From: Intestinimonas butyriciproducens
GTDB lineage: Bacteria > Bacillota > Clostridia > Oscillospirales > Butyricicoccaceae
Direction of reading: 5' to 3'
Length of the DNA stretch: 64,000 nt
Assembly (NCBI RefSeq): GCF_016901775.1
Contig: NZ_JACJKW010000010.1
Span: 1-64,000, forward strand
Shown here: one piece after another, positions 1 through 64,000 of the stretch
Numbering within the stretch: position 1 is the stretch's first letter
Layout of the letters: the number at the start of each line of letters is the position of its first letter
Notes under the pieces: generated by a model
The model's database searches: none
Told to the model about the DNA's origin: nothing
What the model saw: the letters and a program-made list of their open reading frames with translations, nothing else
Position numbers and translations under genes: made by a program

Positions 1-92
1 AGATGATTGACCGCTATATTCACTTCTACAACCATGAGCGCATTCAGCTAAAAACGGGAGAGGCGCCGCTGGCGCGACGCCTCTCCGCTTAA
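1..92 (+). CDS. IS3-family transposase, C-terminal fragment cut by window edge
   Basis: The reading frame open from the window start ends at a TAA at 90-92 and encodes a tail containing YIHFYNHERIQLK. This matches the conserved C-terminus of IS3/IS150-type OrfB integrases, in which the last part of the DDE catalytic domain reads roughly Y-x-x-F-Y-N-x-x-R-x-Q. The catalytic residues lie upstream of the window, so it cannot be judged whether the element is intact. It indicates an insertion sequence just to the left of the window. The right inverted repeat could lie between 93 and 188 but was not identified. Family assignment is from a short motif only. Confidence 0.7.
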   Translation, partial: MIDRYIHFYNHERIQLKTGEAPLARRLSA

Positions 93-188
93 AACTTCAT
101 GTTTTCCTATATCGGTGCCTTTTTGTGCTGTCCGCACAATCTGGGGCGGTTCATCCTGTGGCAGGAAAGGGGCTGTTTTGATGAAAAT

Positions 189-1163
189 TTATTTCAGAGT
201 GTCCCGGATCAGGCGGAGCATATTACCAGAGCAGATCTTGTCGATCTCGTCGTCGGTGAAATGGGGCTTGAGGGCATCCACGATCAGGGGAAGGCCGGTG
301 TAATCCTTGAACTCCAGCGTGGAAGTGATGCCGTCAAAGTCCGAGCCAAAGCCCAGAGCATCCAGGCCGGCTTTGTCACGGATGTGGAGCATGTGCCGGA
401 CCACCGACTGAATGTCGGTATATTCCGCACCTTCGTTGAGGAACTGGGAGGCAAAGTTGATGCCTACGACGCCGCCCTTTTCGCCCAGGGCATGGAGCAT
501 CTCGTCGGTCAGGTTGCGGGTGTGGTTGCACAGGGCCCGGCAGCAGGAATGAGAGGCGATGAAGGGCTTTTTGCTGTGCTTCACCACATCCCAGAAACCG
601 CCGTCGGACAGATGGGACACATCCACTAGCATACCCATTTCGTTCATCCGCTCAATGCAGTCCAGGCCGAACTGCTTCAGGCCCCGGTTCATGATCTCCG
701 GATCTTTGGAGTTGGGGAAGCCCAGGCTGTTTTCATAATTCCATGTGAAGGAGATCAGGCGCACGCCTTTCTGATAAAACTCCTCCAGGCGCTCCATTTT
801 GCCCTCCAGGGGCACGCCATCTTCCACGGTGAGAACGCTGGAAACTTTGCCAGCTGCTTTGTTCGCCATGATGTCATCGTAATTGCAGGCCGGAGCCAGC
901 ACATCCTTGTTGGCTTCCAGCTCTTTCAGATAAGCCTTGTAGACAAACTGGAAATAGTCATAGGGAGGCAGGGTGACACCTTTGCCGGCACCGCTGTCGT
1001 GGGTGGGGATGAAGATGGCAAAAAATTCTGCCATGGCGCCGCCGCGGATCAGTTTTTCCATGTTGATGTGGCCCGGGTTATTTTGCAGGGTCACTTTTCC
1101 CTCCGAGCGGGCGATGCACTCGCCCATGGTGTCGCAATGGGTGTCGATGAAACGCATTTCCAT
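189..1163 (-). CDS. Membrane dipeptidase-like metallopeptidase (peptidase family M19)
   Basis: A zinc-dependent dipeptidase of the renal dipeptidase/M19 family, 324 residues, expected to cleave dipeptides in the cytoplasm. The metal-binding signature is visible: H9-x-D11 in DTHCDT, E114 in LTVEDG, H184 in DVSH, H205 in ASHS, followed by the N-H-x-R-N loop (213-217) and D275 in GSDFDG. The ATG at 1163 is chosen because AAAGGTGA lies 8 bases upstream and the family begins with F-I-D-T-H; a longer in-frame extension runs into the upstream gene. It lies 50 bases behind the cysK-like gene on the same strand and is probably co-transcribed. The family is clear; the substrate is not known. Confidence 0.9.
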   Translation of the reverse strand: MEMRFIDTHCDTMGECIARSEGKVTLQNNPGHINMEKLIRGGAMAEFFAIFIPTHDSGAGKGVTLPPYDYFQFVYKAYLKELEANKDVLAPACNYDDIMANKAAGKVSSVLTVEDGVPLEGKMERLEEFYQKGVRLISFTWNYENSLGFPNSKDPEIMNRGLKQFGLDCIERMNEMGMLVDVSHLSDGGFWDVVKHSKKPFIASHSCCRALCNHTRNLTDEMLHALGEKGGVVGINFASQFLNEGAEYTDIQSVVRHMLHIRDKAGLDALGFGSDFDGITSTLEFKDYTGLPLIVDALKPHFTDDEIDKICSGNMLRLIRDTLK

Positions 1164-1213
1164 GATCTTGTTCACCTTTCTATAATAAATAATATGGAAC
1201 ACCGCAATAAGAA

Positions 1214-2137
1214 TTACAGGGGATAGAGATCGGCCAGAAGGTATCGCTCCCCGCCGTCGGGGAGGATGGTCACCACGGTTTTCCCCGCCGCTTCTTCCCG
1301 GCAGGCCACCGATACCGCGGCGGCCAGAGCGGCGCCGGAAGAAATGCCGCACAAAAGACCTTCGGTGCGCCCCAGTTCCCGGCAAAGCTCCAAAGCATCC
1401 GGGGTGCGCACCCTTATGATCTCATCGATGAGGGGCACATTGAGGATGGGAGGAACGAACCCTGCTCCCAATCCCCGGATGGCGTGGGAAGAGGGCAGGC
1501 CGCCGGAAAGCACCGGGGAGTCATTGGGCTCCACCGCGATCAGACGGCAGTCCATGCACCGGCTTTTGATAAATTCGCCGCAGCCGGTGAAAGTGGCTCC
1601 GGTGCCGATGCCGCAGACAAAATAATCCACCTGGGGAACATCCTGCAAAATTTCCGGACCGGTGCACCGGCGGTGGATCTCGCAGCCCTGGTCGTTTTCA
1701 AAAGGAGAAGGCATGAAAGCCCCTAGTTCCTTTTGCAGCTGCCGGGCTTTTTCCAAAGCTCCCGGCAGGCCCTCTCTGCCTGGGGTGAGCACTACTTTGG
1801 CGCCATAGGCTTTCAGCAGCTGGGTGAGGGGCGGCTCCACTCCCTCCGGCATGACGATATAGGCCCGCAGGCTCAAAGCGGCACAGGCCATGGCCAGAGA
1901 AATGGCGGTGTTGCCGCCGGTGGCTTCGATGACGGCGCCCCCCGGCAGAAGATTCCCTTCTTCCATGGCGGCCAGCAGCATGGAAAACACCGCCCGGTCT
2001 TTCACCGAGCCGGTGGGGTTAAAGCACTCCAGCTTGGCCAGGATGGGGGTGCGGCAGCCGTAAAGGGCGCTGAGTTTTGTAAGACGCAGAAGGGGCGTAC
2101 GGCCCGTCAGCTGGGCTACAGAATCGTAAATTGCCAT
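1214..2137 (-). CDS. Cysteine synthase-like PLP enzyme (CysK/CBS family), divergent substrate loop
   Basis: A fold-type II PLP enzyme of the O-acetylserine sulfhydrylase family, 307 residues. The Schiff-base lysine is K46 in PTGSVKDRA, the phosphate loop is GTGATFTG (179-186), and GISSGA (265-270) and LPDGGERYL are present. Two features differ from standard CysK. The substrate loop usually TSGNTG reads TGGNTA (73-78), and the usual MPE-x-MS-x-ER segment reads MPEGVEPPL. The enzyme could therefore be a cysteine synthase with altered specificity or a related beta-replacing enzyme. AGGAGGGG sits 8 bases before the ATG. It is the first gene of a pair with the M19 dipeptidase. Confidence 0.85.
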   Translation of the reverse strand: MAIYDSVAQLTGRTPLLRLTKLSALYGCRTPILAKLECFNPTGSVKDRAVFSMLLAAMEEGNLLPGGAVIEATGGNTAISLAMACAALSLRAYIVMPEGVEPPLTQLLKAYGAKVVLTPGREGLPGALEKARQLQKELGAFMPSPFENDQGCEIHRRCTGPEILQDVPQVDYFVCGIGTGATFTGCGEFIKSRCMDCRLIAVEPNDSPVLSGGLPSSHAIRGLGAGFVPPILNVPLIDEIIRVRTPDALELCRELGRTEGLLCGISSGAALAAAVSVACREEAAGKTVVTILPDGGERYLLADLYPL

Positions 2138-2161
2138 AAAAATACCCCTCCTTCTTGTGTA

Positions 2162-2190
2162 ATTCTACTATTATTCTGAAATACTGGCAA
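2162..2190 (-). promoter_or_regulatory. Sigma-A-type promoter of the cysK-like gene
   Basis: On the minus strand TTGCCA (2185-2190) and TAGAAT (2162-2167) are separated by 17 bases, about 25 bases before the start codon of the cysK-like gene. Confidence 0.6.
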
Positions 2191-2238
2191 CTGCGGAAAA
2201 ATATATTTAGAAAAAATGTAGAAAATCCAATTTCCAAC

Positions 2239-2267
2239 TTGTTTAAAGTTATCAAGAATGTTAGAAT
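2239..2267 (+). promoter_or_regulatory. Sigma-A-type promoter of the serine operon
   Basis: TTGTTT (2239-2244) and TAGAAT (2262-2267) are spaced by 17 bases. The leader to the aminotransferase start is about 110 bases and contains an imperfect inverted repeat (AAAAGTAATTG near 2284 against CAATTCTTTT near 2309). Confidence 0.65.
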
Positions 2268-2379
2268 ACAAGTGTAAGAAAGAAAAGTAATTGGAGCCAG
2301 GGGGGTTTCAATTCTTTTTTCTATGTCGTCAAAGCAGGAGAAAGCTGAAAACGACGATTTTATTGCAGGAGGAATCGTT

Positions 2380-3456
2380 ATGCACAAGAAGCTCTTTATC
2401 CCCGGTCCGGTGGACGTGCGCCCGGAAGTTCTGGCCAAGATGTCCACCCCCATGATCTCCCACCGCGGCAAGGCTGCCACGGAGCTGGGCAAGGATGTCT
2501 GCACCAAGCTGCAGAAGGTCTTCCAGACCAACAATGTAATCGTGCTGTCCACCACTTCCGGCTCCGGCCTGATGGAAAGCGCCATCAAGTGCTGCACCGC
2601 CAAGCGCGCTGCTGTCTTCTCCATCGGCGCCTTCGGCGACAGATGGTATAAGATGGCTGTGGCCAACGGCGTTCCCGCCGACAAGTTCCGCGCCGAAGAT
2701 GGTCAGGCCACCGATCCCAAGCAGGTGGACGAAGTCCTGGCTACCGGCAACTATGACCTGGTTACCATTACCCACAACGAGACTTCTGTGGGCATCATGA
2801 ACCCCATCCGCGAGATCGCTGAAGTCGTGAAGAAGTACCCCGATGTGGTCTTCTGCGTGGACACCGTTTCCTCCATGGGCGGCACCAGCATCCCTGTGGA
2901 CGAGCTGGGCATCGACTTCTGCATCACTTCTACCCAGAAGTGCCTCGGCTGCCCTCCGGGAATGAGCGTGGCTTCCGTTTCCAAGAAGGCCTATGAGCGG
3001 GCCAAGACCGTTCCCAACCGCGGCCTGTATCTGGACATCGTGGAAATCTATGACAAGGTCGTCAAGGATGACAAGTATCAGTATCCCTCCACCCCCAGCG
3101 AGTCCCATATGTTCGCTCTGCAGGAAGAGCTGACCTACATGCTGGAAGTGGAAGGCCTGGAGAACCGCTATGCCCGTCATCTGGAGATGGCCGAGTATAT
3201 CCGCGCCTGGGCCAGAAAGTATTTCGCCATCTTCTCCGATGAGAGATACCTGAGCCCCACTCTGACCACCATCAAGAACACCCGCGGCATCAGCGTGGCC
3301 GACCTGAACAAGAAGCTGGGCGAGAAGGGCATCGAGATCTCCAACGGCTACGGCGATCTGAAGGAAAAGACCTTCCGTATTTCCCATATGGCTGACATGA
3401 CCATGGACGACATGAAGCTGGTCACCTCCGCCATCGAAGAGGTTCTGGGCCTCTAA
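2380..3456 (+). CDS. Class V aminotransferase (serine-glyoxylate / phosphoserine aminotransferase type)
   Basis: A PLP-dependent aminotransferase of the alanine-glyoxylate/serine-pyruvate group, 358 residues, first gene of a serine-synthesis operon. It opens with FIPGPVDV and SHRG (27-30), both typical of the group. The PLP region has HNETS (132-136) and DTVSS (161-165), and the Schiff-base lysine is K187 in TSTQKCLG. The ATG at 2380 follows AGGAGG at 7 bases; a 19-codon extension upstream lacks a ribosome site. No conventional SerC is seen next to serA, so this enzyme probably makes phosphoserine from phosphohydroxypyruvate, as proposed for similar gene pairs elsewhere. That role is inferred from context. 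Confidence 0.88.
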   Translation: MHKKLFIPGPVDVRPEVLAKMSTPMISHRGKAATELGKDVCTKLQKVFQTNNVIVLSTTSGSGLMESAIKCCTAKRAAVFSIGAFGDRWYKMAVANGVPADKFRAEDGQATDPKQVDEVLATGNYDLVTITHNETSVGIMNPIREIAEVVKKYPDVVFCVDTVSSMGGTSIPVDELGIDFCITSTQKCLGCPPGMSVASVSKKAYERAKTVPNRGLYLDIVEIYDKVVKDDKYQYPSTPSESHMFALQEELTYMLEVEGLENRYARHLEMAEYIRAWARKYFAIFSDERYLSPTLTTIKNTRGISVADLNKKLGEKGIEISNGYGDLKEKTFRISHMADMTMDDMKLVTSAIEEVLGL

Positions 3457-3486
3457 GCCACAGGGCACCACAATAAAAAACAATAT

Positions 3487-3535
3487 GCGGAAAGCAAGTG
3501 GCGAATGTTCTGCGTTCGCCACTTGCTCCATCCGC
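3487..3535 (+). promoter_or_regulatory. Perfect intercistronic hairpin between aminotransferase and serA
   Basis: A 12-bp perfect stem (3494-3505 with 3515-3526, GCAAGTGGCGAA and its complement) with a 9-base loop. It is extended by a GCGGA/TCCGC outer stem at 3487-3491 and 3531-3535. No T-run follows, so it is not a normal terminator. It may be an mRNA processing or stability element that sets relative expression of the two genes. Confidence 0.6.
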
Positions 3536-3561
3536 CCCAATGAAAAAAGGAGAATGCAATT

Positions 3562-4476
3562 ATGATCCGTGTACTCGCTTCCGATGGGATGAATAAAGCG
3601 GCTGCTGCCGATCTGCGTGCCAAGGGTTATGAAGTTGTAGAGCAGTTCTATGAGCCCGAAGATCTGAAGCGCGAACTGGCCAACTATGATGTGCTGGTCG
3701 TTCGTTCTGCCACCAAGGTCCGCGAGCCCATCATCGATGCTGCTGTGGAAGCCGGTCGTCTGAAGCTGGTCATCCGTGGCGGTGTTGGCGTGGACAACAT
3801 CGATGTGAAGTACGCCGAGAGCAAGGGCCTGAAGGTCACCAACACCCCCAAGGCTTCTTCTGACTCTGTGGCTGAGCTGGCTCTGGGCCACATGCTGGCC
3901 ATGGCCCGCTATATCAGCATTGCCAATGTGACTATGCGGGAAGGCAAGTGGGAAAAGAAAAAATATGAAGGTGTGGAGCTGGCCGGCAAGACTCTGGGCC
4001 TCATCGGCATGGGCCGTATCTCCCAGTCCATCGCCCGCAAGGCTACCGCTCTGGGCATGAAGGTCATGTACACCGATATCTTCGAGATCAAGGGCCTGCC
4101 TGAAGAGTATGTGTGCGCCACTCAGGAAGAAGTGCTGAAGAATGCTGACTTCGTCTCCCTGCACATCCCCGCTGCCAAGGACGGCAAGCCTGTGATCACT
4201 GCGGAGCATCTGGCTATGATGAAGCCCACTGCCTTTATCGTCAACACCGCCCGGGGCGGCCTGATCGATGAGGACGCTCTGGTGGATGCTCTGGAGCAGG
4301 ACAAGCTGGCTGGCGCCGCTCTGGATGTGTTTGCCAAGGAGCCCCTGCAGAACGAGCGCGTCATGAACTGCCCCAAGATCTCCCTGACCCCCCATATCGG
4401 CGGTTCCACCAAGGAAGCCCAGGGCCGCATCGGCCAGGAGATCGTTGAGATCATCGAGAATTTCTTTAACAAATAA
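3562..4476 (+). CDS. serA: D-3-phosphoglycerate dehydrogenase, short form without ACT domain
   Basis: An NAD-dependent 2-hydroxyacid dehydrogenase, 304 residues, expected to oxidise 3-phosphoglycerate in the first step of serine synthesis. The Rossmann motif is GLIGMGRIS (146-154), with serine in the place of the usual third glycine. The catalytic triad is R231 in NTARGG, E260 in VFAKEP and H278 in TPHIGG. It stops right after the catalytic domains, so it lacks the regulatory ACT and intervening domains of long SerA and is probably not serine-inhibited through ACT. It lies 12 bases upstream of the DUF1015 gene and downstream of a class V aminotransferase, which supports the serine-pathway role. 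Confidence 0.92.
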   Translation: MIRVLASDGMNKAAAADLRAKGYEVVEQFYEPEDLKRELANYDVLVVRSATKVREPIIDAAVEAGRLKLVIRGGVGVDNIDVKYAESKGLKVTNTPKASSDSVAELALGHMLAMARYISIANVTMREGKWEKKKYEGVELAGKTLGLIGMGRISQSIARKATALGMKVMYTDIFEIKGLPEEYVCATQEEVLKNADFVSLHIPAAKDGKPVITAEHLAMMKPTAFIVNTARGGLIDEDALVDALEQDKLAGAALDVFAKEPLQNERVMNCPKISLTPHIGGSTKEAQGRIGQEIVEIIENFFNK

Positions 4477-4488
4477 GGAGAGTACAAA

Positions 4489-5727
4489 ATGGCAGTCGTA
4501 AGACCCTTCCGGGCGATCCGTCCCACCAGCGAACTGGCTGACAAAGTGGCGGCCCTGCCCTATGATGTAATGAACAGCGAGGAAGCCCGCCAGATGGTGG
4601 TGGGAAACCCCTATTCTTTCCTCCATGTGGACAAGGCGGAGATCGACCTTCCCCCCTCCATCGACCACTACGACAAAAAAGTGTATGAGAAGGCCCGTGA
4701 CAATCTGAATAAGATGATCACCGATGGCGTCTATATCCAGGATGAGAAGCCCTGCTTCTACCTGTACAAGCAGGTGATGGACGGCCGTCCTCAGGTGGGC
4801 ATCGTGGGCTGCGCTTCCATCGACGATTACATGAACAATGTGATCAAAAAGCATGAGCTCACCCGTGCCGACAAGGAAGAGGACCGGGTCAACCATGTGG
4901 ACTACTGCAATGCCAACACCGGCCCCATTTTCCTGACCTACAAGGCCAGAGGCGCCATCAATGCCATTGTGGAAAAGACCATGGCTCAGGCTCCTGTGTA
5001 TGACTTCGTTTCCGACGGCGTGCAGAACACCGTTTGGGTCATCACCGATGAAGCCGACATCGAAACCATCGGCAAGGAGTTTGTGGCAGCCGGCGACCTG
5101 TATATCGCTGACGGCCATCACCGCTGCGCTTCTGCGGCCCGCGTGGGCAAGATGCGCCGGGAGCAGAACCCTGGCTACACCGGCGAGGAAGAGTTCAACT
5201 ACTTCCTGGCTGTGCTCTTCCCCGATGAGCAGCTGTATATCATGGACTACAACCGGGTTGTCAAGGATCTGAACGGTCTGAGCGACGAAGAGTTTATGGA
5301 AAAGATGAAGGGTATGTTCCACATCAAGGAGTATTGCGGCGAAGGTCAGTATCGGCCCGAGAGCAAGCACACCTTCGGTATGTATCTGAACGACAAGTGG
5401 TATATCCTCACCGCTCATGGCGACATCTATGATCCCAACGATCCTGTGGATCAGCTGGATGTTTCCATCCTCCAGAAGAATGTTCTCGATCCCCTGCTGG
5501 GCATCAAGGATCCCCGTACCGACAGCCGCATCGACTTCATCGGCGGTATCCGCGGTCTGGGCGAGCTGGAGAAGAGAGTCCACGAGGGCATGAAGGTGGC
5601 ATTCGCTATGTATCCCACCTCCATCGAGGAGCTGATCAACATCGCCGACGCCGGCAAGATCATGCCTCCCAAGTCCACTTGGTTTGAGCCCAAGCTGATG
5701 AGCGGCCTGTTCGTCCACCAGCTGTAA
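4489..5727 (+). CDS. DUF1015 family protein with a ParB-like DGHHR motif
   Basis: A 412-residue protein of the DUF1015 (COG4198) family, recognised from its opening (V-R-P-F-R-A-I-R-P) and the ADGHHRCASA motif at about 207-216. The DGHHR segment resembles the nucleotide-binding motif of ParB-fold enzymes, including the archaeal free serine kinase SerK. The gene is the last of the aminotransferase-serA operon, 12 bases after serA with GGAGAG before its start, and is followed by a strong terminator. DUF1015 often accompanies serA, so a role in serine metabolism, perhaps nucleotide-dependent, is plausible. No biochemical function is claimed; the family name is secure, the role is inference. Confidence 0.85.
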   Translation: MAVVRPFRAIRPTSELADKVAALPYDVMNSEEARQMVVGNPYSFLHVDKAEIDLPPSIDHYDKKVYEKARDNLNKMITDGVYIQDEKPCFYLYKQVMDGRPQVGIVGCASIDDYMNNVIKKHELTRADKEEDRVNHVDYCNANTGPIFLTYKARGAINAIVEKTMAQAPVYDFVSDGVQNTVWVITDEADIETIGKEFVAAGDLYIADGHHRCASAARVGKMRREQNPGYTGEEEFNYFLAVLFPDEQLYIMDYNRVVKDLNGLSDEEFMEKMKGMFHIKEYCGEGQYRPESKHTFGMYLNDKWYILTAHGDIYDPNDPVDQLDVSILQKNVLDPLLGIKDPRTDSRIDFIGGIRGLGELEKRVHEGMKVAFAMYPTSIEELINIADAGKIMPPKSTWFEPKLMSGLFVHQL

Positions 5728-5756
5728 AAAGAAATATTTTCCCTTGAGGAAAATCA

Positions 5757-5788
5757 AAACTCCCGCCTGGAAACAGGCGGGAGTTTTT
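5757..5788 (+). terminator. Intrinsic terminator of the serine operon
   Basis: Stem ACTCCCGCCTG / CAGGCGGGAGT with a GAAA loop, followed by TTTTT. Confidence 0.9.
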
Positions 5789-5886
5789 GCGTTTCGTTGA
5801 CAAGATGATTTTTCTTGTGATAGGACGAAGAAAAAAAGAGAGGGGGGAGGGCGCGAAAATACTGAAAACAACGAAAGAGGATTTTT

Positions 5887-6357
5887 ATGATTATAGAAAT
5901 GAACGAAGCATACCGCTCCCTGGTGGTGCGGGATGTGGAAGAGGAATGGGCCGGCCCCTTGGTGGTGACCAGAGGACAGGTTTATGATACCCGGCATTGT
6001 CCCGGGCTGATCGCGGTGGAAGAGGGAAAGCTGACAGGCTATCTGCTCTATCGGCCTAAAAACGAAGAATGGGAGATCCTAGTGCTCCACGCCTTGGAGA
6101 AAAATCGAGGCATCGGCACTGCTTTGATTGACGCATTGGCCGAAAAAATGAAGGCAGCCGGAGGGAAGAGACTTTCAGTGGTGACCACCAATGACAACAT
6201 TCCGGCCATTCTCTTTTATCAGCGCCGGGGATTTTCTCTGGGTGAAGTGGGATTCAACGCTTTGGAAGAGACGCGAAAGATCAAGCCCGGTGTGCCTGAA
6301 ATCGGATGGGAAGGGATTCGCCTTTCCCATGAGCTGGTGTTTTTCCGATCTTTGTAA
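5887..6357 (+). CDS. GNAT-family N-acetyltransferase
   Basis: A 156-residue acetyltransferase of the GNAT fold that would move an acetyl group from acetyl-CoA to an unknown amine. The acetyl-CoA loop is at KNRGIGTALIDAL (about 74-86, R/Q-x-x-G-x-G/A pattern), followed by the N-x-x-A-x-x-F-Y-x-x-x-G-F signature (NIPAILFYQRRGF). AAAGAGG precedes the ATG. It is a single gene between the terminator of the serine operon and a two-way terminator. Substrate cannot be predicted. Confidence 0.85.
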   Translation: MIIEMNEAYRSLVVRDVEEEWAGPLVVTRGQVYDTRHCPGLIAVEEGKLTGYLLYRPKNEEWEILVLHALEKNRGIGTALIDALAEKMKAAGGKRLSVVTTNDNIPAILFYQRRGFSLGEVGFNALEETRKIKPGVPEIGWEGIRLSHELVFFRSL

Positions 6358-6363
6358 GTATAC

Positions 6364-6394
6364 AAAAAAAGGACGCCTCAGGCGTCCTTTTTTT
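6364..6394. terminator. Bidirectional terminator overlapping the PAP2 stop codon
   Basis: AAAAAAAGGACGCC-TCA-GGCGTCCTTTTTTT, an 11-14 bp stem with A and T runs on both sides, serving the convergent GNAT and PAP2 genes. The 3-base loop is the TGA stop codon of the PAP2 gene read on the minus strand. Confidence 0.9.
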
Positions 6395-6926
6395 GTCGTT
6401 TTCTGGCATACAGACGGCAAAGAAGATATCGGGCCAGGAAGGCAGCCGCTGTGCCAAGAAGGATGCCGCCCAGAACATCGGAAGGATAATGGACATAAAG
6501 GTAAAGGCGGGAGAAGGCCATCAGAGCGGTAAAGATACAGGCGATGATTCCCGCCTTTTTGTGATAAAACAGCAAACTCACTGCCACGGCTGTGGCGCCG
6601 AAGGTATGACCGGAAGGGAAGGAAAAATCCCCCAGCCGGGGCACCAGAAGCTGTGTAAATCCGTTGGCTTCATAGGGCCGGATCCGGCCGATCAATGGCT
6701 TTAAGGTCAAATTGCCTGCCAGAAGGCAGAAAATCAAGGCCAAAGCGGCGTTTCGGCCGGCACGGCGGGTTTTGGGAAAGCAAAGAAGCAGGGCGGCCAC
6801 CAGAATATAAAACCAGCCGCCGTTTCCTAAAATCGTAAACCGAGGGAAAAACCAGTCCAGAAAATCACAGCGGAGATGCTGTATGGCATTCAAAATGCCG
6901 TTATCCAGAGAAAGAAGAAAATCCAT
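6378..6926 (-). CDS. PAP2-family membrane phosphatase
   Basis: An integral-membrane phosphatidic acid phosphatase type 2 protein, 182 residues, with several hydrophobic segments. All three active-site motifs are visible: KPLIGRIRP (K-x6-R-P), PSGH, and SRLYLYVHYPSD (S-R-x5-H-x3-D). Members dephosphorylate lipid phosphates such as undecaprenyl pyrophosphate or phosphatidic acid at the membrane surface; which one applies here is unknown. It follows the COG2426 gene by 9 bases and is probably in the same transcript. Its last codons form the upstream arm of the shared terminator. Confidence 0.9.
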   Translation of the reverse strand: MDFLLSLDNGILNAIQHLRCDFLDWFFPRFTILGNGGWFYILVAALLLCFPKTRRAGRNAALALIFCLLAGNLTLKPLIGRIRPYEANGFTQLLVPRLGDFSFPSGHTFGATAVAVSLLFYHKKAGIIACIFTALMAFSRLYLYVHYPSDVLGGILLGTAAAFLARYLLCRLYARKRQKKDA

Positions 6927-6935
6927 GTCCGCCTC

Positions 6936-7442
6936 TTAAAACAGTTGGATGGCGCCCAGCAGACCATAGGAAGCCACTGTCATAATGACTCCGGCGGCAA
7001 AGACGCCGGCAATAACGGCAGGCAGGGCATACCGCATTTTTATGTCCAGAAGAGCGGCGATCAAAGAGCCGGACCAGGCCCCGGTGCCGGGCAGGGGAAC
7101 GGCTACAAACAGAAACAGGCCCACGGCAGAATATTTCTGCACGGTCACCTTGTCGGCTTTTTTCATCAGCCGATCCTCCACTTTTTGTGTGAAGCCGGCA
7201 AGCAGACGAGTGGTTTTCAGCCAGGTGAAAATGGGCCGGGCCAGCAGAATCAGGAAGGGCACGGGAAAAATGTTCCCCAGGAAGGAGACCAAAAAGGCAT
7301 GCTGCCAGGGGATCCCCATGGCGGCGCCAAAGATGATAGAGCCGCGCAATTCGATGAAGGGGATCATGGAAATGATGAAAAGTGCAAAGTCCCTGCCACC
7401 AAACAGGAAAAAGTCAAAAATCCGTTGAATGATCTGATCCAC
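6936..7442 (-). CDS. COG2426 small membrane protein (putative small multidrug exporter family)
   Basis: A 168-residue polytopic protein matching the Sm_multidrug_ex family (COG2426). The family signatures P-F-I-E-L-R-G-S-I near residue 28 and VPLPGTGAWSGSL near 114-126 are present. Start is the GTG at 7442, 5 bases after AAAGGAGAG. It heads a two-gene unit with the PAP2 phosphatase behind a good promoter. The export role is only a database label; transport substrates are not established for the family. Confidence 0.82.
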   Translation of the reverse strand: MDQIIQRIFDFFLFGGRDFALFIISMIPFIELRGSIIFGAAMGIPWQHAFLVSFLGNIFPVPFLILLARPIFTWLKTTRLLAGFTQKVEDRLMKKADKVTVQKYSAVGLFLFVAVPLPGTGAWSGSLIAALLDIKMRYALPAVIAGVFAAGVIMTVASYGLLGAIQLF

Positions 7443-7498
7443 AGTGTCTCTCCTTTAAAAGTCGTGATGAGGACCCGCTCAAGGGGTCGAATACAATC

Positions 7499-7527
7499 AT
7501 TATATCGGATAGCTGGAGTCGATTCAA
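7499..7527 (-). promoter_or_regulatory. Sigma-A promoter of the COG2426-PAP2 unit
   Basis: On the minus strand TTGAAT (7522-7527), 17-base spacer, TATAAT (7499-7504). The leader holds a short GACCC/GGGTC hairpin. Confidence 0.75.
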
Positions 7528-7577
7528 CTGAGAATAAAAAATTTACAATCTTTTGATCCTGGGATTTCTTTCGAAGA

Positions 7578-7606
7578 TTGCAAGAGCAGTGGAAGAATGT
7601 TATACT
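7578..7606 (+). promoter_or_regulatory. Sigma-A promoter of degV
   Basis: TTGCAA (7578-7583), 17-base spacer, TATACT (7601-7606), about 60 bases before the degV start. Confidence 0.75.
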
Positions 7607-7667
7607 AATATATTATGATAAAATTATGATTAAGCCTCAGCGGCTGTTTCGGAAAGGAATCTTGTTT

Positions 7668-8555
7668 ATGAGTGATTTTGTGTTGAGTTGCTGCTCCACA
7701 GCAGATCTTTCCATGGAGCACCTGAAGAGCCGGGATATTCAGTATATCTGCTTTCACTATTCCCTGAATGGACAAAGCTATCCCGATGATCTGGGGCAGA
7801 CCATTCCTTTTGACCGTTTCTATCAGGCCATGGCCGATGGGGCGGAGACCAAAACATCCCAGGTCAATGCGGAAGAATATGTGGCCTATTTTACTCCCTT
7901 TTTGGAGGCGGGAAAGGATATCCTCCATGTGACGCTGTCCTCGGGGATTTCGGGCACCATCAATTCGGCCCATGTGGCCCGCCAGGAACTGGCGGAGAAA
8001 TTCCCGGATCGGAAGATCTTCATTGTGGATTCTCTGGGAGCTTCCTCGGGATATGGCCTTTTGATGGATAAATTGGCCGATCTGCGGGATGAGGGTATGG
8101 AAGTGGAAGAGCTGGCCCGGTGGACCGAAGAAAACCGGCTGAATGTGCACCATTGGTTTTTCTCCACCGACCTTAGCTTCTATGTGAAGGGAGGACGGAT
8201 CTCCAAGGCTTCCGGTTGGTTTGGTACGCTGCTCAACATTTGTCCGCTGCTGAATATGGATGATCAGGGCCGCCTGATCCCTCGCTTCAAAATCCGGGGG
8301 AAAAATGCGGTTATCCGTGAGATTGAAAAAAAGATGGAGGAATTTGCCCAGAACGGCAAGAACTATGACGGCAAATGCTATATCTCCCAGTCGGCTTGCT
8401 ATGAGGATGCTCGGGCGGTAGCCGATCTGGTGGAGCAGAATTTCCCCCATCTCAATGGCAAAGTGATGATCAACAGCATCGGCACGACCATCGGCAGTCA
8501 TACCGGCCCCGGCACTGTGGCCCTCTTTTTCTGGGGGAGCAAACGGGAAAAATAG
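7668..8555 (+). CDS. DegV family fatty-acid-binding protein
   Basis: A 295-residue DegV protein. The family binds a long-chain fatty acid and, as FakB, presents it to fatty acid kinase FakA; whether this paralogue works with a FakA is unknown because no fakA is in the window. Visible marks are the N-terminal CCSTADLS, KTSQVN, the lipid-head-binding SSGISGTINSA (about 98-108), and the C-terminal GTTIGSHTGPGTVALFF. The ATG at 7668 is chosen because AAAGGA lies 9 bases upstream and the family starts about five residues before the first strand; a 30-codon extension overlaps the promoter. The gene is monocistronic, ending at a terminator that is also duplicated by element A. Confidence 0.9.
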   Translation: MSDFVLSCCSTADLSMEHLKSRDIQYICFHYSLNGQSYPDDLGQTIPFDRFYQAMADGAETKTSQVNAEEYVAYFTPFLEAGKDILHVTLSSGISGTINSAHVARQELAEKFPDRKIFIVDSLGASSGYGLLMDKLADLRDEGMEVEELARWTEENRLNVHHWFFSTDLSFYVKGGRISKASGWFGTLLNICPLLNMDDQGRLIPRFKIRGKNAVIREIEKKMEEFAQNGKNYDGKCYISQSACYEDARAVADLVEQNFPHLNGKVMINSIGTTIGSHTGPGTVALFFWGSKREK

Positions 8556-8570
8556 TATTCAGATCAGAAA

Positions 8571-8594
8571 AGCCCGCCAGAACACGGCGGGCTT
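8571..8594 (+). terminator. degV terminator hairpin, left copy flanking element A
   Basis: AGCCCGCC-AGAACAC-GGCGGGCT. It is repeated with one base change at 8801-8824, on the other side of element A. The left copy lacks a T-run; the right copy has TTT. Confidence 0.75.
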
Positions 8595-8599
8595 GCCCA

Positions 8600-8794
8600 T
8601 GTCGAAAAAGTGGCCTTCGCCACTTTTTCGAGTTTTTGCAAGGGTCTGCATGCAGCCGATTGCCCCCTTTCAGCGGTCAACCGGCCACACTTGTCTCTTG
8701 AGAGGTGCAAAAACCGATGCACAGGTCGTCGGTTTTTGCGGATTGATGAGGGGTAGGGCAAAAGAGGTTTTTACATAATAATGGTTGGTCGACA
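8600..8794 (-). mobile_element. Terminator-flanked repeat element, copy A (reverse orientation)
   Basis: A 195-bp intergenic element with ends TGTCGA and TCGACA, lying between two copies of the degV terminator. Reading the minus strand it carries the CCCTACCCCTCATCAATC block, then hairpin 1 (arms GCAAAAACCGACG and CATCGGTTTTTGC around ACCTGTG). A second GC-rich stem region follows that differs from the other copies (insertion near 8655-8680), and then the terminal palindrome TCGAAAAAGTGG/CCACTTTTTCGA. Copies B, C and D are at 17662, 53801 and 55908. There is no transposase, so any mobility would depend on proteins supplied elsewhere. Confidence 0.75.
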
Positions 8795-8800
8795 GACGGA

Positions 8801-8825
8801 AGCCCGCCGGAACACGGCGGGCTTT
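8801..8825 (+). terminator. degV terminator hairpin, right copy flanking element A
   Basis: AGCCCGCC-GGAACAC-GGCGGGCTTT, matching 8571-8594 at 23 of 24 positions. Confidence 0.8.
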
Positions 8826-8842
8826 CACTGTTTATTGATTTT

Positions 8843-8871
8843 TTGCACGGTGCTATGCTATACTTTATAAT
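8843..8871 (+). promoter_or_regulatory. Sigma-A promoter of the lepA locus
   Basis: TTGCAC (8843-8848), 17-base spacer, TATAAT (8866-8871). It lies upstream of the first of three copies of the lepA 5' end, so any transcript reads through both duplicated units before lepA. Confidence 0.8.
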
Positions 8872-8964
8872 TGAGGAAATATAGGGCAAAGCCCTTTTGC
8901 ATGACGCACTTCCCTCCGGGCGGGAGAGGCGATGGATGATTTTGTCCGGGAAAGAGGAAAGAAA

Positions 8965-9177
8965 ATGACAGAACAAAGTAAAATTCGCAATTTTTCCATT
9001 GTAGCTCATATTGACCATGGCAAATCCGTCCCCAGTGAGCTGTGCTCCCTGGGGGCCCCTTGGGATTGGAAATTCCAGCCGGAAATCAATTCCGTCTGGA
9101 AGGGTTCGGCCCGGAGGGCCGTCCCATCTTCGATGGGGTCCCTGCGTGGATTTGCTGTAAGGAGGAGCCTTGGATGA
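8965..9177 (+). pseudogene. lepA 5' fragment, copy 1, fused to cassette-encoded tail (70 codons)
   Basis: Starts with the first 21 codons of lepA ([21 protein letters not shown]), then departs inside the P-loop into 49 residues with no recognisable family. It has an AAAGAGGAAAG ribosome site, likely the original lepA site. Its TGA stop overlaps the ATG of copy 2 in an ATGA, so the two could be translationally coupled. It may be translated as a short leader peptide or be only debris. Confidence 0.75.
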
Positions 9178-9368
9178 CAGAACAAAGTAAAATTCGCAAC
9201 TTTTCCATTGTAGCTCATATTGACCATGGCAAATCCGTCCCCAGTGAGCTGCGCTCCCTGGGGGCCCCTTGGGATTGGAAATTCCAGCCGGAAATCAATT
9301 CCGTCTGGAAGGGTTCGGCCCGGAGGGCCGTCCCATCTTCGATGGGTCCCTGCGTGGATTTGCTGTAA
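9174..9368 (+). pseudogene. lepA 5' fragment, copy 2 (64 codons)
   Basis: Same composition as copy 1. Loss of one G near the end of the cassette shifts the frame, so it stops at a TAA at 9366-9368, 13 bases before the lepA start, with GGAGGAG in the gap. Confidence 0.75.
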
Positions 9369-9381
9369 GGAGGAGCCTTGG

Positions 9382-11190
9382 ATGACAGAACAAAGTAAAA
9401 TTCGCAATTTTTCCATCGTAGCTCATATTGACCATGGCAAATCCACGCTGGCCGACCGGCTGATGGAGGCCTGCGATGCGGTTTCCGACCGGGAAATGGA
9501 AGATCAGCTGCTGGATAACATGGATCTGGAGAGAGAACGGGGCATTACCATCAAAGCCCGGGCCGTACGGCTCAATTACAAGGCCCAGGATGGAGAGACC
9601 TATGCCCTCAATCTGATCGATACCCCGGGCCATGTGGACTTCAACTACGAGGTGTCCCGCTCTTTGGCCGCTTGTGAAGGGGCCATTCTGGTGGTGGATG
9701 CTGCCCAGGGAATCGAAGCCCAGACTCTGGCCAACACCTATCTGGCTTTGGAGCATGACCTGGAGATTTTGCCGGTGCTGAATAAAATCGATCTCCCCGC
9801 CGCTGATCCTCAGCGGGTCAAGGGGGAGATCGAGGATATTATCGGTATCCCTGCTTTGGATGCACCGGAGATCTCGGCCAAGATGGGGCTGAACATTCCG
9901 GCGGTGCTGGAGGATATTGTGCAGAATGTTCCGGCGCCCAAGGGCGATGCTCAGGCGCCGCTGCGGGCATTGATCTTTGACAGCCAATATGACCCCTACC
10001 GGGGCGTCATTGTCTACTTCCGGATTATGGAAGGCACACTCTCCACCGGTATGAAGGTGAAGCTGATGGCCACCGGCGGAGAATACGAAGTGCTGGAATG
10101 CGGTTATCTGCTGCCCATGGGAATGGGCCCCTGTGAGACCCTGACCGCAGGAGAGGTGGGGTATTTCACCGCTTCCATCAAAAATGTGAAAGACACCCGG
10201 GTGGGTGATACCATCACAGAGGCCGCGCGTCCCGCTGCGGAGCCTTTGCCCGGTTATCGTCCGGCCCAGGCCATGGTATATTGCGGCGTTTACACCGAGG
10301 ACGGCTCCAAATATCCCGATTTGCGGGACGCTTTGGAAAAACTCCAGCTGAATGATGCTGCGCTGTCCTTTGAGCCGGAATCGTCAGCGGCCCTGGGCTT
10401 TGGCTTCCGCTGCGGCTTTTTGGGGATGCTCCATATGGAGATCATCCAGGAGCGTCTGGAGCGGGAGTTTGATCTGGATCTGGTGACCACCCTGCCTTCG
10501 GTTATTTACGAGATCACCAAAACCGATGGTACGGTAGTGCGGGTGGACAATCCCCACAACTATCCGGATCCCGGTTCCATCGCTCTGTCCAAAGAGCCTT
10601 ATGCCAAGGTATCCATCATTGCGCCGCCCGATTATGTGGGCAATATTATGCCCATGTGCCAGGAGCGGCGGGGCGAATTTAAAGATATGCAGTATCTGGA
10701 TCAGAATCTGGTGGAGCTGCACTATCAGATGCCCCTGGGTGAGATCATTTACGACTTTTTCGATGCGCTGAAAGCCCGCACCAAGGGATATGCTTCTTTG
10801 GATTATGAGATGTCCGATTATCGGGAAAGCGATCTGGTGAAGGTGGATCTGCTGCTCAATGGAGAGCAAGTGGATGCTCTGTCCTTCATTGCCCATCGGG
10901 AAAAGGCATACAGCCGGGCCCGGCGAATCTGTGAAAAGCTGAAGGAAAATATTCCCCGTCAGTTGTTTGAGGTTCCCATTCAGGCGGCCATCGGCGGGAA
11001 GATCATTGCGCGGGAAACGGTAAAAGCCATGCGGAAGGATGTGCTGGCCAAGTGCTATGGCGGCGACATCACCCGGAAAAAGAAGCTGCTGGAAAAGCAG
11101 AAAGAAGGCAAAAAGAAGATGCGGAGCCTGGGAAGTGTGCAGCTTCCCACCGAGGCCTTTATGGCAGTGCTGAAGCTGGACGAAGAATAA
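9382..11190 (+). CDS. lepA: Elongation factor 4 (LepA), ribosomal back-translocating GTPase
   Basis: A 602-residue translational GTPase of the EF4/LepA family that acts on the ribosome. The G1 loop is AHIDHGKST (14-22), with DTPGHVDF (G3) and NKIDLP (G4). The EF-G-like domains follow, and the LepA-specific C-terminal domain ends near [17 protein letters not shown]. Length matches the family. The ATG at 9382 is chosen because it begins the only copy that continues past the P-loop; AGGAGGAG, donated by the upstream repeat, is 8 bases away. Both ends of the gene are duplicated outside it (8965-9381 and 11326-11877). hemW follows after the downstream array and may share the transcript. Confidence 0.97.
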
Positions 11191-11325
11191 TTCATCTTCT
11201 TTTTGCCTGGGGCCCCACAAAGTGGGGCGGCGCAAGTGCGCCGGAGGGCGCAGGGGCAATTCATTTGCCCCGAGCCAGTCTGATTTAAGGGGCCCCCGCA
11301 AAAGGAAAACCTTTTGCGGGGAGAT

Positions 11326-11405
11326 AAAAAGAAGATGCGGAGCCTGGGAAGTGTACAGCTTCCCACCGAGGCCTTTATGGCAGTGCTGAAGCTGGACGAA
11401 GAATA
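11326..11405 (+). pseudogene. lepA 3' fragment, copy L1
   Basis: The last 80 bases of lepA with one or two changes; encodes the C-terminus ending KLDEE and a TAG in place of TAA. No start site. Confidence 0.85.
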
Positions 11406-11561
11406 GGCCCTGGGCCCGTGGCCTGAGCAGAGTGAGGCAGCTGAAACGAAGCAGCCTGGGTGAAGGCCGACATGGCCGTCCGGACACCGGACCAATTCAT
11501 TTGCCCCGAGCCAGTCTGATTTAAGGGGCCCCCGCAAAAGGAAAACCTTTTGCGGGGAAAT

Positions 11562-11641
11562 AAAAAGAAGATGCGGAGTCTGGGAAGTGTACAACTTCCC
11601 ACCGAGGCCTTTATGGCAGTGCTGAAGCTGGACGAAGAATA
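11562..11641 (+). pseudogene. lepA 3' fragment, copy L2
   Basis: Second 80-base copy, 236 bases after L1, with further substitutions (for example GTGTACAACTT). Confidence 0.85.
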
Positions 11642-11797
11642 GGCCTTGGGCCCGTGGCCTGAACGAAGTGAGGCAGCTGAAACGAAGCAGCCTGGGTGAA
11701 GGCCGGTATGGCCGTCCGGACACCGGACCAATTCATTTGCCCCGAGCCAGTCTGATTTAAGGGGCCCCCGCAAAAGGAAAACCTTTTGCGGGGAGAT

Positions 11798-11877
11798 AAA
11801 AAGAAGATGCGGAGCCTGGGAAGTGTGCAACTTCCCACCGAGGCCTTTATGGCAGTGCTGAAGCTGGACGAAGAATA
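11798..11877 (+). pseudogene. lepA 3' fragment, copy L3
   Basis: Third 80-base copy, exactly 236 bases after L2. Confidence 0.85.
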
Positions 11878-12289
11878 GGCCCTGGGCCCCGTGGCCTGAA
11901 CAGAGTGAGGCAGCTGAAACGAAGCAGCCTGGGTGAAGGCCGATATGGCCGTCCGGACACCGGACCTGGACGAAGAATAGGCCCTGGGTCCGTGGCCTGA
12001 ACGAAGTGAGGCAGCTGAAACGAAGCAGCCTGGGTGAAGGCCGGTATGGGAGGCCGGACACCGGCCCTGGACGAAGAATAGGCCCTGGTCCCTGTGGCCT
12101 GAACAGAGTGAGGCAGCTAAAACGAAGCAGCCCGGGTGAAGGCCGATATGGCCGTCCGGACACCGGACCAATTCACTACCGTTCGGACATCGGCCCCGTG
12201 GCCTGAACAGAGTGAGGCAGCTGAAACGAAGCAGCCCGGGTGAAGGCCGACATGGCCGTCCGGACACCGGACCTGGATTGGGAGGAATG

Positions 12290-13474
12290 ATGGGGATTAT
12301 GGGATTTCGCAAAAAGCAGCCGCCCAAGCCGGCGATCCGGCAGAGCCTGGGTGTCTATATCCATGTACCATTCTGCCGGAAGAAATGCGCATATTGCGAT
12401 TTTTATTCCCGGCCCTGTAAGGATGAAGGGCTGATGGACCGATATGTGCGGGCTGTGGAACGGCATTTTGGTGACTATTTCCGTGGCAGCGAAAGTTTTG
12501 ATATCGATACCGTTTATTTTGGCGGCGGGACCCCTTCTTTGCTGGGAGGGAAGCGTTTGCGGCAGCTGCTCAATGCTTTGGAGAAAACCGGAGGCATTGC
12601 CAAAGGCGCTGAGATCACCGTGGAATGCAATCCGGAAAGCGTGGATAAAAAGATGCTCCGCACCTTGTTCAAGGCTGGAGTCAACCGGCTTTCCATGGGT
12701 GTCCAAAGCGCTCACGACGAGGAGCTTCTGGCCCTGGGCCGGCTGCACACCTTTCAGCAAGCCCGCCAGGCGGTGGCCGACGCCAAGGAAGTGGGGTTTT
12801 CCAATATCTCTTTGGACCTGATTTACGGTCTGCCCGATCAGACGATGGAACAGTGGAAAGATTCCGTAGAAAAGATCATCGCTCTGGAGCCTCAGCATAT
12901 CTCTGCCTACGCTCTCAAGCTGGAAAAGGGTACGCCGCTGTATGAAGAAAATCCGGAACTCCCTCCGGAGGATGTACAGGCCGATATGTATTTTTACGCA
13001 GTGGAAAGGCTGCAGCAGGCGGGATTTGAGCAATATGAGATCTCCAATTTTGCGCAGAAGGGCTACCGTTCCCGGCATAACAGCCGCTATTGGGATCTGT
13101 CCCAGTATCTGGGGTTCGGTCCTTCGGCCCATAGCTTTTTCGGCGGCCGCCGCTTTTCCTTTATCGCCGATACCCAAGGGTATATCGACGGGGTGGAGGG
13201 CAACGGCCCGCTGCTGGAAGAGGCCGAGGAAGTGGCCAGTTTCCATCGGCACGGGGAATACATTATGCTGAAACTGCGCACCACCGATGGAGTGGATGAA
13301 GAAGAGTTTTACCGCCGCTTCCGGCTGGAGTTTACTCCCTATGCTCAGCGGCTGAGCAAATACATCCAGGCAGGCTACTGCCAGAAAGAAGGAGGAGTGT
13401 GGCGGCTGACACCCAAGGGGATGATGGTTTCCAATGCCATTTTGACCGATGTGCTGGAAAGCGAACTGCTGTAA
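12290..13474 (+). CDS. hemW: HemW-like radical SAM protein (heme chaperone, formerly coproporphyrinogen oxidase-like)
   Basis: A 394-residue radical SAM protein of the HemN/HemW group. The 4Fe-4S/SAM motif is at C29-x3-C33-x2-C36 in PFCRKKCAYCDF, followed by FGGGTPSLL and GVQSAHDEEL, and a C-terminal HemN_C domain (RTTDGVDEEEF). HemW lacks the extra N-terminal extension of true HemN and is thought to deliver heme. The start is uncertain. GGAGGA at 12281-12286 gives ATG 12290 a spacing of 4; ATG 12299 is also possible. The 25 codons upstream belong to the Y repeat and were excluded. lepA-hemW adjacency is common in Firmicutes, but here it is interrupted by the repeat array. Confidence 0.9.
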   Translation: MGIMGFRKKQPPKPAIRQSLGVYIHVPFCRKKCAYCDFYSRPCKDEGLMDRYVRAVERHFGDYFRGSESFDIDTVYFGGGTPSLLGGKRLRQLLNALEKTGGIAKGAEITVECNPESVDKKMLRTLFKAGVNRLSMGVQSAHDEELLALGRLHTFQQARQAVADAKEVGFSNISLDLIYGLPDQTMEQWKDSVEKIIALEPQHISAYALKLEKGTPLYEENPELPPEDVQADMYFYAVERLQQAGFEQYEISNFAQKGYRSRHNSRYWDLSQYLGFGPSAHSFFGGRRFSFIADTQGYIDGVEGNGPLLEEAEEVASFHRHGEYIMLKLRTTDGVDEEEFYRRFRLEFTPYAQRLSKYIQAGYCQKEGGVWRLTPKGMMVSNAILTDVLESELL

Positions 13475-13514
13475 CAGAAAAGAAAAATGAAAAACGGGGA
13501 AGAGGTTTGAAAAA

Positions 13515-14201
13515 ATGAAGGACAATCACCGTCAGGAAGGCTATGGCCTGCGGATCGTGCTGATGCTGTTGGGGTTGTTTCTGTGTGCTTTGGGCAGCGT
13601 GATCACCATGCGGGCCAATCTGGGCTTTGTGCCTTGGAATGTGTTCCATCAGGGCATCCACAATGTGACAGGAATCACCATCGGTACTGCCAATACTTTG
13701 GTTGGAGTCTGCATTTTGTGTATCGATCTTTTGCTTCGTGAACGGATCGGATTGGGAAGCATCTGCAATATGCTGCTCATCGGTCCCTTTACTGATTTTG
13801 TCATCTGGACCGATTTGCTGCCCACCATGGACACCTGGTATACCGGCCTTCTGATGCTGGTAGCCGGTATGATGGTGGTAGGTTTCGGCACCTATCTCTA
13901 TATCCGCTCCCAGTTCGGCGCCGGTCCCCGGGACAGCCTGATGGTGGCCACTGCACGGAAGACCCATTTCAAGCCCGGTTACTGCCGGATCGCCATTGAA
14001 GCCACGGTCACCCTTCTGGGCTTCTTTATGGGTGGGCCTGTGGGGCTGGGCACTCTGATAGGCGCTTTTGGTCAGGGTCTGTGCCTCCAGCTGATCTTCC
14101 AGCTGACTCGCTTTAAACCCACCGAGATCCGCCATGAGAACTTTGTGGATCTGTGGCGCAATCTGAAAGGCGGACAGGCCGCTGGAAAGAAAATCGGATA
14201 A
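13515..14201 (+). CDS. YczE/YyaS-family membrane protein
   Basis: A 228-residue polytopic membrane protein of the COG2364 (YczE/YyaS/YitT) type, with about five hydrophobic segments. Family marks are the early GSVITMRANLGFVPWNVF segment (near 34-51), GTANTLVG, and the YIRSQFGAGPRDSLM block (near 126-140). The function of the family is not established. It is 40 bases after hemW with a weak AGAGG ribosome site and ends at its own terminator, so it may be the last gene of the lepA-hemW unit. Confidence 0.82.
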   Translation: MKDNHRQEGYGLRIVLMLLGLFLCALGSVITMRANLGFVPWNVFHQGIHNVTGITIGTANTLVGVCILCIDLLLRERIGLGSICNMLLIGPFTDFVIWTDLLPTMDTWYTGLLMLVAGMMVVGFGTYLYIRSQFGAGPRDSLMVATARKTHFKPGYCRIAIEATVTLLGFFMGGPVGLGTLIGAFGQGLCLQLIFQLTRFKPTEIRHENFVDLWRNLKGGQAAGKKIG

Positions 14202-14214
14202 GGAAATTATCTTC

Positions 14215-14247
14215 AAAAACCGTCTGCCTTTTGGTAGGCGGTTTTTT
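14215..14247 (+). terminator. Intrinsic terminator after the YczE-like gene
   Basis: AAAACCGTCTGCC / GGTAGGCGGTTTTTT stem-loop with T6. Confidence 0.88.
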
Positions 14248-14312
14248 GCTGCGTGCATAATATGAAATTTGTGAACAAAAATATAATTCGTAAAAATGAT
14301 TATATAAACATC

Positions 14313-14341
14313 TTGACAAAAGTTGAAATTGGGTGCATCAT
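14313..14341 (+). promoter_or_regulatory. Probable promoter of the RHH-clpB unit
   Basis: A perfect -35 TTGACA (14313-14318) with 17 bases to CATCAT (14336-14341), a weak -10. No CIRCE inverted repeat or tandem CtsR box was seen in 14248-14370. Confidence 0.5.
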
Positions 14342-14370
14342 AAGCATGAGGAAAGCACAGGAGGTGCAAA

Positions 14371-15021
14371 ATGAAAAAGACATTATATAGCCTGATGCTG
14401 TCGGAGGATGTGGTACGGGCGGTGGATGAGCGGGCTCACCAGTTGGGCCTGAGCCGTTCGGGACTGGTCAACCAGATCCTGGCCCAAAGCCTTTCCGTAG
14501 CCACTCCCGAAAGCCGGATCAACGATATTTTTCAGCAGATGGAGGCCTTGATGGCCCCGGTGAAAGAGTTGGTACCCTTTTTCGCACCCAATTCCCCCAC
14601 CATGTCCTTAAAGTCCAGCCTGGCCTATAAATACCGGCCCACAGTGAAATACGAAGTGGAGCTGAGCCGGGGCGGAGAAGGAAAACTGGGGGATCTGAGT
14701 GTGGTATTCCGTACCCAGTCGGCCCAGCTCATCGCCGATATGACCGATTTCTTCCGCCTGTGGGTGGGCATCGAGAATGCTCATCTGGCTCCCTTGCTGG
14801 GGGCAAGGCTGGAATGCGCTTTATACGAAGGAAAATTCCTGCGGCCCATTCCTCTGCCCTGCAGCCGCAACTGCTCGGCCCAGGACATTGCCCAGGCCCT
14901 TTCCCAGTATGTGCAGCTGTTTGACCGGCTGCTGAAAGGGTATCTTTCCGGGGATCTTTCTCCCCAGGATGTGGAAAAGGCCTATTGCGAGGACCTGAAA
15001 ACCAGAACACTGTACCTTTAA
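14371..15021 (+). CDS. Ribbon-helix-helix-like protein of unknown function, upstream of clpB
   Basis: A 216-residue protein whose first 45 residues fit a CopG/Arc ribbon-helix-helix: a strand (KKTLYSLML) then two helices (SEDVVRAVDERAHQLGL, SRSGLVNQILAQSL). Such domains bind DNA as dimers. The rest (about 60-216) has no recognised family; it has a strand-rich middle (YKYRPTVKYEVELSR) and a helical end. GGAGGTG sits before the ATG. It lies 17 bases upstream of clpB and shares its promoter, so it could be a regulator of the heat-shock gene or of itself. That is inference. Confidence 0.65.
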   Translation: MKKTLYSLMLSEDVVRAVDERAHQLGLSRSGLVNQILAQSLSVATPESRINDIFQQMEALMAPVKELVPFFAPNSPTMSLKSSLAYKYRPTVKYEVELSRGGEGKLGDLSVVFRTQSAQLIADMTDFFRLWVGIENAHLAPLLGARLECALYEGKFLRPIPLPCSRNCSAQDIAQALSQYVQLFDRLLKGYLSGDLSPQDVEKAYCEDLKTRTLYL

Positions 15022-15038
15022 AAATGAGGTGAAGAACA

Positions 15039-17627
15039 ATGAATGCCAATCGCTATACACAGAAAACGCTGGATGCCATCCGCACAGCCCAGCAGATGGC
15101 CCAGGAAAATCAGAATCAATATGTGATGCCGGAGCATCTGCTGTATGCTCTGGTGGATCAGGACGGCGGGCTCATCGGTTCCCTTTTGCGGAAGATGAAT
15201 GTGGATCAGGACGGCCTTTTGGCCCAGCTGGATACCATGATCGGCAACCTGCCCAAGGTCACCGGCAGCAACACCCAGGTGTACGCCGCGCCGGAAACCA
15301 GCCAGGCTTTGGATTTTTCCGAGAAGATCGCCGAGAAAATGGGAGACAGCTATGTGTCGGTGGAACACCTGATGCTGGCTTTGCTGGACAAAGGCCCGGC
15401 TTCCTTGCGGAAAATGCTCTCTTCCCGGGGAGTGACCCAGGATCGTTTCACCCAGGAGCTGGCCAAAGTGAAAAGCGGCCCGGTCAACTCCGACAACCCG
15501 GAGGACACCTATGACGCTTTGCAGAAATACGGCACCGATCTGGTGGAACGGGCCCGCAGCCAGAAGCTGGACCCGGTGATCGGCCGGGATACCGAAATCC
15601 GCAATGTGGTGCGCATTTTGTCCCGGAAGACCAAGAACAATCCGGTGCTCATCGGTGAGCCTGGTGTGGGCAAGACGGCCATTGCCGAAGGACTGGCCCA
15701 GCGGATCGTCCGGGGGGATGTGCCTGAGGGTTTGAAGGACCGGACAATCTTTTCCCTGGATATGGGCGCGCTGATCGCCGGCGCCAAATACCGGGGCGAA
15801 TTTGAAGAGCGGCTCAAGGCAGTGCTGGAGCAGATCCGTAAATCGGAAGGGAAAATCATCCTGTTCATCGATGAGCTGCACACCATTGTAGGCGCCGGCA
15901 AAACCGAAGGCAGCATGGATGCAGGCAATTTGCTCAAGCCCATGCTGGCCCGGGGCGAACTGCACTGCATCGGCGCTACAACCCTGGATGAATACCGGAA
16001 ATACATCGAAAAAGACGCCGCTTTGGAACGCCGGTTCCAGCCGGTGATGGTGGATGAACCCACAGTGGAGGACACCATTTCCATTCTCCGGGGTCTGAAA
16101 GAGCGGTATGAAGTTTTCCATGGCGTGCGCATCCACGACAATGCTTTGGTTGCGGCGGCCACGCTGTCCCATCGTTATATCACCGACCGTTTCCTGCCGG
16201 ACAAGGCCATCGATCTGGTGGATGAAGCCTGCGCCATGATCCGTACGGAGATCGACTCCATGCCGGCCGAACTGGACGATCTGCGGCGGAAGATCATGCA
16301 GCAGGAAATTGAGGAAATGGCCCTGAAGAAGGAAGAAGATCAGTTGTCCAAGGATCGTCTCCAGCAGCTGGCCAAGGAACTGAGCGAGGAAAAAGACCGC
16401 TTCAATGCCATGAAAGCCCGCTGGGAGGCCGAAAAAAGCGGCGTAGATCGGGTGAAAGAGCTGAAGAGCCAGATCGAGCAGATGCACGGAGCGATCGAGC
16501 AGGCCCAGAACAGCCTGGAATATGAAAAGGCTGCCAAGCTGAAATACTCCGATCTGCCTGCATTGGAAAAGCAGCTCCAGCAGGCCGAGAGCGAAAGCGA
16601 GAAGCACACCGAAAACACGCTGGTGCACGACACCGTCACCGAAGGGGAGATCGCCGATATTGTAGCCAAATGGACCGGTATCCCGGTGAGTCGCCTGATG
16701 GAAGGAGAACGGGAGAAGCTGCTGCACCTGGACGAAGTGATCCACAAACGGGTGGTGGGCCAGGATGAAGCGGTGCGCCTTGTTACCGAAGCCATTCAGC
16801 GTTCCCGGGCAGGTATCGCCGATCCGGGCCGGCCTATCGGCAGCTTCCTGTTCCTGGGCCCCACCGGTGTGGGCAAAACCGAGCTGGCCAAATCCCTGGC
16901 CGACTGCCTCTTTGACGATGAACACAATCTGGTGCGCATCGATATGACGGAATATATGGAGAAGTTCTCGGTGTCCCGCCTCATCGGCGCCCCTCCGGGA
17001 TATGTGGGGTATGATGAGGGCGGACAGCTCACCGAAGCGGTGCGCCGCAAGCCTTACAGCGTGGTGCTTTTTGACGAGGTGGAGAAGGCCCATCCCGATG
17101 TGTTCAATATTTTGCTCCAGATCCTGGACGACGGCCATATCACCGACAGCCAGGGCCGGAAGGTGGATTTCAAAAATACTATCATCATCCTCACCTCCAA
17201 CCTGGGCAGCCAGGAGCTGCTGGGCGGCATCAGCCAGGACGGAGAGATCTCCGAAGGGGCGAGAAACGCCGTGATGGGTCTGCTGAAGCAGTCCTTCCGT
17301 CCGGAGTTCCTTAACCGTCTGGACGAAGTGGTTCTCTTCAAGCCCTTGACCAAGGAAAACCTGACGGGCATCATCGATATCCTTATGGCCGGACTGAGAA
17401 AGCGGCTGGCGGATAAGACCCTGACCCTGGAAGTGACCGGGCAGGCCAAGGATCTGCTGATCCAGCGGGGATACGATCCCATCTATGGCGCCCGGCCTCT
17501 CAAGAGATATCTGCAAAGCAGTGCCGAGACGCTGATTGCAAAATCCATCCTGCGGGGCGACTTGCCTGCGGGCAGCACTCTGGTGCTGGATGTGGAAGAT
17601 GGAGAGCTTACCTGCCGGAAAAAGTAA
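15039..17627 (+). CDS. clpB: ATP-dependent disaggregase ClpB
   Basis: An 862-residue Hsp100 chaperone that re-solubilises aggregated protein with DnaK. Domains in order: an N domain with two Clp_N repeats (1-145); NBD1 with Walker A GEPGVGKT at about 206-213 and Walker B ILFIDE; a long coiled-coil middle domain (about 390-520), which separates ClpB from ClpA/ClpC; NBD2 with GPTGVGKT at about 607-614 and [10 protein letters not shown]; and a ClpB small domain ending with [10 protein letters not shown]. Length is standard. The ATG follows GAGGTGAAG. The gene ends at a terminator that has been duplicated around element B. Heat-shock control is expected but no CIRCE site was found. Confidence 0.97.
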
Positions 17628-17629
17628 AG

Positions 17630-17656
17630 AAAAAGGACCCGAAAGGGTCCTTTTTT
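17630..17656 (+). terminator. clpB terminator, left copy flanking element B
   Basis: AAAAAGGACCC-GAAA-GGGTCCTTTTTT immediately after the clpB stop. A near-identical copy is at 17840-17868. Confidence 0.88.
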
Positions 17657-17661
17657 GAGCG

Positions 17662-17837
17662 TGTCGAAAAACTTATATGATGAAAAAAGACCGTTTGCCC
17701 TACTCTTCATCAATCCGCAAAAAGCCGCGACCTGTGCGTGGCTTTTTGCACTTCTCAAGGGGCAAGTGTACGCCAAAGGCGTGCATGCAGCCCCTTGTAA
17801 GAACTCGAACAAGTGACCTCCGGCCACTTGTTCGACA
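17662..17837 (+). mobile_element. Terminator-flanked repeat element, copy B
   Basis: A 176-bp element with perfect 7-bp terminal inverted repeats TGTCGAA (17662-17668) and TTCGACA (17831-17837). It lies between two copies of the clpB terminator. Internal order: CCCTACTCTTCATCAATC; hairpin 1 with perfect pairing of GCAAAAAGCC and GGCTTTTTGC; hairpin 2 (AAGGGGC/GCCCCTT enclosing GCC-AAA-GGC); terminal palindrome TCGAACAAGTG/CACTTGTTCGA. An open frame across it could be read in phase with the endolysin, but this is rejected because the endolysin start has its own ribosome site downstream. Confidence 0.78.
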
Positions 17838-17839
17838 TG

Positions 17840-17868
17840 AAAAAAGGACCCGAAAGGGTCCTTTTTTT
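17840..17868 (+). terminator. clpB terminator, right copy flanking element B
   Basis: AAAAAAGGACCC-GAAA-GGGTCCTTTTTTT; same stem and loop as 17630-17656. Confidence 0.88.
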
Positions 17869-17964
17869 ATGTGCGAAAAGACGGAAAAGACCAGGGAGAC
17901 AGAGTATGGTAGAGGAAAGGGCCGGAGAAAGGAGGGAAGAAAATCGGCCTGGAAAGGAGGAGAA

Positions 17965-18666
17965 ATGGACATACAGTACAAGGCTTGTGCACCGGAAAAC
18001 TACACCCGGGGCCGGAAAGAGCCTGTTCGCTTTCTGGTCATTCACTATACGGCCAACGATGGGGATACCGCCCAGGGCAATGCTGCCTATTTTGCAAGGG
18101 AAAACGGAGGGCATACCTCGGCTCACTATTTTGTAGATGAAAAGGAGGTATGGCAAAGCGTAGGGGAGGGGGATACCGCCCATCACTGCGGCGCCCAGAA
18201 CTACCGCCATCCCCTTTGCCGCAACCACAACAGCATTGGCATCGAGCTGTGCAGCCGGAAAGGGGCGGAGGGCTATTATTTTCTTCCCCAGACGGTGGAG
18301 CGGGCCATTTTGCTTACCCGTCTGCTCATGGGAAAATACGGTCTGGGACCGGAAGATGTGCTGCGGCATTACGATGTGACGGGAAAAAACTGTCCGGCCC
18401 CTTTTGTGGAGAATCCGGAAGCGTGGAAAGATTTTCAAAACAGACTGCAAGAGGAGGAATGGGAAATGGAACTGCCTGCATGGGCAAAAATCACCTATCA
18501 TTGGCTGGATGAGATGCCGGATTGGGCCAGAAACGCGGTGAGCAAAGCGATCGCCCAAGGCGTGATTGATACCAATGAGGACAACTCAGTAACCCTGCCT
18601 GGTCTGAATCTTCAGACCATTGTGTGGATGGACAGGGCGGGGCTGCTGGGTCAGAAAGAGGGATGA
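17965..18666 (+). CDS. N-acetylmuramoyl-L-alanine amidase (Amidase_2), phage-type endolysin
   Basis: A 233-residue zinc amidase of the Amidase_2/PGRP fold that would cut the bond between muramic acid and the stem peptide. The zinc ligands and catalytic region are visible: VIHYT (about 25-29), HYFVDEKEVWQSV, HHCG, NSIGIELC and RHYDVTGKNCPAPF, which carries the second histidine and the final cysteine ligand. The C-terminal 60 residues hold a short helical segment of unknown role. No signal peptide is present, as expected for an endolysin released by a holin. The ATG at 17965 follows GGAAAGGAGGAGAA. The holin gene starts 3 bases after it, so the pair forms a lysis cassette. Confidence 0.9.
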   Translation: MDIQYKACAPENYTRGRKEPVRFLVIHYTANDGDTAQGNAAYFARENGGHTSAHYFVDEKEVWQSVGEGDTAHHCGAQNYRHPLCRNHNSIGIELCSRKGAEGYYFLPQTVERAILLTRLLMGKYGLGPEDVLRHYDVTGKNCPAPFVENPEAWKDFQNRLQEEEWEMELPAWAKITYHWLDEMPDWARNAVSKAIAQGVIDTNEDNSVTLPGLNLQTIVWMDRAGLLGQKEG

Positions 18667-18669
18667 TGA

Positions 18670-19134
18670 ATGGATAAACTGTTGGAAGTGAAAAAGACGG
18701 TTACCGCTTTGATGGCGGCCCTTTCGGCCTTTTTGGGCTGGATGGGCTGGCTGGTGGTGCTCTATGCTGTGAGCATGGGCATCGACTACCTTACCGGCAG
18801 CGCTCTTGCGGCCAAAAACGGAGACTGGCAAAGCCAGAAGGCCCGGGAGGGATTGTGGCACAAGGCCGGCAGCATTCTGGCGGTTATCGTGGCCGCTTTG
18901 GCCGATTTTCTCCTGGGGCTGGTGCTGAAAAACCTGCCTTTGAGTTTGCCTTTTACCTACACCGTGCTTTTGTGCCCGGTGGTGCTGGTGTGGTATATCC
19001 TCACCGAAATGGGAAGCATTGTGGAAAATGTGGGAGAAATGGGAGCACCCGTGCCGGCATTTTTGAAAAATATCATTGCGGCTCTCCATACCGGTGTGGA
19101 AGAAAGCGGGGACCATCTGGCGGGGAAAAAATAA
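18670..19134 (+). CDS. Phage holin family protein (toxin secretion/phage lysis holin)
   Basis: A 154-residue protein with three or four hydrophobic helices, matching the Firmicute phage holin family (Holin_4_1/TIGR01593 type). Signature segments are SMGIDYLTGSALAAKNGDWQ (about 35-54) and GLWHKAGSILAVIVAALADF. It would form membrane lesions that release the endolysin. It sits directly after the amidase gene and ends at a two-way terminator. No capsid, tail or integrase genes are present, so the cassette is an orphan: a prophage remnant or a domesticated lysis/export system. Confidence 0.88.
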   Translation: MDKLLEVKKTVTALMAALSAFLGWMGWLVVLYAVSMGIDYLTGSALAAKNGDWQSQKAREGLWHKAGSILAVIVAALADFLLGLVLKNLPLSLPFTYTVLLCPVVLVWYILTEMGSIVENVGEMGAPVPAFLKNIIAALHTGVEESGDHLAGKK

Positions 19135-19136
19135 AG

Positions 19137-19171
19137 AAAAGGCGCGGAAACCACGCTCCGCGCCTTTTTTT
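19137..19171. terminator. Bidirectional terminator between holin and XRE regulator
   Basis: AAGGCGCGGA / TCCGCGCCTTTTTTT with A-run upstream and T-run downstream, serving both convergent genes. Confidence 0.85.
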
Positions 19172-19610
19172 AATCTTTTCGGTATTTTTTAGGGGTAAAT
19201 TTCTGTTTGGCCAGCCGCTTGGTCATTTCCAGCTGGTTTTCCAGGCTGGCACGCAGTAGTTGGCGGGTTTCCTCATCCAATGGCTCTCCGTCAAACATCA
19301 GACCGTCACCGGCTTCTTCCAGCAGGGCCAGGGTTTCCGACAGCTTTTGGGCCACATCCCGCACCGGTGGATCGTCCGGCAGAGGCGCTTGTCCCGGAGC
19401 CTCCACCAACTGGGCTTTGGTAATGCCGAAATATTGGGCCAGCAGTTGGATCTTATCGATGCGGGGATAGGCATTGCCGCTGATCCACTCACACACGGTG
19501 GAGTAGGGCACCTGCAAGGCACTGGCGATCTGCTTACGGCTGACACCCAGCCGGGCCATTTGCCGCTTGATATTTTCCCCCATGATTTTTTTATTGCCCA
19601 GATCGTTCAT
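19170..19610 (-). CDS. XRE-family transcriptional regulator with long C-terminal region
   Basis: A 146-residue regulator with an N-terminal helix-turn-helix of the lambda-repressor (XRE) type. The first helices cover MGENIKRQMARLGVSRKQIA and the recognition helix SALQVPYSTVCEWISG, followed by YPRIDKIQLLAQYFG. The C-terminal half is acidic and helical, perhaps for oligomerisation. The start is the ATG at 19610 with AAGGGG 8 bases upstream; a TTG 21 bases earlier is possible. It is divergent from a second XRE gene, and the region between holds repeated ATACGAT half-sites, so it probably represses one or both promoters. Confidence 0.85.
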   Translation of the reverse strand: MNDLGNKKIMGENIKRQMARLGVSRKQIASALQVPYSTVCEWISGNAYPRIDKIQLLAQYFGITKAQLVEAPGQAPLPDDPPVRDVAQKLSETLALLEEAGDGLMFDGEPLDEETRQLLRASLENQLEMTKRLAKQKFTPKKYRKD

Positions 19611-19633
19611 ACAATCAACCCCTTGATACAATT

Positions 19634-19650
19634 ATACGATATTATCGTAT
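19634..19650. promoter_or_regulatory. Palindromic operator ATACGAT-ATT-ATCGTAT
   Basis: Perfect 7-bp arms with a 3-bp centre, located about 24 bases upstream of the minus-strand XRE start. It shares its half-site with the second palindrome at 19674-19712. Confidence 0.75.
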
Positions 19651-19673
19651 AAAACGCAAGAGCTCAAGGAGAA

Positions 19674-19712
19674 AATACGATTTAATTGTTGACAAAACGA
19701 TTAAATCGTATT
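19674..19712. promoter_or_regulatory. Second operator: AATACGATTTAAT and its inverse flanking the -35 box
   Basis: Thirteen-base perfect inverted repeat arms at 19674-19686 and 19700-19712. They surround TTGACA and fill most of the spacer of the rightward promoter, a layout expected for repression. Confidence 0.75.
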
Positions 19713-19717
19713 ACAAT
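19689..19717 (+). promoter_or_regulatory. Rightward promoter of the small XRE gene
   Basis: TTGACA (19689-19694), 17 bases, TACAAT (19712-19717), embedded in the operator. Confidence 0.85.
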
Positions 19718-19749
19718 AAGTGCAAGATCAGAAAAGGAGTGAAGAACAG

Positions 19750-19971
19750 ATGGCATTGACATTGCGTGCGGCCCGGATCAACAAGGGCCTGAGCCGTCAG
19801 GAGGCGGCAAAACTGCTGGGGGTGGGAGTTTCCACCATCGGCAATTATGAACGGGGCGTATCCTATCCTGATGTACCGGTGATCCGGAAAATGGAGCAGG
19901 TTTACGGCATTCCCTACGGAGAGATGATCTTTGGGACGGGGAAGGAAGAAAATGCAGATGGGGGAGAGTAA
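19750..19971 (+). CDS. Small XRE-family regulator
   Basis: A 73-residue, nearly bare helix-turn-helix: LRAARINKGLSRQEAAKLLGVG then VSTIGNYERGVSYPDVPVIR, ending in a short acidic tail. This size and layout recall Cro-like or antitoxin-like regulators. AAGGAGTG precedes the ATG. It is divergent from the longer XRE gene across a double operator, a common phage switch arrangement, and it overlaps the next small gene. Confidence 0.85.
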   Translation: MALTLRAARINKGLSRQEAAKLLGVGVSTIGNYERGVSYPDVPVIRKMEQVYGIPYGEMIFGTGKEENADGGE

Positions 19972-20182
19972 GCAGCTGCTTTTTCAGGCGGCTGCTTTGT
20001 GGGAACAAATCGGAGAAAAGCGGCTCTACATAGGCCCTGAAGGGGTGATGGTGCCGCCGGAAACCTTTTTCGCTGTGTTTTCCTATTGGGAGGACGGCGG
20101 CCAGCAGCTGGAGGACGGCCGGAGGCTGCTTCACACCAAGCTTCAGGGCGTGCCGGTTTATTGCTGGGGCCGGGTGAGCTGA
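19952..20182 (+). CDS. Small hypothetical protein coupled to the XRE gene
   Basis: A 76-residue protein starting inside the end of the small XRE gene (20-base overlap), with GGAAGAA before its ATG. It has a helical start (KQLLFQAAALWEQIGE) and a strand-rich rest (RLYIGPEGVMVPPETFFAV, VPVYCWGRV). No family was recognised. Coupling to the regulator and position next to the lysis cassette suggest a phage-derived accessory protein. No other evidence for function. Confidence 0.55.
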   Translation: MQMGESKQLLFQAAALWEQIGEKRLYIGPEGVMVPPETFFAVFSYWEDGGQQLEDGRRLLHTKLQGVPVYCWGRVS

Positions 20183-20197
20183 GCCTTTGGAAAACCG

Positions 20198-20226
20198 TTG
20201 CAATCTCCCGTTCCCTTTGCTACAAT
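20198..20226 (+). promoter_or_regulatory. Promoter of the metallophosphoesterase gene
   Basis: TTGCAA (20198-20203), 17 bases, TACAAT (20221-20226), 28 bases before the start codon. Confidence 0.75.
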
Positions 20227-20254
20227 CAAGACAGAGGAAAGGGGAGGAAAGGCT

Positions 20255-21058
20255 ATGGAAACACTGCATTTTGCCCATATCAGCGATACCCATCTCACCT
20301 GTCAGGGCAGCAGCCCTTTTATGCAGCGGGTAGCCCGGGAGGTACGGGATCCCTGGGACAATCTGAGGGACTGCCTTGATCAACTTCAGGGGAAAGCATT
20401 GGATTTTGTGCTTCTTACCGGCGATCTTGTCCATGAGGGCGAAGAAGAGGACTACAAGGCGCTGAAACGATTGCTGGAAGAAAAATTGCCGGGCGTGCCT
20501 TTGTGCTGTGCCATGGGGAACCATGACCATCGCCTGGCCTTCCGCCGGGGATTTCTGGGAGAGGATACAGGGGATGCCGGGCCCTATCTGGCCTACACCC
20601 AGGTGAAGGGATTGGGCATTGTTACATTGGATTCCCCTTACCTCCATGGAACAGAAGGTACATTGCCCCCGGATCAGCTGGAGTTTCTGCGCAAGTCTTT
20701 GGAGCAAAATCCGCCCCGGGGAAATATTGTCATCCTCCACCATCCGGTGGTAGGGCAGCAGCCCTGGGGACCGATGAAAGCGCCGGAAGAATATTTTGAG
20801 ATTCTGAAAAAAGGAAATGTGCGGGGTGTTTTTGCCGGCCATCTCCATTGTTCCTTCCATGGCTGGAGGGGAGATGTGCCCCACTATACCGCCGGCTCTT
20901 TGGCTTTCGGCATTGACATGGAAGAAAAAAGCTCGGTGTATACCGACCAGTGGTGTTATCACCTGTGCCGTATGGAGGAGGACGGAAAAGTGTCCTTCTG
21001 GCCGGTGGCCCTGTCACCTGCGCGCCAGGTGCTTCAGGTAAAACCGATGGGATCATGA
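20255..21058 (+). CDS. Calcineurin-like metallophosphoesterase (CpdA-like)
   Basis: A 267-residue binuclear metallophosphoesterase. The five motifs are in order: ISDTHL (about 9-14), GDLVHEG, GNHDH, LHHPVV and GHLHCSF. The layout resembles cyclic-nucleotide phosphodiesterases of the CpdA/Icc type, but the substrate could be any phosphoester. It is cytoplasmic with no signal peptide. The ATG at 20255 follows GGGGAGGAAAGG; an upstream in-frame extension overlaps the promoter. It is monocistronic, between its own promoter and a strong terminator. Confidence 0.88.
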   Translation: METLHFAHISDTHLTCQGSSPFMQRVAREVRDPWDNLRDCLDQLQGKALDFVLLTGDLVHEGEEEDYKALKRLLEEKLPGVPLCCAMGNHDHRLAFRRGFLGEDTGDAGPYLAYTQVKGLGIVTLDSPYLHGTEGTLPPDQLEFLRKSLEQNPPRGNIVILHHPVVGQQPWGPMKAPEEYFEILKKGNVRGVFAGHLHCSFHGWRGDVPHYTAGSLAFGIDMEEKSSVYTDQWCYHLCRMEEDGKVSFWPVALSPARQVLQVKPMGS

Positions 21059-21059
21059 A

Positions 21060-21098
21060 AAAAGATTCCCCGGAAATTTCCGGGGAATCTTTCTTTTT
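21060..21098 (+). terminator. Intrinsic terminator
   Basis: AAAAGATTCCCCGG-AAAT-TTCCGGGGAATCTTTCTTTTT. Confidence 0.9.
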
Positions 21099-21119
21099 GT
21101 CCCATAAAAGCGCCTTTTG

Positions 21120-21148
21120 TTGACAAGGTCCCGGGGGCGGTGTAAACT
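21120..21148 (+). promoter_or_regulatory. Promoter of the GT39-GtrA-GT2 operon
   Basis: TTGACA (21120-21125), 17 bases, TAAACT (21143-21148). Confidence 0.7.
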
Positions 21149-21202
21149 AAAGAATGAATTTATGGGCCTTTATGGCTCTGAACCCAGGAAAGGGGAAGAA
21201 CA

Positions 21203-22681
21203 ATGAAGGCTCTTTTCAAGAAAACCTCCGGCGGTGCCGGGGCCGATTGTTGGCTGTTGGCCCTTCTGCTGGCGGCATTTTTTTTGTTTCAGCTGCCTCG
21301 GCTGAATCAGGCGCCTTGGGAAAACTACGATAGCTGGCGTCAGACCGATACCTATACCATCGCCCAGAATTACGCCCGGCTGGATATGAATCCCCTGCGG
21401 CCCCAATTCAATTACGATGGGCCGGGGGACAACTATGTACAGCTGGAGCTGCAGGTGATGCCCTATCTGTCGGCTTTGCTCTTCAAGTTGATGGGCCGGG
21501 AGCCCTATTGGGTACCCAGGCTGATCAGCCTGCTGTTTTTCATGGGCTCAGCGGTGTTTTGCTATGGTATTGGCCGCAGGCTGTTGAAAAACCGCTGGGC
21601 GGCGTTGGGGGCTTTTGCATTTTACCTGGTCATGCCCATCAGTTTGCTGTACGGCCGGGCCATCATGCCGGAAGCGGCCGCGCTGTTTTTCTATACAGCT
21701 GCCATCTATTTCTTTCTCCGGTGGTATCAGGGCGGAGGAAAAGGTGTTCTGGCATTCTCCGGGGTGATGATGGGTCTGGCCATTATGGAAAAAACGCCCA
21801 CGGCTTTTGCCGGTCTGATGATCCTGGTACTCTTTTTCCGAAAAAGAGGGCTCTCCAGTTTGAAAGACCCCATGTTTTATGGCTATGGGGCGCTGTCTTT
21901 GGGGCTGCCGCTATTTTATTATTGGTATGCCGGACAGGTGGCCACCTTTACCTTTGTGTCGGGAATTGCCGAAAAACACATTTTGAAAAGTGCTTTCACC
22001 GCCATTTTCACTTCCCAGGCCTGGGAGTTTTTCCAGCGGGAAATGCCTTTGTTTTTCAGTTGGCCGGTGCTCATCGGGATGGTGCTGGGGGCTTTGTGCT
22101 GTCTGAAACAAAAAAACCTGCCTCTTCTTCTCTGGATGCTGTCCATGGCTCTGGAAATAGCCACCATTGTGGCGGTCATCCGATTTGGATATTATATGGT
22201 GTTTCTGGCGCCGCTGTTTGCCCTTCTGTGCGCCGCTTTGCTGCTGGAAGTGGGAAAGGTGATTCCCAAAGCCGGAGCGGTGCTGGGGTGTGTGCTGTGC
22301 GCTGCTGCGTTTTATCACAGCCTGACTGTGGCCTGGCCCATGGCGTCTGTCAATGAGACCATCACAGCTCAGGCCCAGGTGATCCAGAAGATGACCGATG
22401 AGGAGGATGTACTGGCGGTGGCCTCCCAGGACCCGGTGCTGCTGGGAGCTTGTCAGCGCATGGGCTATCGGGCCAATCTCCGGTATTATGATTATGTCCC
22501 ACAGGAGCCGGAAGAAGAACTCGCCTATTTCCTGGGCCATGGTGTCCGGTATTTTGTAGCTCCTGGCGGCGTGGTTGCCGGGGAAGACGGGGAAGAATAT
22601 CTGGAGCTGCTGCGGTCCCGGTATCCTTTGGTGTATCAAGGAGAAGAATGTTTGATTTTTGACCTGGAGGGGAAAGTATGA
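21203..22681 (+). CDS. GT-C family membrane glycosyltransferase (family 39-like)
   Basis: A 492-residue membrane protein with about ten hydrophobic segments and an early luminal-type loop with NYDSWRQTDT (about 41-50). That acidic loop motif is typical of bacterial GT39/ArnT-like enzymes using polyprenyl-phosphate sugars. A second loop has YGRAIMPEAAALF. The last 110 residues are a soluble tail. It is the first gene of a three-gene operon with GtrA and a GT2 enzyme, overlapping gtrA by an ATGA. The set fits lipid-linked sugar transfer outside the membrane: GT2 makes the lipid-sugar, GtrA moves it, GT39 transfers it. Acceptor unknown. Confidence 0.8.
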   Translation: MKALFKKTSGGAGADCWLLALLLAAFFLFQLPRLNQAPWENYDSWRQTDTYTIAQNYARLDMNPLRPQFNYDGPGDNYVQLELQVMPYLSALLFKLMGREPYWVPRLISLLFFMGSAVFCYGIGRRLLKNRWAALGAFAFYLVMPISLLYGRAIMPEAAALFFYTAAIYFFLRWYQGGGKGVLAFSGVMMGLAIMEKTPTAFAGLMILVLFFRKRGLSSLKDPMFYGYGALSLGLPLFYYWYAGQVATFTFVSGIAEKHILKSAFTAIFTSQAWEFFQREMPLFFSWPVLIGMVLGALCCLKQKNLPLLLWMLSMALEIATIVAVIRFGYYMVFLAPLFALLCAALLLEVGKVIPKAGAVLGCVLCAAAFYHSLTVAWPMASVNETITAQAQVIQKMTDEEDVLAVASQDPVLLGACQRMGYRANLRYYDYVPQEPEEELAYFLGHGVRYFVAPGGVVAGEDGEEYLELLRSRYPLVYQGEECLIFDLEGKV

Positions 22682-23112
22682 TGGCACAGCTGCGGGGAGC
22701 TTACCAAAAACTGCCCCCTATTTTGAAATATCTGCTGATCTCTGTTTTCGTCACGGTAGTGGATGCTGCCATTGTGTGGGTGCTGTCCATCCGCATGGGA
22801 GTGGGACTGGGGATCGCCAACACCGCAGGGGTGGTAGTGGGGCAGCTGATCCACTATGGCCTGGCTTCCGGGCAGGTGTTTGAGATGGAGTTCGGAACGG
22901 TGGGAGCGGTGATTTATTTCAGCACCTTCCTGCTGGGGTTATTGCTGGCCAACTGGATCATCACCACTGTCTTTGCCCTGTGCCAGGGGCTGATGGGGGA
23001 AAACCTGGCCTTTCTTGTTTCCAAAGGATGTTCGGTAGTGGGGCCCTTTTTTGCCCTCTATTTCCTGCGGAAAGGTTTGTATGCTTGTGTGAAAAGGAGA
23101 AGAAGCAAATGA
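22678..23112 (+). CDS. GtrA-family membrane protein
   Basis: A 144-residue protein with four hydrophobic helices matching GtrA, including KYLLISVFVTVVDAAIVWVL (17-36) and NTAGVVVGQLIHYGLA. The family is linked to flipping of undecaprenyl-phosphate-bound sugars. Its ATG overlaps the GT39 stop (ATGA) and its TGA overlaps the GT2 ATG, so all three are translationally coupled. Confidence 0.88.
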   Translation: MMAQLRGAYQKLPPILKYLLISVFVTVVDAAIVWVLSIRMGVGLGIANTAGVVVGQLIHYGLASGQVFEMEFGTVGAVIYFSTFLLGLLLANWIITTVFALCQGLMGENLAFLVSKGCSVVGPFFALYFLRKGLYACVKRRRSK

Positions 23113-23864
23113 ATACATTGTTTGCCTGCCTGCCCTGCTATAACGAAGAAGAAAATATCATCCCCCTGACTCTGGGGTGGCTGGAGCAGGAAGAGGCTTT
23201 GAAAAAGGAGGGATTTTCCCTCCAGGTGGTGGCCATCGACGACAAGAGCACCGACAGCACAAAGGAAAAGATCACCCAGCTGGAGCGGGAGCATCCCCAG
23301 GTGCATCTGGTGGCCCATGAAAAGAATATGAATCTGGGCGGCGGCGTCAATACGGCGGTGACCTATTTCCTTCAGCACGGCGTGCCCGGGGATCTGTGCG
23401 TGCTGATGGATGGGGACAACACCCATGACCCCAAGTATGTTCATTCCATGATCCAGGCGGTGCGTCGGGGAGCCGATGTGGTCATTGCTTCCCGTTACCA
23501 GGGCGGCGCCGAAGTTCACGGGGTGCCTCGCCACCGGCTGCTGCTCAGCGATGGAGCCAAGCTTTATTATTCCCTTATGCTCCGGGTGCCCAAGGTGAAG
23601 GACTACACCTGCGGTTACCGGGCCTATACCTACCAGAGCCTTCAGCGGGCCCGGAAAAAATACGGGGACAAACTGATCACCCAGCGTTCCTTTGCCTGCA
23701 TGATGGAGCTTTTGTATAAGCTCTACCGCAGCGGCTGCCGTTTTGACGAAGTACCCTTTTCCTTGCGCTATGACAACAAAGGCGGGGAAAGCAAAATGCG
23801 GGTGCTGCGTACCATGAAGGATAGTCTCAAAACCGCCTGGCAGCTGCGCCGGGGGAAAATCTGA
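23109..23864 (+). CDS. Glycosyltransferase family 2 (polyprenyl-phosphate sugar synthase type)
   Basis: A 251-residue GT-A fold enzyme. The start FACLPCYNEEENI, the nucleotide-binding VVAIDDKSTDST (about 40-51) and the metal-binding LMDGDNTHDP are typical of DPM1/ArnC-like GT2 enzymes that put a sugar on polyprenyl phosphate. No membrane helices are evident, unlike ArnC. The ATG at 23109 overlaps the gtrA stop. Last gene of the operon, followed by a strong terminator. Confidence 0.9.
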   Translation: MNTLFACLPCYNEEENIIPLTLGWLEQEEALKKEGFSLQVVAIDDKSTDSTKEKITQLEREHPQVHLVAHEKNMNLGGGVNTAVTYFLQHGVPGDLCVLMDGDNTHDPKYVHSMIQAVRRGADVVIASRYQGGAEVHGVPRHRLLLSDGAKLYYSLMLRVPKVKDYTCGYRAYTYQSLQRARKKYGDKLITQRSFACMMELLYKLYRSGCRFDEVPFSLRYDNKGGESKMRVLRTMKDSLKTAWQLRRGKI

Positions 23865-23873
23865 AAAAAGTGC

Positions 23874-23912
23874 AAAAAAAAAGATCCGGCCGTCGATCCG
23901 GATCTTTTTTTT
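23874..23912 (+). terminator. Intrinsic terminator
   Basis: A9 then AGATCCGG-CCGTCGA-CCGGATCT and T8; could work in both directions toward murC. Confidence 0.88.
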
Positions 23913-24095
23913 GGCCCTTTCAGGGCCAGTGAAACAATATGAGAAACAGAAAAGAGAGATGAAAGGGAAAAGAGGCAATGAAGCGGGAGGGGGGATCCCG
24001 CGGGGGTTTCAATTCTCTTTGCCCTGATCACAGTTTTTATTCTAATGGGAAAATGTAAAGAGAGCATACACTTTTTTTAAATAATATTTGAACAA

Positions 24096-25478
24096 TCAAA
24101 CATGATTGGAGGCAAGCAGATCGTAGAGCTTGTAGATATCTCCGGCCCCCATGGTGAAGATCAGATCTCCGGGACGGGCCTGCCGGCGGATAAACTCCGC
24201 GGCTTCCGGAAGGGTGGGGGCAAAAACAGCACCGGGAATCCGGTCCACCAGGCTCTTGGAAGAAATGTGGTTCACATTGGTCTCCCGGGCGGCGTAGATC
24301 TCGGTGAGAACGGCAATATCCGCATAGGAGAGAGCCTGGGCAAATTCATCAAACAAGGATTGGGTGCGGGAATAGGTATGGGGCTGGAATACGCAGATCA
24401 CCCGATCGTAGCCCATGCTTTTGGCGGTTTTCAATGTAGCGATAATTTCGTCCGGATGGTGGGCGTAATCGTCGTAGATTACAGCGCCCTGGAAGGTGCC
24501 TTTCCGCTCAAAGCGCCGGCCTACACCGGTATAGCCACCCAGACCGGCGGCAAAGGCCTTGCCGGGAACTCCCAGAGCGTGGCAGGCCGCAGCGGCGGCC
24601 AGAGCGTTTTTCATATTGTGCTCTCCAGGCACCTGAAGGGTAGCCCGGCAGTAAAATTCGCCGAAGCAGATGATATCAAAGGAGTAATATCCCAGATTTG
24701 ATTCCACATTCTGGGGATACACATCCCAGCCTTTTTCCAGACCAAAGCGGATGATCCGCCGATTCACGCCGGCCACAGCTTTCTCCACATGGGGATCTTC
24801 ACCGTTGGCCACCACCAGACCTTCCTTTTCCGGCACCAGACAGGCAAAGCGGTGGAAGCTGTGGATGATGTCATCGGTGCTGCTGAAAAAGTCCAGATGG
24901 TCCCGTTCGATGTTGAGCAAAATGGCGATGGTGGGAAGAAAACTCAGAAAGGAGTTGCGGTATTCACAGGCTTCGGCCACAAACAGATCCTTGGCGCCAA
25001 TGCGCAGGCTGCCGCCGATCATGGGCAGCTCGCCGCCTACCATGACGGTAGGATCCATGTGAGCGCAAAGGAGCACTTCGGTGAGCATGGAGGTGGTGGA
25101 AGTTTTACCATGGGTACCGGCCACACAGAGGGCATGGTTGTAGCCTTGCATCAGAAGGCCCCAGGCCTGGGCACGCTCCAGAACAGGGAGGCCCCGGCGG
25201 CGGGCTTCTTCGATTTCCGGGTTGGTATCGGGGACGGCGGCGGTACGGATGACCAAAGCGGCATTCCCCAGCTGTTGAGCGCTGTGGCCGATGTAGACGG
25301 TGATATCCTGGCGGCGGAGCATGGCCACGGCGGGGGAATGATCCCGGTCGCTGCCCTGAACGGTGGCGCCCATCTGCTGGAGAAGGCGGGCCAGAGCCCG
25401 CATGGAGACGCCGCCGATGCCGCAGAGATGAATGACTTTGTGCTCTTCGATCAGTTGTTTCAGGTGCTGATAGTTCAT
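24096..25478 (-). CDS. murC: UDP-N-acetylmuramate--L-alanine ligase
   Basis: A 460-residue Mur ligase that adds L-alanine to UDP-MurNAc using ATP in the cytoplasm. The UDP-binding start is HLCGIGGVSM (17-26), with the ATP loop AGTHGKTSTTSM (about 119-130), the substrate loop N-I-E-R-D-H-L-D-F, and the C-terminal YDDYAHHPDEI motif. The length is standard. Start ATG 25478 is preceded by AGGATGAGA. It stands alone, convergent with the glycosylation operon and divergent from the UgtP-like gene across about 276 bases that contain no other gene. Confidence 0.95.
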   Translation of the reverse strand: MNYQHLKQLIEEHKVIHLCGIGGVSMRALARLLQQMGATVQGSDRDHSPAVAMLRRQDITVYIGHSAQQLGNAALVIRTAAVPDTNPEIEEARRRGLPVLERAQAWGLLMQGYNHALCVAGTHGKTSTTSMLTEVLLCAHMDPTVMVGGELPMIGGSLRIGAKDLFVAEACEYRNSFLSFLPTIAILLNIERDHLDFFSSTDDIIHSFHRFACLVPEKEGLVVANGEDPHVEKAVAGVNRRIIRFGLEKGWDVYPQNVESNLGYYSFDIICFGEFYCRATLQVPGEHNMKNALAAAAACHALGVPGKAFAAGLGGYTGVGRRFERKGTFQGAVIYDDYAHHPDEIIATLKTAKSMGYDRVICVFQPHTYSRTQSLFDEFAQALSYADIAVLTEIYAARETNVNHISSKSLVDRIPGAVFAPTLPEAAEFIRRQARPGDLIFTMGAGDIYKLYDLLASNHV

Positions 25479-25754
25479 ATGTTCTCATCCTATTCACCCT
25501 GCCTGGCAGGGATGGGGTATTTTAAAAAGAAAATGAAAAGGCAGAAACCCTGACAAAAAAGGCTGGAATAGTTCTTTTTTGTCGCAAGAGAGAGTCTGGC
25601 CTTAAAACCTCACTTTATTATATAGCATTTTCCATGGAATATAAATAGAAATTTTCACACAGGTGGTGGAAAAGTAAAATCTTACCCATCGGCTATACAA
25701 AAAAATGGGGAAATGCTATAATGAATGGGAATGGAAGGGAGAGAGGGGAAAGCC

Positions 25755-26888
25755 ATGAAAACCTTGATTTTGACGGTATCCACCGGCTGGGGACATACGG
25801 CCACAGCCATGGCTATCGAGGCCCGTCTGCGCCAGATGGGAGGCGGCGCACATACCATTGATGTATATAAATATATCAACAGCTTTATTTCCGAGACGCT
25901 GGACAAAAGTACCGCCATTTATACCAAGGTGGCTCCTGATATCTATCGGCTGGTTTACGATTATCTGGAAGGCGGCGTGGAGGTGGATCAGCGGAATATC
26001 TTCAGTCTGGTCAATCGGCTGTGTTCCTATAAACTGGCCCGTTTGGTGGAGGATTACGATCCCGATGTGATTGTGTGCACCCATGTGTTCGCCGCCCAGC
26101 TGGCCAATGAGTTGAAAATGCGGGGAAAGACCCGGGCCCGTATCGTGGGCATTGTCACCGATTATACCATCCATCCCTACTGGGAAACGGTGTCCTGTGT
26201 GGACTATGTGGTGACGGCCAGCGAAGTGCTCACCTACCGTGGAATCAAGCGGGGGATCTCCGAACGGCGGATCAAGCCTTTGGGCATCCCGGTGCATCCC
26301 AAGTTCAATGAAAGCCTTTCCAAAGAAGAGGCCCGGAAGAAGCTGGGGCTTTTGCCGGAGGGAGATGTGGTGCTGATGATGGGAGGCGGCCTGGGTTATG
26401 GCCTGGCGGCCAGCGAAGTGGAGCGGCTGCTCTATCTCCGTCATTCCTTCCAGCTGCTCATCGTCTGCGGCAAAAACAAAAAACAGCAGAAACAGTTTGA
26501 AAAATACCGGCAGGAGCATGGGTTTGAACATCTCCATGTTTATGGATTTGTGGACAATGTACAGGAAATGATGGATGCCGCTGATATTCTGGTGAGCAAG
26601 CCCGGTGGCCTGACGGTAAGCGAAGCTCTGGCCAAAAAGCTGCCCATGGTGGTGGTCAATCCCATCGCCGGCCACGAAGAGAGGAACCTGGAATTTCTTC
26701 TCAACTGCGGGTTGGCGGTCAGCGCCACCAAAACATTCCCCCTGGATGAAGCGGTCAATCTGCTTCTCAGCATTCCCCGCCGCCGGGAGGAGATGCGCCG
26801 GGCCATTGAAACGGTGGCCAAGCCCCATGCCCTGGAGGACATCTGCCAGTTTATCACCACATTACAGCTGCCCGGCAATCCCGTATGA
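25755..26888 (+). CDS. UgtP/MGDG synthase-like lipid glycosyltransferase (GT28)
   Basis: A 377-residue GT-B glycosyltransferase. The N-terminal MGDG_synth domain has STGWGHTATAMAIE (about 9-22) and the family-typical AVNV-like segment (YKYINSFIS); the C-terminal GT28 domain has MMGGGLGYG, VDNVQEMMDAADILVSKPGGLT and NPIAGHEERN. By family it would move glucose or galactose from a UDP-sugar to diacylglycerol at the membrane face. Start ATG 25755 follows GAGAGGGGAAAG. A TATAAT at 25717-25722 is a likely -10, with a poor -35. Monocistronic, with a strong terminator. Confidence 0.9.
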   Translation: MKTLILTVSTGWGHTATAMAIEARLRQMGGGAHTIDVYKYINSFISETLDKSTAIYTKVAPDIYRLVYDYLEGGVEVDQRNIFSLVNRLCSYKLARLVEDYDPDVIVCTHVFAAQLANELKMRGKTRARIVGIVTDYTIHPYWETVSCVDYVVTASEVLTYRGIKRGISERRIKPLGIPVHPKFNESLSKEEARKKLGLLPEGDVVLMMGGGLGYGLAASEVERLLYLRHSFQLLIVCGKNKKQQKQFEKYRQEHGFEHLHVYGFVDNVQEMMDAADILVSKPGGLTVSEALAKKLPMVVVNPIAGHEERNLEFLLNCGLAVSATKTFPLDEAVNLLLSIPRRREEMRRAIETVAKPHALEDICQFITTLQLPGNPV

Positions 26889-26901
26889 CAAAGCCATAGA
26901 T

Positions 26902-26933
26902 AAAAAACCGCCGGAAGATCCGGCGGTTTTTTG
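26902..26933 (+). terminator. Intrinsic terminator
   Basis: AAAAAACCGCCGG-AAGA-TCCGGCGGTTTTTT. Confidence 0.92.
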
Positions 26934-26954
26934 CTGCTATGTGGAAAATGTTTG

Positions 26955-26983
26955 TTGACAAAATATATTATTCGTTATATAAT
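26955..26983 (+). promoter_or_regulatory. Consensus promoter of the padR operon
   Basis: TTGACA (26955-26960), 17 bases, TATAAT (26978-26983). The spacer and flanks are an imperfect AT-rich dyad, a possible PadR site. Confidence 0.88.
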
Positions 26984-27014
26984 ATTGGCAACAAAATAGA
27001 AAGCAGGTGATTCC

Positions 27015-27344
27015 ATGACATTTCAGCTGGGGGCCGCGCTGCTGGACGCCTGTGTGCTGGCGGTGCTCTCCCGGGGGGACGCGTATGGTTATGTGCTGAC
27101 CCAGCAGGTGCGCCAGGTGATCGAAGTGTCGGAAACCGCTTTGTATCCGGTGCTTCGCCGTTTGCAGAAGGACGGATGCCTGGACACATATGACCAGCCC
27201 TATCAGGGACGGAACCGGCGCTATTACCGGGTCACCCCCCAAGGCGTGGAGAGGCTGGAAGAATACCGGCAGCAGTGGTGTCTGTATAAGAGCCGGGTGG
27301 ATACGATTTTGCTCAAGGAGGGACAGGAGAATGACGAAGGATGA
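27015..27344 (+). CDS. PadR-family transcriptional regulator
   Basis: A 109-residue winged-helix regulator. Typical PadR features are the start (L-L-D-A-C-V-L-A-V-L), DAYGYVLTQQV (about 22-32), the recognition helix SETALYPVLRRLQKDGCL, and the wing GRNRRYYRVTPQGVERL. It heads an operon with DUF1700 and DUF4097 proteins. In other Firmicutes such regulators control the downstream membrane genes in response to envelope stress; here autoregulation at 26955-26983 is likely. The next gene begins 14 bases before its stop. Confidence 0.92.
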   Translation: MTFQLGAALLDACVLAVLSRGDAYGYVLTQQVRQVIEVSETALYPVLRRLQKDGCLDTYDQPYQGRNRRYYRVTPQGVERLEEYRQQWCLYKSRVDTILLKEGQENDEG

Positions 27345-27912
27345 ATTTCTCACCACATTGCGCACATTGATCCAGGATATGCCTCCGGAGGACCGGAGGG
27401 ATGTGATGAATTACTATACCGAGTATTTTGAAGACGCCGGACCGGAACGGGAGCAGGAGGTGCTGCACCAGCTGGGGAGCCCGGAGCAGGTGGCACGGGA
27501 AGTGCTGGGCGGCGGTTTTGCACCGGCCCAGGAACCGGCGGGGGCGCCGAGAAGGAGCCGCGGGTTGATTTCGGCCATTGCCATGATCTGTGCCGCTCCC
27601 ATTGCGCTGCCGCTGATGGCCGCCGGGGTGCTGGTGGTGTGCTGTATGGCTTTGGCTGCACTGCTGTGTGTAGGCGGACTGTTGCTGGCCGCCGTAGTTG
27701 TGGTGATGATGGGCGGAGTCAGCATGGGAGCAGCCCTGTTTGCCGGTGGATTGGGAAGCGGCACTGTGCTCTATTTTCTGGGAAGCGGTCTGGTTCTGCT
27801 GGCATTTGGTGTGTTGTTCGTGGCTCTCTTTGTTCGGTTTGGTGTTTTCTGTTTCCGGAAAATCACCGACTGGGCCAGTGACTTTGTGAATCGAAGGAGG
27901 GTTCGGCAATGA
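27331..27912 (+). CDS. DUF1700 (HAAS domain) membrane protein
   Basis: A 193-residue protein. The first 55 residues form the HAAS-type helical domain (MTKDEFLTTLRTLI, then YYTEYFEDAGPEREQEVL and LGSPEQVAREVL), which is common beside PadR regulators. Three long hydrophobic segments follow from about 75 to 180. GGAGGGACAGGAGA precedes the ATG at 27331, inside the end of padR. It overlaps the DUF4097 gene by ATGA. It likely transmits a membrane signal, but no function is proven. Confidence 0.88.
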   Translation: MTKDEFLTTLRTLIQDMPPEDRRDVMNYYTEYFEDAGPEREQEVLHQLGSPEQVAREVLGGGFAPAQEPAGAPRRSRGLISAIAMICAAPIALPLMAAGVLVVCCMALAALLCVGGLLLAAVVVVMMGGVSMGAALFAGGLGSGTVLYFLGSGLVLLAFGVLFVALFVRFGVFCFRKITDWASDFVNRRRVRQ

Positions 27913-28877
27913 AAAAGGGCTTTCGCAATTTTGTACTCCTTTGTGTGGGCGTGGGAGTGGTAGGAGCGGCCATGGCGGCGGCCGGAGCGGCCATGGGCGG
28001 CCGGACCAGCCTGCAGTTGAAGCGGCCGGGCGCCTCTTTGGAGATCAGCCCCTGGGGGATCCGCTTTGCCCAGGGAAGCAATACCAGCCATGGATTTCTG
28101 GATGGGCTGGACGAAATGCTGGATGCCTTGGATGATCTGGGCAAAGGGGATTTTATCAGCCGCATTCCCGATGGGGACGACGATTGGAACCTGATGGGGG
28201 AAGATGAAGTGACCCGCCGGCAGCTGGAGGGGTTTGGCTCGCTCAAAGTGGAAGTGCGCCAGCTGCCGGTGGAAGTGAAGGAGGGAGACGGGTTTGCCAT
28301 TGCCTGCTATGGAGAGGAGACGATGGATGCCCTGTCCTATACTTTGGAAAACATGGAACTGACGGTGAAACAGCAAAAGGATCTGACCCAGATGGGCGGA
28401 CACAAAGTGGTCATCACCATGCCGCGAAACAGCGCCATGGAAGAAATCGATATCCAGAGCGACAGCGGGGCAGTATCTCTCCAGCTGGAGGATGACATCC
28501 TGGCCACCAGCATCACGGTGCAGACCAAGACTGCTTCCATGAGTGTGGATGTGGAAATGTGTACCGCTTTGCTGCTGGAGACCCAGTCGGGAGCCATTTC
28601 CCTGGAGGAAGAAAACATCGGTACAGCCAGGGTGAACACGGTCAGCGGCGCCATATCGGTGGAAGGAGCTTTGCTGGGGCAGCTGGAAGTGACAAGCCAG
28701 AGCGGCGTCATCAATGTGGATGTGGATGGATATGAGCAGGACTACGCCTATACCTGTTCTTCCCAGGGTCTTGTGGCGGTGAATGGAAACCCGGGCAGTG
28801 CATCGGGGGGACAGGGCCATAATACCGTTCATTTGAAAAGCCAGACCGGTTTGATCAACCTGGAATTTGACGATTGA
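27909..28877 (+). CDS. DUF4097-family protein with beta-helix repeats
   Basis: A 322-residue protein with an N-terminal hydrophobic segment (NFVLLCVGVGVVGAAMAAAG, 7-26), then a mostly beta region from about 100 on. That region has repeats of the type SDSGAVSLQ, TQSGAISLE, TVSGAISVE, TSQSGVINVD and KSQTGLINLE, the mark of DUF4097 (adhesin-like, LiaX-related). The protein is probably membrane-anchored with the repeats facing outward. Third gene of the PadR operon, ATGA-overlapped with DUF1700, followed by a terminator. A role in envelope stress response is inferred from the operon. Confidence 0.85.
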   Translation: MKKGFRNFVLLCVGVGVVGAAMAAAGAAMGGRTSLQLKRPGASLEISPWGIRFAQGSNTSHGFLDGLDEMLDALDDLGKGDFISRIPDGDDDWNLMGEDEVTRRQLEGFGSLKVEVRQLPVEVKEGDGFAIACYGEETMDALSYTLENMELTVKQQKDLTQMGGHKVVITMPRNSAMEEIDIQSDSGAVSLQLEDDILATSITVQTKTASMSVDVEMCTALLLETQSGAISLEEENIGTARVNTVSGAISVEGALLGQLEVTSQSGVINVDVDGYEQDYAYTCSSQGLVAVNGNPGSASGGQGHNTVHLKSQTGLINLEFDD

Positions 28878-28887
28878 ATATAGTTTG

Positions 28888-28917
28888 AAAGCGCGGGGAT
28901 CTTCCCCGCGCTTTTTC
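28888..28917 (+). terminator. Intrinsic terminator
   Basis: AAAGCGCGGGGA-TC-TTCCCCGCGCTTTTT. Confidence 0.9.
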
Positions 28918-28932
28918 CATGGGAGCGCCCGG

Positions 28933-28961
28933 TTGCGAAGGAAAAGGCGGCATGGTATACT
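28933..28961 (+). promoter_or_regulatory. Promoter of the HAD phosphatase gene
   Basis: TTGCGA (28933-28938), 17 bases, TATACT (28956-28961). Confidence 0.6.
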
Positions 28962-29004
28962 GAAGCGGATATTTGTCCTTATGCTGGAAAGGAGGGGCTT
29001 TGAG

Positions 29005-29727
29005 ATGCCCCAGCGATTTGATGTGATTTTTTGGGATTTTGACGGCACTCTGGCTCACTCCCGCCACTTGTGGACCAATTCCATCTGTGATGCGTTGAAA
29101 CAGGCCGATCCGGGGACCGGTATCGGTTTTGATCAGCTGCGCCCTCTGACCCGTGCCTGTTATCCATGGGACCAGCCGGAGGAAAATTACCGCCGCTTGC
29201 AGGGGACAGAGTGGTGGAGCTATATGGAAAAGCAGTTTGCCCGGGCCTATGAACAGGCCGGGGTGAAAACAGAGATTGCCTGGAATGCGGCCGCACGGGT
29301 GCGGGGCGAGATCCTCCGGCCGGAAAAATACCATTTGTTTGAAGACACCTTTTGGGCGCTGGAATATTGCCGCAAAGAAGGCTGCCGGAATGTGCTGCTT
29401 TCCAACAACTATCCGGAGCTGGAGGAAATTACAGCCGTGCTGGGTCTCACTCCCTGGCTGGACGGCATGGTGGTTTCCGGGCAGGTGGGCTGGGATAAGC
29501 CACGGCCAGAGATTTTCCGCTTGGCTTTGGAGCAGGCCGGAAAGGGCGCCCGGTGCCTGATGGTGGGGGACAATCCGGTAGCCGATATTCAGGGAGCCCG
29601 GAACTGCGGCATTCCTGCGGCGTTGGTGCACAAGGAAGCGGACTGCGATGCCGACTATCACAGTGATACCTTGCGTGGGCTGGTGGAACAGATTTTTGTT
29701 CCATCGGAGGTTTCTGGCACATTTTGA
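29005..29727 (+). CDS. HAD-superfamily hydrolase (phosphatase)
   Basis: A 240-residue HAD hydrolase. Motif I is FWDFDGTLAHS with the nucleophile Asp in DFDGT (about 12-16), motif II is LLSNN, motif III the lysine in WDKPRPEIF, and motif IV GDNPVADIQGA. The helical cap after motif I places it in subfamily I, like phosphoglycolate phosphatases, but the substrate is not predictable. AAAGGAGGGG is 7 bases before ATG 29005. Single gene between its own promoter and the MATE gene. Confidence 0.88.
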   Translation: MPQRFDVIFWDFDGTLAHSRHLWTNSICDALKQADPGTGIGFDQLRPLTRACYPWDQPEENYRRLQGTEWWSYMEKQFARAYEQAGVKTEIAWNAAARVRGEILRPEKYHLFEDTFWALEYCRKEGCRNVLLSNNYPELEEITAVLGLTPWLDGMVVSGQVGWDKPRPEIFRLALEQAGKGARCLMVGDNPVADIQGARNCGIPAALVHKEADCDADYHSDTLRGLVEQIFVPSEVSGTF

Positions 29728-29845
29728 TAAAATTTTCCGATGAAATCTATGGAAGATGGCAGATATCCCCGGCGTACCCTTTCTGCTATACTGTTTCCAA
29801 AGGGGGAACAACAGGAAGGGGGGAATCCGCCAGAAGGCGGAAAAT

Positions 29846-31240
29846 ATGAAAAGAGGAAGAGTTGGAAGTACAGCGGTGGATATGACCCAGGGAACGCCCT
29901 GGAAACAGATTTTGCGTTTTGCGCTGCCGCTGCTTTTGGGAAATTTGCTTCAGCAGCTATACAACACGGTGGATGCCGCTGTGGTGGGAAATTTTGTGGG
30001 AAGCGAGGCCCTGGCCGCCGTGGGTACCAGTGGTCCGGTCATCCAGCTGCTGGTGGGATTGTTTTTGGGGATGAGTCTGGGCGCCGGTATTCTGATCTCC
30101 CAGTTTTTCGGAGGGAAGGTATTCGGCAATATCCAGCGGGCGGTAAACACCGCCATGCTGCTCACGCTGACTTTGGGACTTTTGGTCACAGCCATTGGCC
30201 TGCCTTTGGCCCCAGTGATCCTCCAGGCTTTGCAGGTTCCCGAAAAGGTGTATCCCATGGCGGTGAGCTATTTGCGGGTGATTTTCTGCGGCGTCACACC
30301 GATGATGTTTTATAACATGGTGGCTTCCATTCTCCGGGCTTTGGGAGACAGCCGCACGCCTCTGGTAGCTTTGGGCATCGCCAGCATCATCAATATCATT
30401 CTGGACTTGTTTTTCGTCATCGTCTGCGGCTGGGGCGTCGCCGGTGTGGCCTGGGCCACGGTGATCGCCCAGACCCTTTCGGTGTTTTTCAGCGGCTGGC
30501 GGCTGCACCACATGGAGGAATACACCCGCCTGTCCCGGGATTTTATTCACCCCGATTTGCATATGCTGGGACGGATGGTGCGTCTGGGTCTGCCTTCGGG
30601 CATCCAGCAGACAGCTTTTTCGGCAGGAATGATGCTGGTGCAGAGCATGATCAATTCCTTTGGCCAATATGTAATGGCAGCCTATGTGGTCACCATGAAA
30701 GTGGATGCCTTCTGTGTTATGCCCCTGATGAGCCTGGGGCTGGCCATGACCACATTTACCGGACAGAACATCGGCGCAGGAGATATCCCCCGGGTGGAAA
30801 AAGGCTGCCGCCAGGGTCTGTTGCTGACGGTGTCCATCACCGGCGGACTTTCCGTGCTGCTGTTTTTCTTTGGAAAGTATCCCCTGATGCTTTTTACCCC
30901 GGAACCGGAACTGCTGACCGAAGGAATGCACCTTCTCCGCATTCTCTGCCCCTTTTATTGGGTCATCGCTGTCAGTGATCTGCTTACCGGTGTGATGCGT
31001 GGGTCGGGAAATACCATCATCCCCATGATCAATTCCATGATCTGTCTCTGTCTGATCCGTATCCCGCTGATGTATTGGCTGGTTTCTTTGTTCCACAGCG
31101 CCGATGCTTTGTATTACAGCATGGTGATCGGTTGGTGCGTGGGTGCTACCTTTATGAGCCTTTTTTACAAGTTCAGTCCCTGGCGCCGCCGGGCCTTGGA
31201 AAAATACAAAAAGGAGCAGCAGCTTCTGGCTGAAAAATAA
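29846..31240 (+). CDS. MATE-family efflux transporter (first of three)
   Basis: A 464-residue MatE transporter with about twelve membrane helices in two homologous halves. It opens with the MTQGTPWKQILRFALPLLLGNLLQQLY pattern shared by the other two MATE genes here (32769 and 54043) and has NTVDAAVVGNFVG. Such proteins export cationic drugs or metabolites using Na+ or H+ gradients. ATG 29846 follows AGAAGGCGGAAAAT; longer in-frame extensions have no ribosome site. Terminator follows. Confidence 0.92.
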   Translation: MKRGRVGSTAVDMTQGTPWKQILRFALPLLLGNLLQQLYNTVDAAVVGNFVGSEALAAVGTSGPVIQLLVGLFLGMSLGAGILISQFFGGKVFGNIQRAVNTAMLLTLTLGLLVTAIGLPLAPVILQALQVPEKVYPMAVSYLRVIFCGVTPMMFYNMVASILRALGDSRTPLVALGIASIINIILDLFFVIVCGWGVAGVAWATVIAQTLSVFFSGWRLHHMEEYTRLSRDFIHPDLHMLGRMVRLGLPSGIQQTAFSAGMMLVQSMINSFGQYVMAAYVVTMKVDAFCVMPLMSLGLAMTTFTGQNIGAGDIPRVEKGCRQGLLLTVSITGGLSVLLFFFGKYPLMLFTPEPELLTEGMHLLRILCPFYWVIAVSDLLTGVMRGSGNTIIPMINSMICLCLIRIPLMYWLVSLFHSADALYYSMVIGWCVGATFMSLFYKFSPWRRRALEKYKKEQQLLAEK

Positions 31241-31253
31241 GGAATGGTTTGTC

Positions 31254-31289
31254 AAAAGCCGCCGGGCCGCAAAGCCTGGCGGCTTTTTT
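31254..31289 (+). terminator. Intrinsic terminator
   Basis: AAAAGCCGCC ... GGCGGCTTTTTT stem with an irregular 13-15 base top. Confidence 0.85.
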
Positions 31290-31332
31290 GAGGGGAAAAT
31301 GAGAACTTCTTTTGAACAAACAGCCTCTTTGC

Positions 31333-31362
31333 TTGACGGCCCCTTTTCTTTTTGAGTAAGAT
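31333..31362 (+). promoter_or_regulatory. Possible promoter of the secreted unknown gene
   Basis: TTGACG (31333-31338), 18 bases, TAAGAT (31357-31362). Confidence 0.45.
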
Positions 31363-31409
31363 AAAAGACAAAGACGCAAAAGGCTGATTGGATACGGATG
31401 GGAGCCAAT

Positions 31410-32168
31410 ATGAAAGGAAAAAAACTTTTTTGCTGTGGAATATTGCTGGTGATGTGTTTGGGGATCCATGGGTGGGCCGCCCCTTCCGATCTTCTGATGG
31501 AAGAAGGGGAAATGGATTTTGATCAGGCGTATGAACTGCTGATGGCCCTGACCCCGCAGGAGCTTTTGGACGACATGGAGCGAGCATATCAGATTGTGGC
31601 AGACAGCCCCCACAGCGAAGAGGAAGATGTGCTCACTCCCTGGATGGCAGCGATGATTGACCGGTTGGAGGAATATGGAGACGAAGATCTTTTGTCCATT
31701 ATTCTGGACAAAAGCCGTTCAATTCCTTTTCGGGCCATGGTGATTCAGCTGCGGGAGATGCAGACCGGTGGAGAAGAGACCGATGAGCGCCTGTATCAGA
31801 TGCTTCTGGATGAGGAGGAAGAAGAGTATCTGCGCACCACATTGCTTCTGCATCTGGAGTTTTCCACACCGGATGAGGAGCAGCTTCTCCAGCAGCTGGC
31901 GCAGCAGGATGGAGATTTGGGAGAATACGCCGGAAAAAAGCTGGAATGGAGCAGCCGGGAGGAAAATTATCAGCAAATTTCCCGGCCCCAGGAGGAAGAA
32001 TCTCCGGAAGCTCAGGAAAGCACGCCGGTGGAGCCGGTTTCGCCCGGACAGGAAGAAGGGAGAAGGGTCTGCTGGACCATTCTGCTTTTTTCCTGCAGTT
32101 TTTTGGTGGGAGCCGGGGTATGGCGGCAGCTGGGAGGAAAGTTGTTCCTGCCGGAGCAGGAGGAGTAA
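31410..32168 (+). CDS. Secreted, C-terminally anchored acidic protein of unknown function
   Basis: A 252-residue protein with a signal peptide (MKGKKLFCCGILLVMCLGIHGWA, cleavage near AA-P), a long very acidic helical body rich in E, D, L and Q (about 28-190), a proline/glutamate linker, and one C-terminal hydrophobic helix (about 220-237). The body may be a helical repeat (HEAT-like spacing), but this is only an impression. ATG 31410 has GGGAG 5 bases before it; an ATG 12 bases earlier is possible. No family recognised. Confidence 0.65.
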   Translation: MKGKKLFCCGILLVMCLGIHGWAAPSDLLMEEGEMDFDQAYELLMALTPQELLDDMERAYQIVADSPHSEEEDVLTPWMAAMIDRLEEYGDEDLLSIILDKSRSIPFRAMVIQLREMQTGGEETDERLYQMLLDEEEEEYLRTTLLLHLEFSTPDEEQLLQQLAQQDGDLGEYAGKKLEWSSREENYQQISRPQEEESPEAQESTPVEPVSPGQEEGRRVCWTILLFSCSFLVGAGVWRQLGGKLFLPEQEE

Positions 32169-32174
32169 GGGGCT

Positions 32175-32203
32175 TTGCTTTTTGCGTGAGAAGCTGGTAT
32201 ACT
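32175..32203 (+). promoter_or_regulatory. Promoter of the GNAT gene
   Basis: TTGCTT (32175-32180), 17 bases, TATACT (32198-32203). Confidence 0.55.
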
Positions 32204-32237
32204 GTCACTTGTAATGATTTTCAAAGGAGAGGATAAT

Positions 32238-32690
32238 TTGATCCGCGAGATGACAGCCCGGGATGAAAAACGGTATTTGGACATGGGCCAGGAGTTTTAC
32301 AGCAGCAATGCTGTACTGCATCCCATTCCCAGGGAGATTTACCACAAGAATTTTCAGGAGATGCTTCAGGGCAGCCCCTACATCAAAGGGTATATCATCG
32401 AAAAAGATGGCCAGACAGCAGGATATATGATTCTGTCTTTCACCTATTCTTCGGAAGTGGGGGGCATGGTGGTGCTCATTGAAGAGCTGTTTCTCCATGA
32501 AAACTTCCGTGGATGTGGTCTGGGCACCGAAGCGCTGGATTTTGTTCGGAAACAATTTCCCCATGCGGCCCGGTTCCGTTTGGAAGTGACGCCGGATAAC
32601 GGCGGGGCGGCCCGGCTTTATGCCCGTAAGGGTTTTGAGCCACTGGACTACCGTCAGATGGTGATCGACCCGCCGGCAGAAAGCCGATAA
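32238..32690 (+). CDS. GNAT-family N-acetyltransferase
   Basis: A 150-residue GNAT enzyme. The acetyl-CoA-binding stretch is ENFRGCGLGTEALDFV (R-G-x-G-x-G/A), followed by TPDNGGAARLYARKGF. The best start is the TTG at 32238, 4-5 bases after AAGGAGAGG; an ATG at 32214 has no ribosome site and lies within the promoter-proximal leader. Substrate unknown. A short terminator separates it from the second MATE gene. Confidence 0.82.
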   Translation: MIREMTARDEKRYLDMGQEFYSSNAVLHPIPREIYHKNFQEMLQGSPYIKGYIIEKDGQTAGYMILSFTYSSEVGGMVVLIEELFLHENFRGCGLGTEALDFVRKQFPHAARFRLEVTPDNGGAARLYARKGFEPLDYRQMVIDPPAESR

Positions 32691-32696
32691 GGCACA

Positions 32697-32723
32697 AAAG
32701 CCGCCCTGGTGGGGCGGCTTTTT
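32697..32723 (+). terminator. Intrinsic terminator
   Basis: AAAAGCCGCCC-TGGTG-GGGCGGCTTTTT. Confidence 0.88.
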
Positions 32724-32768
32724 CTAAAACAGAAAAGTGTGGGAAAAAGAGAAAGGAGAGGATGTGCG

Positions 32769-34136
32769 TTGACAGGGGAAGTGAAGAAAAAAAGGGTGGC
32801 CACCGATATGACCCAGGGCAACCCGGCCAAACTCATCTGTCTGTTTGCCTTGCCGCTGCTGTTTGGAAATGTGCTTCAGCAGCTTTATAATATGGTGGAC
32901 AGCATTGTGGTGGGCAACTTTGTGGGAGATGCCGCCTTGGCCGCCGTGGGAACCGGCTTTCCGGTGATTTTTATGCTGGTGTCGTTGTTTATGGGCTTGG
33001 GCACCGGCGCCACCGTTATGATCTCTCAGTTTTATGGGGCGGGAGACAAAGAAAGCCTGCGTAAAACCGTGGCCACCATCTACAATGCCATTTTGGTGGG
33101 AGCGGTGCCGCTGACCATTGTGGGAATTTTGCTGGCAGGGCCGCTGCTGCGCATGATGAATGTGCCGGAAGATGCCTATGACATGGCCCACACCTATGTG
33201 ATGGTGGTCTTTGCCGGAGTTGTGGGCAATTTGGGATACAATGTGAATGCCGGCATTTTGCAGGGACTGGGCAACAGCCGTACCACGCTGCTGTTTTTGT
33301 CCATTGCCTGTGTGATCAACATCGTACTGGATCTGGTGTTTGTCATTGTGTTCTCCTGGGGGGTAATGGGTGTGGCCCTTGCCACCATTATTGCCCAGTT
33401 CTGTTCCTGGTTGTTTGGAATTTTTTATATCAACAAGCATTACAAGGAGATACGGATCCGCCCGTTCCACTGGGATTTTGACCGGCATCTTTTTGGGAGA
33501 GCCATGAAGCTGGGCATTCCCTCCGGCATTCAGCAGGCGCTGTTTTCCGTGGGGATCATGGTGCTGCAAACACTGATCAACCGCTATGATACCGCATTTA
33601 TCGCCGGATTCCAGGGGGCCAACAAACTGGATACCTTTGGATTTATGCCGGTGCAGAGCTTTGCCATTGCTGTGACTACCTATGTGGGACAGAATATCGG
33701 GGCCGGCAAGATGGAACGGGTCAACCGGGGTATGTGGTATACTGTGGCCATGTCCTGTGCGGTCAATGCGGTGGTGGCCATTTTCCTGGTGCCTCTGGGG
33801 CCGGTGTGCATGCGGCTGTTTTCCCAGGATGCTCAGGTGATTTTGGCAGGCTGCGCCTATCTGAACCGGATCATGCCTTTTTATGTGGTGTTTTCCTTTA
33901 TGTTCATTCTGAATGCAGTGATGCGGGGAGCCGGTGAGACCATTGTGCCCATGATCTCTACCCTGATCTCTCTGTGGCTGGTGCGTATTCCGGCTGCGTA
34001 TTTCCTGGCGGATCACTTTGGCCGGGACAACCTGTTCTATTGTTATGTAGTGGGTTGGCTGGTGGGTATGGTCGTATCCGGCCTTTACTATTTGTCTGGA
34101 AGGTGGAAGAACAAATCCATTGTGGCGCGCACATAA
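32769..34136 (+). CDS. MATE-family efflux transporter (second of three)
   Basis: A 455-residue MatE transporter with about twelve helices. MTQGNPAKLICLFALPLLFGNV and NMVDSIVVGNFVGD match the family start. The best start is TTG 32769, 8 bases after AGGAGAG; the 20-codon extension upstream runs through the preceding terminator. Related to but clearly distinct from the genes at 29846 and 54043, so not a recent duplicate. Confidence 0.92.
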   Translation: MTGEVKKKRVATDMTQGNPAKLICLFALPLLFGNVLQQLYNMVDSIVVGNFVGDAALAAVGTGFPVIFMLVSLFMGLGTGATVMISQFYGAGDKESLRKTVATIYNAILVGAVPLTIVGILLAGPLLRMMNVPEDAYDMAHTYVMVVFAGVVGNLGYNVNAGILQGLGNSRTTLLFLSIACVINIVLDLVFVIVFSWGVMGVALATIIAQFCSWLFGIFYINKHYKEIRIRPFHWDFDRHLFGRAMKLGIPSGIQQALFSVGIMVLQTLINRYDTAFIAGFQGANKLDTFGFMPVQSFAIAVTTYVGQNIGAGKMERVNRGMWYTVAMSCAVNAVVAIFLVPLGPVCMRLFSQDAQVILAGCAYLNRIMPFYVVFSFMFILNAVMRGAGETIVPMISTLISLWLVRIPAAYFLADHFGRDNLFYCYVVGWLVGMVVSGLYYLSGRWKNKSIVART

Positions 34137-34279
34137 ATCAAGGAAAACCACTTCACAGGCTGTCTTTTCGGGGAAAATTGCTCATTTCTTTTTGAGAGAG
34201 ACTGTGGTATACTGAATATATATGTCCTCTCTGGGAGGAGCGTTTGAAAACAACGGACAGATCCTTAAGGAGTGTAAGA

Positions 34280-35398
34280 ATGTCTCAGAAAAAGAAAAAG
34301 AACCCCGCCGGTCAGCCCGCATTGCCAAAGAAGAAAAAATGGCTTCGGGTGCTGGTGATCGTATTGGTGTCTCTGGCGGTATGGAGCGGCGCCTGTTATT
34401 TTTGCTATGCCTATGGCATGAGCCAGGAGAAAAGCCGCCTGGCGGAGATGCTGGATCCCGATCTGGCCGAGCAGGCCGACAGTCTGAAGTGGGTCACGGC
34501 TGTGGATGAGCCCATGACCGATGAGCAGCTGAAAGAACGGACCAAGCTGATTTTGGGAAATATCGAGTTTCAGGTGAAGTGTTTTGGCCGTAAGACCAAC
34601 GCAGACGGCACACCTTTTCTGGATGCCAATGGAGAGCAGACCCATATCACCTATGAAAGCGCATTGGAGCAGGGGCTTTTCCAGGAACCCGATGTGGCCG
34701 ATATGGATGTGTATACCACCAGTGATCCGGAGCGCGGCTGGGATCTGCGGGTGGTGGAGACCCCCATGGGCAATGTGACCTACCGCAGCAAGGATGAGAG
34801 CGTCACCCGGGTCAGCCGGTTCTATACTGCCGATTCGGAAGCCAATGCTCCCATCGAAACGGCAACAGAAGCAGTGGAGCGGGCCAATGCCTACTATCAG
34901 TGGGGCCTGCCTTTCCCCACCGGTTATGAGATGAGCAGCGTCACAGAGGAAGAGGGCCAGTGGGTGGTCACCTATCAGCGGGTGGCCCGGCTGAAGAATC
35001 TGCCTAAACTGCGTTCCCAGGGCCAGACGGTGCAGGTGGTCATTTCTGCAGAAGATGGAGAGATGGTCTCTGCCGATTGTCTGGACTTGATGCTCATCCA
35101 GGTGGGAAGCGATCAAACTCCCATTTCTCAGGAAGAAGCGGTGAAGACCGCGGAAGAAAGCCTTGCAGAGGGCGGCATTTCCGGTACGGTGTTCCAGGCG
35201 GCCGACTACGCCATTGTGGAGCCCAACTTCATCTTTACTCCCAAAGAAGGCGGTTACACCTACGATCCGGAGACCCATTTGACCCGGGCCGTGTGGAGTG
35301 TGATCTTTCTCCATGAAGATGAAACACCAGGGAGCTATGAGGTGTATATCGATGCCTATACCGGCCAGCCTTTGGGTGGCCTGATCCACGAAGAATAA
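34280..35398 (+). CDS. Membrane-anchored extracellular protein with PepSY-like C-terminus
   Basis: A 372-residue protein with a lysine-rich N-terminus (KKKKNPAGQPALPKKKKW), one membrane helix (about 24-45) and a long extracellular part. The end, AVWSVIFLHEDETPGSYEVYIDAYTGQPLG (about 340-369), resembles the PepSY/YpeB-type fold seen in secreted Firmicute proteins, and ISQEEAVKTAEESLAEGG upstream fits the same domain. AAGGAG lies 9 bases before ATG 34280. No firm family; it may act in envelope protein folding or peptidase control. Confidence 0.68.
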   Translation: MSQKKKKNPAGQPALPKKKKWLRVLVIVLVSLAVWSGACYFCYAYGMSQEKSRLAEMLDPDLAEQADSLKWVTAVDEPMTDEQLKERTKLILGNIEFQVKCFGRKTNADGTPFLDANGEQTHITYESALEQGLFQEPDVADMDVYTTSDPERGWDLRVVETPMGNVTYRSKDESVTRVSRFYTADSEANAPIETATEAVERANAYYQWGLPFPTGYEMSSVTEEEGQWVVTYQRVARLKNLPKLRSQGQTVQVVISAEDGEMVSADCLDLMLIQVGSDQTPISQEEAVKTAEESLAEGGISGTVFQAADYAIVEPNFIFTPKEGGYTYDPETHLTRAVWSVIFLHEDETPGSYEVYIDAYTGQPLGGLIHEE

Positions 35399-35415
35399 TC
35401 AAAGCGTATTGTCAA

Positions 35416-35446
35416 GAAAACCGCCGGGTTTCCCGGCGGTTTTTTC
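35416..35446 (+). terminator. Intrinsic terminator
   Basis: AAAACCGCCGGG-TT-TCCCGGCGGTTTTTT. Confidence 0.92.
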
Positions 35447-35529
35447 TATGGGGGGATGCTTCTGTCCCGCTCCCAAGCAGTTGGATGAACCAGGGCAAAG
35501 AAATGCTTTGGAGGTGGGTTGGACCTTTG

Positions 35530-35558
35530 TTGACAGCAGTTTATTCCGGGTGTATCCT
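35530..35558 (+). promoter_or_regulatory. Promoter of the flavoprotein-FrhB pair
   Basis: TTGACA (35530-35535), 17 bases, TATCCT (35553-35558). Confidence 0.72.
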
Positions 35559-35590
35559 AAAATCAAACAAAGGAAAGGATGGAAGTGGAT

Positions 35591-36118
35591 ATGAACATTT
35601 TGATCGTCAGCGGAAGCCCGCGCAGAGGGGGCAATACCGATATCATGGCAGAGACTTTCCGGGAGGAAGCGGCGAAAAATGGCCATCAGGCGGAGCTGAT
35701 CAGCCTGAGCGGAAAGAAGATCGCCCCTTGCCTGGGATGTCAGTATTGCTTCAGTCACGATGGACAGTGCGTCCAGAAAGACGACATGGCCCAGCTGCTG
35801 GAGATGGTGGATAAAGCCGACCTGCTGGTGCTGGCTTCTCCTATTTATTGGTTCGATGTGAGTGCCCAGCTGAAATGCTTTATCGACCGGCTGTATGCCC
35901 GGGGCAAAAAGGGCTTCCATCACAATCAGGCGGCATTGCTGCTGGATTCTGCTTCTCCTGGGGTATACGATGCAGCCATCAGTCAGTATAAAGCCATCTG
36001 TGCCTATTTGAAATGGGAGGACAAGGGTATTATCACCATCCCTGGTATGAAGCAGAAGGGAGATATGGCCCAAAACGCCGATCTGGAGAAGGTACGCCAG
36101 CTGGCCAGGGGTTTGTAA
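35591..36118 (+). CDS. Iron-sulfur flavoprotein / NADPH-dependent FMN reductase family
   Basis: A 175-residue flavodoxin-like protein. The FMN phosphate loop is SGSPRRGGNT (7-16). A compact cysteine set C-x2-C-x2-C-x6-C (CLGCQYCFSHDGQC, about 47-60) matches the 4Fe-4S pattern of Isf-type flavoproteins, and ASPIYWFDVSAQLKCFIDR is the second FMN-binding stretch. It would carry electrons between ferredoxin-like partners. It sits 3 bases upstream of an FrhB-like iron-sulfur protein in one operon, which supports a redox role. Confidence 0.88.
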   Translation: MNILIVSGSPRRGGNTDIMAETFREEAAKNGHQAELISLSGKKIAPCLGCQYCFSHDGQCVQKDDMAQLLEMVDKADLLVLASPIYWFDVSAQLKCFIDRLYARGKKGFHHNQAALLLDSASPGVYDAAISQYKAICAYLKWEDKGIITIPGMKQKGDMAQNADLEKVRQLARGL

Positions 36119-36121
36119 AGA

Positions 36122-37234
36122 ATGGACCAGGTCTACAAAGAAAAAGCTCTGTGCTGCGGATGCGGTGCCTGTAAGGACGCCTGTCCCTATGGGGCCATTG
36201 GGATGGAGCCCGATGAGGAAGGGTTCCTTTATCCGGTGATCCGGGAAGATCTGTGCCGGGACTGTGGCCTGTGTCAGAAGATCTGCCCTTTTTCTCAGGG
36301 AAAGGGTGTGGGATCAGAGCCGGCTTTCTATCTGGCCAAGCACAAGGATGCCCGGGTGCTGTCCCTTTCTACCTCCGGCGGGGCATTTACCGCTTTGTCG
36401 GACGCCATGCTCCGCCGGGGCGGAGTGGTCTATGGAGCGGTGCTGGATGAAAACCTTCAGGTGTGCCACACCCGGGCCGCGACCCCGGAAGAGCGGGACC
36501 CTATGCGGGTATCCAAATATGTGCAAAGCCGTTTGGGGGATACCTTTTCCCGGATCAAGGCCGATTTGCTGGAGGGACGCCCGGTGCTCTTCACCGGCAC
36601 GCCCTGTCAGAATGCCGGCCTGCGGGCCAGCCTGGGGGCGTTGGGGGAAAAGGAAGAACTGGTGTGCTGCGATGTGATCTGCTACGGCATCCCCAGTCCC
36701 GGAGCCTGGGAAGCCTATAAAAAGCTGCTGGAGCAGGAACGGGGCGGAAAGCTGGAATGGGTCTCCTTCCGTTCCAAAGCCTTGGGATGGAGCCGGGTGG
36801 GAAGCAATAAGATTTTCCAGTACCAGACCAGTGCTATGCCGGTGCGGGGGGAGGACCCTCGGTTTTATCAGATGTTTTTTGAGAACCGGTCGATCATTCG
36901 TCCTAGCTGTGGAAACTGTCCCTATCCTCAGCCGTATCGGTGCACTGATGTGACCATTGCCGATTACTGGGGAATCGAAAAATTTGATCCCCGGGCTTAT
37001 GATAGCCGGGGCGTCAGTCTGATTCTGGTCTCTACCCCCAAAGGAGGGCGGCTGCTGCAAGAATGCGCCGGAGACCTGATGCTGGAACAAAGGCCCGGAG
37101 AAGAGGCTTTGTCCCAGCAAGGCCGCTTGCAAGGGCCGGTACAGCTGCCGGAAAACCGCCAGGAATTTTGGCGTATCCTGGAGGAAGAAGGGCTGGAAAA
37201 GGCTCTTTTCTGGGCCTTTCCAGAGGAAAAGTAA
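36122..37234 (+). CDS. Coenzyme F420 hydrogenase/dehydrogenase beta-subunit (FrhB)-like iron-sulfur protein
   Basis: A 370-residue protein with two N-terminal 4Fe-4S motifs (CCGCGACKDACP, about 11-22, and CRDCGLCQKICP, about 44-55) and an FrhB N- and C-terminal domain pair (STSGGAFTALSDAML; GTPCQNAGLRA; CGNCPYPQPYRCTDVTIADYWG). In bacteria such proteins often occur near polysaccharide genes as oxidoreductases rather than F420 enzymes; no F420 genes are seen here. The partner is the flavoprotein 3 bases upstream. Precise reaction unknown. Confidence 0.87.
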   Translation: MDQVYKEKALCCGCGACKDACPYGAIGMEPDEEGFLYPVIREDLCRDCGLCQKICPFSQGKGVGSEPAFYLAKHKDARVLSLSTSGGAFTALSDAMLRRGGVVYGAVLDENLQVCHTRAATPEERDPMRVSKYVQSRLGDTFSRIKADLLEGRPVLFTGTPCQNAGLRASLGALGEKEELVCCDVICYGIPSPGAWEAYKKLLEQERGGKLEWVSFRSKALGWSRVGSNKIFQYQTSAMPVRGEDPRFYQMFFENRSIIRPSCGNCPYPQPYRCTDVTIADYWGIEKFDPRAYDSRGVSLILVSTPKGGRLLQECAGDLMLEQRPGEEALSQQGRLQGPVQLPENRQEFWRILEEEGLEKALFWAFPEEK

Positions 37235-37247
37235 ACAGGGGAAAAAG

Positions 37248-37277
37248 AAAAGCCGCAGGATATTTCCTGCGGCTTTT
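37248..37277. terminator. Bidirectional terminator between the FrhB-like gene and nadE
   Basis: AAAAGCCGCAGGA-TATT-TCCTGCGGCTTTT. Confidence 0.85.
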
Positions 37278-37288
37278 GTGCTGCTTTT

Positions 37289-38020
37289 TTAATTTTCGGT
37301 GTAGATCAGGGGCATACGCCGTTTGTGCTCGGTGACCCGGTGGGCCCTCTGGATGATCTGATCGTGATCGTTGCCGCAGGAGCCGGTGGCCATATAGGAC
37401 TCGATTTCCCCATAGGTGACGCCCATCTCGTCCTCATCGGTCTGGCCTTCAAAAAGACCGGCCGAAGGGGCTTTTTTGATGATGTTTTCCGGAGCTTTCA
37501 GATAGGCCAGAAATTCGTAAATTTCAGTGACTGTCAGGTCGGAAATGGGGTTGAAGTCGCAGGCGCCGTCACCCCATTTGGTGAAGTAGCCCATATAGCG
37601 TTCGCATTTGTTGCCGGTGCCCGCCACCAAAGCGCCGCGGCTCTGGGCGATGGCATACAAAGTGGTCATCCGCAAACGGGGGGCAATGTTGCCCACAGAA
37701 GGCTGGGTCAACTGTTCCACGCCCTGGATCTGTTCCAGAAGGGTCTGGCGCACCTGGGTCAGATCCACAGTCACAGTTTCGATCTGGAACTGTTTGGCAA
37801 CCGCCAGGGCATCTTCCATATCTTCGCCGAAGTTCCGGGAAGAGTGACAGGGCATGGCTACACCCAGCGTATTTTCGCAGGCCAGCTTGCACAGAATGCC
37901 CACCAGGGCGCTGTCCTTACCGCCGCTGTTGCCATAGACGATACCCTGGCAATGGGCATCTTTCAGGGCAAATTGGATAAAGGCCACTCGCTTTTTTAGT
38001 TCTTGTGCGTAATCTCTCAT
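37289..38020 (-). CDS. nadE: NH3-dependent NAD+ synthetase
   Basis: A 243-residue ATP pyrophosphatase that converts nicotinate adenine dinucleotide to NAD+ with ammonia. The P-loop is SGGKDS (32-37), followed by LRMTTLYAIAQSRGALVAGTGNKCERYMGYFTKWGDGACDFNPISDL in the family's conserved core. No glutaminase domain is present, so ammonia is the likely nitrogen donor. ATG 38020 has AAGGACGGAG before it; a longer reading frame overlaps the intergenic hairpin. Last gene of the purF-carA-carB unit, behind a hairpin that may lower its expression. Confidence 0.92.
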   Translation of the reverse strand: MRDYAQELKKRVAFIQFALKDAHCQGIVYGNSGGKDSALVGILCKLACENTLGVAMPCHSSRNFGEDMEDALAVAKQFQIETVTVDLTQVRQTLLEQIQGVEQLTQPSVGNIAPRLRMTTLYAIAQSRGALVAGTGNKCERYMGYFTKWGDGACDFNPISDLTVTEIYEFLAYLKAPENIIKKAPSAGLFEGQTDEDEMGVTYGEIESYMATGSCGNDHDQIIQRAHRVTEHKRRMPLIYTEN

Positions 38021-38041
38021 GTGACTCCGTCCTTTTTCAAA

Positions 38042-38069
38042 GCCTACTCCGGCCGCAGCCGGAGTAGGC
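38042..38069 (-). promoter_or_regulatory. Intercistronic hairpin between carB-dapF and nadE
   Basis: Perfect 12-bp stem GCCTACTCCGGC / GCCGGAGTAGGC with a 4-base loop, followed on the minus strand by TTTGAAAAA. Likely a weak terminator or a processing site. Confidence 0.6.
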
Positions 38070-38078
38070 CGCTTTCTA

Positions 38079-41000
38079 TCAGATCTCAATGACTCCTTCA
38101 AAGACCTTCTGGACATTACCGGTCATAAACACCGCCTGAGGGGTGTAGCGGATCATCAGCTCACCGCCCAGCAGTTTGACATTGATGTCCTTGTTTTCCA
38201 GGCAATGGCCCCGCAGCACGCTGGCTACCGCAGCAGCGCAGGCGCCGGTACCGCAGGAGAAGGTTTCACCGCTGCCCCGTTCCCACACCCGCATCTGGAT
38301 GGTGGTGCGGTCCAGCACACGGACAAACTCGGTGTTGACACCCTGGGGGAAGAGGGGGTGGTGCTCAAAGAGCGGGCCGATCTCCGAGAGAGGGAGATTG
38401 TCCAGGTTGTCGCAGAAGACCACGCAGTGGGGATTGCCCATGGAAAGACAGGTCACTTCATATTCCTTGTCACCCACGGTGATGGTGCGGCCCACAGCGT
38501 CTGCGCCGGGCAGATTCACCGGAATCTGATCCGGGTTCAGAATGGCCTTGCCCATGTCCACCGTCACAGAAGCCACCGAGCCGCTTTGCACATACAGATG
38601 CAGGCTGCGGATGCCGCTGAGGGTTTCAATGGTCATATCCTGCTTTTGGACAATGCCCTGCTCATACAGGTATTTGCCCACACAGCGGATGGCGTTGCCG
38701 CACATTTTTCCCTCGCTGCCGTCCAGGTTGAACATGCGCATCCGGGCATCGGCTTTCTGAGAGGGGCAGATGAGCACCACGCCGTCGCCGCCAATGCCGA
38801 AATGCCGGTCGGAAAGGAGCACGGCCAGGCTTTCCGGACTTTCCACATGCTGGTCAAAGCAGTTGAAATAGATATAGTCATTGCCGGCTCCCTGCATCTT
38901 GGTGAAGCGGAGGGAGACACGCTCCTTGCGCATATGGTTCAGATCCACAAGGCCGGTGCTGTGCTGGCTGTAACGGCTGCGCAGACTGTCGGCCAGGGCA
39001 GAAGCAGTGTCCATGGAAGTCAGGCAGGGAATACCCAGTTCCACAGCCTTCCGGCGGATCTTCACGCTGTCCAGCCAGGGCAGGCGGCCCTTGGAGGAGG
39101 TAGAGAGGATATAGCTGATCCGGCCGCTTTCCAGCAGTGTGGCAGTGTTTTCATCGGACTCGTGGATTTTGCTGACCACATGAGCGGAGAGACCGGCCTC
39201 TTCCAGCACCCGGGCAGTACCCTGGGTGGCATAGAGCTCAAAGCCCAGGGAAGCAAACTTCCGGGCCAGGGCGGCCACTTCGTGCTTGTCGGTGTCGCAC
39301 ACGGTCAGCAGCACGCCGCCGGTGCGCTCCATCCGGTATCCGGCACCGATCAGGCCTTTGTACAGAGCCTCTTCCAGAGTCTTGCCAATGCCCAGCACTT
39401 CGCCGGTGGATTTCATTTCCGGCCCCAGCTGTACATCCACATCGGTGAGTTTTTCAAAGCTGAATACCGGAACCTTCACTGCCACATAGGGGGGCGGGGG
39501 ATACAGGCCTGTGCCGTAGCCCATGTCGCCGAGTTTCTCACCCAGCATGGCCCGGGTAGCCAGGTCCACCATGGGAACACCGGTGACTTTGCTGATATAG
39601 GGGATGGTGCGGGAGGAACGGGGATTGACCTCGATGACATAGATCTCCCCTTCATGGATCAGATACTGGATGTTCACCAGTCCCCGTGTATTCATGGACA
39701 GGGCCAGATCCCGGGTATAGGAGATGATCTTTTCCACCTGCAGGCCATTCAGGTTCCAGGCCGGATAGACGGCAATGGAGTCGCCGGAGTGCACGCCGGC
39801 CCGTTCCACATGCTCCATGATACCGGGGATGAGTACATCTTCTCCATCGCAGATGGCATCCACTTCCAGCTCAATGCCCATGAGATATTTGTCAATGAGC
39901 ACCGGGTTTTCGATTTTGTGAGACAGGATGATTCCCATGTATTCTTCGATATCATCGTCGCTGAAAGCAATGATCATATTCTGTCCGCCCAACACATAGG
40001 AGGGACGCATGAGCACCGGATAGCCCAGGCTGCGGGCAGCGTCCAACGCTTCTTCCTTGGTCATCACCGTCAGGCCCTTGGGACGGCTGATGTGGAGTTT
40101 TTCCAGCAGGGCGTCGAACCGCTCCCGGTCTTCCGCCATGTCGATGCTGTCTGCCGGAGTGCCCAGGATGCGCACGCCCTGGCTCTCCAGGAAGTTGGTC
40201 AGCTTGATGGCGGTCTGGCCGCCGAAGGCTACTACCACGCCCACCGGTTTTTCGGTTTCGATGATGTTCATCACATCTTCCGGGGTGAGAGGCTCAAAAT
40301 ACAGCCGGTCACCGGTGTCAAAGTCGGTGGACACCGTTTCCGGGTTGTTGTTGACGATGACCACATCATAGCCGGCTTTTTTTAGCGAGCGGACACAGTG
40401 AACCGAAGCGTAGTCAAACTCGATGCCCTGACCGATGCGGATGGGGCCCGAGCCAAAGACGATCACCGTCTCTTTGCCGCTCTGGTGCTCTGCGATAAAC
40501 TCGGCCGCCTCGTTTTCTTCATCGTAGCAGGAGTAGAAATAAGGGGTTTCGGCATCAAACTCAGCGCCGCAGGTGTCTACCATCTTGAAGGAAGCGGACA
40601 GATGACAGGGCAGTTTGGAGCCGGAAATGCTCTCCAGCACTTTGTCCGGGAAGCCCAGGCGCTTGCCTTCCCGGTACTGTTCTTCGGTGAGGGAAACACC
40701 GCAGATGGCGTTTTCATACCGGGCGATGTTCTGGAGTTTATGCAAAAACCACAGGTCGATCTTGGTGATGTCGTGGATCTCCTGGGGGGAGAAGTCCCGC
40801 TTCAAGGCTTCATAAATGACAAACAGACGCTCGTCGTCGCACACGCTGATCTGGGCCCGCAGCTCGTCATCGGTGAGCTTTTGCAGCTTGGGCAGGGTCA
40901 GGCTGGAAAGGCCGATCTCTGCACCCCGCACCGCCTTGTGGATGGCGCTTTCGAAATTCTGGGCAATGGCCATCACTTCGCCGGTGGCTTTCATCTGGGT

Positions 41001-42119
41001 GCCCAGCAGACGCTTGGCGTAGACGAATTTATCGAAGGGCCACTTGGGCAGCTTGACGGCCACATAGTCCAGGGTGGGTTCAAAGCAGGCGCAGGTCTTG
41101 CCGGTGACGGCGTTGGTGATCTCGTCCAGGGTATAGCCGATGGCGATGAGTGCGGCTACCTTGGCGATGGGATAGCCGGTGGCTTTGGAAGCCAGAGCGG
41201 AGGAACGGGACACACGGGGGTTGACCTCGATCACGGCGTATTCAAAGCTGTCCGGATTCAGGGCAAACTGGCAGTTGCAGCCGCCTTCGATACCCATGGC
41301 GGTGATGATGCTGAGGGCCGCCGAACGAAGCATCTGGTATTCTTTGTCCGAGAGGGTCACAGCCGGGGCGATAACAATGCTGTCGCCGGTGTGGACGCCC
41401 ACAGGATCGAAGTTTTCCATGGAGCAGACGGTGATTACATTGCCCTTGCTGTCACGCATGACCTCAAATTCGATTTCCTTCCATCCGGAGATGCATTTTT
41501 CGATGAGCACCTGGGTGATGGGGGACAGGCGCAGGCCGGCGGCAGCGATGTGACGCAGTTCTTCCTCATCTTGGGCGATGCCGCCGCCGCTGCCGCCCAG
41601 AGTGAAGGCGGGACGGACGATGACAGGATAGCCGATCTCCTTGGCAAAAGACAAAGCCCCTGTCAGGTCGGTGACCACTTTGGAAGGAATCACCGGCTGA
41701 CCGATGCTCTCCATGGTGTCTTTGAACACCTGGCGGTCTTCGGCCTTGTCGATGGTCTCCGGATTGGCGCCCAGCAGCTTTACATTGTGCTCTGCCAGGA
41801 AACCGTCTTTGGCCAGCTCCATGGACAGGTTCAGGCCGGTTTGTCCGCCCAGGGTGGACAGAAGGCTGTCGGGTTTTTCTTTTTCAATGATCCGTTTGAC
41901 GGTGTCCAGGGTCAGCGGTTCGATGTAGATCTCATCGGCCATAACACCGTCGGTCATGATGGTGGCCGGGTTGGAGTTGATGAGCATGACCTCCAGCCCT
42001 TCTTCTTTCAAGGCCCGGCAGGCCTGGGTACCGGCGTAGTCAAACTCAGCGGCCTGGCCGATGACAATGGGGCCCGAGCCGATGACCAGTACTTTTTTGA
42101 TATCCGGGTTTCTGGGCAT
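38079..42119 (-). CDS. carB-dapF: Fused carbamoyl-phosphate synthase large subunit and diaminopimelate epimerase (CarB-DapF)
   Basis: One uninterrupted 1346-residue frame. Residues 1 to about 1062 are a full CarB: two ATP-grasp halves (MPRNPDIKKVLVIGSG start; ETVIVFGSGPIRIGQGIEFD opening the second half) and an MGS-like domain ending TSMDTASALADSLRSRY. After a linker (SQHSTGLVDLNHMRKERVS) comes a full DapF of about 277 residues, with FTKMQGAGNDYIYF, the active-site cysteines in MCGNAIRC and SCGTGACA, and GGDGVV. The linker encodes AAGGAG (38927-38922), which lies 9 bases before the CTC that replaces the usual DapF start codon, as if an old ribosome site had been absorbed. CarA overlaps by TAATG. 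A sequencing error is possible but would have to remove a stop without shifting frame. Confidence 0.9.
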   Translation of the reverse strand: MPRNPDIKKVLVIGSGPIVIGQAAEFDYAGTQACRALKEEGLEVMLINSNPATIMTDGVMADEIYIEPLTLDTVKRIIEKEKPDSLLSTLGGQTGLNLSMELAKDGFLAEHNVKLLGANPETIDKAEDRQVFKDTMESIGQPVIPSKVVTDLTGALSFAKEIGYPVIVRPAFTLGGSGGGIAQDEEELRHIAAAGLRLSPITQVLIEKCISGWKEIEFEVMRDSKGNVITVCSMENFDPVGVHTGDSIVIAPAVTLSDKEYQMLRSAALSIITAMGIEGGCNCQFALNPDSFEYAVIEVNPRVSRSSALASKATGYPIAKVAALIAIGYTLDEITNAVTGKTCACFEPTLDYVAVKLPKWPFDKFVYAKRLLGTQMKATGEVMAIAQNFESAIHKAVRGAEIGLSSLTLPKLQKLTDDELRAQISVCDDERLFVIYEALKRDFSPQEIHDITKIDLWFLHKLQNIARYENAICGVSLTEEQYREGKRLGFPDKVLESISGSKLPCHLSASFKMVDTCGAEFDAETPYFYSCYDEENEAAEFIAEHQSGKETVIVFGSGPIRIGQGIEFDYASVHCVRSLKKAGYDVVIVNNNPETVSTDFDTGDRLYFEPLTPEDVMNIIETEKPVGVVVAFGGQTAIKLTNFLESQGVRILGTPADSIDMAEDRERFDALLEKLHISRPKGLTVMTKEEALDAARSLGYPVLMRPSYVLGGQNMIIAFSDDDIEEYMGIILSHKIENPVLIDKYLMGIELEVDAICDGEDVLIPGIMEHVERAGVHSGDSIAVYPAWNLNGLQVEKIISYTRDLALSMNTRGLVNIQYLIHEGEIYVIEVNPRSSRTIPYISKVTGVPMVDLATRAMLGEKLGDMGYGTGLYPPPPYVAVKVPVFSFEKLTDVDVQLGPEMKSTGEVLGIGKTLEEALYKGLIGAGYRMERTGGVLLTVCDTDKHEVAALARKFASLGFELYATQGTARVLEEAGLSAHVVSKIHESDENTATLLESGRISYILSTSSKGRLPWLDSVKIRRKAVELGIPCLTSMDTASALADSLRSRYSQHSTGLVDLNHMRKERVSLRFTKMQGAGNDYIYFNCFDQHVESPESLAVLLSDRHFGIGGDGVVLICPSQKADARMRMFNLDGSEGKMCGNAIRCVGKYLYEQGIVQKQDMTIETLSGIRSLHLYVQSGSVASVTVDMGKAILNPDQIPVNLPGADAVGRTITVGDKEYEVTCLSMGNPHCVVFCDNLDNLPLSEIGPLFEHHPLFPQGVNTEFVRVLDRTTIQMRVWERGSGETFSCGTGACAAAVASVLRGHCLENKDINVKLLGGELMIRYTPQAVFMTGNVQKVFEGVIEI

Positions 42120-43198
42120 TATCGCATCTCCTCCATCCGTTTGATAAATTGGTCAAAGAGAAATTGAGTATCCAGGGGGCCGCCGCAGGCTTCCGGATGG
42201 AACTGAACGGTGAACACCGGAGCGTTTTCATAGACGATGCCTTCACAGGTGCCGTCATTGGCGTTGACCATACTCACCTGAGCATGGGAGGGGAGGGCAT
42301 CGCTGTCCACAGCATAGCCGTGGTTCTGGCTGGTGATATAGACCCGGCCGGTGGCAATATCCCGCACCGGCTGGTTTGCACCACGGTGGCCGTATTTCAG
42401 CTTGACGGTTTTGCCGCCCTGGGAAAGGGCCAGCAGCTGATGGCCCAGGCAGATGCCGAAAATGGGCACACCCGATTGATAGAGCTTGCCGATCTCATGG
42501 ATGATCTGGGTGTTTTCCGCCGGATCGCCAGGACCATTGGAGAGCATGATGCCATCGGGAGAATAGGAAAGCACTTCCCCGGCCGGAGTGTGAGCCGGAA
42601 GGGTCAGCACCTCGCAGCCTCTCTTCACCAGGCTGCGGCGGATATTCTCTTTGGCGCCGAAGTCCATGAGCACCACCCGGAACCGGGGCTCTTCCGGGGA
42701 ATCGGTGCGGGGGCTCTGGCAGGTGACATGATCCACTGCGTTCTGGATGGTGTAGCCCCGCAGCTCTTCCAGAATGCCGGGAAGATCGGAGATGTCCTGG
42801 GTGATCTTGCCATTCATTACGCCCTGGCGGCGGATCAGTTTGGTCAGCCGGCGGGTGTCGATGCCGTAGATGCCGGGAATACCGCTTTGCTGCAAAAAGG
42901 CATCCAGGTCGCCCTGGCAGCGGAAATTGGAGGGCTCATGGCACCATTCCCGCACGATGTAGCCCTTGACCTGCACCTTGCTGCTTTCAAAGTCCGGGGG
43001 AATCACCCCGTAATTTCCCACCAGGGGAAAGGTTTGCACCACGATCTGTCCGTAGTAGCTGGGATCGGTAAGTGTCTCCAGATAGCCGGTCATACCGGTG
43101 GTGAAGACGGTTTCGCCGCAGGTATTTGCCACAGCGCCGAAGGCTTTGCCCTCCATCACTGTGCCATCCTGAAGCACCAGATAGGCTTTTTGATCCAT
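42119..43198 (-). CDS. carA: Carbamoyl-phosphate synthase small subunit (glutamine amidotransferase)
   Basis: A 359-residue class I amidotransferase subunit that releases ammonia from glutamine and channels it to CarB for arginine and pyrimidine synthesis. The catalytic cysteine is in FGICLGHQLL and the His-Glu pair in FHPEACGG; the N-terminal CPSase domain has TGMTGYLETLTDPSYYGQIV. Its stop overlaps the carB start (TAATG). GAAGGG precedes ATG 43198. It follows purF by 23 bases, linking purine and pyrimidine synthesis in one transcript. Confidence 0.95.
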   Translation of the reverse strand: MDQKAYLVLQDGTVMEGKAFGAVANTCGETVFTTGMTGYLETLTDPSYYGQIVVQTFPLVGNYGVIPPDFESSKVQVKGYIVREWCHEPSNFRCQGDLDAFLQQSGIPGIYGIDTRRLTKLIRRQGVMNGKITQDISDLPGILEELRGYTIQNAVDHVTCQSPRTDSPEEPRFRVVLMDFGAKENIRRSLVKRGCEVLTLPAHTPAGEVLSYSPDGIMLSNGPGDPAENTQIIHEIGKLYQSGVPIFGICLGHQLLALSQGGKTVKLKYGHRGANQPVRDIATGRVYITSQNHGYAVDSDALPSHAQVSMVNANDGTCEGIVYENAPVFTVQFHPEACGGPLDTQFLFDQFIKRMEEMR

Positions 43199-43221
43199 AT
43201 ATAAATTCCCTTCTTTTCCGA

Positions 43222-44631
43222 TTATTCAAATTGGTTTTTATGATGATCCTGTCCCACATCGATGGGATATTCTCCGGAGAAGCAGCCGGTGCAGAAACGG
43301 GCACGGCTGGTGTGGCAGGCCTCTTTCAGCCCCTTGATGCTGATATAACCCAGGCTGTCGGCGCCGATGTGCTGGCAGATCTCCGGGATGGACATTTTGT
43401 TTGCGATCAGATTTTCTTCACTGTCGATATCGGTGCCAAAATGGCAGGAATGGGTAAAGGGCGGGGCGGAAATGCGCATATGCACTTCTTTGGCTCCGGC
43501 CTGCTTGAGCATCCGCACGATCTTGGCGCTGGTGGTGCCCCGGACGATGGAATCGTCCACAAGAACAATGCGTTTGCCTTCCAGGTTGGCCCGCACCGGA
43601 TTGAGCTTCAGGCGCACGGCCGCATCCCGCTGGGACTGGGAGGGGAAAATGAAGCTGCGGCCAATATACCGGTTTTTCACAAAGCAGGGAATATAGGGCA
43701 GGCCGCTTTCCTGGGAATAGCCCATGGCGGCCTCCAGACCGCTGTCGGGCACGCCGCACACCAAATCGGCTTCCACCGGATATTCCCGGGCCAGCTGGAT
43801 GCCCATGTTGTACCGGGCTTCGTAGACGCTGAGCCCATCGATCACAGAGTCGGGACGGGCAAAGTACACATATTCAAAAATGCACAGACCTTTGTTGTCT
43901 TTTTCCAGTATCTCGCAGGCAGTCAGGTTGCCGTTGGGGTCGATGACCACCATTTCTCCCGGCTCGATGTCCCGGATGAAGCGGAAGCCGGCGCTGTCCA
44001 GAGCGCAGCTTTCCGAAGCAATGGCATGGCCATGGTCATTTTGGCCCAGACACAGAGGACGGAAACCCCAGCCGTCCCGCACGGCGATCATTGTACCGTC
44101 GGAGGAGAGGACGATCAAAGAAAAAGCTCCTCGCAACTGACGGGCCGCTGCCGTCACGGCCACCTGGAGATTGCCATTGCGGATGATCTCATAGGCGATC
44201 AGAGCCGAAATGACCTCGCTGTCCGAGGTGGCGGAAAAGGCGCAGCCGTACTGGGAGAGGAGCTCTTTCAGTTCACCGGCGTTGACGATGTTGCCGTTGT
44301 GGGCGATGGCAATGCGGCCCCGCAGAAATTCGGTGACCACGGGCTGTACATTGGCGCAGCTGTTGCCGCCGGTGGTGGAGTAGCGCACATGGCCGATGCC
44401 GATGCCCGAGGCGGGCAGCTTTTTCAGGGTGTCACCGTTGAACACTTCGCTGACAAGCCCCATATCCTTGTGGCACAAAATGGCGTTTTTGGAAAGCACA
44501 GCAATACCGGCGCCTTCCTGGCCCCGGTGCTGCAAAGCCGACAGGGCGTTGTAGGTGATGCCGGCGGCTTCCTGGATGTTGATGTGCACTCCAAATACGC
44601 CGCATTCTTCGTGTAATTTGTCTCCCAGCAT
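43222..44631 (-). CDS. purF: Amidophosphoribosyltransferase
   Basis: A 469-residue enzyme catalysing the first step of purine synthesis from PRPP and glutamine. The N-terminal nucleophile cysteine is at position 10 after a nine-residue propeptide (MLGDKLHEE-CGVFGV). The PRPP-binding loop is VLVDDSIVRGTTS (about 360-372). Cysteines near the end (CFSGEYP and others) fit the 4Fe-4S type of the Bacillus enzyme. GGAGGATC precedes the start. First gene of the purF-carA-carB-nadE unit. Confidence 0.95.
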   Translation of the reverse strand: MLGDKLHEECGVFGVHINIQEAAGITYNALSALQHRGQEGAGIAVLSKNAILCHKDMGLVSEVFNGDTLKKLPASGIGIGHVRYSTTGGNSCANVQPVVTEFLRGRIAIAHNGNIVNAGELKELLSQYGCAFSATSDSEVISALIAYEIIRNGNLQVAVTAAARQLRGAFSLIVLSSDGTMIAVRDGWGFRPLCLGQNDHGHAIASESCALDSAGFRFIRDIEPGEMVVIDPNGNLTACEILEKDNKGLCIFEYVYFARPDSVIDGLSVYEARYNMGIQLAREYPVEADLVCGVPDSGLEAAMGYSQESGLPYIPCFVKNRYIGRSFIFPSQSQRDAAVRLKLNPVRANLEGKRIVLVDDSIVRGTTSAKIVRMLKQAGAKEVHMRISAPPFTHSCHFGTDIDSEENLIANKMSIPEICQHIGADSLGYISIKGLKEACHTSRARFCTGCFSGEYPIDVGQDHHKNQFE

Positions 44632-44669
44632 TGGTGATCCTCCATCATTTGGAATAAACAGACTCTTTG

Positions 44670-44699
44670 AAAAGCCGGCCCTTTGGGAAAAAGGCCGGC
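44670..44699 (-). terminator. Terminator-like hairpin after purA
   Basis: On the minus strand GCCGGCC-TTTTTCCCAAA-GGGCCGGC followed by TTTTC, just before the purF leader. Confidence 0.65.
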
Positions 44700-44704
44700 A
44701 GGCA

Positions 44705-44733
44705 CCGGGCCCCGGGAATGTGCCGGGGCCCGG
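44705..44733. repeat. GC-only perfect hairpin between purA and purF
   Basis: Eleven-base arms CCGGGCCCCGG / CCGGGGCCCGG with a 7-base loop. No T-run next to it; may act with the downstream hairpin to separate purA and purF transcripts. Confidence 0.6.
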
Positions 44734-44759
44734 ATCGGGCAGGCGGCCGCAGCCGCTTT

Positions 44760-46031
44760 TTACATAACCAGGTACTGATCCCGCTCAGCGCCCACAGAGA
44801 CATAGGTGATCCGGCAGCCCACGGCCTTCTCCAGATAGTGGATGTAGTCCAGGGCTGCGCGGGGCAGATCCTGCACCCGGCGGCAGCGGGAAATGTCGCA
44901 CTTCCAGCCAGGCAGGTAGTCATAGATGGGCTTGGCGTTTTCCAGGTCCTCGCCGGTGGGGAAGTTGTCGGTGCGCTTGTCGCCCACCTGATAGGCAACG
45001 CAAACCGGGATCTTGTCCAGATAGGAAAGGACATCCAGCTTGGTCAGAGCGATTTCATCAGCGCCCTGCATGCGCACGCCGTAGCGGGAGGCAACGCAGT
45101 CAAAAGCACCCACCCGGCGGGGCCGGCCTGTGGCAGCGCCGTATTCGCCGCCGGCTTCCCGCAGACGGTCGGCCTCTTCGCCGAACAGTTCCACAGTGAA
45201 GGGGCCCTCGCCCACACAGGAGGAATAGGCCTTCATGATGCCGATGCTCTTGCTCAGCTTGTGGTTGGGAATGCCTGCGCCGATGGGAGCATAGGCGGCA
45301 ATGGTGGAAGAAGAAGAGGTGTAGGGATAGATGCCGAAATCGATATCCCGCAGCGCACCCAGCTGGGCTTCAAACAGGATCTTCTTGCCGGCCTTTTCCG
45401 CCTCATCCAGGTAGACGCTGGTGTCGCAGACAAACTCCTTCAGAGGATCGCCGTAGGTGCGCAGCCAGCCCATCACACCTTCCACGGTGATGGGTTCGGC
45501 ATGATAGCCCCCTTCCACAAGCAGGTTTTTCCATTCCACGGCGCTTGCCAGCCGCTTTTCCATGGCGGCGGGATGGAGCAGATCGCCCATGCGCAGCGCC
45601 CGCTTCATGTATTTGTCTCCATAGACCGGAGCGATGCCCCGGCGGGTGGAGCCGAACTTGGCATCGCCCAGCCGGTCCTCTTCCAGGTTGTCCAGCATTT
45701 TGTGATAGGGAAGGCAGATGACCGCTTTGTCACTGATCTTCAGGTTCTTGGGGGAAACAGGAACCCCGGCGTCCCGGAGGTTTTTGATTTCGCCCATCAG
45801 ATGCTCCAGGTCGATGACCATGCCGTTGCCCATCACATTGACCACTTCCGGCCGCAGGATGCCCGAAGGCAGCAGGTTCAGAATGAATTTGCCCAGGGGA
45901 TTGACCACGGTGTGGCCGGCGTTGTTGCCGCCCTGGTAACGGACGACGATATCATAATTCTCAGACAAAAGGTCCACCATGCGGCCCTTGCCCTCATCGC
46001 CCCAGTTGATGCCGGTGATCGCAGTAAGCAT
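44760..46031 (-). CDS. purA: Adenylosuccinate synthetase
   Basis: A 423-residue GTP-dependent ligase joining IMP and aspartate on the way to AMP. The GTP loop is GINWGDEGKGR (7-17), which has an asparagine before WGDEGKG where E. coli has glutamine. NNAGHTV, RRGIAPVY and VGAERDQYL follow. Length is normal. ATG 46031 follows GGGAGGAAAC; the longer frame includes untranslated leader. Its own consensus promoter and attenuator-like leader suggest separate control from the purF unit. Confidence 0.95.
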   Translation of the reverse strand: MLTAITGINWGDEGKGRMVDLLSENYDIVVRYQGGNNAGHTVVNPLGKFILNLLPSGILRPEVVNVMGNGMVIDLEHLMGEIKNLRDAGVPVSPKNLKISDKAVICLPYHKMLDNLEEDRLGDAKFGSTRRGIAPVYGDKYMKRALRMGDLLHPAAMEKRLASAVEWKNLLVEGGYHAEPITVEGVMGWLRTYGDPLKEFVCDTSVYLDEAEKAGKKILFEAQLGALRDIDFGIYPYTSSSSTIAAYAPIGAGIPNHKLSKSIGIMKAYSSCVGEGPFTVELFGEEADRLREAGGEYGAATGRPRRVGAFDCVASRYGVRMQGADEIALTKLDVLSYLDKIPVCVAYQVGDKRTDNFPTGEDLENAKPIYDYLPGWKCDISRCRRVQDLPRAALDYIHYLEKAVGCRITYVSVGAERDQYLVM

Positions 46032-46067
46032 AACAGTTTCCTCCCGATATTCCAAAATGATCTGGCT

Positions 46068-46129
46068 GCAAAAAGCAGGCGTCCATTAAAGGACAAAAGC
46101 ACTCTTCTTTTCCCCTTTAATGAACGCCT
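46068..46129 (-). promoter_or_regulatory. Attenuator-like hairpin in the purA leader
   Basis: In the minus-strand leader, AGGCGTTCATTAAAGG (46129-46114) pairs with CCTTTAATGGACGCCT (46092-46077) over 16 positions with one G-T wobble and a 21-base loop. GCTTTTTGC follows. This has the form of an intrinsic terminator 40 bases before the start codon. No known purine riboswitch core was recognised. Confidence 0.65.
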
Positions 46130-46144
46130 TTGTTCATTTCATAA

Positions 46145-46173
46145 ATTATATAGTACGCTAAAGTGCCCGTCAA
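46145..46173 (-). promoter_or_regulatory. Consensus promoter of purA
   Basis: Minus strand TTGACG (46168-46173), 17 bases, TATAAT (46145-46150). Confidence 0.85.
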
Positions 46174-46280
46174 GAGATTTTGCTTTTTTTCCCAGATATT
46201 CCATGGAGTTTTGTCACTTTGACGCCACTGGAAGAAAAAAGATGGCGGAAAAAAAGCAGATTGACCAGAGCGGAAGAGAA

Positions 46281-46309
46281 TTGCGGGAAAAAGGGGAGGC
46301 TGGTATACT
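46281..46309 (+). promoter_or_regulatory. Promoter of the second Isf-like gene
   Basis: TTGCGG (46281-46286), 17 bases, TATACT (46304-46309). Confidence 0.6.
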
Positions 46310-46353
46310 GAAAGGCAAACAGACGCCGGGAGGCGGGAGAGGATGGATGCAGG

Positions 46354-46908
46354 GTGTATACATTGATTTTGAACGGTTCCCCCCGGAGAGGGGGGGACAC
46401 CAGTGCGCTGATCGGCGCTTTCTGCCGGGAGATCAGGGGACAGGTGGAGCAGATCGATGCCTACGGGATGAAGATCTCCCCCTGTGTGGACTGCCGCCGC
46501 TGCGCCGGAGGCGGAGGGTGCGTTCTGAATGATGGAATGCAGGAGATCTATGAGAAGGTGCGTATGGCCCAGGTGCTGGTGCTGGCCTCGCCCCTTTATT
46601 TTTCCACCCTTACCGGTCCGCTGCTTTCTCTGTGCAGCCGGTTTCAGGCCCAGTATATGGCCAGACAGAAAGAAAAAAGAGGATGGGAACAGACCAAAGG
46701 CGGGCTGGTGCTGCTCACGGGCGGCGGCAGCACCAAAGATCCCTCCTGTGCTTTTCAGACGGCCCGGATCGTTCTGCGGGAGATGGGGGCAGGACAGATC
46801 CGCCAGGTGGCCAGCATCGGCACCGATCACCTTCCCGCCAGAGAGGATGAAGAGGCGCTTCGGCAGGCTATGGCGGCGGCCCGGGAGTTCAATTCCATGT
46901 TTGCGTAG
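46354..46908 (+). CDS. Iron-sulfur flavoprotein / NADPH-dependent FMN reductase family (second copy)
   Basis: A 184-residue flavodoxin-like protein with the FMN loop NGSPRRGGDT (7-16) and the compact cysteine motif C-x2-C-x2-C-x5-C (CVDCRRCAGGGGC, about 44-56), as in the gene at 35591, plus ASPLYFSTLTGPLLSLCSR. The two share layout but not a recent origin. Start is GTG 46354; AGAGGA is about 11 bases upstream, which is long, and nearby ATGs are out of frame. It converges on ypeB with only 14 bases between stops and no clear terminator. Confidence 0.85.
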   Translation: MYTLILNGSPRRGGDTSALIGAFCREIRGQVEQIDAYGMKISPCVDCRRCAGGGGCVLNDGMQEIYEKVRMAQVLVLASPLYFSTLTGPLLSLCSRFQAQYMARQKEKRGWEQTKGGLVLLTGGGSTKDPSCAFQTARIVLREMGAGQIRQVASIGTDHLPAREDEEALRQAMAAAREFNSMFA

Positions 46909-46922
46909 GAGCCGGAAAAGAC

Positions 46923-48212
46923 TCAGGCGGTGAGCACACCGTTTTCTCCGGTGAGAAGCAGCAGGATGTTTTCCTCTTCTCCCGTCTGGGTGTTGAGATA
47001 AACCAGGCACTCTGCCCCATCGGAGGTGGAACAGAGAAATTCATAGCAGTCGATCTCTTTGGCTCCTGCCGAAGGGATGATGGCCTGGCCCCGGCGCTTG
47101 ACGGTGAGAAGAGGGGAAAGCAGGGTTTCGGCTTCCTCGATGGACAGAGCGGAAGGGGTAAACTCCCGCGCCCGGTGATTCATCACATAGCCCCGGCTTT
47201 CAAAGCCCAGGATGGTGCCGTTGTCCAAGGCCACGGTGACCTTAATAAGGTCAGGGTAAAGCAGCCGTCCTTCTTCCACCGGAGCGAAGTTCACCATCAC
47301 AGTTCCCTGGTTTGTTTCATAATAGCTTCGGCACATATTGGCATAGCCCCGGCTGCGGAGAAACTCCTGGGCAATGATGGCGCCCTGTTCCGGGGAGAGG
47401 GTGGGAGCGGTGAGCGCCCGGCCATCGGTGAGCAGCAGCGCCCGGCCTCCCTGCTTTGTCAGCAGCAAAGAGATATTTTCCCCTTCCAGGCGGTAACAGG
47501 GGATGGTGCCTTGGGTTTCACCGGTGACGGTGAGCGCATCCTGGGAGAGACCGCAGAAGGCTGCGCCCTGGGTGAGGGCCTCTTCCGGAGACAGTACGGG
47601 CAAAGACTGAAGGGCCAGCGGCTCCAGCTGATCCAGATGGTCGGAAAAGGGGCCATCATAGGTGAGAGAAGGATAATCCTCCTGTTCCGGGGCATCGGTG
47701 TCAAAATCCCCGGCGGATACGGCCTGCTGGGGAAAATGCAGGTTTTGTCCCAGATCGGCCTGGGTGGACAGAAGCTCCAGGGAGAGCCGGTCGGCGGCCT
47801 GATGGAGCGAGGTGAGTGTGTCATATTCCTGCCCTGTCAGGGCCGTGTCCCGACCGATGAGGGTATAGGCATATTCTCCCGTCTGGTTGATGAATTTCTG
47901 AACCGAAGCAAGTCCTTCCGTTTCCGGCGGCAGGGAAGAGAGGGCTTGGGAAGCCGCGGCGGCTTCCCTCCAGATCTGGGACGACATCTGTGAGAGCATG
48001 GATGATGTGCCGCAGCAGCGGGCCTTCTGCAAGGCGGTCTCCAAAGAAGAAACGCTGCTGACCAGCTGGGAATAGGCTTGCTGACGCAGCTGCACCTCAC
48101 GGCGCTGGGACTCTTCCCAGCGGAAGCGGAAGAAAAAAGCGGCAGTCAGAGAAAGAAGGCTGACACAAAGCAAAAAGCTGATCAGACGCTTTTGGGGGAC
48201 GGTCTCATACAT
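46923..48212 (-). CDS. ypeB: Spore germination protein YpeB
   Basis: A 429-residue protein with an N-terminal membrane anchor (RLISFLLCVSLLSLTAAFFFRF, about 9-30), a helical N-domain and C-terminal PepSY repeats (about 205-429) ending in TGEEENILLLLTGENGVLTA. This matches YpeB, which in Bacillus keeps the cortex-lytic enzyme SleB in the dormant spore. No sleB neighbour is present in the window, although the two are often adjacent. AAGGGAGC lies 8 bases before the start. It is the best evidence that the organism forms spores. Confidence 0.88.
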   Translation of the reverse strand: MYETVPQKRLISFLLCVSLLSLTAAFFFRFRWEESQRREVQLRQQAYSQLVSSVSSLETALQKARCCGTSSMLSQMSSQIWREAAAASQALSSLPPETEGLASVQKFINQTGEYAYTLIGRDTALTGQEYDTLTSLHQAADRLSLELLSTQADLGQNLHFPQQAVSAGDFDTDAPEQEDYPSLTYDGPFSDHLDQLEPLALQSLPVLSPEEALTQGAAFCGLSQDALTVTGETQGTIPCYRLEGENISLLLTKQGGRALLLTDGRALTAPTLSPEQGAIIAQEFLRSRGYANMCRSYYETNQGTVMVNFAPVEEGRLLYPDLIKVTVALDNGTILGFESRGYVMNHRAREFTPSALSIEEAETLLSPLLTVKRRGQAIIPSAGAKEIDCYEFLCSTSDGAECLVYLNTQTGEEENILLLLTGENGVLTA

Positions 48213-48303
48213 GACAATAAGCTCCCTTCACGGCAGTTTCAAAAAGCATATTCTTATCTTTTGTAAAAATGGAGGAATTATCCCGGTAAAATCCCCAAAG
48301 CTC

Positions 48304-48332
48304 TTGTCCCAAAGGACCCCATGTGTTAAAAT
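48304..48332 (+). promoter_or_regulatory. Probable promoter of the aminotransferase-trpS operon
   Basis: TTGTCC (48304-48309), 17 bases, TAAAAT (48327-48332). Confidence 0.55.
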
Positions 48333-48377
48333 CACTTTATATGCCTGTGGGACATTTCCCCAAGGAGGAAAGGAAAA

Positions 48378-49571
48378 ATGGAGTTTCATTTTTTGGATAG
48401 ATTTCAGCAGATGGCTCCGCCGGCCGGCGGCGATGTGCTGAAAATGGCATCGGCCCCCGGGGTGATCCCCTTTTCGGCGGGCAACCCTTCGGCGGAGACC
48501 TTCCCGCTGAAGGAAATGGAGCAGGTGACAAAAGAGCTGTTTGCCCGGCAAGGAGCGGCCGCCCTGTTCCAGTACGGCCTCAGCGAGGGCTATGGTCCTC
48601 TGCGGGAGCTTCTCCAGAACCGGATGGTGGGCAAACACGGCACGGGCCGGGAATTTGACCAGCTGATGGTCACCAGCGGCGGACAGCAGGTCATTCAGCT
48701 GTTCACCCGTCTGATGGTGGAGGCGGGGGATGCTGTGATCGTGGAAGAACCCACCTTTATGGGAGCGCTGAACACCTTCCGCTCTGCCGGTGCCCGCATT
48801 CGGCCGGTGCCCATGGAGCCGGACGGTATGGACCTGGATCGGTTGGAAAACCTGCTGAAAGAAGAAAAGCAGATAAAGTTCATCTATGTGATCACCACCT
48901 TCCAGAACCCCACCGGCTTTTCCACCAGCATGGAAAAGCGGAAGGCTATCTATCAGCTGGCGCAGAAATACGATGTGATGATCCTGGAAGACAATCCTTA
49001 TTTTGAGCTGCGGATCAGCGGAGAATACCAGCCGCCCCTGAAAAGCCTGGATGAAGAGGGCCGGGTGATTTTTGCAGGGTCTCTTTCCAAGATATTGTCT
49101 CCTGGCGTGCGTCTGGGTTACGCCCAGGCCCACAAGGATGTGATCGCCCGTATGACAATGTTGAAACAGGCCGGGGATGTCCATTCCAACCTGTTTTTCC
49201 AGGCGGTGGCGGCGGAGTATTTTGCCCGGTACGATCTGGATGCCCATATTTCTGCCTGCACAGCTCTTTATAAGGAAAAGCGGGACCGGATGCTGTCGCT
49301 GCTGGAAAAGAATCTTCCGGAAGGGGTCACATTCTCCCGGCCGGAAGGGGGCCTGTTTGTCTGGCTCCAGCTGCCGGAGGGGCTGGATGGGACAGATCTT
49401 GCGGCCCGCTGCGCCCAGAACAAGGTGGCCGTGGTGCCGGGGGCTGTTTTTCTGGCTGACAGCACACAGGTTTCGGCCGGTGTGCGGCTGAACTATTCCA
49501 CCCCCAGCCATGAGCAGATCGACAGAGGCGTGGAAATACTGGCAGGATGTGTCAGAGAGATCATGGGTTAG
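48378..49571 (+). CDS. PLP-dependent aminotransferase, class I/II (2-aminoadipate transaminase-like)
   Basis: A 397-residue fold-type I aminotransferase. Marks are ISFSAGNPSAETFP-like opening, QYGLSEGYGPLRELL, TSGGQQVIQL, ITTFQNPTGF and the Schiff-base lysine in AGSLSKILSPGVRLGY. This resembles LysN/MocR-domain transaminases acting on aromatic or aminoadipate-type substrates; no DNA-binding domain is attached. AAGGAGGAAAGG precedes the ATG. It lies 13 bases upstream of trpS, so a role with aromatic amino acids is possible but unproven. Confidence 0.88.
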   Translation: MEFHFLDRFQQMAPPAGGDVLKMASAPGVIPFSAGNPSAETFPLKEMEQVTKELFARQGAAALFQYGLSEGYGPLRELLQNRMVGKHGTGREFDQLMVTSGGQQVIQLFTRLMVEAGDAVIVEEPTFMGALNTFRSAGARIRPVPMEPDGMDLDRLENLLKEEKQIKFIYVITTFQNPTGFSTSMEKRKAIYQLAQKYDVMILEDNPYFELRISGEYQPPLKSLDEEGRVIFAGSLSKILSPGVRLGYAQAHKDVIARMTMLKQAGDVHSNLFFQAVAAEYFARYDLDAHISACTALYKEKRDRMLSLLEKNLPEGVTFSRPEGGLFVWLQLPEGLDGTDLAARCAQNKVAVVPGAVFLADSTQVSAGVRLNYSTPSHEQIDRGVEILAGCVREIMG

Positions 49572-49584
49572 GATGTGAAAAATA

Positions 49585-50634
49585 ATGATGGAAGAAAAAA
49601 TAGAACAGAAACAGGAAACCCAGGCCCAGCAGGCTCCCCGGCCCAAAACGGTGTTCAGCGGCGTGCAGCCCTCGGGTAAGCTGACCTTGGGCAATTATCT
49701 GGGAGCCATGGGCAACTGGGTGGCTTTGCAGGAGGAAAACCGGTGCATTTTCAGCGTGGTGGATCTTCATTCCATCACGGTGCGCCAGGAGCCGGCGGCC
49801 CTTCGCCGTCAGACCCTGGAGGTGCTGGCCCAGTATATGGCCTGCGGCATCGATCCGGAAAAAAGCCTTCTGTTTATCCAGAGCCATGTGTCGGCCCATG
49901 CCGAGCTCTCCTGGGTGCTCAACTGCTATACCATGTTCGGCGAATTGTCCCGCATGACCCAATTCAAGGATAAATCCAAAAGCCATGCCGATAATGTGAA
50001 TGCGGGATTGTTTACCTATCCTGTGCTCATGGCTTCCGATATTCTGCTGTATCAGACCGATTTTGTGCCGGTGGGGCAGGATCAGAAACAGCATGTGGAG
50101 ATTGCACGGGATATTGCCGAGAGATTCAACGGCATTTACGGCAATGTGTTCACCGTGCCCGAGCCCCGCATTGCGGGAACCGGCGCCAAAATCATGTCCC
50201 TGGCCGATCCCACAAAGAAGATGAGCAAATCGGACAAAAACCAAAATGCCTTTGTGCTTCTGATGGACAAGCCCGAGGACATCATGCGGAAATTCAAGCG
50301 GGCCGTCACCGACTCCGGCAGCGAAGTGCGCCGGGGAGAGGGAAAGCACGGAGTGAACAACCTGATCGCCATTTACAGCGCGGCCGTAGGCTGTACGCCG
50401 GAAGAAACCGAAGAACGCTTTGCCGGCAAGGGCTATGGCGACTTTAAAAAAGCGGTGGGCGAAGCGGTGGTGGAAGTGCTGCGCCCGGTGCGGGAAAAAA
50501 CAGAAGATCTCCTGCGCAACAAGGATTATCTGGAAAAGGTTTATACCCAGGGCGCAGAAAATGCGTCCCGCATTGCCGGGCGCACCCTGGAAAAGGTCTA
50601 TAAAAAAGTCGGGTTTATCAAGAAACCCTTCTGA
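49585..50634 (+). CDS. trpS: Tryptophanyl-tRNA synthetase
   Basis: A 349-residue class I aminoacyl-tRNA synthetase that charges tRNA-Trp. The HIGH-equivalent is PSGKLTLGNYLGA (about 29-41) and the KMSKS loop is KKMSKSDKN (about 212-220); DFVPVGQDQKQHVEIARDIAERFN is the substrate-pocket stretch. About 20 extra residues precede the core. ATG 49585 and 49588 are both usable. No T-box leader was seen; it is co-transcribed from the upstream aminotransferase. Confidence 0.95.
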   Translation: MMEEKIEQKQETQAQQAPRPKTVFSGVQPSGKLTLGNYLGAMGNWVALQEENRCIFSVVDLHSITVRQEPAALRRQTLEVLAQYMACGIDPEKSLLFIQSHVSAHAELSWVLNCYTMFGELSRMTQFKDKSKSHADNVNAGLFTYPVLMASDILLYQTDFVPVGQDQKQHVEIARDIAERFNGIYGNVFTVPEPRIAGTGAKIMSLADPTKKMSKSDKNQNAFVLLMDKPEDIMRKFKRAVTDSGSEVRRGEGKHGVNNLIAIYSAAVGCTPEETEERFAGKGYGDFKKAVGEAVVEVLRPVREKTEDLLRNKDYLEKVYTQGAENASRIAGRTLEKVYKKVGFIKKPF

Positions 50635-50652
50635 TGGGAGCTTTGAATAGAA

Positions 50653-51762
50653 ATGATAGACAATAGTGTTTTGATCACATCCTTTTTTGCCTTCAGTGTG
50701 GCGCTGGCCATTTCTTTTGCCATGACGCCCATTGTCAAGCTGTTTGCCAAAAAGGTAGGGGCCATCGATGTGCCCAAAGACGCCAGGCGGATGCACAAGG
50801 TGCCCATTCCCCGGCTGGGAGGCCTGGCTATTTTCCTGGGTTTCCTCATCAGTATTCTGCTGTTCGGCCGTATCGATCCCCAGATGAAATCCATTTTGCT
50901 GGGTGCGGTGTTCATCGTCATGCTGGGTGTGGTGGATGATATCCACCCCCTCAAACCGCTGGTGAAGTTCGGCGGTCAGATCGTGGCGGCTCTGATCCCG
51001 GTACTGTCCGGTGTTGTGGTGCAGCGGCTGATGAATCCCTTTGGCGACGGGAAGTATTTTGAACTGGGGCTTCTGGCTGTGCCTCTGACGGTGATCTGGA
51101 TTGTGGGCGTCACCAACGCCGTCAACATGATCGACGGTCTGGACGGTCTGGCCGTGGGCGTTTCCACCATCGCCACCGTGACGGTGTTCACCATTGCCGT
51201 GCTGGTCAGCGAAAGCTATATCGCCGTGACCATGGCCGCTCTGGCCGGCGCCTGCATGGGCTTCATGCCCTATAACATGAACCCTGCCAAGATCTTCATG
51301 GGGGATACCGGCTCCATGTTTCTGGGATATTTGCTGGCCACCATCTCCATCCAGGGCCTGTTCAAGTTTTATGTGGGCATTTCCTTTGCCGTGCCCTTTA
51401 TCATCCTGGGGCTGCCCATCTTCGATACCACTTTTGCCATCATCCGCCGGCTGCTGAAGGGCCAGAGCCCCATGCACGCCGACCGGGGCCATGTGCATCA
51501 CCGGCTTATCGATATGGGCTTTGACCAGAAGCAGTCGGTTGCTATTCTGTATATGCTCTCGGTGGTGCTGGGCCTGTCCGCTGTGGTGCTGGCCACCAGC
51601 GGTGAGGTGAAGATCATCATCCTGGCCGTGGCCATTCTGGCTTCGGTGCTCATCGGCCTGAGCGTCACCGGCCACGATCAGAAAAAGGAAAAAGAGCAGC
51701 TGGAAAAAGAGCAGGACGAGGGGACGGACGACGCCCCGGGAAGCGAGGAAAAGCATGGATAA
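50653..51762 (+). CDS. tagO: Undecaprenyl-phosphate N-acetylglucosaminyl-1-phosphate transferase (TagO/WecA-like)
   Basis: A 369-residue membrane enzyme with about ten helices that would load GlcNAc-1-phosphate on undecaprenyl phosphate, starting teichoic acid or other glycopolymers. Family motifs: VVDDIHPLKPLVKFGGQ, NAVNMIDGLDGLA, MGDTGSMFLGY, and the cytoplasmic HADRGHVHHRLIDMG. The tail is charged and unstructured. It overlaps the UDP-GlcNAc 2-epimerase gene by 8 bases, so the two are coupled. Confidence 0.92.
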   Translation: MIDNSVLITSFFAFSVALAISFAMTPIVKLFAKKVGAIDVPKDARRMHKVPIPRLGGLAIFLGFLISILLFGRIDPQMKSILLGAVFIVMLGVVDDIHPLKPLVKFGGQIVAALIPVLSGVVVQRLMNPFGDGKYFELGLLAVPLTVIWIVGVTNAVNMIDGLDGLAVGVSTIATVTVFTIAVLVSESYIAVTMAALAGACMGFMPYNMNPAKIFMGDTGSMFLGYLLATISIQGLFKFYVGISFAVPFIILGLPIFDTTFAIIRRLLKGQSPMHADRGHVHHRLIDMGFDQKQSVAILYMLSVVLGLSAVVLATSGEVKIIILAVAILASVLIGLSVTGHDQKKEKEQLEKEQDEGTDDAPGSEEKHG

Positions 51763-52915
51763 GATCAAAGTGATGTCGGTTTTCGGCACCCGGCCGGAAG
51801 CCATCAAAATGGCGCCTCTGGTGAAGGAACTGGAGAGCCGGGAGGAAGTGGAAAGCATTGTTTGCGTCACCGCCCAGCACCGGGAAATGCTGGATCAGGT
51901 GCTGGAGGCTTTCCAGATCGTCCCGGACTATGATCTGGATATTATGGAGCCTTCCCAGACATTGATGCGCATCACCGTCAAAGCCCTCACCGGCCTGGGA
52001 GATGTGCTGGAAAAGGCAAAGCCCGATCTGGTGCTGGTCCATGGCGATACCTCCACCACCTTTGTGGCGGCTCTGGCTTCTTTCTATGCCAAGGTAAAAG
52101 TGGGCCATGTGGAAGCGGGACTGCGGACCTTTGACAAATATTCCCCCTTCCCGGAAGAGATGAACCGGACCCTGACCACCGATATTGCCGATCTGCATTT
52201 TGCACCCACCAAGGCCAATGTGGCAAACCTCCATCGGGAGGGTGTGGAGAAAAATGTCTATATCACCGGCAATACCGTCATTGACGCGCTGAAAACCACA
52301 GTGCGGGACAGTTACACCTTCCAGTGCCAGCGGCTCAATGAGATCGACTATCAGAAGGAGCGGGTGGTGCTGCTCACAGCCCATCGCCGGGAAAACTACG
52401 GCGAACCCTTCCAGAATATCATGGACGCCGTGCGTATGGTGGCGGAGAAAGAGCCGGATGTGCGCTTTGTCTATCCGGTGCATCTCAGCCCCTATGTGCA
52501 GCAGATGGCCCGGGACAACCTGGGGAATATACCTAATGTGGACCTGGTGGAGCCGTTGGGCGTGATGGATATGCATAACCTGATGGAGCGGGCCACCTTG
52601 GTGATGACCGATTCCGGCGGTATCCAGGAGGAAGCGCCTTCCCTGGGCAAGCCGGTGCTGGTGCTGCGCCGGGAGACCGAGCGGCCCGAGGCTGTGGAGG
52701 CCGGCACAGTGCGTATGGCCGGCGTGGAAGCCAAAGAAATTGCAGAGAAAGCATTGAAATTGCTGAACGATCCGGAGGAATACGGCAAAATGGCCCGGGC
52801 AGTCAACCCCTATGGAGACGGTGAGGCCTGCCGCCGCATTGCCGATGCGATTTTGTATGCCTTTGGAAAAGCAAATCAGCCCCCCGAGGATTTTACGCCG
52901 GGCACCGAGGAATAA
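51755..52915 (+). CDS. mnaA: UDP-N-acetylglucosamine 2-epimerase (non-hydrolysing)
   Basis: A 386-residue GT-B fold epimerase interconverting UDP-GlcNAc and UDP-ManNAc for wall polymer synthesis. FGTRPEAIKMAPLV (8-21), VHGDTSTTFVAAL, TAHRRENYGEPF, TDSGGIQEEAPSLGKPVL and RRETERPE are all family motifs. Coupled to tagO, which makes a ManNAc-GlcNAc linkage unit the likely product path. The next gene starts 9 bases later. Confidence 0.94.
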   Translation: MDKIKVMSVFGTRPEAIKMAPLVKELESREEVESIVCVTAQHREMLDQVLEAFQIVPDYDLDIMEPSQTLMRITVKALTGLGDVLEKAKPDLVLVHGDTSTTFVAALASFYAKVKVGHVEAGLRTFDKYSPFPEEMNRTLTTDIADLHFAPTKANVANLHREGVEKNVYITGNTVIDALKTTVRDSYTFQCQRLNEIDYQKERVVLLTAHRRENYGEPFQNIMDAVRMVAEKEPDVRFVYPVHLSPYVQQMARDNLGNIPNVDLVEPLGVMDMHNLMERATLVMTDSGGIQEEAPSLGKPVLVLRRETERPEAVEAGTVRMAGVEAKEIAEKALKLLNDPEEYGKMARAVNPYGDGEACRRIADAILYAFGKANQPPEDFTPGTEE

Positions 52916-52924
52916 GGGAGACCC

Positions 52925-53713
52925 ATGAAAAAGGGGAAAATGGCTCAGGCGGTGGCGGCCGTCACCGCCTTGCTGCTGGTAGCGGTGCTCATCAGCTTCT
53001 ATCTTTCTATGGTGGAGATGGAACCGGCCGGGACGATCACCCTTCCTTCTTCCCAAGGTTCTGTTTCTGCCGATCCGGACAAATTGGGGGAAAATGGGCC
53101 GTTGGTGGACGGGGTGCAGGTGAATGAGTCCAATGTTCTTTCTGTCATTGCCGCGCTGCACCGGCCCAAGGAATACACCTATGAGCTGGAGAGTACCCTT
53201 TCCTATCACAGCGCAGAGGATGTGCTGCGCATCAAAGGGGCCGTGCAAGGCCGCCGCAGTCATATCCAGCAGCTTTCGGAAGGCGGATATGTGGAAAAGG
53301 AGATCATTATTGCGCCCTCCGGTTATTATGCCTGGCGCAGCGGACAGGTCAATCCCTATGTGGGGACACTGGGACAGAGCCTTCCTCAGGATGGGGAACT
53401 CACCGCATTTTATGATGATGCCAGCCGGGTGCCCACTTATGAATCGGTACTGGAGCTGGATCCGTCGCAGATCCTGGAAGCCGGATATGTGGAAAAGGAT
53501 GGAGAAGCCTGCATTTATGTGAAGGTGGAAAACGCTCTGGCCGGTACCCAGGACAGCTATTATATCGCCGTTTCCAATGGCCTTTTGTACCGGGCGGAAA
53601 GTGAGAAAAAAGGCATGACCACCTATTCCATGAAGATGATCCGGGTCACAGTGGAGGATGTGCCTGAGAGCCGGTTTCAGCTGCCCAATGGTCAGATCGT
53701 GGAAGAGGAGTAA
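52925..53713 (+). CDS. Membrane-anchored extracellular protein of unknown function
   Basis: A 262-residue protein with an N-terminal anchor or signal (MAQAVAAVTALLLVAVLISFYLSMV, about 6-30), then a soluble, mostly beta body (YTYELESTLSYHS, RSHIQQL, EKEIIIAPSGYYAWRSG) and a C-terminal RVTVEDVPESRFQLP. The body recalls LolA/outer lipoprotein-like or germination-type secreted folds, but no family was recognised. It is the last gene of the aminotransferase-trpS-tagO-mnaA run and is followed by element C. Confidence 0.65.
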   Translation: MKKGKMAQAVAAVTALLLVAVLISFYLSMVEMEPAGTITLPSSQGSVSADPDKLGENGPLVDGVQVNESNVLSVIAALHRPKEYTYELESTLSYHSAEDVLRIKGAVQGRRSHIQQLSEGGYVEKEIIIAPSGYYAWRSGQVNPYVGTLGQSLPQDGELTAFYDDASRVPTYESVLELDPSQILEAGYVEKDGEACIYVKVENALAGTQDSYYIAVSNGLLYRAESEKKGMTTYSMKMIRVTVEDVPESRFQLPNGQIVEEE

Positions 53714-53773
53714 CGGTTCTTCCGGTGTTTTTGCAAGATCTTGATTGCCATGAAAGAGTCGGTTATGTATATG

Positions 53774-53797
53774 GCCCCGGCGATACTGCCGGGGCTG
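53774..53797 (+). terminator. Terminator hairpin, left copy flanking element C
   Basis: GCCCCGGC-GATACT-GCCGGGGC followed by TG; exact copy of 53981-54004. No T-run on this side. Confidence 0.75.
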
Positions 53798-53800
53798 GGT

Positions 53801-53974
53801 GCATCGAAAAAAGTGTGAGAACCACTTTTTTCGGATTTTTGCAAGGGTCTGCGTGCACGCCTTGGGCGCACACTGGCCCCTTGAGAAGTGCAAAAAGCCA
53901 CGCGCAGGTCGCGACTTTTTGCGAATCCATAGGGAGAGGACGAACGGTTTCTTTTCGTATATGGATTTTCGAGA
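53801..53974 (-). mobile_element. Terminator-flanked repeat element, copy C (reverse orientation)
   Basis: About 174 bp with eroded ends (GCATCGAAAA and ATTTTCGAGAG). Read on the minus strand it has hairpin 1 with arms GCAAAAAGTCGCG and CGTGGCTTTTTGC around ACCTGCG, hairpin 2 (AAGGGGCCAGTGTGCGCC then GGCGTGCACGC), and the terminal palindrome near CGAAAAAAGTGG. It is the most diverged copy, with changes in the CCTACCCCTCATC block. It separates the trpS-tagO operon from the third MATE gene. Confidence 0.72.
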
Positions 53975-53980
53975 GTTTAT

Positions 53981-54009
53981 GCCCCGGCGATACTGCCGGG
54001 GCTGTTTTT
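53981..54009 (+). terminator. Terminator hairpin, right copy flanking element C
   Basis: GCCCCGGC-GATACT-GCCGGGGC-TG-TTTTT. Confidence 0.85.
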
Positions 54010-54042
54010 GAGTCAGATTGTTTTGGGGGACAACAGAACACA

Positions 54043-55419
54043 ATGACAAATGACATGACAAAAGGCAGCCCCATGAGGCTGCTGCTGGCCTTTTCCATTC
54101 CTCTTTTTATCGGGAATGTGTTTCAGCAATTTTACAGCATGGCCGATACGGTGATCGTGGGACGCACCATTGGCGTGCAGGCTTTGGCGGCGGTAGGAGC
54201 TACCGGTGCCATATCCTTTTTGATCCTGGGCTTTGCCCAGGGGCTGACCAGCGGCTTTTCGGTGATGGCAGCCCAATGCTTTGGCGCAGGAGAAGAGGAA
54301 CGGCTTCGGGACAGTGTGGCCACTTCCGTTTTGCTGTGTGTGGGAAGTACTTTGGTCATCACCGTTTTGGCGGTGGTCACCGCCCGGCCGCTGCTGGAAG
54401 TGATGAATACTCCGGGAGATATCATCGACGATGCCTGGCGGTATATTGTGGTGATCTATTACGGTATTGGCGCCGCCATTTTTTATAATATGATCTCCGG
54501 CATTATCCGGGCGGTGGGAGACAGCCGCACGCCGCTGTATTTTCTCGTCATCGCCTGCATCATCAACATTATTCTGGACTACGCTTTTATCACCTTTTTC
54601 GGCATGGGCGTGGCCGGAGCTGGTTGGGCTACGGTCATTGCCCAGCTTCTGGCCGGACTGATGTGCCTTTTTTATGTGAAGCTCCGGTTCCCTGTGCTGC
54701 ACCTGAAAAAACAGAACTGGCATTGGGACAAAGGCTTTGCCTGGCAGCATCTGCGGGTAGGGTTGCCCATGGCTTTTCAGTTTTCCATCACAGCGGTGGG
54801 GGTCATGGTGCTGCAAACGGCCCTCAATGGCTTCGGGTCTACGGCGGTGGCCGGGTTTACCGCCGCCACCAAAATCGAGAATCTGGCTACCCAGGCTTTG
54901 GTGACACTGGGGGCGGCCATGGCCACCTATGCGGCGCAGAATTATGGCGCGGGGCAACCCCGGCGTATTCGTCAGGGCGTGCGGGCCAGCGGAAAACTGG
55001 CTCTGGTGTTCAGTCTGGTGGGCGGAGCTCTGGTGATGATTTTCTGCAAGGGACTGGTAAGCCTTTTCCTGGGAGAAAACGACGGCGCTGTAACGGCCTA
55101 TGCCCAGACCTATCTGAACATCGTAGGGCCATTCTTCTTCATTCTGGGGCTGCTGTTTATTTTCCGCAATACCTTGCAGGGAATGGGATTCGGAGGCATT
55201 CCTCTGCTGGCCGGTGTCAGTGAGTTGGTAGTTCGTGTGGCGGCGGCCATGTGGCTGGCCGATGCCTGGGGATTTGACGGTGTGTGTGCGGCAAGCTCCA
55301 TTGCCTGGGTACTGGCCACCGCTCTTTTGCTGGGTGGCTATGTTGTCATTTTGAATAAAGTGGAACGGTATCCGGCCCAATATGGCCGTATGCCTGCAAA
55401 CAAGGAGGAGCAGGAATGA
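54043..55419 (+). CDS. MATE-family efflux transporter (third of three)
   Basis: A 458-residue MatE transporter with about twelve helices, beginning MTNDMTKGSPMRLLLAFSIPLFIGN, with SMADTVIVGRTIGVQALAAVGA and VTLGAAMATYAAQNYGAG in later helices. GGGGGA lies 12 bases before ATG 54043; ATG 54055 is an alternative. A much longer in-frame extension runs through element C and was rejected. Its stop overlaps the next GNAT gene by ATGA. Confidence 0.92.
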   Translation: MTNDMTKGSPMRLLLAFSIPLFIGNVFQQFYSMADTVIVGRTIGVQALAAVGATGAISFLILGFAQGLTSGFSVMAAQCFGAGEEERLRDSVATSVLLCVGSTLVITVLAVVTARPLLEVMNTPGDIIDDAWRYIVVIYYGIGAAIFYNMISGIIRAVGDSRTPLYFLVIACIINIILDYAFITFFGMGVAGAGWATVIAQLLAGLMCLFYVKLRFPVLHLKKQNWHWDKGFAWQHLRVGLPMAFQFSITAVGVMVLQTALNGFGSTAVAGFTAATKIENLATQALVTLGAAMATYAAQNYGAGQPRRIRQGVRASGKLALVFSLVGGALVMIFCKGLVSLFLGENDGAVTAYAQTYLNIVGPFFFILGLLFIFRNTLQGMGFGGIPLLAGVSELVVRVAAAMWLADAWGFDGVCAASSIAWVLATALLLGGYVVILNKVERYPAQYGRMPANKEEQE

Positions 55420-55874
55420 AGCTGCGGGAATACCGGCCGGAGGATTGCACACGGCTGATGGATCTGTTTTGGGACTCGGTGCATGGGGCTGCTTGCCGGG
55501 ATTATACCCCGGCCCAGCTGGATGCCTGGGCTCCCCGGGAAATGGACGAAGAGCGCTGGGGCAGAATCTTTTCCCACCACCGCACCTTTGTGGTGGAGGA
55601 AGGGGAAAAAATCTGGGGATTTGCCACTTTGGACGGGGATTATTTCGATCATCTTTTTGTCAGCAGCACGGCTCAAAGGCGGGGCGTGGCCAGGTGCCTG
55701 GCCGATCGGATCGAGCAGACCGCCAAAGAACAGGGCTTTTCCTGTATTTCGGTGCACGCTTCCCTCACGGCCCGGCCTTTTTTTGAGAAACGGGGCTATC
55801 GGATGCTGAAAGAGCAGCAGGTGGAGCGCCGGGGCCAGCGGCTGACCAATTTTGTGATGGAAAAGGATCTGTAA
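55416..55874 (+). CDS. GNAT-family N-acetyltransferase (YafP-like)
   Basis: A 152-residue GNAT enzyme with the acetyl-CoA loop SSTAQRRGVARCLADRI (about 87-103) and the C-terminal SVHASLTARPFFEKRGYR segment, close to the YafP/ElaA-like group. ATGA overlap with the MATE gene and a shared ribosome site (AAGGAGGAGCAGG) show coupling. A transporter-acetyltransferase pair could act on the same toxic amine; this is inference. Confidence 0.85.
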   Translation: MKLREYRPEDCTRLMDLFWDSVHGAACRDYTPAQLDAWAPREMDEERWGRIFSHHRTFVVEEGEKIWGFATLDGDYFDHLFVSSTAQRRGVARCLADRIEQTAKEQGFSCISVHASLTARPFFEKRGYRMLKEQQVERRGQRLTNFVMEKDL

Positions 55875-55876
55875 AC

Positions 55877-55902
55877 AAAAAGGCCCCCAAAGGGCCTTTT
55901 TT
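55877..55902 (+). terminator. Terminator, left copy flanking element D
   Basis: AAAAAGGCCCCCAAAGGGCCTTTTTT immediately after the GNAT stop. Confidence 0.85.
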
Positions 55903-55907
55903 CATAC

Positions 55908-56080
55908 TGTCAAGAAATTTATGCAGCAAAAAAACTATCTGCCCTACCCCTCATCAATCTGTAAAAAACGGCGACCTGTGCGTCGGTTTTTACACCTCTC
56001 AAGGGGCAAGTGTGCGCCAAAGGCGTGCATGCAGACCCTTGCAGAAGCTCGAAAAAGTGGTTTCAACCACTTTTTCGATA
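55908..56080 (+). mobile_element. Terminator-flanked repeat element, copy D
   Basis: A 173-bp copy with ends TGTCAAG and TTCGATA, in the same orientation as copy B. Hairpin 1 has arms GTAAAAAACGGCG and CGTCGGTTTTTAC around ACCTGTG. The second pair is T-A where the other copies have C-G, a compensatory change. Hairpin 2 is AAGGGGCAAGTGTGCGCC-AAA-GGCGTGCATGC with AGACCCTT closing. The terminal palindrome TCGAAAAAGTGG/CCACTTTTTCGA is perfect. Flanked on both sides by the GNAT gene's terminator. Confidence 0.78.
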
Positions 56081-56084
56081 TTCT

Positions 56085-56109
56085 AAAAAAGGCCCCAAAG
56101 GGCCTTTTT
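56085..56109. terminator. Terminator, right copy flanking element D
   Basis: AAAAAAGGCCCCAAAGGGCCTTTTT, differing from 55877-55902 by one C in the stem; also serves the convergent small-protein operon. Confidence 0.85.
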
Positions 56110-56110
56110 G

Positions 56111-56416
56111 TCAAAATCCCAGCAGAAGCAGAGCCCCTACAATGAGCAAAGTATCCGCCAGATTGGATTTTTCACCGTTTTCATCGGTATCCGCCAACAG
56201 GAAATAGACCAGCACCAAGAGCAAAATGGTGTCGCTGTCCAGCTCCGGCAGCTTGATGCGTTGGCCCAGACTTCCCAGCAGGCCGCTTTTTCTGGGCGGC
56301 TTATTTTCCGGTCGGACTTGGGGCTCGGGAGCGGAGGAGGGCGGTGGAGGAGGCATTTGAGCCGCCTGAGGGAAGAAGGCTTCAAAACCATCTCCCTGAA
56401 AATAGCGGTCATACAT
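56111..56416 (-). CDS. Small proline-rich membrane protein of unknown function
   Basis: A 101-residue protein: a short aromatic start (YDRYFQGDGFEAFF), a proline tract (MPPPPPSSAPEP, about 21-32), a basic linker, then a C-terminal region with two hydrophobic stretches (DTILLLVLVYFLLAD, TLLIVGALLLLGF). AAAGGAGATG precedes the start. It is the last gene of a three-gene operon of small unknown proteins. Function not known. Confidence 0.72.
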   Translation of the reverse strand: MYDRYFQGDGFEAFFPQAAQMPPPPPSSAPEPQVRPENKPPRKSGLLGSLGQRIKLPELDSDTILLLVLVYFLLADTDENGEKSNLADTLLIVGALLLLGF

Positions 56417-56420
56417 GGGC

Positions 56421-56987
56421 TCATCTCCTTTCCAGCCCGCCCAGGGCTTCTTGGGCTGCCCGGGCCAGATTGGCCATTTTCACCGCCCGGTCGATGTCCG
56501 GTGCCCGCCGCTGCCCCAGATAGGGCTTGAGGGCCCGCAGCAGATTGACCTTTTCCGGCTTGAGATAATTGGCGTCGCCGGAAAAAGCCATCATCAGCCG
56601 GGGGAGCAGGGCCGGATCCATTCCCCTTTGTTTTTCCGTGTTTTCTTCGGCGGAGGAAGAGCCCTTTCCAAACAGCGAGAACAAAGAGGAAAGATCCAGA
56701 CCTCCTTCTTTTTTTTGCTCATTTCCGGCAGGCGGGGAAGAAAGGCTCTTTCCCAAAGAGGCCAGAAGAGAAGAGAGATCCCCGCTTTTTGGTTCCTCGG
56801 ATGGGGGCTTGGGTGTTTGCGCCGGAGAAGGAAACAGGGCTCCCAGCCCTCCAAAGTCAGGGGATGGGCTGGGGGCAGCATCCTGTTTTTGCAGCGCCGG
56901 AGCCAGGCCGGCGGCCAGATCGGTGACTTTTTTCATGCTTTCCGGATCGGAAAACAGTTTTTGAAGGGCATCCTGGATGTCGGCCAT
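56421..56987 (-). CDS. Low-complexity protein of unknown function, middle gene of trio
   Basis: A 188-residue protein. A helical N-terminus (MADIQDALQKLFSDPESMKKVTDLA) resembles the start of the next-upstream protein (KVLMASPQGAKIVKSLD). A serine/proline-rich linker follows (about 35-120) with repeats like SLLASLGKS and SLFSLFGKGS, and a helical C-terminus (PDIDRAVKMANLARAAQEAL). AAAGGACGG precedes the ATG. It is co-transcribed with its neighbours (4-base gap downstream, 74 bases upstream). Confidence 0.7.
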   Translation of the reverse strand: MADIQDALQKLFSDPESMKKVTDLAAGLAPALQKQDAAPSPSPDFGGLGALFPSPAQTPKPPSEEPKSGDLSSLLASLGKSLSSPPAGNEQKKEGGLDLSSLFSLFGKGSSSAEENTEKQRGMDPALLPRLMMAFSGDANYLKPEKVNLLRALKPYLGQRRAPDIDRAVKMANLARAAQEALGGLERR

Positions 56988-57061
56988 GGGTTCCGTCCTT
57001 TCTCCGCCCTTTCAGGAAAACACCCAGGCGGCCGGCGCGGAAGGCCGCCTGGGAGCAAAAG

Positions 57062-57343
57062 TCAGCGGCCCACCACTTCGATGATTTTAGCTGCCAGCTG
57101 TGCCCCTTCCGGGCTGGAAAGCAAAGTGGAGAGCAGCACACGGGCCTGATCCTGGTCGCCGCTGGCCGCGGCTGCTGCGGCGTTTTTGATGGCGTCGCCA
57201 CCGTCGCTGGCCAGCATGGCAATGAGCTGACGGCCGCTTTCGGTGCTCACCACACTGTTGAGCTTATCCAGACTTTTTACAATTTTGGCCCCTTGGGGAC
57301 TGGCCATGAGGACCTTGGCAAGGTTTTCGTAATCGTTTTGCAT
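57062..57343 (-). CDS. Small alanine-rich protein with internal duplication, first gene of trio
   Basis: A 93-residue helical protein. Two segments match each other: KVLMASPQGAKIVKSLDKL (about 10-28) and STLLSSPEGAQLAAKIIEVV (about 72-91), both L-x-x-S-P-x-G-A-x-x-x-x-K. Between them is an alanine run. GGGAGGAGATAC precedes the ATG. No family known to me; co-transcribed with the two genes downstream. Confidence 0.75.
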   Translation of the reverse strand: MQNDYENLAKVLMASPQGAKIVKSLDKLNSVVSTESGRQLIAMLASDGGDAIKNAAAAAASGDQDQARVLLSTLLSSPEGAQLAAKIIEVVGR

Positions 57344-57503
57344 GATGTATCTCCTCCCATGGGCTTTTCAACACAGTATATGCATTGAAAAACCCTTCGG
57401 TTCCGAAAAAACGAAAAAATTTCCGCTGCCCCCTTTCTTTTTTCATGCAAGTGATGTATCCTAAAAGCCAAGATCAAACAAAACGGAAAAGAGGAGGGAT
57501 GGG

Positions 57504-57971
57504 ATGAAGCTGTGCGTGGCTTCCGACTCCCACGGGAATTTCGATGCACTGTGCCGGATGTTGGAGAAAGAAAATCCCCACTGTCTGCTTTTTTTGGGTG
57601 ATGGTGTGCGGGACGCAGAGGATGCGGGAATGCTGTTCGGCTGCCAGGTGCTGGCGGTGGCGGGCAACTGCGATCTGATGTGCCAGGAGCCTTTGACCAG
57701 GACGCCTCAGCCGGAGGGGGTGCGGCTTTTTCTCAGCCACGGCCACCGTTTTGGCGTCAAGGATGGGCTGGATGAATTTCTTCGGGCGGCCCAGCAGGCT
57801 GGTGCCCAGGCAGCTTTTTTCGGTCATACCCATCAGCCGGTAGCGCTAGAAAAGTGGCCGGTCCCTTTGTATAATCCGGGAAGCATTGGTTATGGAGGTA
57901 CTTATCTTCGTCTGGAGATCGACCAGGGCCAATTTTCCTGTAGTTTAGAAAGGATCGATAAGGATGTATAA
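57504..57971 (+). CDS. YfcE/MJ0936-type metallophosphodiesterase
   Basis: A 155-residue small metallophosphoesterase. Motifs are ASDSHG (6-11), GDGVRD, GNCD, SHGHRFG, GHTHQP and NPGS, the order seen in YfcE. It probably cleaves a phosphodiester with two metal ions; natural substrate unknown. GGAGGGATGGG precedes the ATG. Its stop lies inside the next gene (8-base overlap). Confidence 0.9.
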   Translation: MKLCVASDSHGNFDALCRMLEKENPHCLLFLGDGVRDAEDAGMLFGCQVLAVAGNCDLMCQEPLTRTPQPEGVRLFLSHGHRFGVKDGLDEFLRAAQQAGAQAAFFGHTHQPVALEKWPVPLYNPGSIGYGGTYLRLEIDQGQFSCSLERIDKDV

Positions 57972-58491
57972 ACAGATTTTGCAAGGCTTCCACCGCAAGG
58001 CGGTGCCCTTTTCCCTGTGGGTAGGTTTTTTTCTGCTGATGATCAGCTTTTATGAGGCCATTTGGCAGACTCCCTACGCCACGCCGGTGCATTTTCTCAT
58101 TCCGGCGCTGCTGTTTTGTCTGGTCACGGTGGTGATCTGCGGTTATTCTTTTGTATCCTATGAATACCGGCTGATGCACGATCACCTGTTTATCCGCCTC
58201 CAGCTGATGGGACATCCTATAAAGGCCAAAGTGATTGCGTTGGGAAACCCGGAATGTATTCTGGTGGAGAGCTGCTCCATCGGCAGCACGCTGGGGAGAG
58301 GCAAACAGCATTACTATCTGCCCCTCATTGGCCGGGATCGGTGCTGTATGCTTCGTTACCGGGACAAGGGCGTACTGCGGTATTTGGTGTTTCGTCCTTG
58401 CTCTGTGCTGGTGGATATGATCCGCCTTCAGCTGGAAAGCGAGCGGGCCAGCCGGAGAGAAGAGGAAGAAAAACGGGAAAATGAAAAATAG
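57964..58491 (+). CDS. Membrane protein with PH-like cytoplasmic domain, unknown function
   Basis: A 175-residue protein with two N-terminal membrane helices (FSLWVGFFLLMISFY, about 16-30, and IPALLFCLVTVVICGYSFV, about 46-64) and a soluble part. The soluble part's strand pattern (YRLMHDHLFIRLQLMG, ILVESCSIGSTLG, YYLPLIGRDRCCMLRYRDKGV) suggests a bacterial PH-like domain. A charged tail ends it. Overlaps the phosphoesterase by 8 bases. Family not certain. Confidence 0.65.
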   Translation: MYKQILQGFHRKAVPFSLWVGFFLLMISFYEAIWQTPYATPVHFLIPALLFCLVTVVICGYSFVSYEYRLMHDHLFIRLQLMGHPIKAKVIALGNPECILVESCSIGSTLGRGKQHYYLPLIGRDRCCMLRYRDKGVLRYLVFRPCSVLVDMIRLQLESERASRREEEEKRENEK

Positions 58492-58502
58492 GCTATAGAT
58501 GC

Positions 58503-58547
58503 AAGAGCAGGGAGAGGAAGTGTTTCCTCTCCCTGCTCTTTACTTTT
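58503..58547 (+). terminator. Long-stem terminator
   Basis: A 17-bp perfect stem (58503-58519 with 58524-58540) with a 4-base loop, then TACTTTT. Confidence 0.88.
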
Positions 58548-58616
58548 GGATATGGCGGTGATATATTGAAATTAGTACAGAAAAATATAACTGCATTATG
58601 GTGAGGAGGTATGGGT

Positions 58617-61361
58617 GTGAAGAGGAAATGTTCTTTGTTGCTGGCCATCCTGTTTTGTCTTACATTGCTGCCGTTTTCGTCCTTGCCGGCGCAGGGCGCG
58701 GGAGAGACCGAAAAAACGCTGGATTTTCAGAACCAGCGCACGGTCACAGAAAATTATTTTGTCATGGAGAATGGGGACCTGTATCATGGGAACTCCCGGG
58801 CGTATGAAGGCCAGCTGACAGAAGGGTCAAATACATACACGGGCCAGTGCCAGTTTGAAAAAGTAGAAGGAATTTCCAATGTCATCCATGTGGCGGAATC
58901 GCTGAATCAGACCCTGGCCGTCACAGAGGATGGCAGCCTGTACACCTGGGGGAAAAATCACAATGGGCAGTTGGGCCTGGGTGATACAGTGGATCGGGAT
59001 ACTCCTCAGAAGGTGGAAGGTCTTCCTCCTGTGATTTCGGCAGATATTTCTGAGACGCATGGGATTGCCGTCACAGAGGATGGCAGTGTCTATGTGTGGG
59101 GAAGTGTCTACATGGGAGACGATGCAAAATGGAACCCGATCTGGAAAAAGTACACCTCACCCCACAAAGTGGAGGGTGTTCCTGCTGGCCTCCAGGTTTC
59201 CACTGGAGGGGGTAATTTCACTTTGGTGACCCAGAATGGTGATCTGTATACCTGGGGCGTGGGTCAAAATGGCTATGCAGAGGGGCTTCCTCAATACAGC
59301 CCTGTGCCAACAAAGATTCTTTCCAATGTGAAGATGGCAGTGAGCAGAAAGTGGAGTAGCTATGCCATTACCAACAATGGGACTTTATATGGCTGGGGTG
59401 AAAACTGGGATAGCTCTCTGGGGCTTTCGGGAGGGAAAGTTTGGGAGCCCACCCGAATTATGACCCATGTGAGCCGGGTGAGTATGGACTGGTATAAATC
59501 TGCCATTGCTATTACTGAGAGCGGAGAGCTTTATATGTGGGGATTCTATGGCGATAGAGCCTATGAAAATCATGAGATGGATGAATGGTCCTTCTCTATC
59601 CCCGAGAAGGTTGACTGCGGCGATACCGCTGTGGCCGATGTGGTGGCCCAGGGGACAGACACCCTGATTCTCACCCAGGACGGCGGGTTATATCTGTGGA
59701 ATATCGGTCCGGTCTATGATGTTGGCTGGGATCTCAAACAGGTGACCACCGGCGTGATGGTGCCGGAGCAGCTGCAAAGGGAGCCGAACCCGCCGGAGGA
59801 ACCTGGAAACCGCCCCTTGGATCAAAAAGGAATCTTTGATGCAGAGTATTTTGTGGACCCCGCAGGGGATCTTTATTCCTTTGGCGATGGGAGTGAAAAG
59901 CAAGTGACAACCCCTGGCAAGGTGGCCTATTGCGATGATGACCTGATCATCACCCGGGATGGCAGCCTGTATCTGTGGGAAGGCAAGTGGGTGAAGAAGG
60001 AGGGCCTGCCTCCTGTGCTCAAGGCAGACCGTTGGAAAGAAAACGGCATAGCGATAACGATGAACGGGGTCTATGTCTGGGGAAATGTGTATACCGGGGA
60101 TGATGCAAACTGGAATCCCATTATAGAAAAATGGGACACGCCCCAAAATATCAACTGGTCCGCTGCGGATGTGGCCTGCGGCCCTGGTGTTTTTGCCCTT
60201 GTTACAGCAGATGGAAAACTGTATACCTGGGGCATGGGTCCCATGGGTGAGACCGGCTATGGGGAAGGAAATCCCAAGAACAGTGCAGAACCTCGTTGGA
60301 TTCTTTCCGATGTACTCACAGTGCAGTGTGATGAATACACCTGCCAGGCTCTCACCGAAGATGGAGACCTTTATGTGTGGGGCGGCAATTTTGAACATCG
60401 GTCTCTGGGGATGGATGACTTCTATGTGATGGAGCCCACCCGGCTGATGCGGAATGTGCAGCAGGCCGAGCTGGATCGCTTTTCCGGCGCAGCCCTGACC
60501 CAGGATGGACAGCTGTATCTGTGGGGCTATTACCAGGGAAAGGACAACGATCCTCAGGAAGAGCAATACCGGCTGCCGGAACCCACATTGGTGGATACGG
60601 GCGATCTGCGCTTTACCGAGCTGGCCTATGGCGGAACCCGGAGCGCCCTTCTGGCCACCGATGGAACACTGTGGCAGTGGAACATCGATGGCGTGACAAA
60701 GGATCAGCTGGGTAAACAGAGCCTGACCAAGGTTGCAGAGGAAATCAGGATGCTTGGTGCCGCTTGTGGGTCGATGGACAATTTTGTTCAGGAGCGGACC
60801 TATCAGCAAGGTCAGTTCTCCGATGTGGATGAAAACGCCTGGTATGGGGCGAATCAGCAGGGCGCCATTCAGGGGGCCTATGAGCTGGGCCTGATGGATG
60901 GCATGGGAGATGGAACCTTTGCCCCGGGAGAGTACTTGTCTTGCAGCGAAGCCATTAAAATGGCCAGTGTGGTGCGCAGCATTTATACAGATGATGGTGT
61001 GGACCTGACTGGCGGGGAACCTTGGGATGCTCCCTATCGGGCTTACAGTATTTTGGAGGGAATCATCCCCTTTGAAAGGAAGAGTGAATTTTATTGGCGG
61101 TGCAGCCGTAGCCAGATGGCCTATCTCTTTGCCCGCGCTCTGCCGGAAGAGGAACTGGAACCGGTGGAGGGTGCGATCCTGCCGCCCGATGTGAGTGATG
61201 ACCAGACCTACGCCAAGGAGATCCGGCTTTTGTATCAGGCAGGGATTTTGCAGGGAAGTGATGCAGAAGGCAACTTCCATCCCGGTGATTGGATCACCCG
61301 GGCGGAAGCGACCGCAATTCTCAACCGGCTGTGCCAGAAGGATGCACGGATAGGTGCATAG
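58617..61361 (+). CDS. Secreted double RCC1-propeller protein with C-terminal SLH repeats
   Basis: A 914-residue cell-surface protein. It has a signal peptide (SLLLAILFCLTLLPFSSLPAQG, about 5-26). About 14 RCC1-type blades follow, recognisable by repeats such as TEDGSLYTWGKNHNGQLGLGD, arranged as two similar propellers (about 35-385 and 400-720). Three S-layer homology segments end the protein (about 735-905: FSDVDENAWYG, PPDVSDDQTYAKEI and others). Propellers likely bind ligands or proteins outside the cell while SLH holds the wall. Start GTG 58617 is 6 bases after AGGAGGT; the ATG 6 bases earlier touches the ribosome site. Confidence 0.92.
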   Translation: MKRKCSLLLAILFCLTLLPFSSLPAQGAGETEKTLDFQNQRTVTENYFVMENGDLYHGNSRAYEGQLTEGSNTYTGQCQFEKVEGISNVIHVAESLNQTLAVTEDGSLYTWGKNHNGQLGLGDTVDRDTPQKVEGLPPVISADISETHGIAVTEDGSVYVWGSVYMGDDAKWNPIWKKYTSPHKVEGVPAGLQVSTGGGNFTLVTQNGDLYTWGVGQNGYAEGLPQYSPVPTKILSNVKMAVSRKWSSYAITNNGTLYGWGENWDSSLGLSGGKVWEPTRIMTHVSRVSMDWYKSAIAITESGELYMWGFYGDRAYENHEMDEWSFSIPEKVDCGDTAVADVVAQGTDTLILTQDGGLYLWNIGPVYDVGWDLKQVTTGVMVPEQLQREPNPPEEPGNRPLDQKGIFDAEYFVDPAGDLYSFGDGSEKQVTTPGKVAYCDDDLIITRDGSLYLWEGKWVKKEGLPPVLKADRWKENGIAITMNGVYVWGNVYTGDDANWNPIIEKWDTPQNINWSAADVACGPGVFALVTADGKLYTWGMGPMGETGYGEGNPKNSAEPRWILSDVLTVQCDEYTCQALTEDGDLYVWGGNFEHRSLGMDDFYVMEPTRLMRNVQQAELDRFSGAALTQDGQLYLWGYYQGKDNDPQEEQYRLPEPTLVDTGDLRFTELAYGGTRSALLATDGTLWQWNIDGVTKDQLGKQSLTKVAEEIRMLGAACGSMDNFVQERTYQQGQFSDVDENAWYGANQQGAIQGAYELGLMDGMGDGTFAPGEYLSCSEAIKMASVVRSIYTDDGVDLTGGEPWDAPYRAYSILEGIIPFERKSEFYWRCSRSQMAYLFARALPEEELEPVEGAILPPDVSDDQTYAKEIRLLYQAGILQGSDAEGNFHPGDWITRAEATAILNRLCQKDARIGA

Positions 61362-61399
61362 CAGCAAATTGTTCATGGAAAACATCCATCCAATAGAAA

Positions 61400-61433
61400 C
61401 AGCCCGGACAGAAGCCTGTCCGGGCTGTTTTTG
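61400..61433 (+). terminator. Intrinsic terminator
   Basis: AGCCCGGACAG-AAGC-CTGTCCGGGCTGTTTTT. Confidence 0.9.
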
Positions 61434-61444
61434 TGAAAATGAGA

Positions 61445-61672
61445 CTATTTCTGGTTTTCAGGGAAAAGCTCTTCCAGCAGCTCTTCTGCCTGCGTTTTGC
61501 TCTTCGGCGGGACATGAATCCGGAGCCGCTCCTGCACACCGCCCCGCATGACAAGACCAGCACCATAGACTGGCACAGAGGTGGCGGGAATACCTGCCTT
61601 TTGCAATGCTTCCATCAGCATTTCTGCCCACATGGCCTCTTTTTCAGTGAGAAAAACATAACTGGTTTCCAT
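61445..61672 (-). CDS. DUF2007 family small protein
   Basis: A 75-residue protein matching DUF2007-type small proteins: helix AMWAEMLMEALQKAGIPAT, strand VPVYGAGL, then VQERLRIHVPPKSKTQAEELLEEL. Such proteins are labelled putative signal transducers; the role is unknown. AAGGAGGAAC precedes the ATG. Confidence 0.75.
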   Translation of the reverse strand: METSYVFLTEKEAMWAEMLMEALQKAGIPATSVPVYGAGLVMRGGVQERLRIHVPPKSKTQAEELLEELFPENQK

Positions 61673-61722
61673 CCTGTTCCTCCTTTCTTGATGGGGGGGA
61701 GCTTATGCTTTTTTCATCGTTA

Positions 61723-62469
61723 TCACTTGGTGATAATCTTAGGTTTGCCATTTTGATAGAAAAGCCAAATGGACGATACAAGTGCGGCAATCAATCCCAC
61801 CGCCAAAATCCAATTTGCCTTGATGACAAACATGGAAAGCATCAGGTTTGAAAATCCATGGAAGATTGCACAGCAAAATACACTGGCCGTCTTCTGGTAC
61901 AGCACAGCAAGCCAAAAACTCAGAATCAAACCGTAGATGCAATACAGACCGAAGTGGATGTTTTGGTGAGACATGCCTTCTATGAACCAAAGGGGGATAT
62001 GCCACATCATCCATACACAGCCGGTTATCAATGCTGCAACGGGGAATGGGAACTTTTTTTCAAGCTCAGGCTGCATCGTGCCGCGCCATCCCAGCTCTTC
62101 ATTGCCGCCGCTGACCAATGTGGCAGATAACAGCACGACCGGCGCTGTATACCAGGGGAGCTGAGGGTTGAGTTCCATGGAGGAAAGGCCGATGACGGCT
62201 GCCTGTATAACACAGAATAGCAGCAGATACCAGAAGCTATTTTTTTGACAGGAGAAAATGAAGCGCAACACCGGTTTGGGCCCTTTTTCAGGCAGCAGCA
62301 AGATGGCAGAAATCGTCGGCCCGAAACCACCGATGGCAAACAAAAGAGTAAACAGGCCTTGGGAAGAATGAAGAATGTTCCGGTTTGTTAGCAATGCCAG
62401 GCCCCACCAGAATGTATAGGTGATGGCAAAGGTGATCACTATATATGTGATGATTTTTTTCCTGTTCAT
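61723..62469 (-). CDS. CPBP-family intramembrane metalloprotease (CAAX protease type)
   Basis: A 248-residue polytopic protein with about seven hydrophobic segments and the three CPBP motifs: EELGWRG (E-E-x-x-x-R, about 124-130), WHIPLW (H-x-x-x-W), and HGFSN. Members cleave membrane-tethered peptides, often in peptide-antibiotic self-protection, but here no bacteriocin cluster is near. GGAGTGACACCG lies before ATG 62469. Confidence 0.9.
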   Translation of the reverse strand: MNRKKIITYIVITFAITYTFWWGLALLTNRNILHSSQGLFTLLFAIGGFGPTISAILLLPEKGPKPVLRFIFSCQKNSFWYLLLFCVIQAAVIGLSSMELNPQLPWYTAPVVLLSATLVSGGNEELGWRGTMQPELEKKFPFPVAALITGCVWMMWHIPLWFIEGMSHQNIHFGLYCIYGLILSFWLAVLYQKTASVFCCAIFHGFSNLMLSMFVIKANWILAVGLIAALVSSIWLFYQNGKPKIITK

Positions 62470-62572
62470 CGGTGTCACTCCTTGTGTGAATAGGTATATG
62501 TAGGCAGGGCGGCAGAACAAAAACAGCGGTGCAGCCCCTTCTTATTTGCGGGCACGGCTGGTATCCGTCCTT

Positions 62573-63202
62573 TTATTTCCCTTGCCCCTGGGGACAGATG
62601 TCCAGCAGGAAACAGGCAGTGCATTTGGGAGAGCGGGCGGTGCAGATATCCCGGCCAAAGTGGACGAAACGATGACAGGTGTCGTTTTGATCGGCTGGAG
62701 CAATGAGCTTTTTCAGATCCATCTCCACCTGATAGGGGTCCTTGCTTTTGGTCAGCCCCAGCCGGCCGGAGATGCGGATACAGTGGGTATCGGCCACAAT
62801 GGCCGGCTTACCGAACAGATCGCCCAGGATCAGGTTGGCCGTTTTGCGTCCCACACCGGGCAGTTTGAGCAGTTCCTCCATGGTGTCGGGGACTTTGCCC
62901 TCATGGTTTTCCAGCAGAGCCTGGGCGCATTTTTGAATATCCATGGCCTTGACCCGGTACAGGCCACAGGGCTTGACCACTTCCATCAGTTCCGAAAGAT
63001 CGGCTCCGGCGATGGCCTCCAGGCTGTCCCAACGGGAAAACAGTTCTTTGGTTACCACATTCACCCGGGCATCGGTGCATTGGGCCGACAGCCGGGTGGC
63101 AAATAAAAGCTCATAGTCCTTCCGGGCCACCAGGGAACAGGAGGCAGGATAATGTTCTTTCAGGGCTTCGACGATCAGAGCTGCTCGTTCTTTTTTTCGC
63201 AT
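62573..63202 (-). CDS. nth: Endonuclease III
   Basis: A 209-residue base-excision repair glycosylase/AP lyase. The helix-hairpin-helix with the catalytic lysine is LPGVGRKTAN (about 114-123), the catalytic aspartate is in VADTHCIR, and the 4Fe-4S cluster cysteines follow C-x6-C-x2-C-x5-C (CTARSPKCTACFLLDIC). Length is typical. GGACGGTGA precedes ATG 63202. It is divergent from glyA. Confidence 0.94.
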   Translation of the reverse strand: MRKKERAALIVEALKEHYPASCSLVARKDYELLFATRLSAQCTDARVNVVTKELFSRWDSLEAIAGADLSELMEVVKPCGLYRVKAMDIQKCAQALLENHEGKVPDTMEELLKLPGVGRKTANLILGDLFGKPAIVADTHCIRISGRLGLTKSKDPYQVEMDLKKLIAPADQNDTCHRFVHFGRDICTARSPKCTACFLLDICPQGQGK

Positions 63203-63433
63203 AGCGATTCACCGTCCAAAGAAAATATTTTGTCACATGGTAGCTCATTCCGTTTGCAGCGGGAAAAGGTCGGGCAAAATGCACAGGGCACCTGGGGATT
63301 GCCTTGGAAATTTCGACGAAGAAATGGGAGAGATGTGGGGAAAACCCGTTTTTCCACATTTTACACCGTCAAATATGGCCGAAAATAAGAATTTTCATAG
63401 GAATGAGGGGATGGATTCCATTATAGCAAAGAG

Positions 63434-63462
63434 TTGAAATAAAAACAATTCGAGTATATAAT
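63434..63462 (+). promoter_or_regulatory. Promoter of glyA in the 312-base nth-glyA gap
   Basis: TTGAAA (63434-63439), 17 bases, TATAAT (63457-63462). The rest of 63203-63514 has no clear gene, riboswitch or repeat; a short CAAATAT/GGCCG stretch was examined without result. Confidence 0.8.
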
Positions 63463-63514
63463 GGAACCAAGGTTTCGGCCTTTGATCAATGAAAATAAGG
63501 AGGTTGGATGCGCC

Positions 63515-64000
63515 ATGTTTCGAGAGAATATGGATTTGGTGAAGCAGTTCGATCCGGAGGTGGGCCAGGCCATTGAGCAGGAATACAACCGGCAGCGCCG
63601 CAATATCGAGCTGATCGCGTCAGAAAACATCGTCAGCCCCGCGGTCATGGCGGCTATGGGTACAGTCCTGACCAATAAATATGCGGAGGGATATCCCCGC
63701 AAACGCTATTATGGTGGTTGTGAATGTGTGGATGTGGTGGAAGACATCGCCCGGGACCGGGCCTGCAAGCTGTTTTCTGCTGATCATGCCAATGTGCAGC
63801 CCCACAGCGGTGCTTCGGCCAACATTGCCGTTTATTATGCTCTGGTCAAGCCCGGCGATACCGTTCTGGGCATGAACCTGGCCAACGGCGGTCACCTGAC
63901 CCACGGCAGCCCGGTAAATATTTCGGGTAATTATTATAATGTGGTTCCCTATAACCTGAACCCTGAAACCGAGACCATCGATTATGATGAGGTTCGCAAG
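63515..64000 (+). CDS. glyA: Serine hydroxymethyltransferase, N-terminal part (runs off the window)
   Basis: The first 162 codons of a PLP enzyme that interconverts serine and glycine with tetrahydrofolate. [19 protein letters not shown] (about 32-50), [18 protein letters not shown] (about 54-71), [15 protein letters not shown] and [11 protein letters not shown] are diagnostic. The Schiff-base lysine lies beyond the window. AAGGAGG is 11 bases before ATG 63515. With the serine operon at 2380-5727 it indicates local serine and one-carbon metabolism genes, though far apart. Confidence 0.96.

Follow-up and report, generated by a model that had tools for sequence, protein, structure and literature searches.

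How does an intact gene come to be bracketed on both sides by copies of its own ends? The window analysed here, a 64,000-nt stretch of Intestinimonas butyriciproducens, contains an intact lepA with copies of its last 80 nt behind it and of its first 63 nt ahead of it, and hemW next downstream (both protein identities are from NCBIfam, LepA as TIGR01393 with 992.5 bits). The reading we prefer, at a probability of about 0.62, is that lepA has received two insertions of a gene-less family, here called E, each of which would have arrived as a guided unit with a replacement gene end.

On the 3' side the 80-nt tail of lepA is found as the gene's own at 11110 and as copies at 11326, 11562 and 11798 (identity 96-99%), with 14-nt remnants at 11966 and 12067, and Tandem Repeats Finder returns a period of 236 over 11257-11966 and of 101 over 11864-12277. 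This spacing and identity bear out the array of three full and two vestigial tail copies described in the initial annotation, and the two modules that it placed between them are also as described: X has a perfect 12-bp stem (11294-11305/11310-11321), and the exact 19-mer with GTCCGG-ACA-CCGGAC closes Y in five of its six occurrences. From shuffles, 0-0.01 matches to the X and Y patterns are expected by chance. Just 3' of the stop, at 11193-11208, lies a perfect 16-nt reverse complement, S', of lepA 11106-11121 (site S). Site S straddles 11110, where the tail copies start, and with the location of S' this gives the order S, tail T, stop, S', module, second T. The stretch 11100-11330 has a fold z of -6.28, with S and S' forming a 16-bp stem around the lepA tail. 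The features of this side are as follows, R1 being a covariance model of the E core.

9382-11190, + strand: lepA, intact (TIGR01393), with S sites at 9437-9448 (5') and 11106-11121 (3')
11110-11189, + strand: first tail copy, continuous with lepA (repeat comparison)
11191-11325, + strand: 3'-side E, full-length (R1 90.8 bits, this sequence being itself within the R1 model)
11193-11208, 11209-11246, 11247-11321 and 11322-11325: parts of this E, namely S', 5' hairpins, core and junction nucleotides
11326-11405, + strand: lepA tail copy 2 (99% to 11110-11189)
11406-11492, + strand: module Y, outside E, ending in the palindrome GGCCGTCCGGACACCGGAC
11493-11561, + strand: 5'-truncated E (module X), without S' and 5' hairpins (R1 11483-11557, 64.5 bits)
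11562-11641, + strand: lepA tail copy 3 (repeat comparison)
11642-11728, + strand: module Y copy 2
11729-11797, + strand: 5'-truncated E (module X) (R1 11719-11793, 64.5 bits)
11798-11877, + strand: lepA tail copy 4 (repeat comparison)
11878-12272, + strand: four more Y copies, two after 14-nt lepA remnants (11966-11979, 12067-12080)
12290-13474: hemW (NCBIfam)

Of the two modules, X together with 11191-11256, the stretch just past the lepA stop, is E; Y is not E and, apart from a small palindrome that belongs to another dispersed family, is local. X units 2 and 3 begin within the AATTCA hairpin and are joined to Y at a common CAATTCA, and the borders of the 101-bp units have CTGGA in common. 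The stretch 11878-12272 is a 101-bp tandem duplication of the ordinary kind, and the 236-bp and 101-bp units alike are later duplications for which ordinary recombination is sufficient, so the number of units in the array is uninformative about E. In the organism's own genome long matches to the array are confined to the lepA locus. The initial annotation had held that uniqueness of X and Y to the site, with a unit number constant across strains, would favour simple slippage duplication; the first half of this is what is seen in this genome, and the unit number may well reflect ordinary duplication. Relatives of E lie at the ends of other genes in related genomes. The last 18-26 nt of Y, and a few longer gapped pieces of it, are found some 47 times over a few contigs of this genome. 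As an observation in its own right, a palindrome of 19-23 nt, GTCCGG-NCA-CCGGAC, occurs in mosaics of other small palindromes on contigs C3, C10, C14, C24, C28 and C57 as well as in the window (11474-12272); its stems vary in paired fashion (for example GTCCCG-ACA-CGGGAC), and none was found in 20-kb samples of C1 and C2.

The 5' side of lepA carries a corresponding arrangement on the opposite strand, and the statement that the gene is bracketed by its own ends is borne out here: its first 63 nt are also present at 8965 and 9174, ahead of the full gene, with modules of 145-146 nt between.

8965-9027, + strand: lepA start, outer copy, exactly from the ATG (98% to 9382-9444 over 63 nt)
9028-9173, - strand: 5'-side E unit A, 146 nt (core 9030-9102; R1 31.0 bits, E-value 2.4e-5), with S' at 9144-9155 and AGGAGG at 9160-9165 right before the next ATG
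9174-9236, + strand: lepA start copy 2 (repeat comparison)
9237-9381, - strand: 5'-side E unit B, 145 nt (core 9239-9311; S' 9352-9363; R1 30.6 bits, E-value 3e-5)

Both antisense copies, at 9144-9155 and 9352-9363, match lepA 9437-9448 over 12 nt, and the junction of the 5' modules lies two nucleotides past the last hairpin. Judged by sequence, the 5' and 3' modules are one element family in opposite orientation, and the R1 match, the S' and the junction on the 5' side lead to the view that lepA carries two E insertions, each pointing outward. The outer start at 8965-9027 is probably the original one, now orphaned, and the 5' E would have doubled once (209 bp).

How far lepA is affected in this way elsewhere was addressed by searching 394 genomes of the order for the LepA C-terminus and re-examining the 67 with at least two matches, plus G038. 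Extra lepA tails beside lepA are present in nine of the 394 (G000, G017, G216, G355, G203, G247, G395, G415 and G145), plus G038, with four of them in G395. In eight of these ten the copy starts at residues 2-5 of the last 29, and in G017 and G038 about ten codons later. All ten duplications have an S' against their own site, over 11-20 aligned nucleotides, the weakest being that of G355 with 12 of 14 matched; the insertion site of G017 and G038 differs, and their S' differs to match. Families f1, f13 and f23 hardly differ in the codon at which lepA is entered. The inserts of G145 and G415 are short and outside R1 recognition, and the congener G001 has no lepA-tail copy. Beside these counts, the L223 locus of G395 holds a perfect-looking array after lepA of four E and lepA-tail units of two alternating types; in G031 the contigs of L226 and L227 end in a lepA-tail-like stretch adjoining hemW and lepA, suggesting that the assembly broke at such repeats; and the lepA-hemW gap of G001 (L153 1234-1500) holds other small palindromes, TCGGCAACGCCGA and CCAGCGTGCCGCTGGACCC.

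The inserts of the window, G216, G355, G203, G247 and G395 are alignable and have a common fold: a hairpin with an AATTCAYTT loop inside GCAGG...CCGAGC, then some 15 nt, then GGGGYCCCC, and finally a hairpin closed by GGGG. E is thereby described as a gene-less, dispersed element of about 110-150 nt with a 77-nt core of strong covariation. R1, built from five of the lepA E cores, finds E in 77 of the 394 genomes of the order at E-values of 1e-3 or below and in 38 at 1e-5 or below, the copy numbers being floors because 12 candidates were scored per genome; in a class-wide sample three of 391 genomes match at 1e-5 or below, all three within the order. Within the sampled parts of the organism's own genome (317 kb, including the window and one G001 stretch) E is at lepA only, and a genome-wide search gives nine matches at 1e-3 or below, of which those located are the window's own. 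Both-sided changes occur in 20 of 21 pairs, and 97.1% of cells pair against 72.8% when shuffled (101 matches, 95 of them distinct, including a few overlapping opposite-strand ones), figures that are favoured by an alignment fitted to the R1 model. The E core is on this modelling a candidate covarying RNA. A search of stretches against the 4227 Rfam families, at the gathering threshold in the window and at permissive E-values on E loci, gave no convincing match, the best E-values (0.0074 and 0.047) belonging to a hairpin outside E. A literature search, with preprints and most subscription journals outside its scope, returned no description of such an element; 3161 candidate RNAs of gut microbiomes are given in PMC8040213, and E could be among them.

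Across loci the anatomy of E is a gene end with its stop, a short antisense S', E and a second copy of the gene end. It was scored at 70 places, one per locus, which are the best-scoring R1 matches of 25 loci and 40 chosen stretches plus the lepA loci; the window counts twice, once for each end, L224, having no R1 match, was placed by hand and L206 by sequence pattern. Flanking direct repeats are present at 53 of the 70, compared with 2 of 250 random stretches and 2 of 38 same-locus controls, and in 38 of the 53 the right copy starts 1-4 nt past the core. Where the repeats are clean (n=40) their median length is 67 bp, with a range of 32-114 bp. Thirteen of the 17 places that have no direct repeat are from genus g21, where E sits within intergenic mosaics. 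An S' score of 9 or more was obtained in 30 of 40 loci and in 71 of 1560 swapped pairs, a control that includes some homologous sites; the 40 comprise the loci whose gap and junction could be measured, L206 excluded, and among the ten below 9 is the window's 5' unit, mis-scored because its ends were displaced by the tandem copy. As a rule S extends from about -5 to +9 around the junction, and the insertion point itself shows a weak G preference only.

The other boundary of the repeat follows the coding sequence. Taking open frames of at least 90 codons as hosts, 32 of 53 first copies terminate no more than 5 nt from the host stop and 15 exactly there, while shifted controls give a mean of 1.6 and a maximum of 7 in 2000 draws. 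ORF length did not serve to tell 3' from 5' loci, GC-rich antisense frames being long. Where a gene start is copied, the copy stops on or close to the start codon, exactly in L269 and on the window's 5' side and within 6 nt in L249 and L268. At truB of Vescimonas fastidiosa MM35 a 60-nt repeat with one mismatch ends exactly at the annotated start, its far side directly adjoins the neighbouring gene's stop codon, a ribosome-binding site comes with the spacer, and a 9-nt S' can be made out by eye. In L239 and L301 the repeat continues through a terminator. The target gene end is copied in the interval from the insertion point to S', and this copy completes the reading frame at the stop codon or, for a reversed E, at the start codon.

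These counts bear on the idea that recombination or template switching at hairpins made the copies and that E is hairpin-rich intergenic sequence. The short common borders of the 236-bp and 101-bp units (CAATTCA, CTGGA) are as slippage leaves them, and within their own genome X and Y are found at lepA alone. However this accounts for the later units only and leaves unexplained the S' statistics and a covarying core that joins unrelated genes of many genera at a fixed right end, and it is improbable. Simple tandem duplication requires a locus-confined unit, which holds for Y and the truncated X only; slippage alone was kept for the 236-bp and 101-bp units and rejected for E, given a core in 77 of 394 genomes and repeats at 53 of 70 places.

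What was inserted can be judged where congeners are empty. G284 and G138, of the genus of G216 and G355, have no E at lepA, and the flank past the right copy of G216 is that of these empty genomes. The gene-joined lepA tail of G216 and G355 is 75-79% identical to that of G284 and G138, compared with 95-96% in the adjacent 81 nt upstream and 83-95% in further windows. The right copy is 85-90% (G216) and 80-83% (G355) identical to the empty congeners, and three adjacent positions read CTC in both left copies and GAG in both right copies and both empty genes. Probably, then, the insert brings its own gene end, the joined tail being foreign and the downstream copy native, as judged from one gene and weakly for G355. 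An insert with its own gene end would also explain why the repeats stop at coding boundaries, because incoming and native ends share coding sequence only.

The same comparison speaks to a second account, that E is SINE-like or MITE-like and entered through staggered cuts, by reverse transcription from a nick or by a DNA transposase, the gene-end copies being a long target-site duplication and S' the fold-back fill-in scar of a long 3' overhang. Several features suit it: a fixed right end with 1-4 extra nucleotides, repeats that at several loci are 98-100% identical, and an S' reaching about 5 nt beyond the insertion point, as limited strand displacement would yield. Yet repeats ending at stop and start codons far above chance would not come of random cutting, repeat length varies from 32 to 114 bp, and the gene-joined lepA tail is the divergent one in two genomes. 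Nor is an RVT_1 protein found in nine of 25 E-bearing genomes, the window's own and four E-rich g21 genomes included; RVT_1 is present in 16 of the 25 against 10 of 20 genomes with no R1 match, and is found neither in the window's genus nor in those four, a distribution that does not favour reverse transcription for E, though this may yet be involved. This account as a whole seems unlikely, and fold-back synthesis is the best rival for the origin of S'.

In the preferred reading of a guided unit, what would be inserted is a replacement gene end with stop, a spacer, S' and E, and the point of entry would lie in the final (or initial) 30-115 nt of a conserved gene. Such an insert would complete the gene and leave the original end stranded downstream. 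S' would fix the site by pairing, in the manner of a mobile intron's internal guide, of a group II intron's exon-binding site or of a guide RNA, and by this site-fixing E would spread between homologous genes of different species; an enzyme, if any, would act from elsewhere. The window's 3' E would then have been caught with Y in ordinary tandem duplications, giving the 236-bp and 101-bp units. Against this reading stand the 17 of 70 places with no repeat, the 10 of 40 loci with low S', near-identical copies that fit plain target duplication equally, the modest score of the 5' units (about 31 bits), and two efp elements that are not mutual nearest relatives. Homing by a nuclease that uses S' as its guide was rejected as self-harming: S' matches a site that stays intact in the occupied gene, and such a nuclease would cut its own carrier. 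A more far-reaching version is that E is a natural, protein-less home-and-rescue element, with S' an RNA guide to one conserved site per essential gene, delivering a functional and sometimes recoded gene end and spreading across species via core genes and phages, insertion perhaps relying on a novel small ribozyme of intron-like kind or on a trans-acting enzyme; we hold this to be possible and doubtful.

The host genes scanned, infB, leuS, aspS, alaS, tsaD, efp, metK, pheT, uvrA and eno, are all ten housekeeping genes; several of these proteins were under the whole-protein cut-off, the C-terminal part only having been scanned, and gene names beyond these ten, LepA and HemW are read from translations. 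Elements at the same site are often nearest relatives (lepA of G216 and G355, infB of G300 and G385, aspS of G216 and G138, and L249 with L274), the efp pair excepted. In eno the same codons are entered in G138 and G017, of families f1 and f13, the repeat at the G017 locus having been lost or never present. E is also present in three viral-contig stretches, one with phage-like proteins as read from translations, in two unannotated phage records from human faeces and in Vescimonas, the viral and phage loci being L304, L305, L306, L314 and L315. A weak E match (26.1 bits) in Agathobaculum butyriciproducens (L079 2300-2700) by reading lies between copies of a tRNA-like tail and terminator.

This range of hosts weighs on the proposal that E is a cis-regulatory or mRNA-stabilising 3' element whose duplicated tails serve translational coupling to the next gene. 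Its fold is conserved, and in many of 33 relatives hemW starts right at the lepA stop or overlaps it, so that a spare lepA end could preserve coupling. But the same E is found on the other strand at gene starts, at enolase and many unlinked genes, and is absent from close relatives, which makes the proposal very improbable. The initial annotation had likened the locus to the attL/attR scars of integrating elements. That an element was inserted stands; that the locus bears the scars of a site-specific integrating element now stripped of genes is very unlikely, the least likely of the alternatives. An intact gene with a spare end is indeed as seen with islands in gene 3' ends, but E enters many different genes per genome, at a site that differs with each host gene and with no common crossover core beyond the weak G preference, carries an antisense copy and is flanked by repeats of 32-114 bp, and no linked recombinase was found in the short stretches around loci. 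As to the parallel drawn with elements A-D of the window, R1 matches none of them and they look like another family. Duplicated terminators of 24-27 bp enclose elements of some 180-215 nt that have a GTCGAAAAAGTGGC...GCCACTTTTTCGA hairpin and a TGCAAGGGTCTGCATGCAGCC stretch (window 8570-8824, 17630-17867 and 53774-54004; own-genome C1 18324-18594 and C2 18593-18823), a separate dispersed family that may obey the same rule of a duplicated functional end.

Set against known systems, E has partial likenesses to several. MITEs, REP/BIME and Correia/NIME-type repeats are, like E, short, gene-less, dispersed and mosaic, and presumably moved by enzymes encoded elsewhere. In contrast to them E has no terminal inverted repeats of its own, the sole end-to-end inverted match being that of S' with the target, no short fixed target duplication but a gene-end repeat of 32-114 bp ending at coding boundaries, and it carries an antisense copy of each target. 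HEARO and OMEGA guide RNAs are structured RNAs with a guide-like 5' segment, as E would be, although in the stretches tested there was no HEARO covariance match even at permissive E-values. With group I introns and IStrons E has in common a guide near its left end that is antisense to the insertion-point sequence (30 of 40 loci), and homologous insertions that recur at the same site of conserved genes. PMC4227781 describes an internal guide sequence that pairs with the final 4-6 nt of the 5' exon, and group I ribozymes of 200-500 bp, whereas E is of about 110-150 nt and matches no Rfam intron family (gathering threshold in the window, permissive E-values on E loci). Splicing would be unnecessary for E, in contrast to group I introns, since its insert holds a copy of the gene end.

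The pairing of RNA with target that sets the site of group II introns, circularly permuted ones included, has its like in the putative target pairing of E, as has the terminal hairpin shortly 5' of the 3' junction. E differs in having no domain V by eye and no Rfam match, in the nine of 25 E-bearing genomes in which no RVT_1 protein was found, and in being far smaller, the circularly permuted class being of about 900 nt (PMC8637638). Integrative elements in gene 3' ends, such as SGI1-like islands (PMC8409611), likewise insert near the end and leave the gene whole, but E has no genes, no common att core and many host genes. Engineered home-and-rescue gene drives (PMC7968924) also target essential genes and carry the altered missing end; E is natural, no nuclease or cargo was found for it, and its drive-like spread is putative. 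In the matching of its site E resembles a mobile intron or guided element, and in keeping the gene whole an integrative element, but it has the tested defining features of neither.

A testable question is raised by all this, namely whether S' directs insertion or is the scar of it. If the preferred reading is true, bacteria harbour gene-less selfish elements that target essential genes by base pairing and supply the missing gene end in return, and E would connect mobile introns, guide RNAs and integrative elements. The repeated gene ends of gut Clostridia would then be explained, and E would offer a compact natural system for guided insertion.
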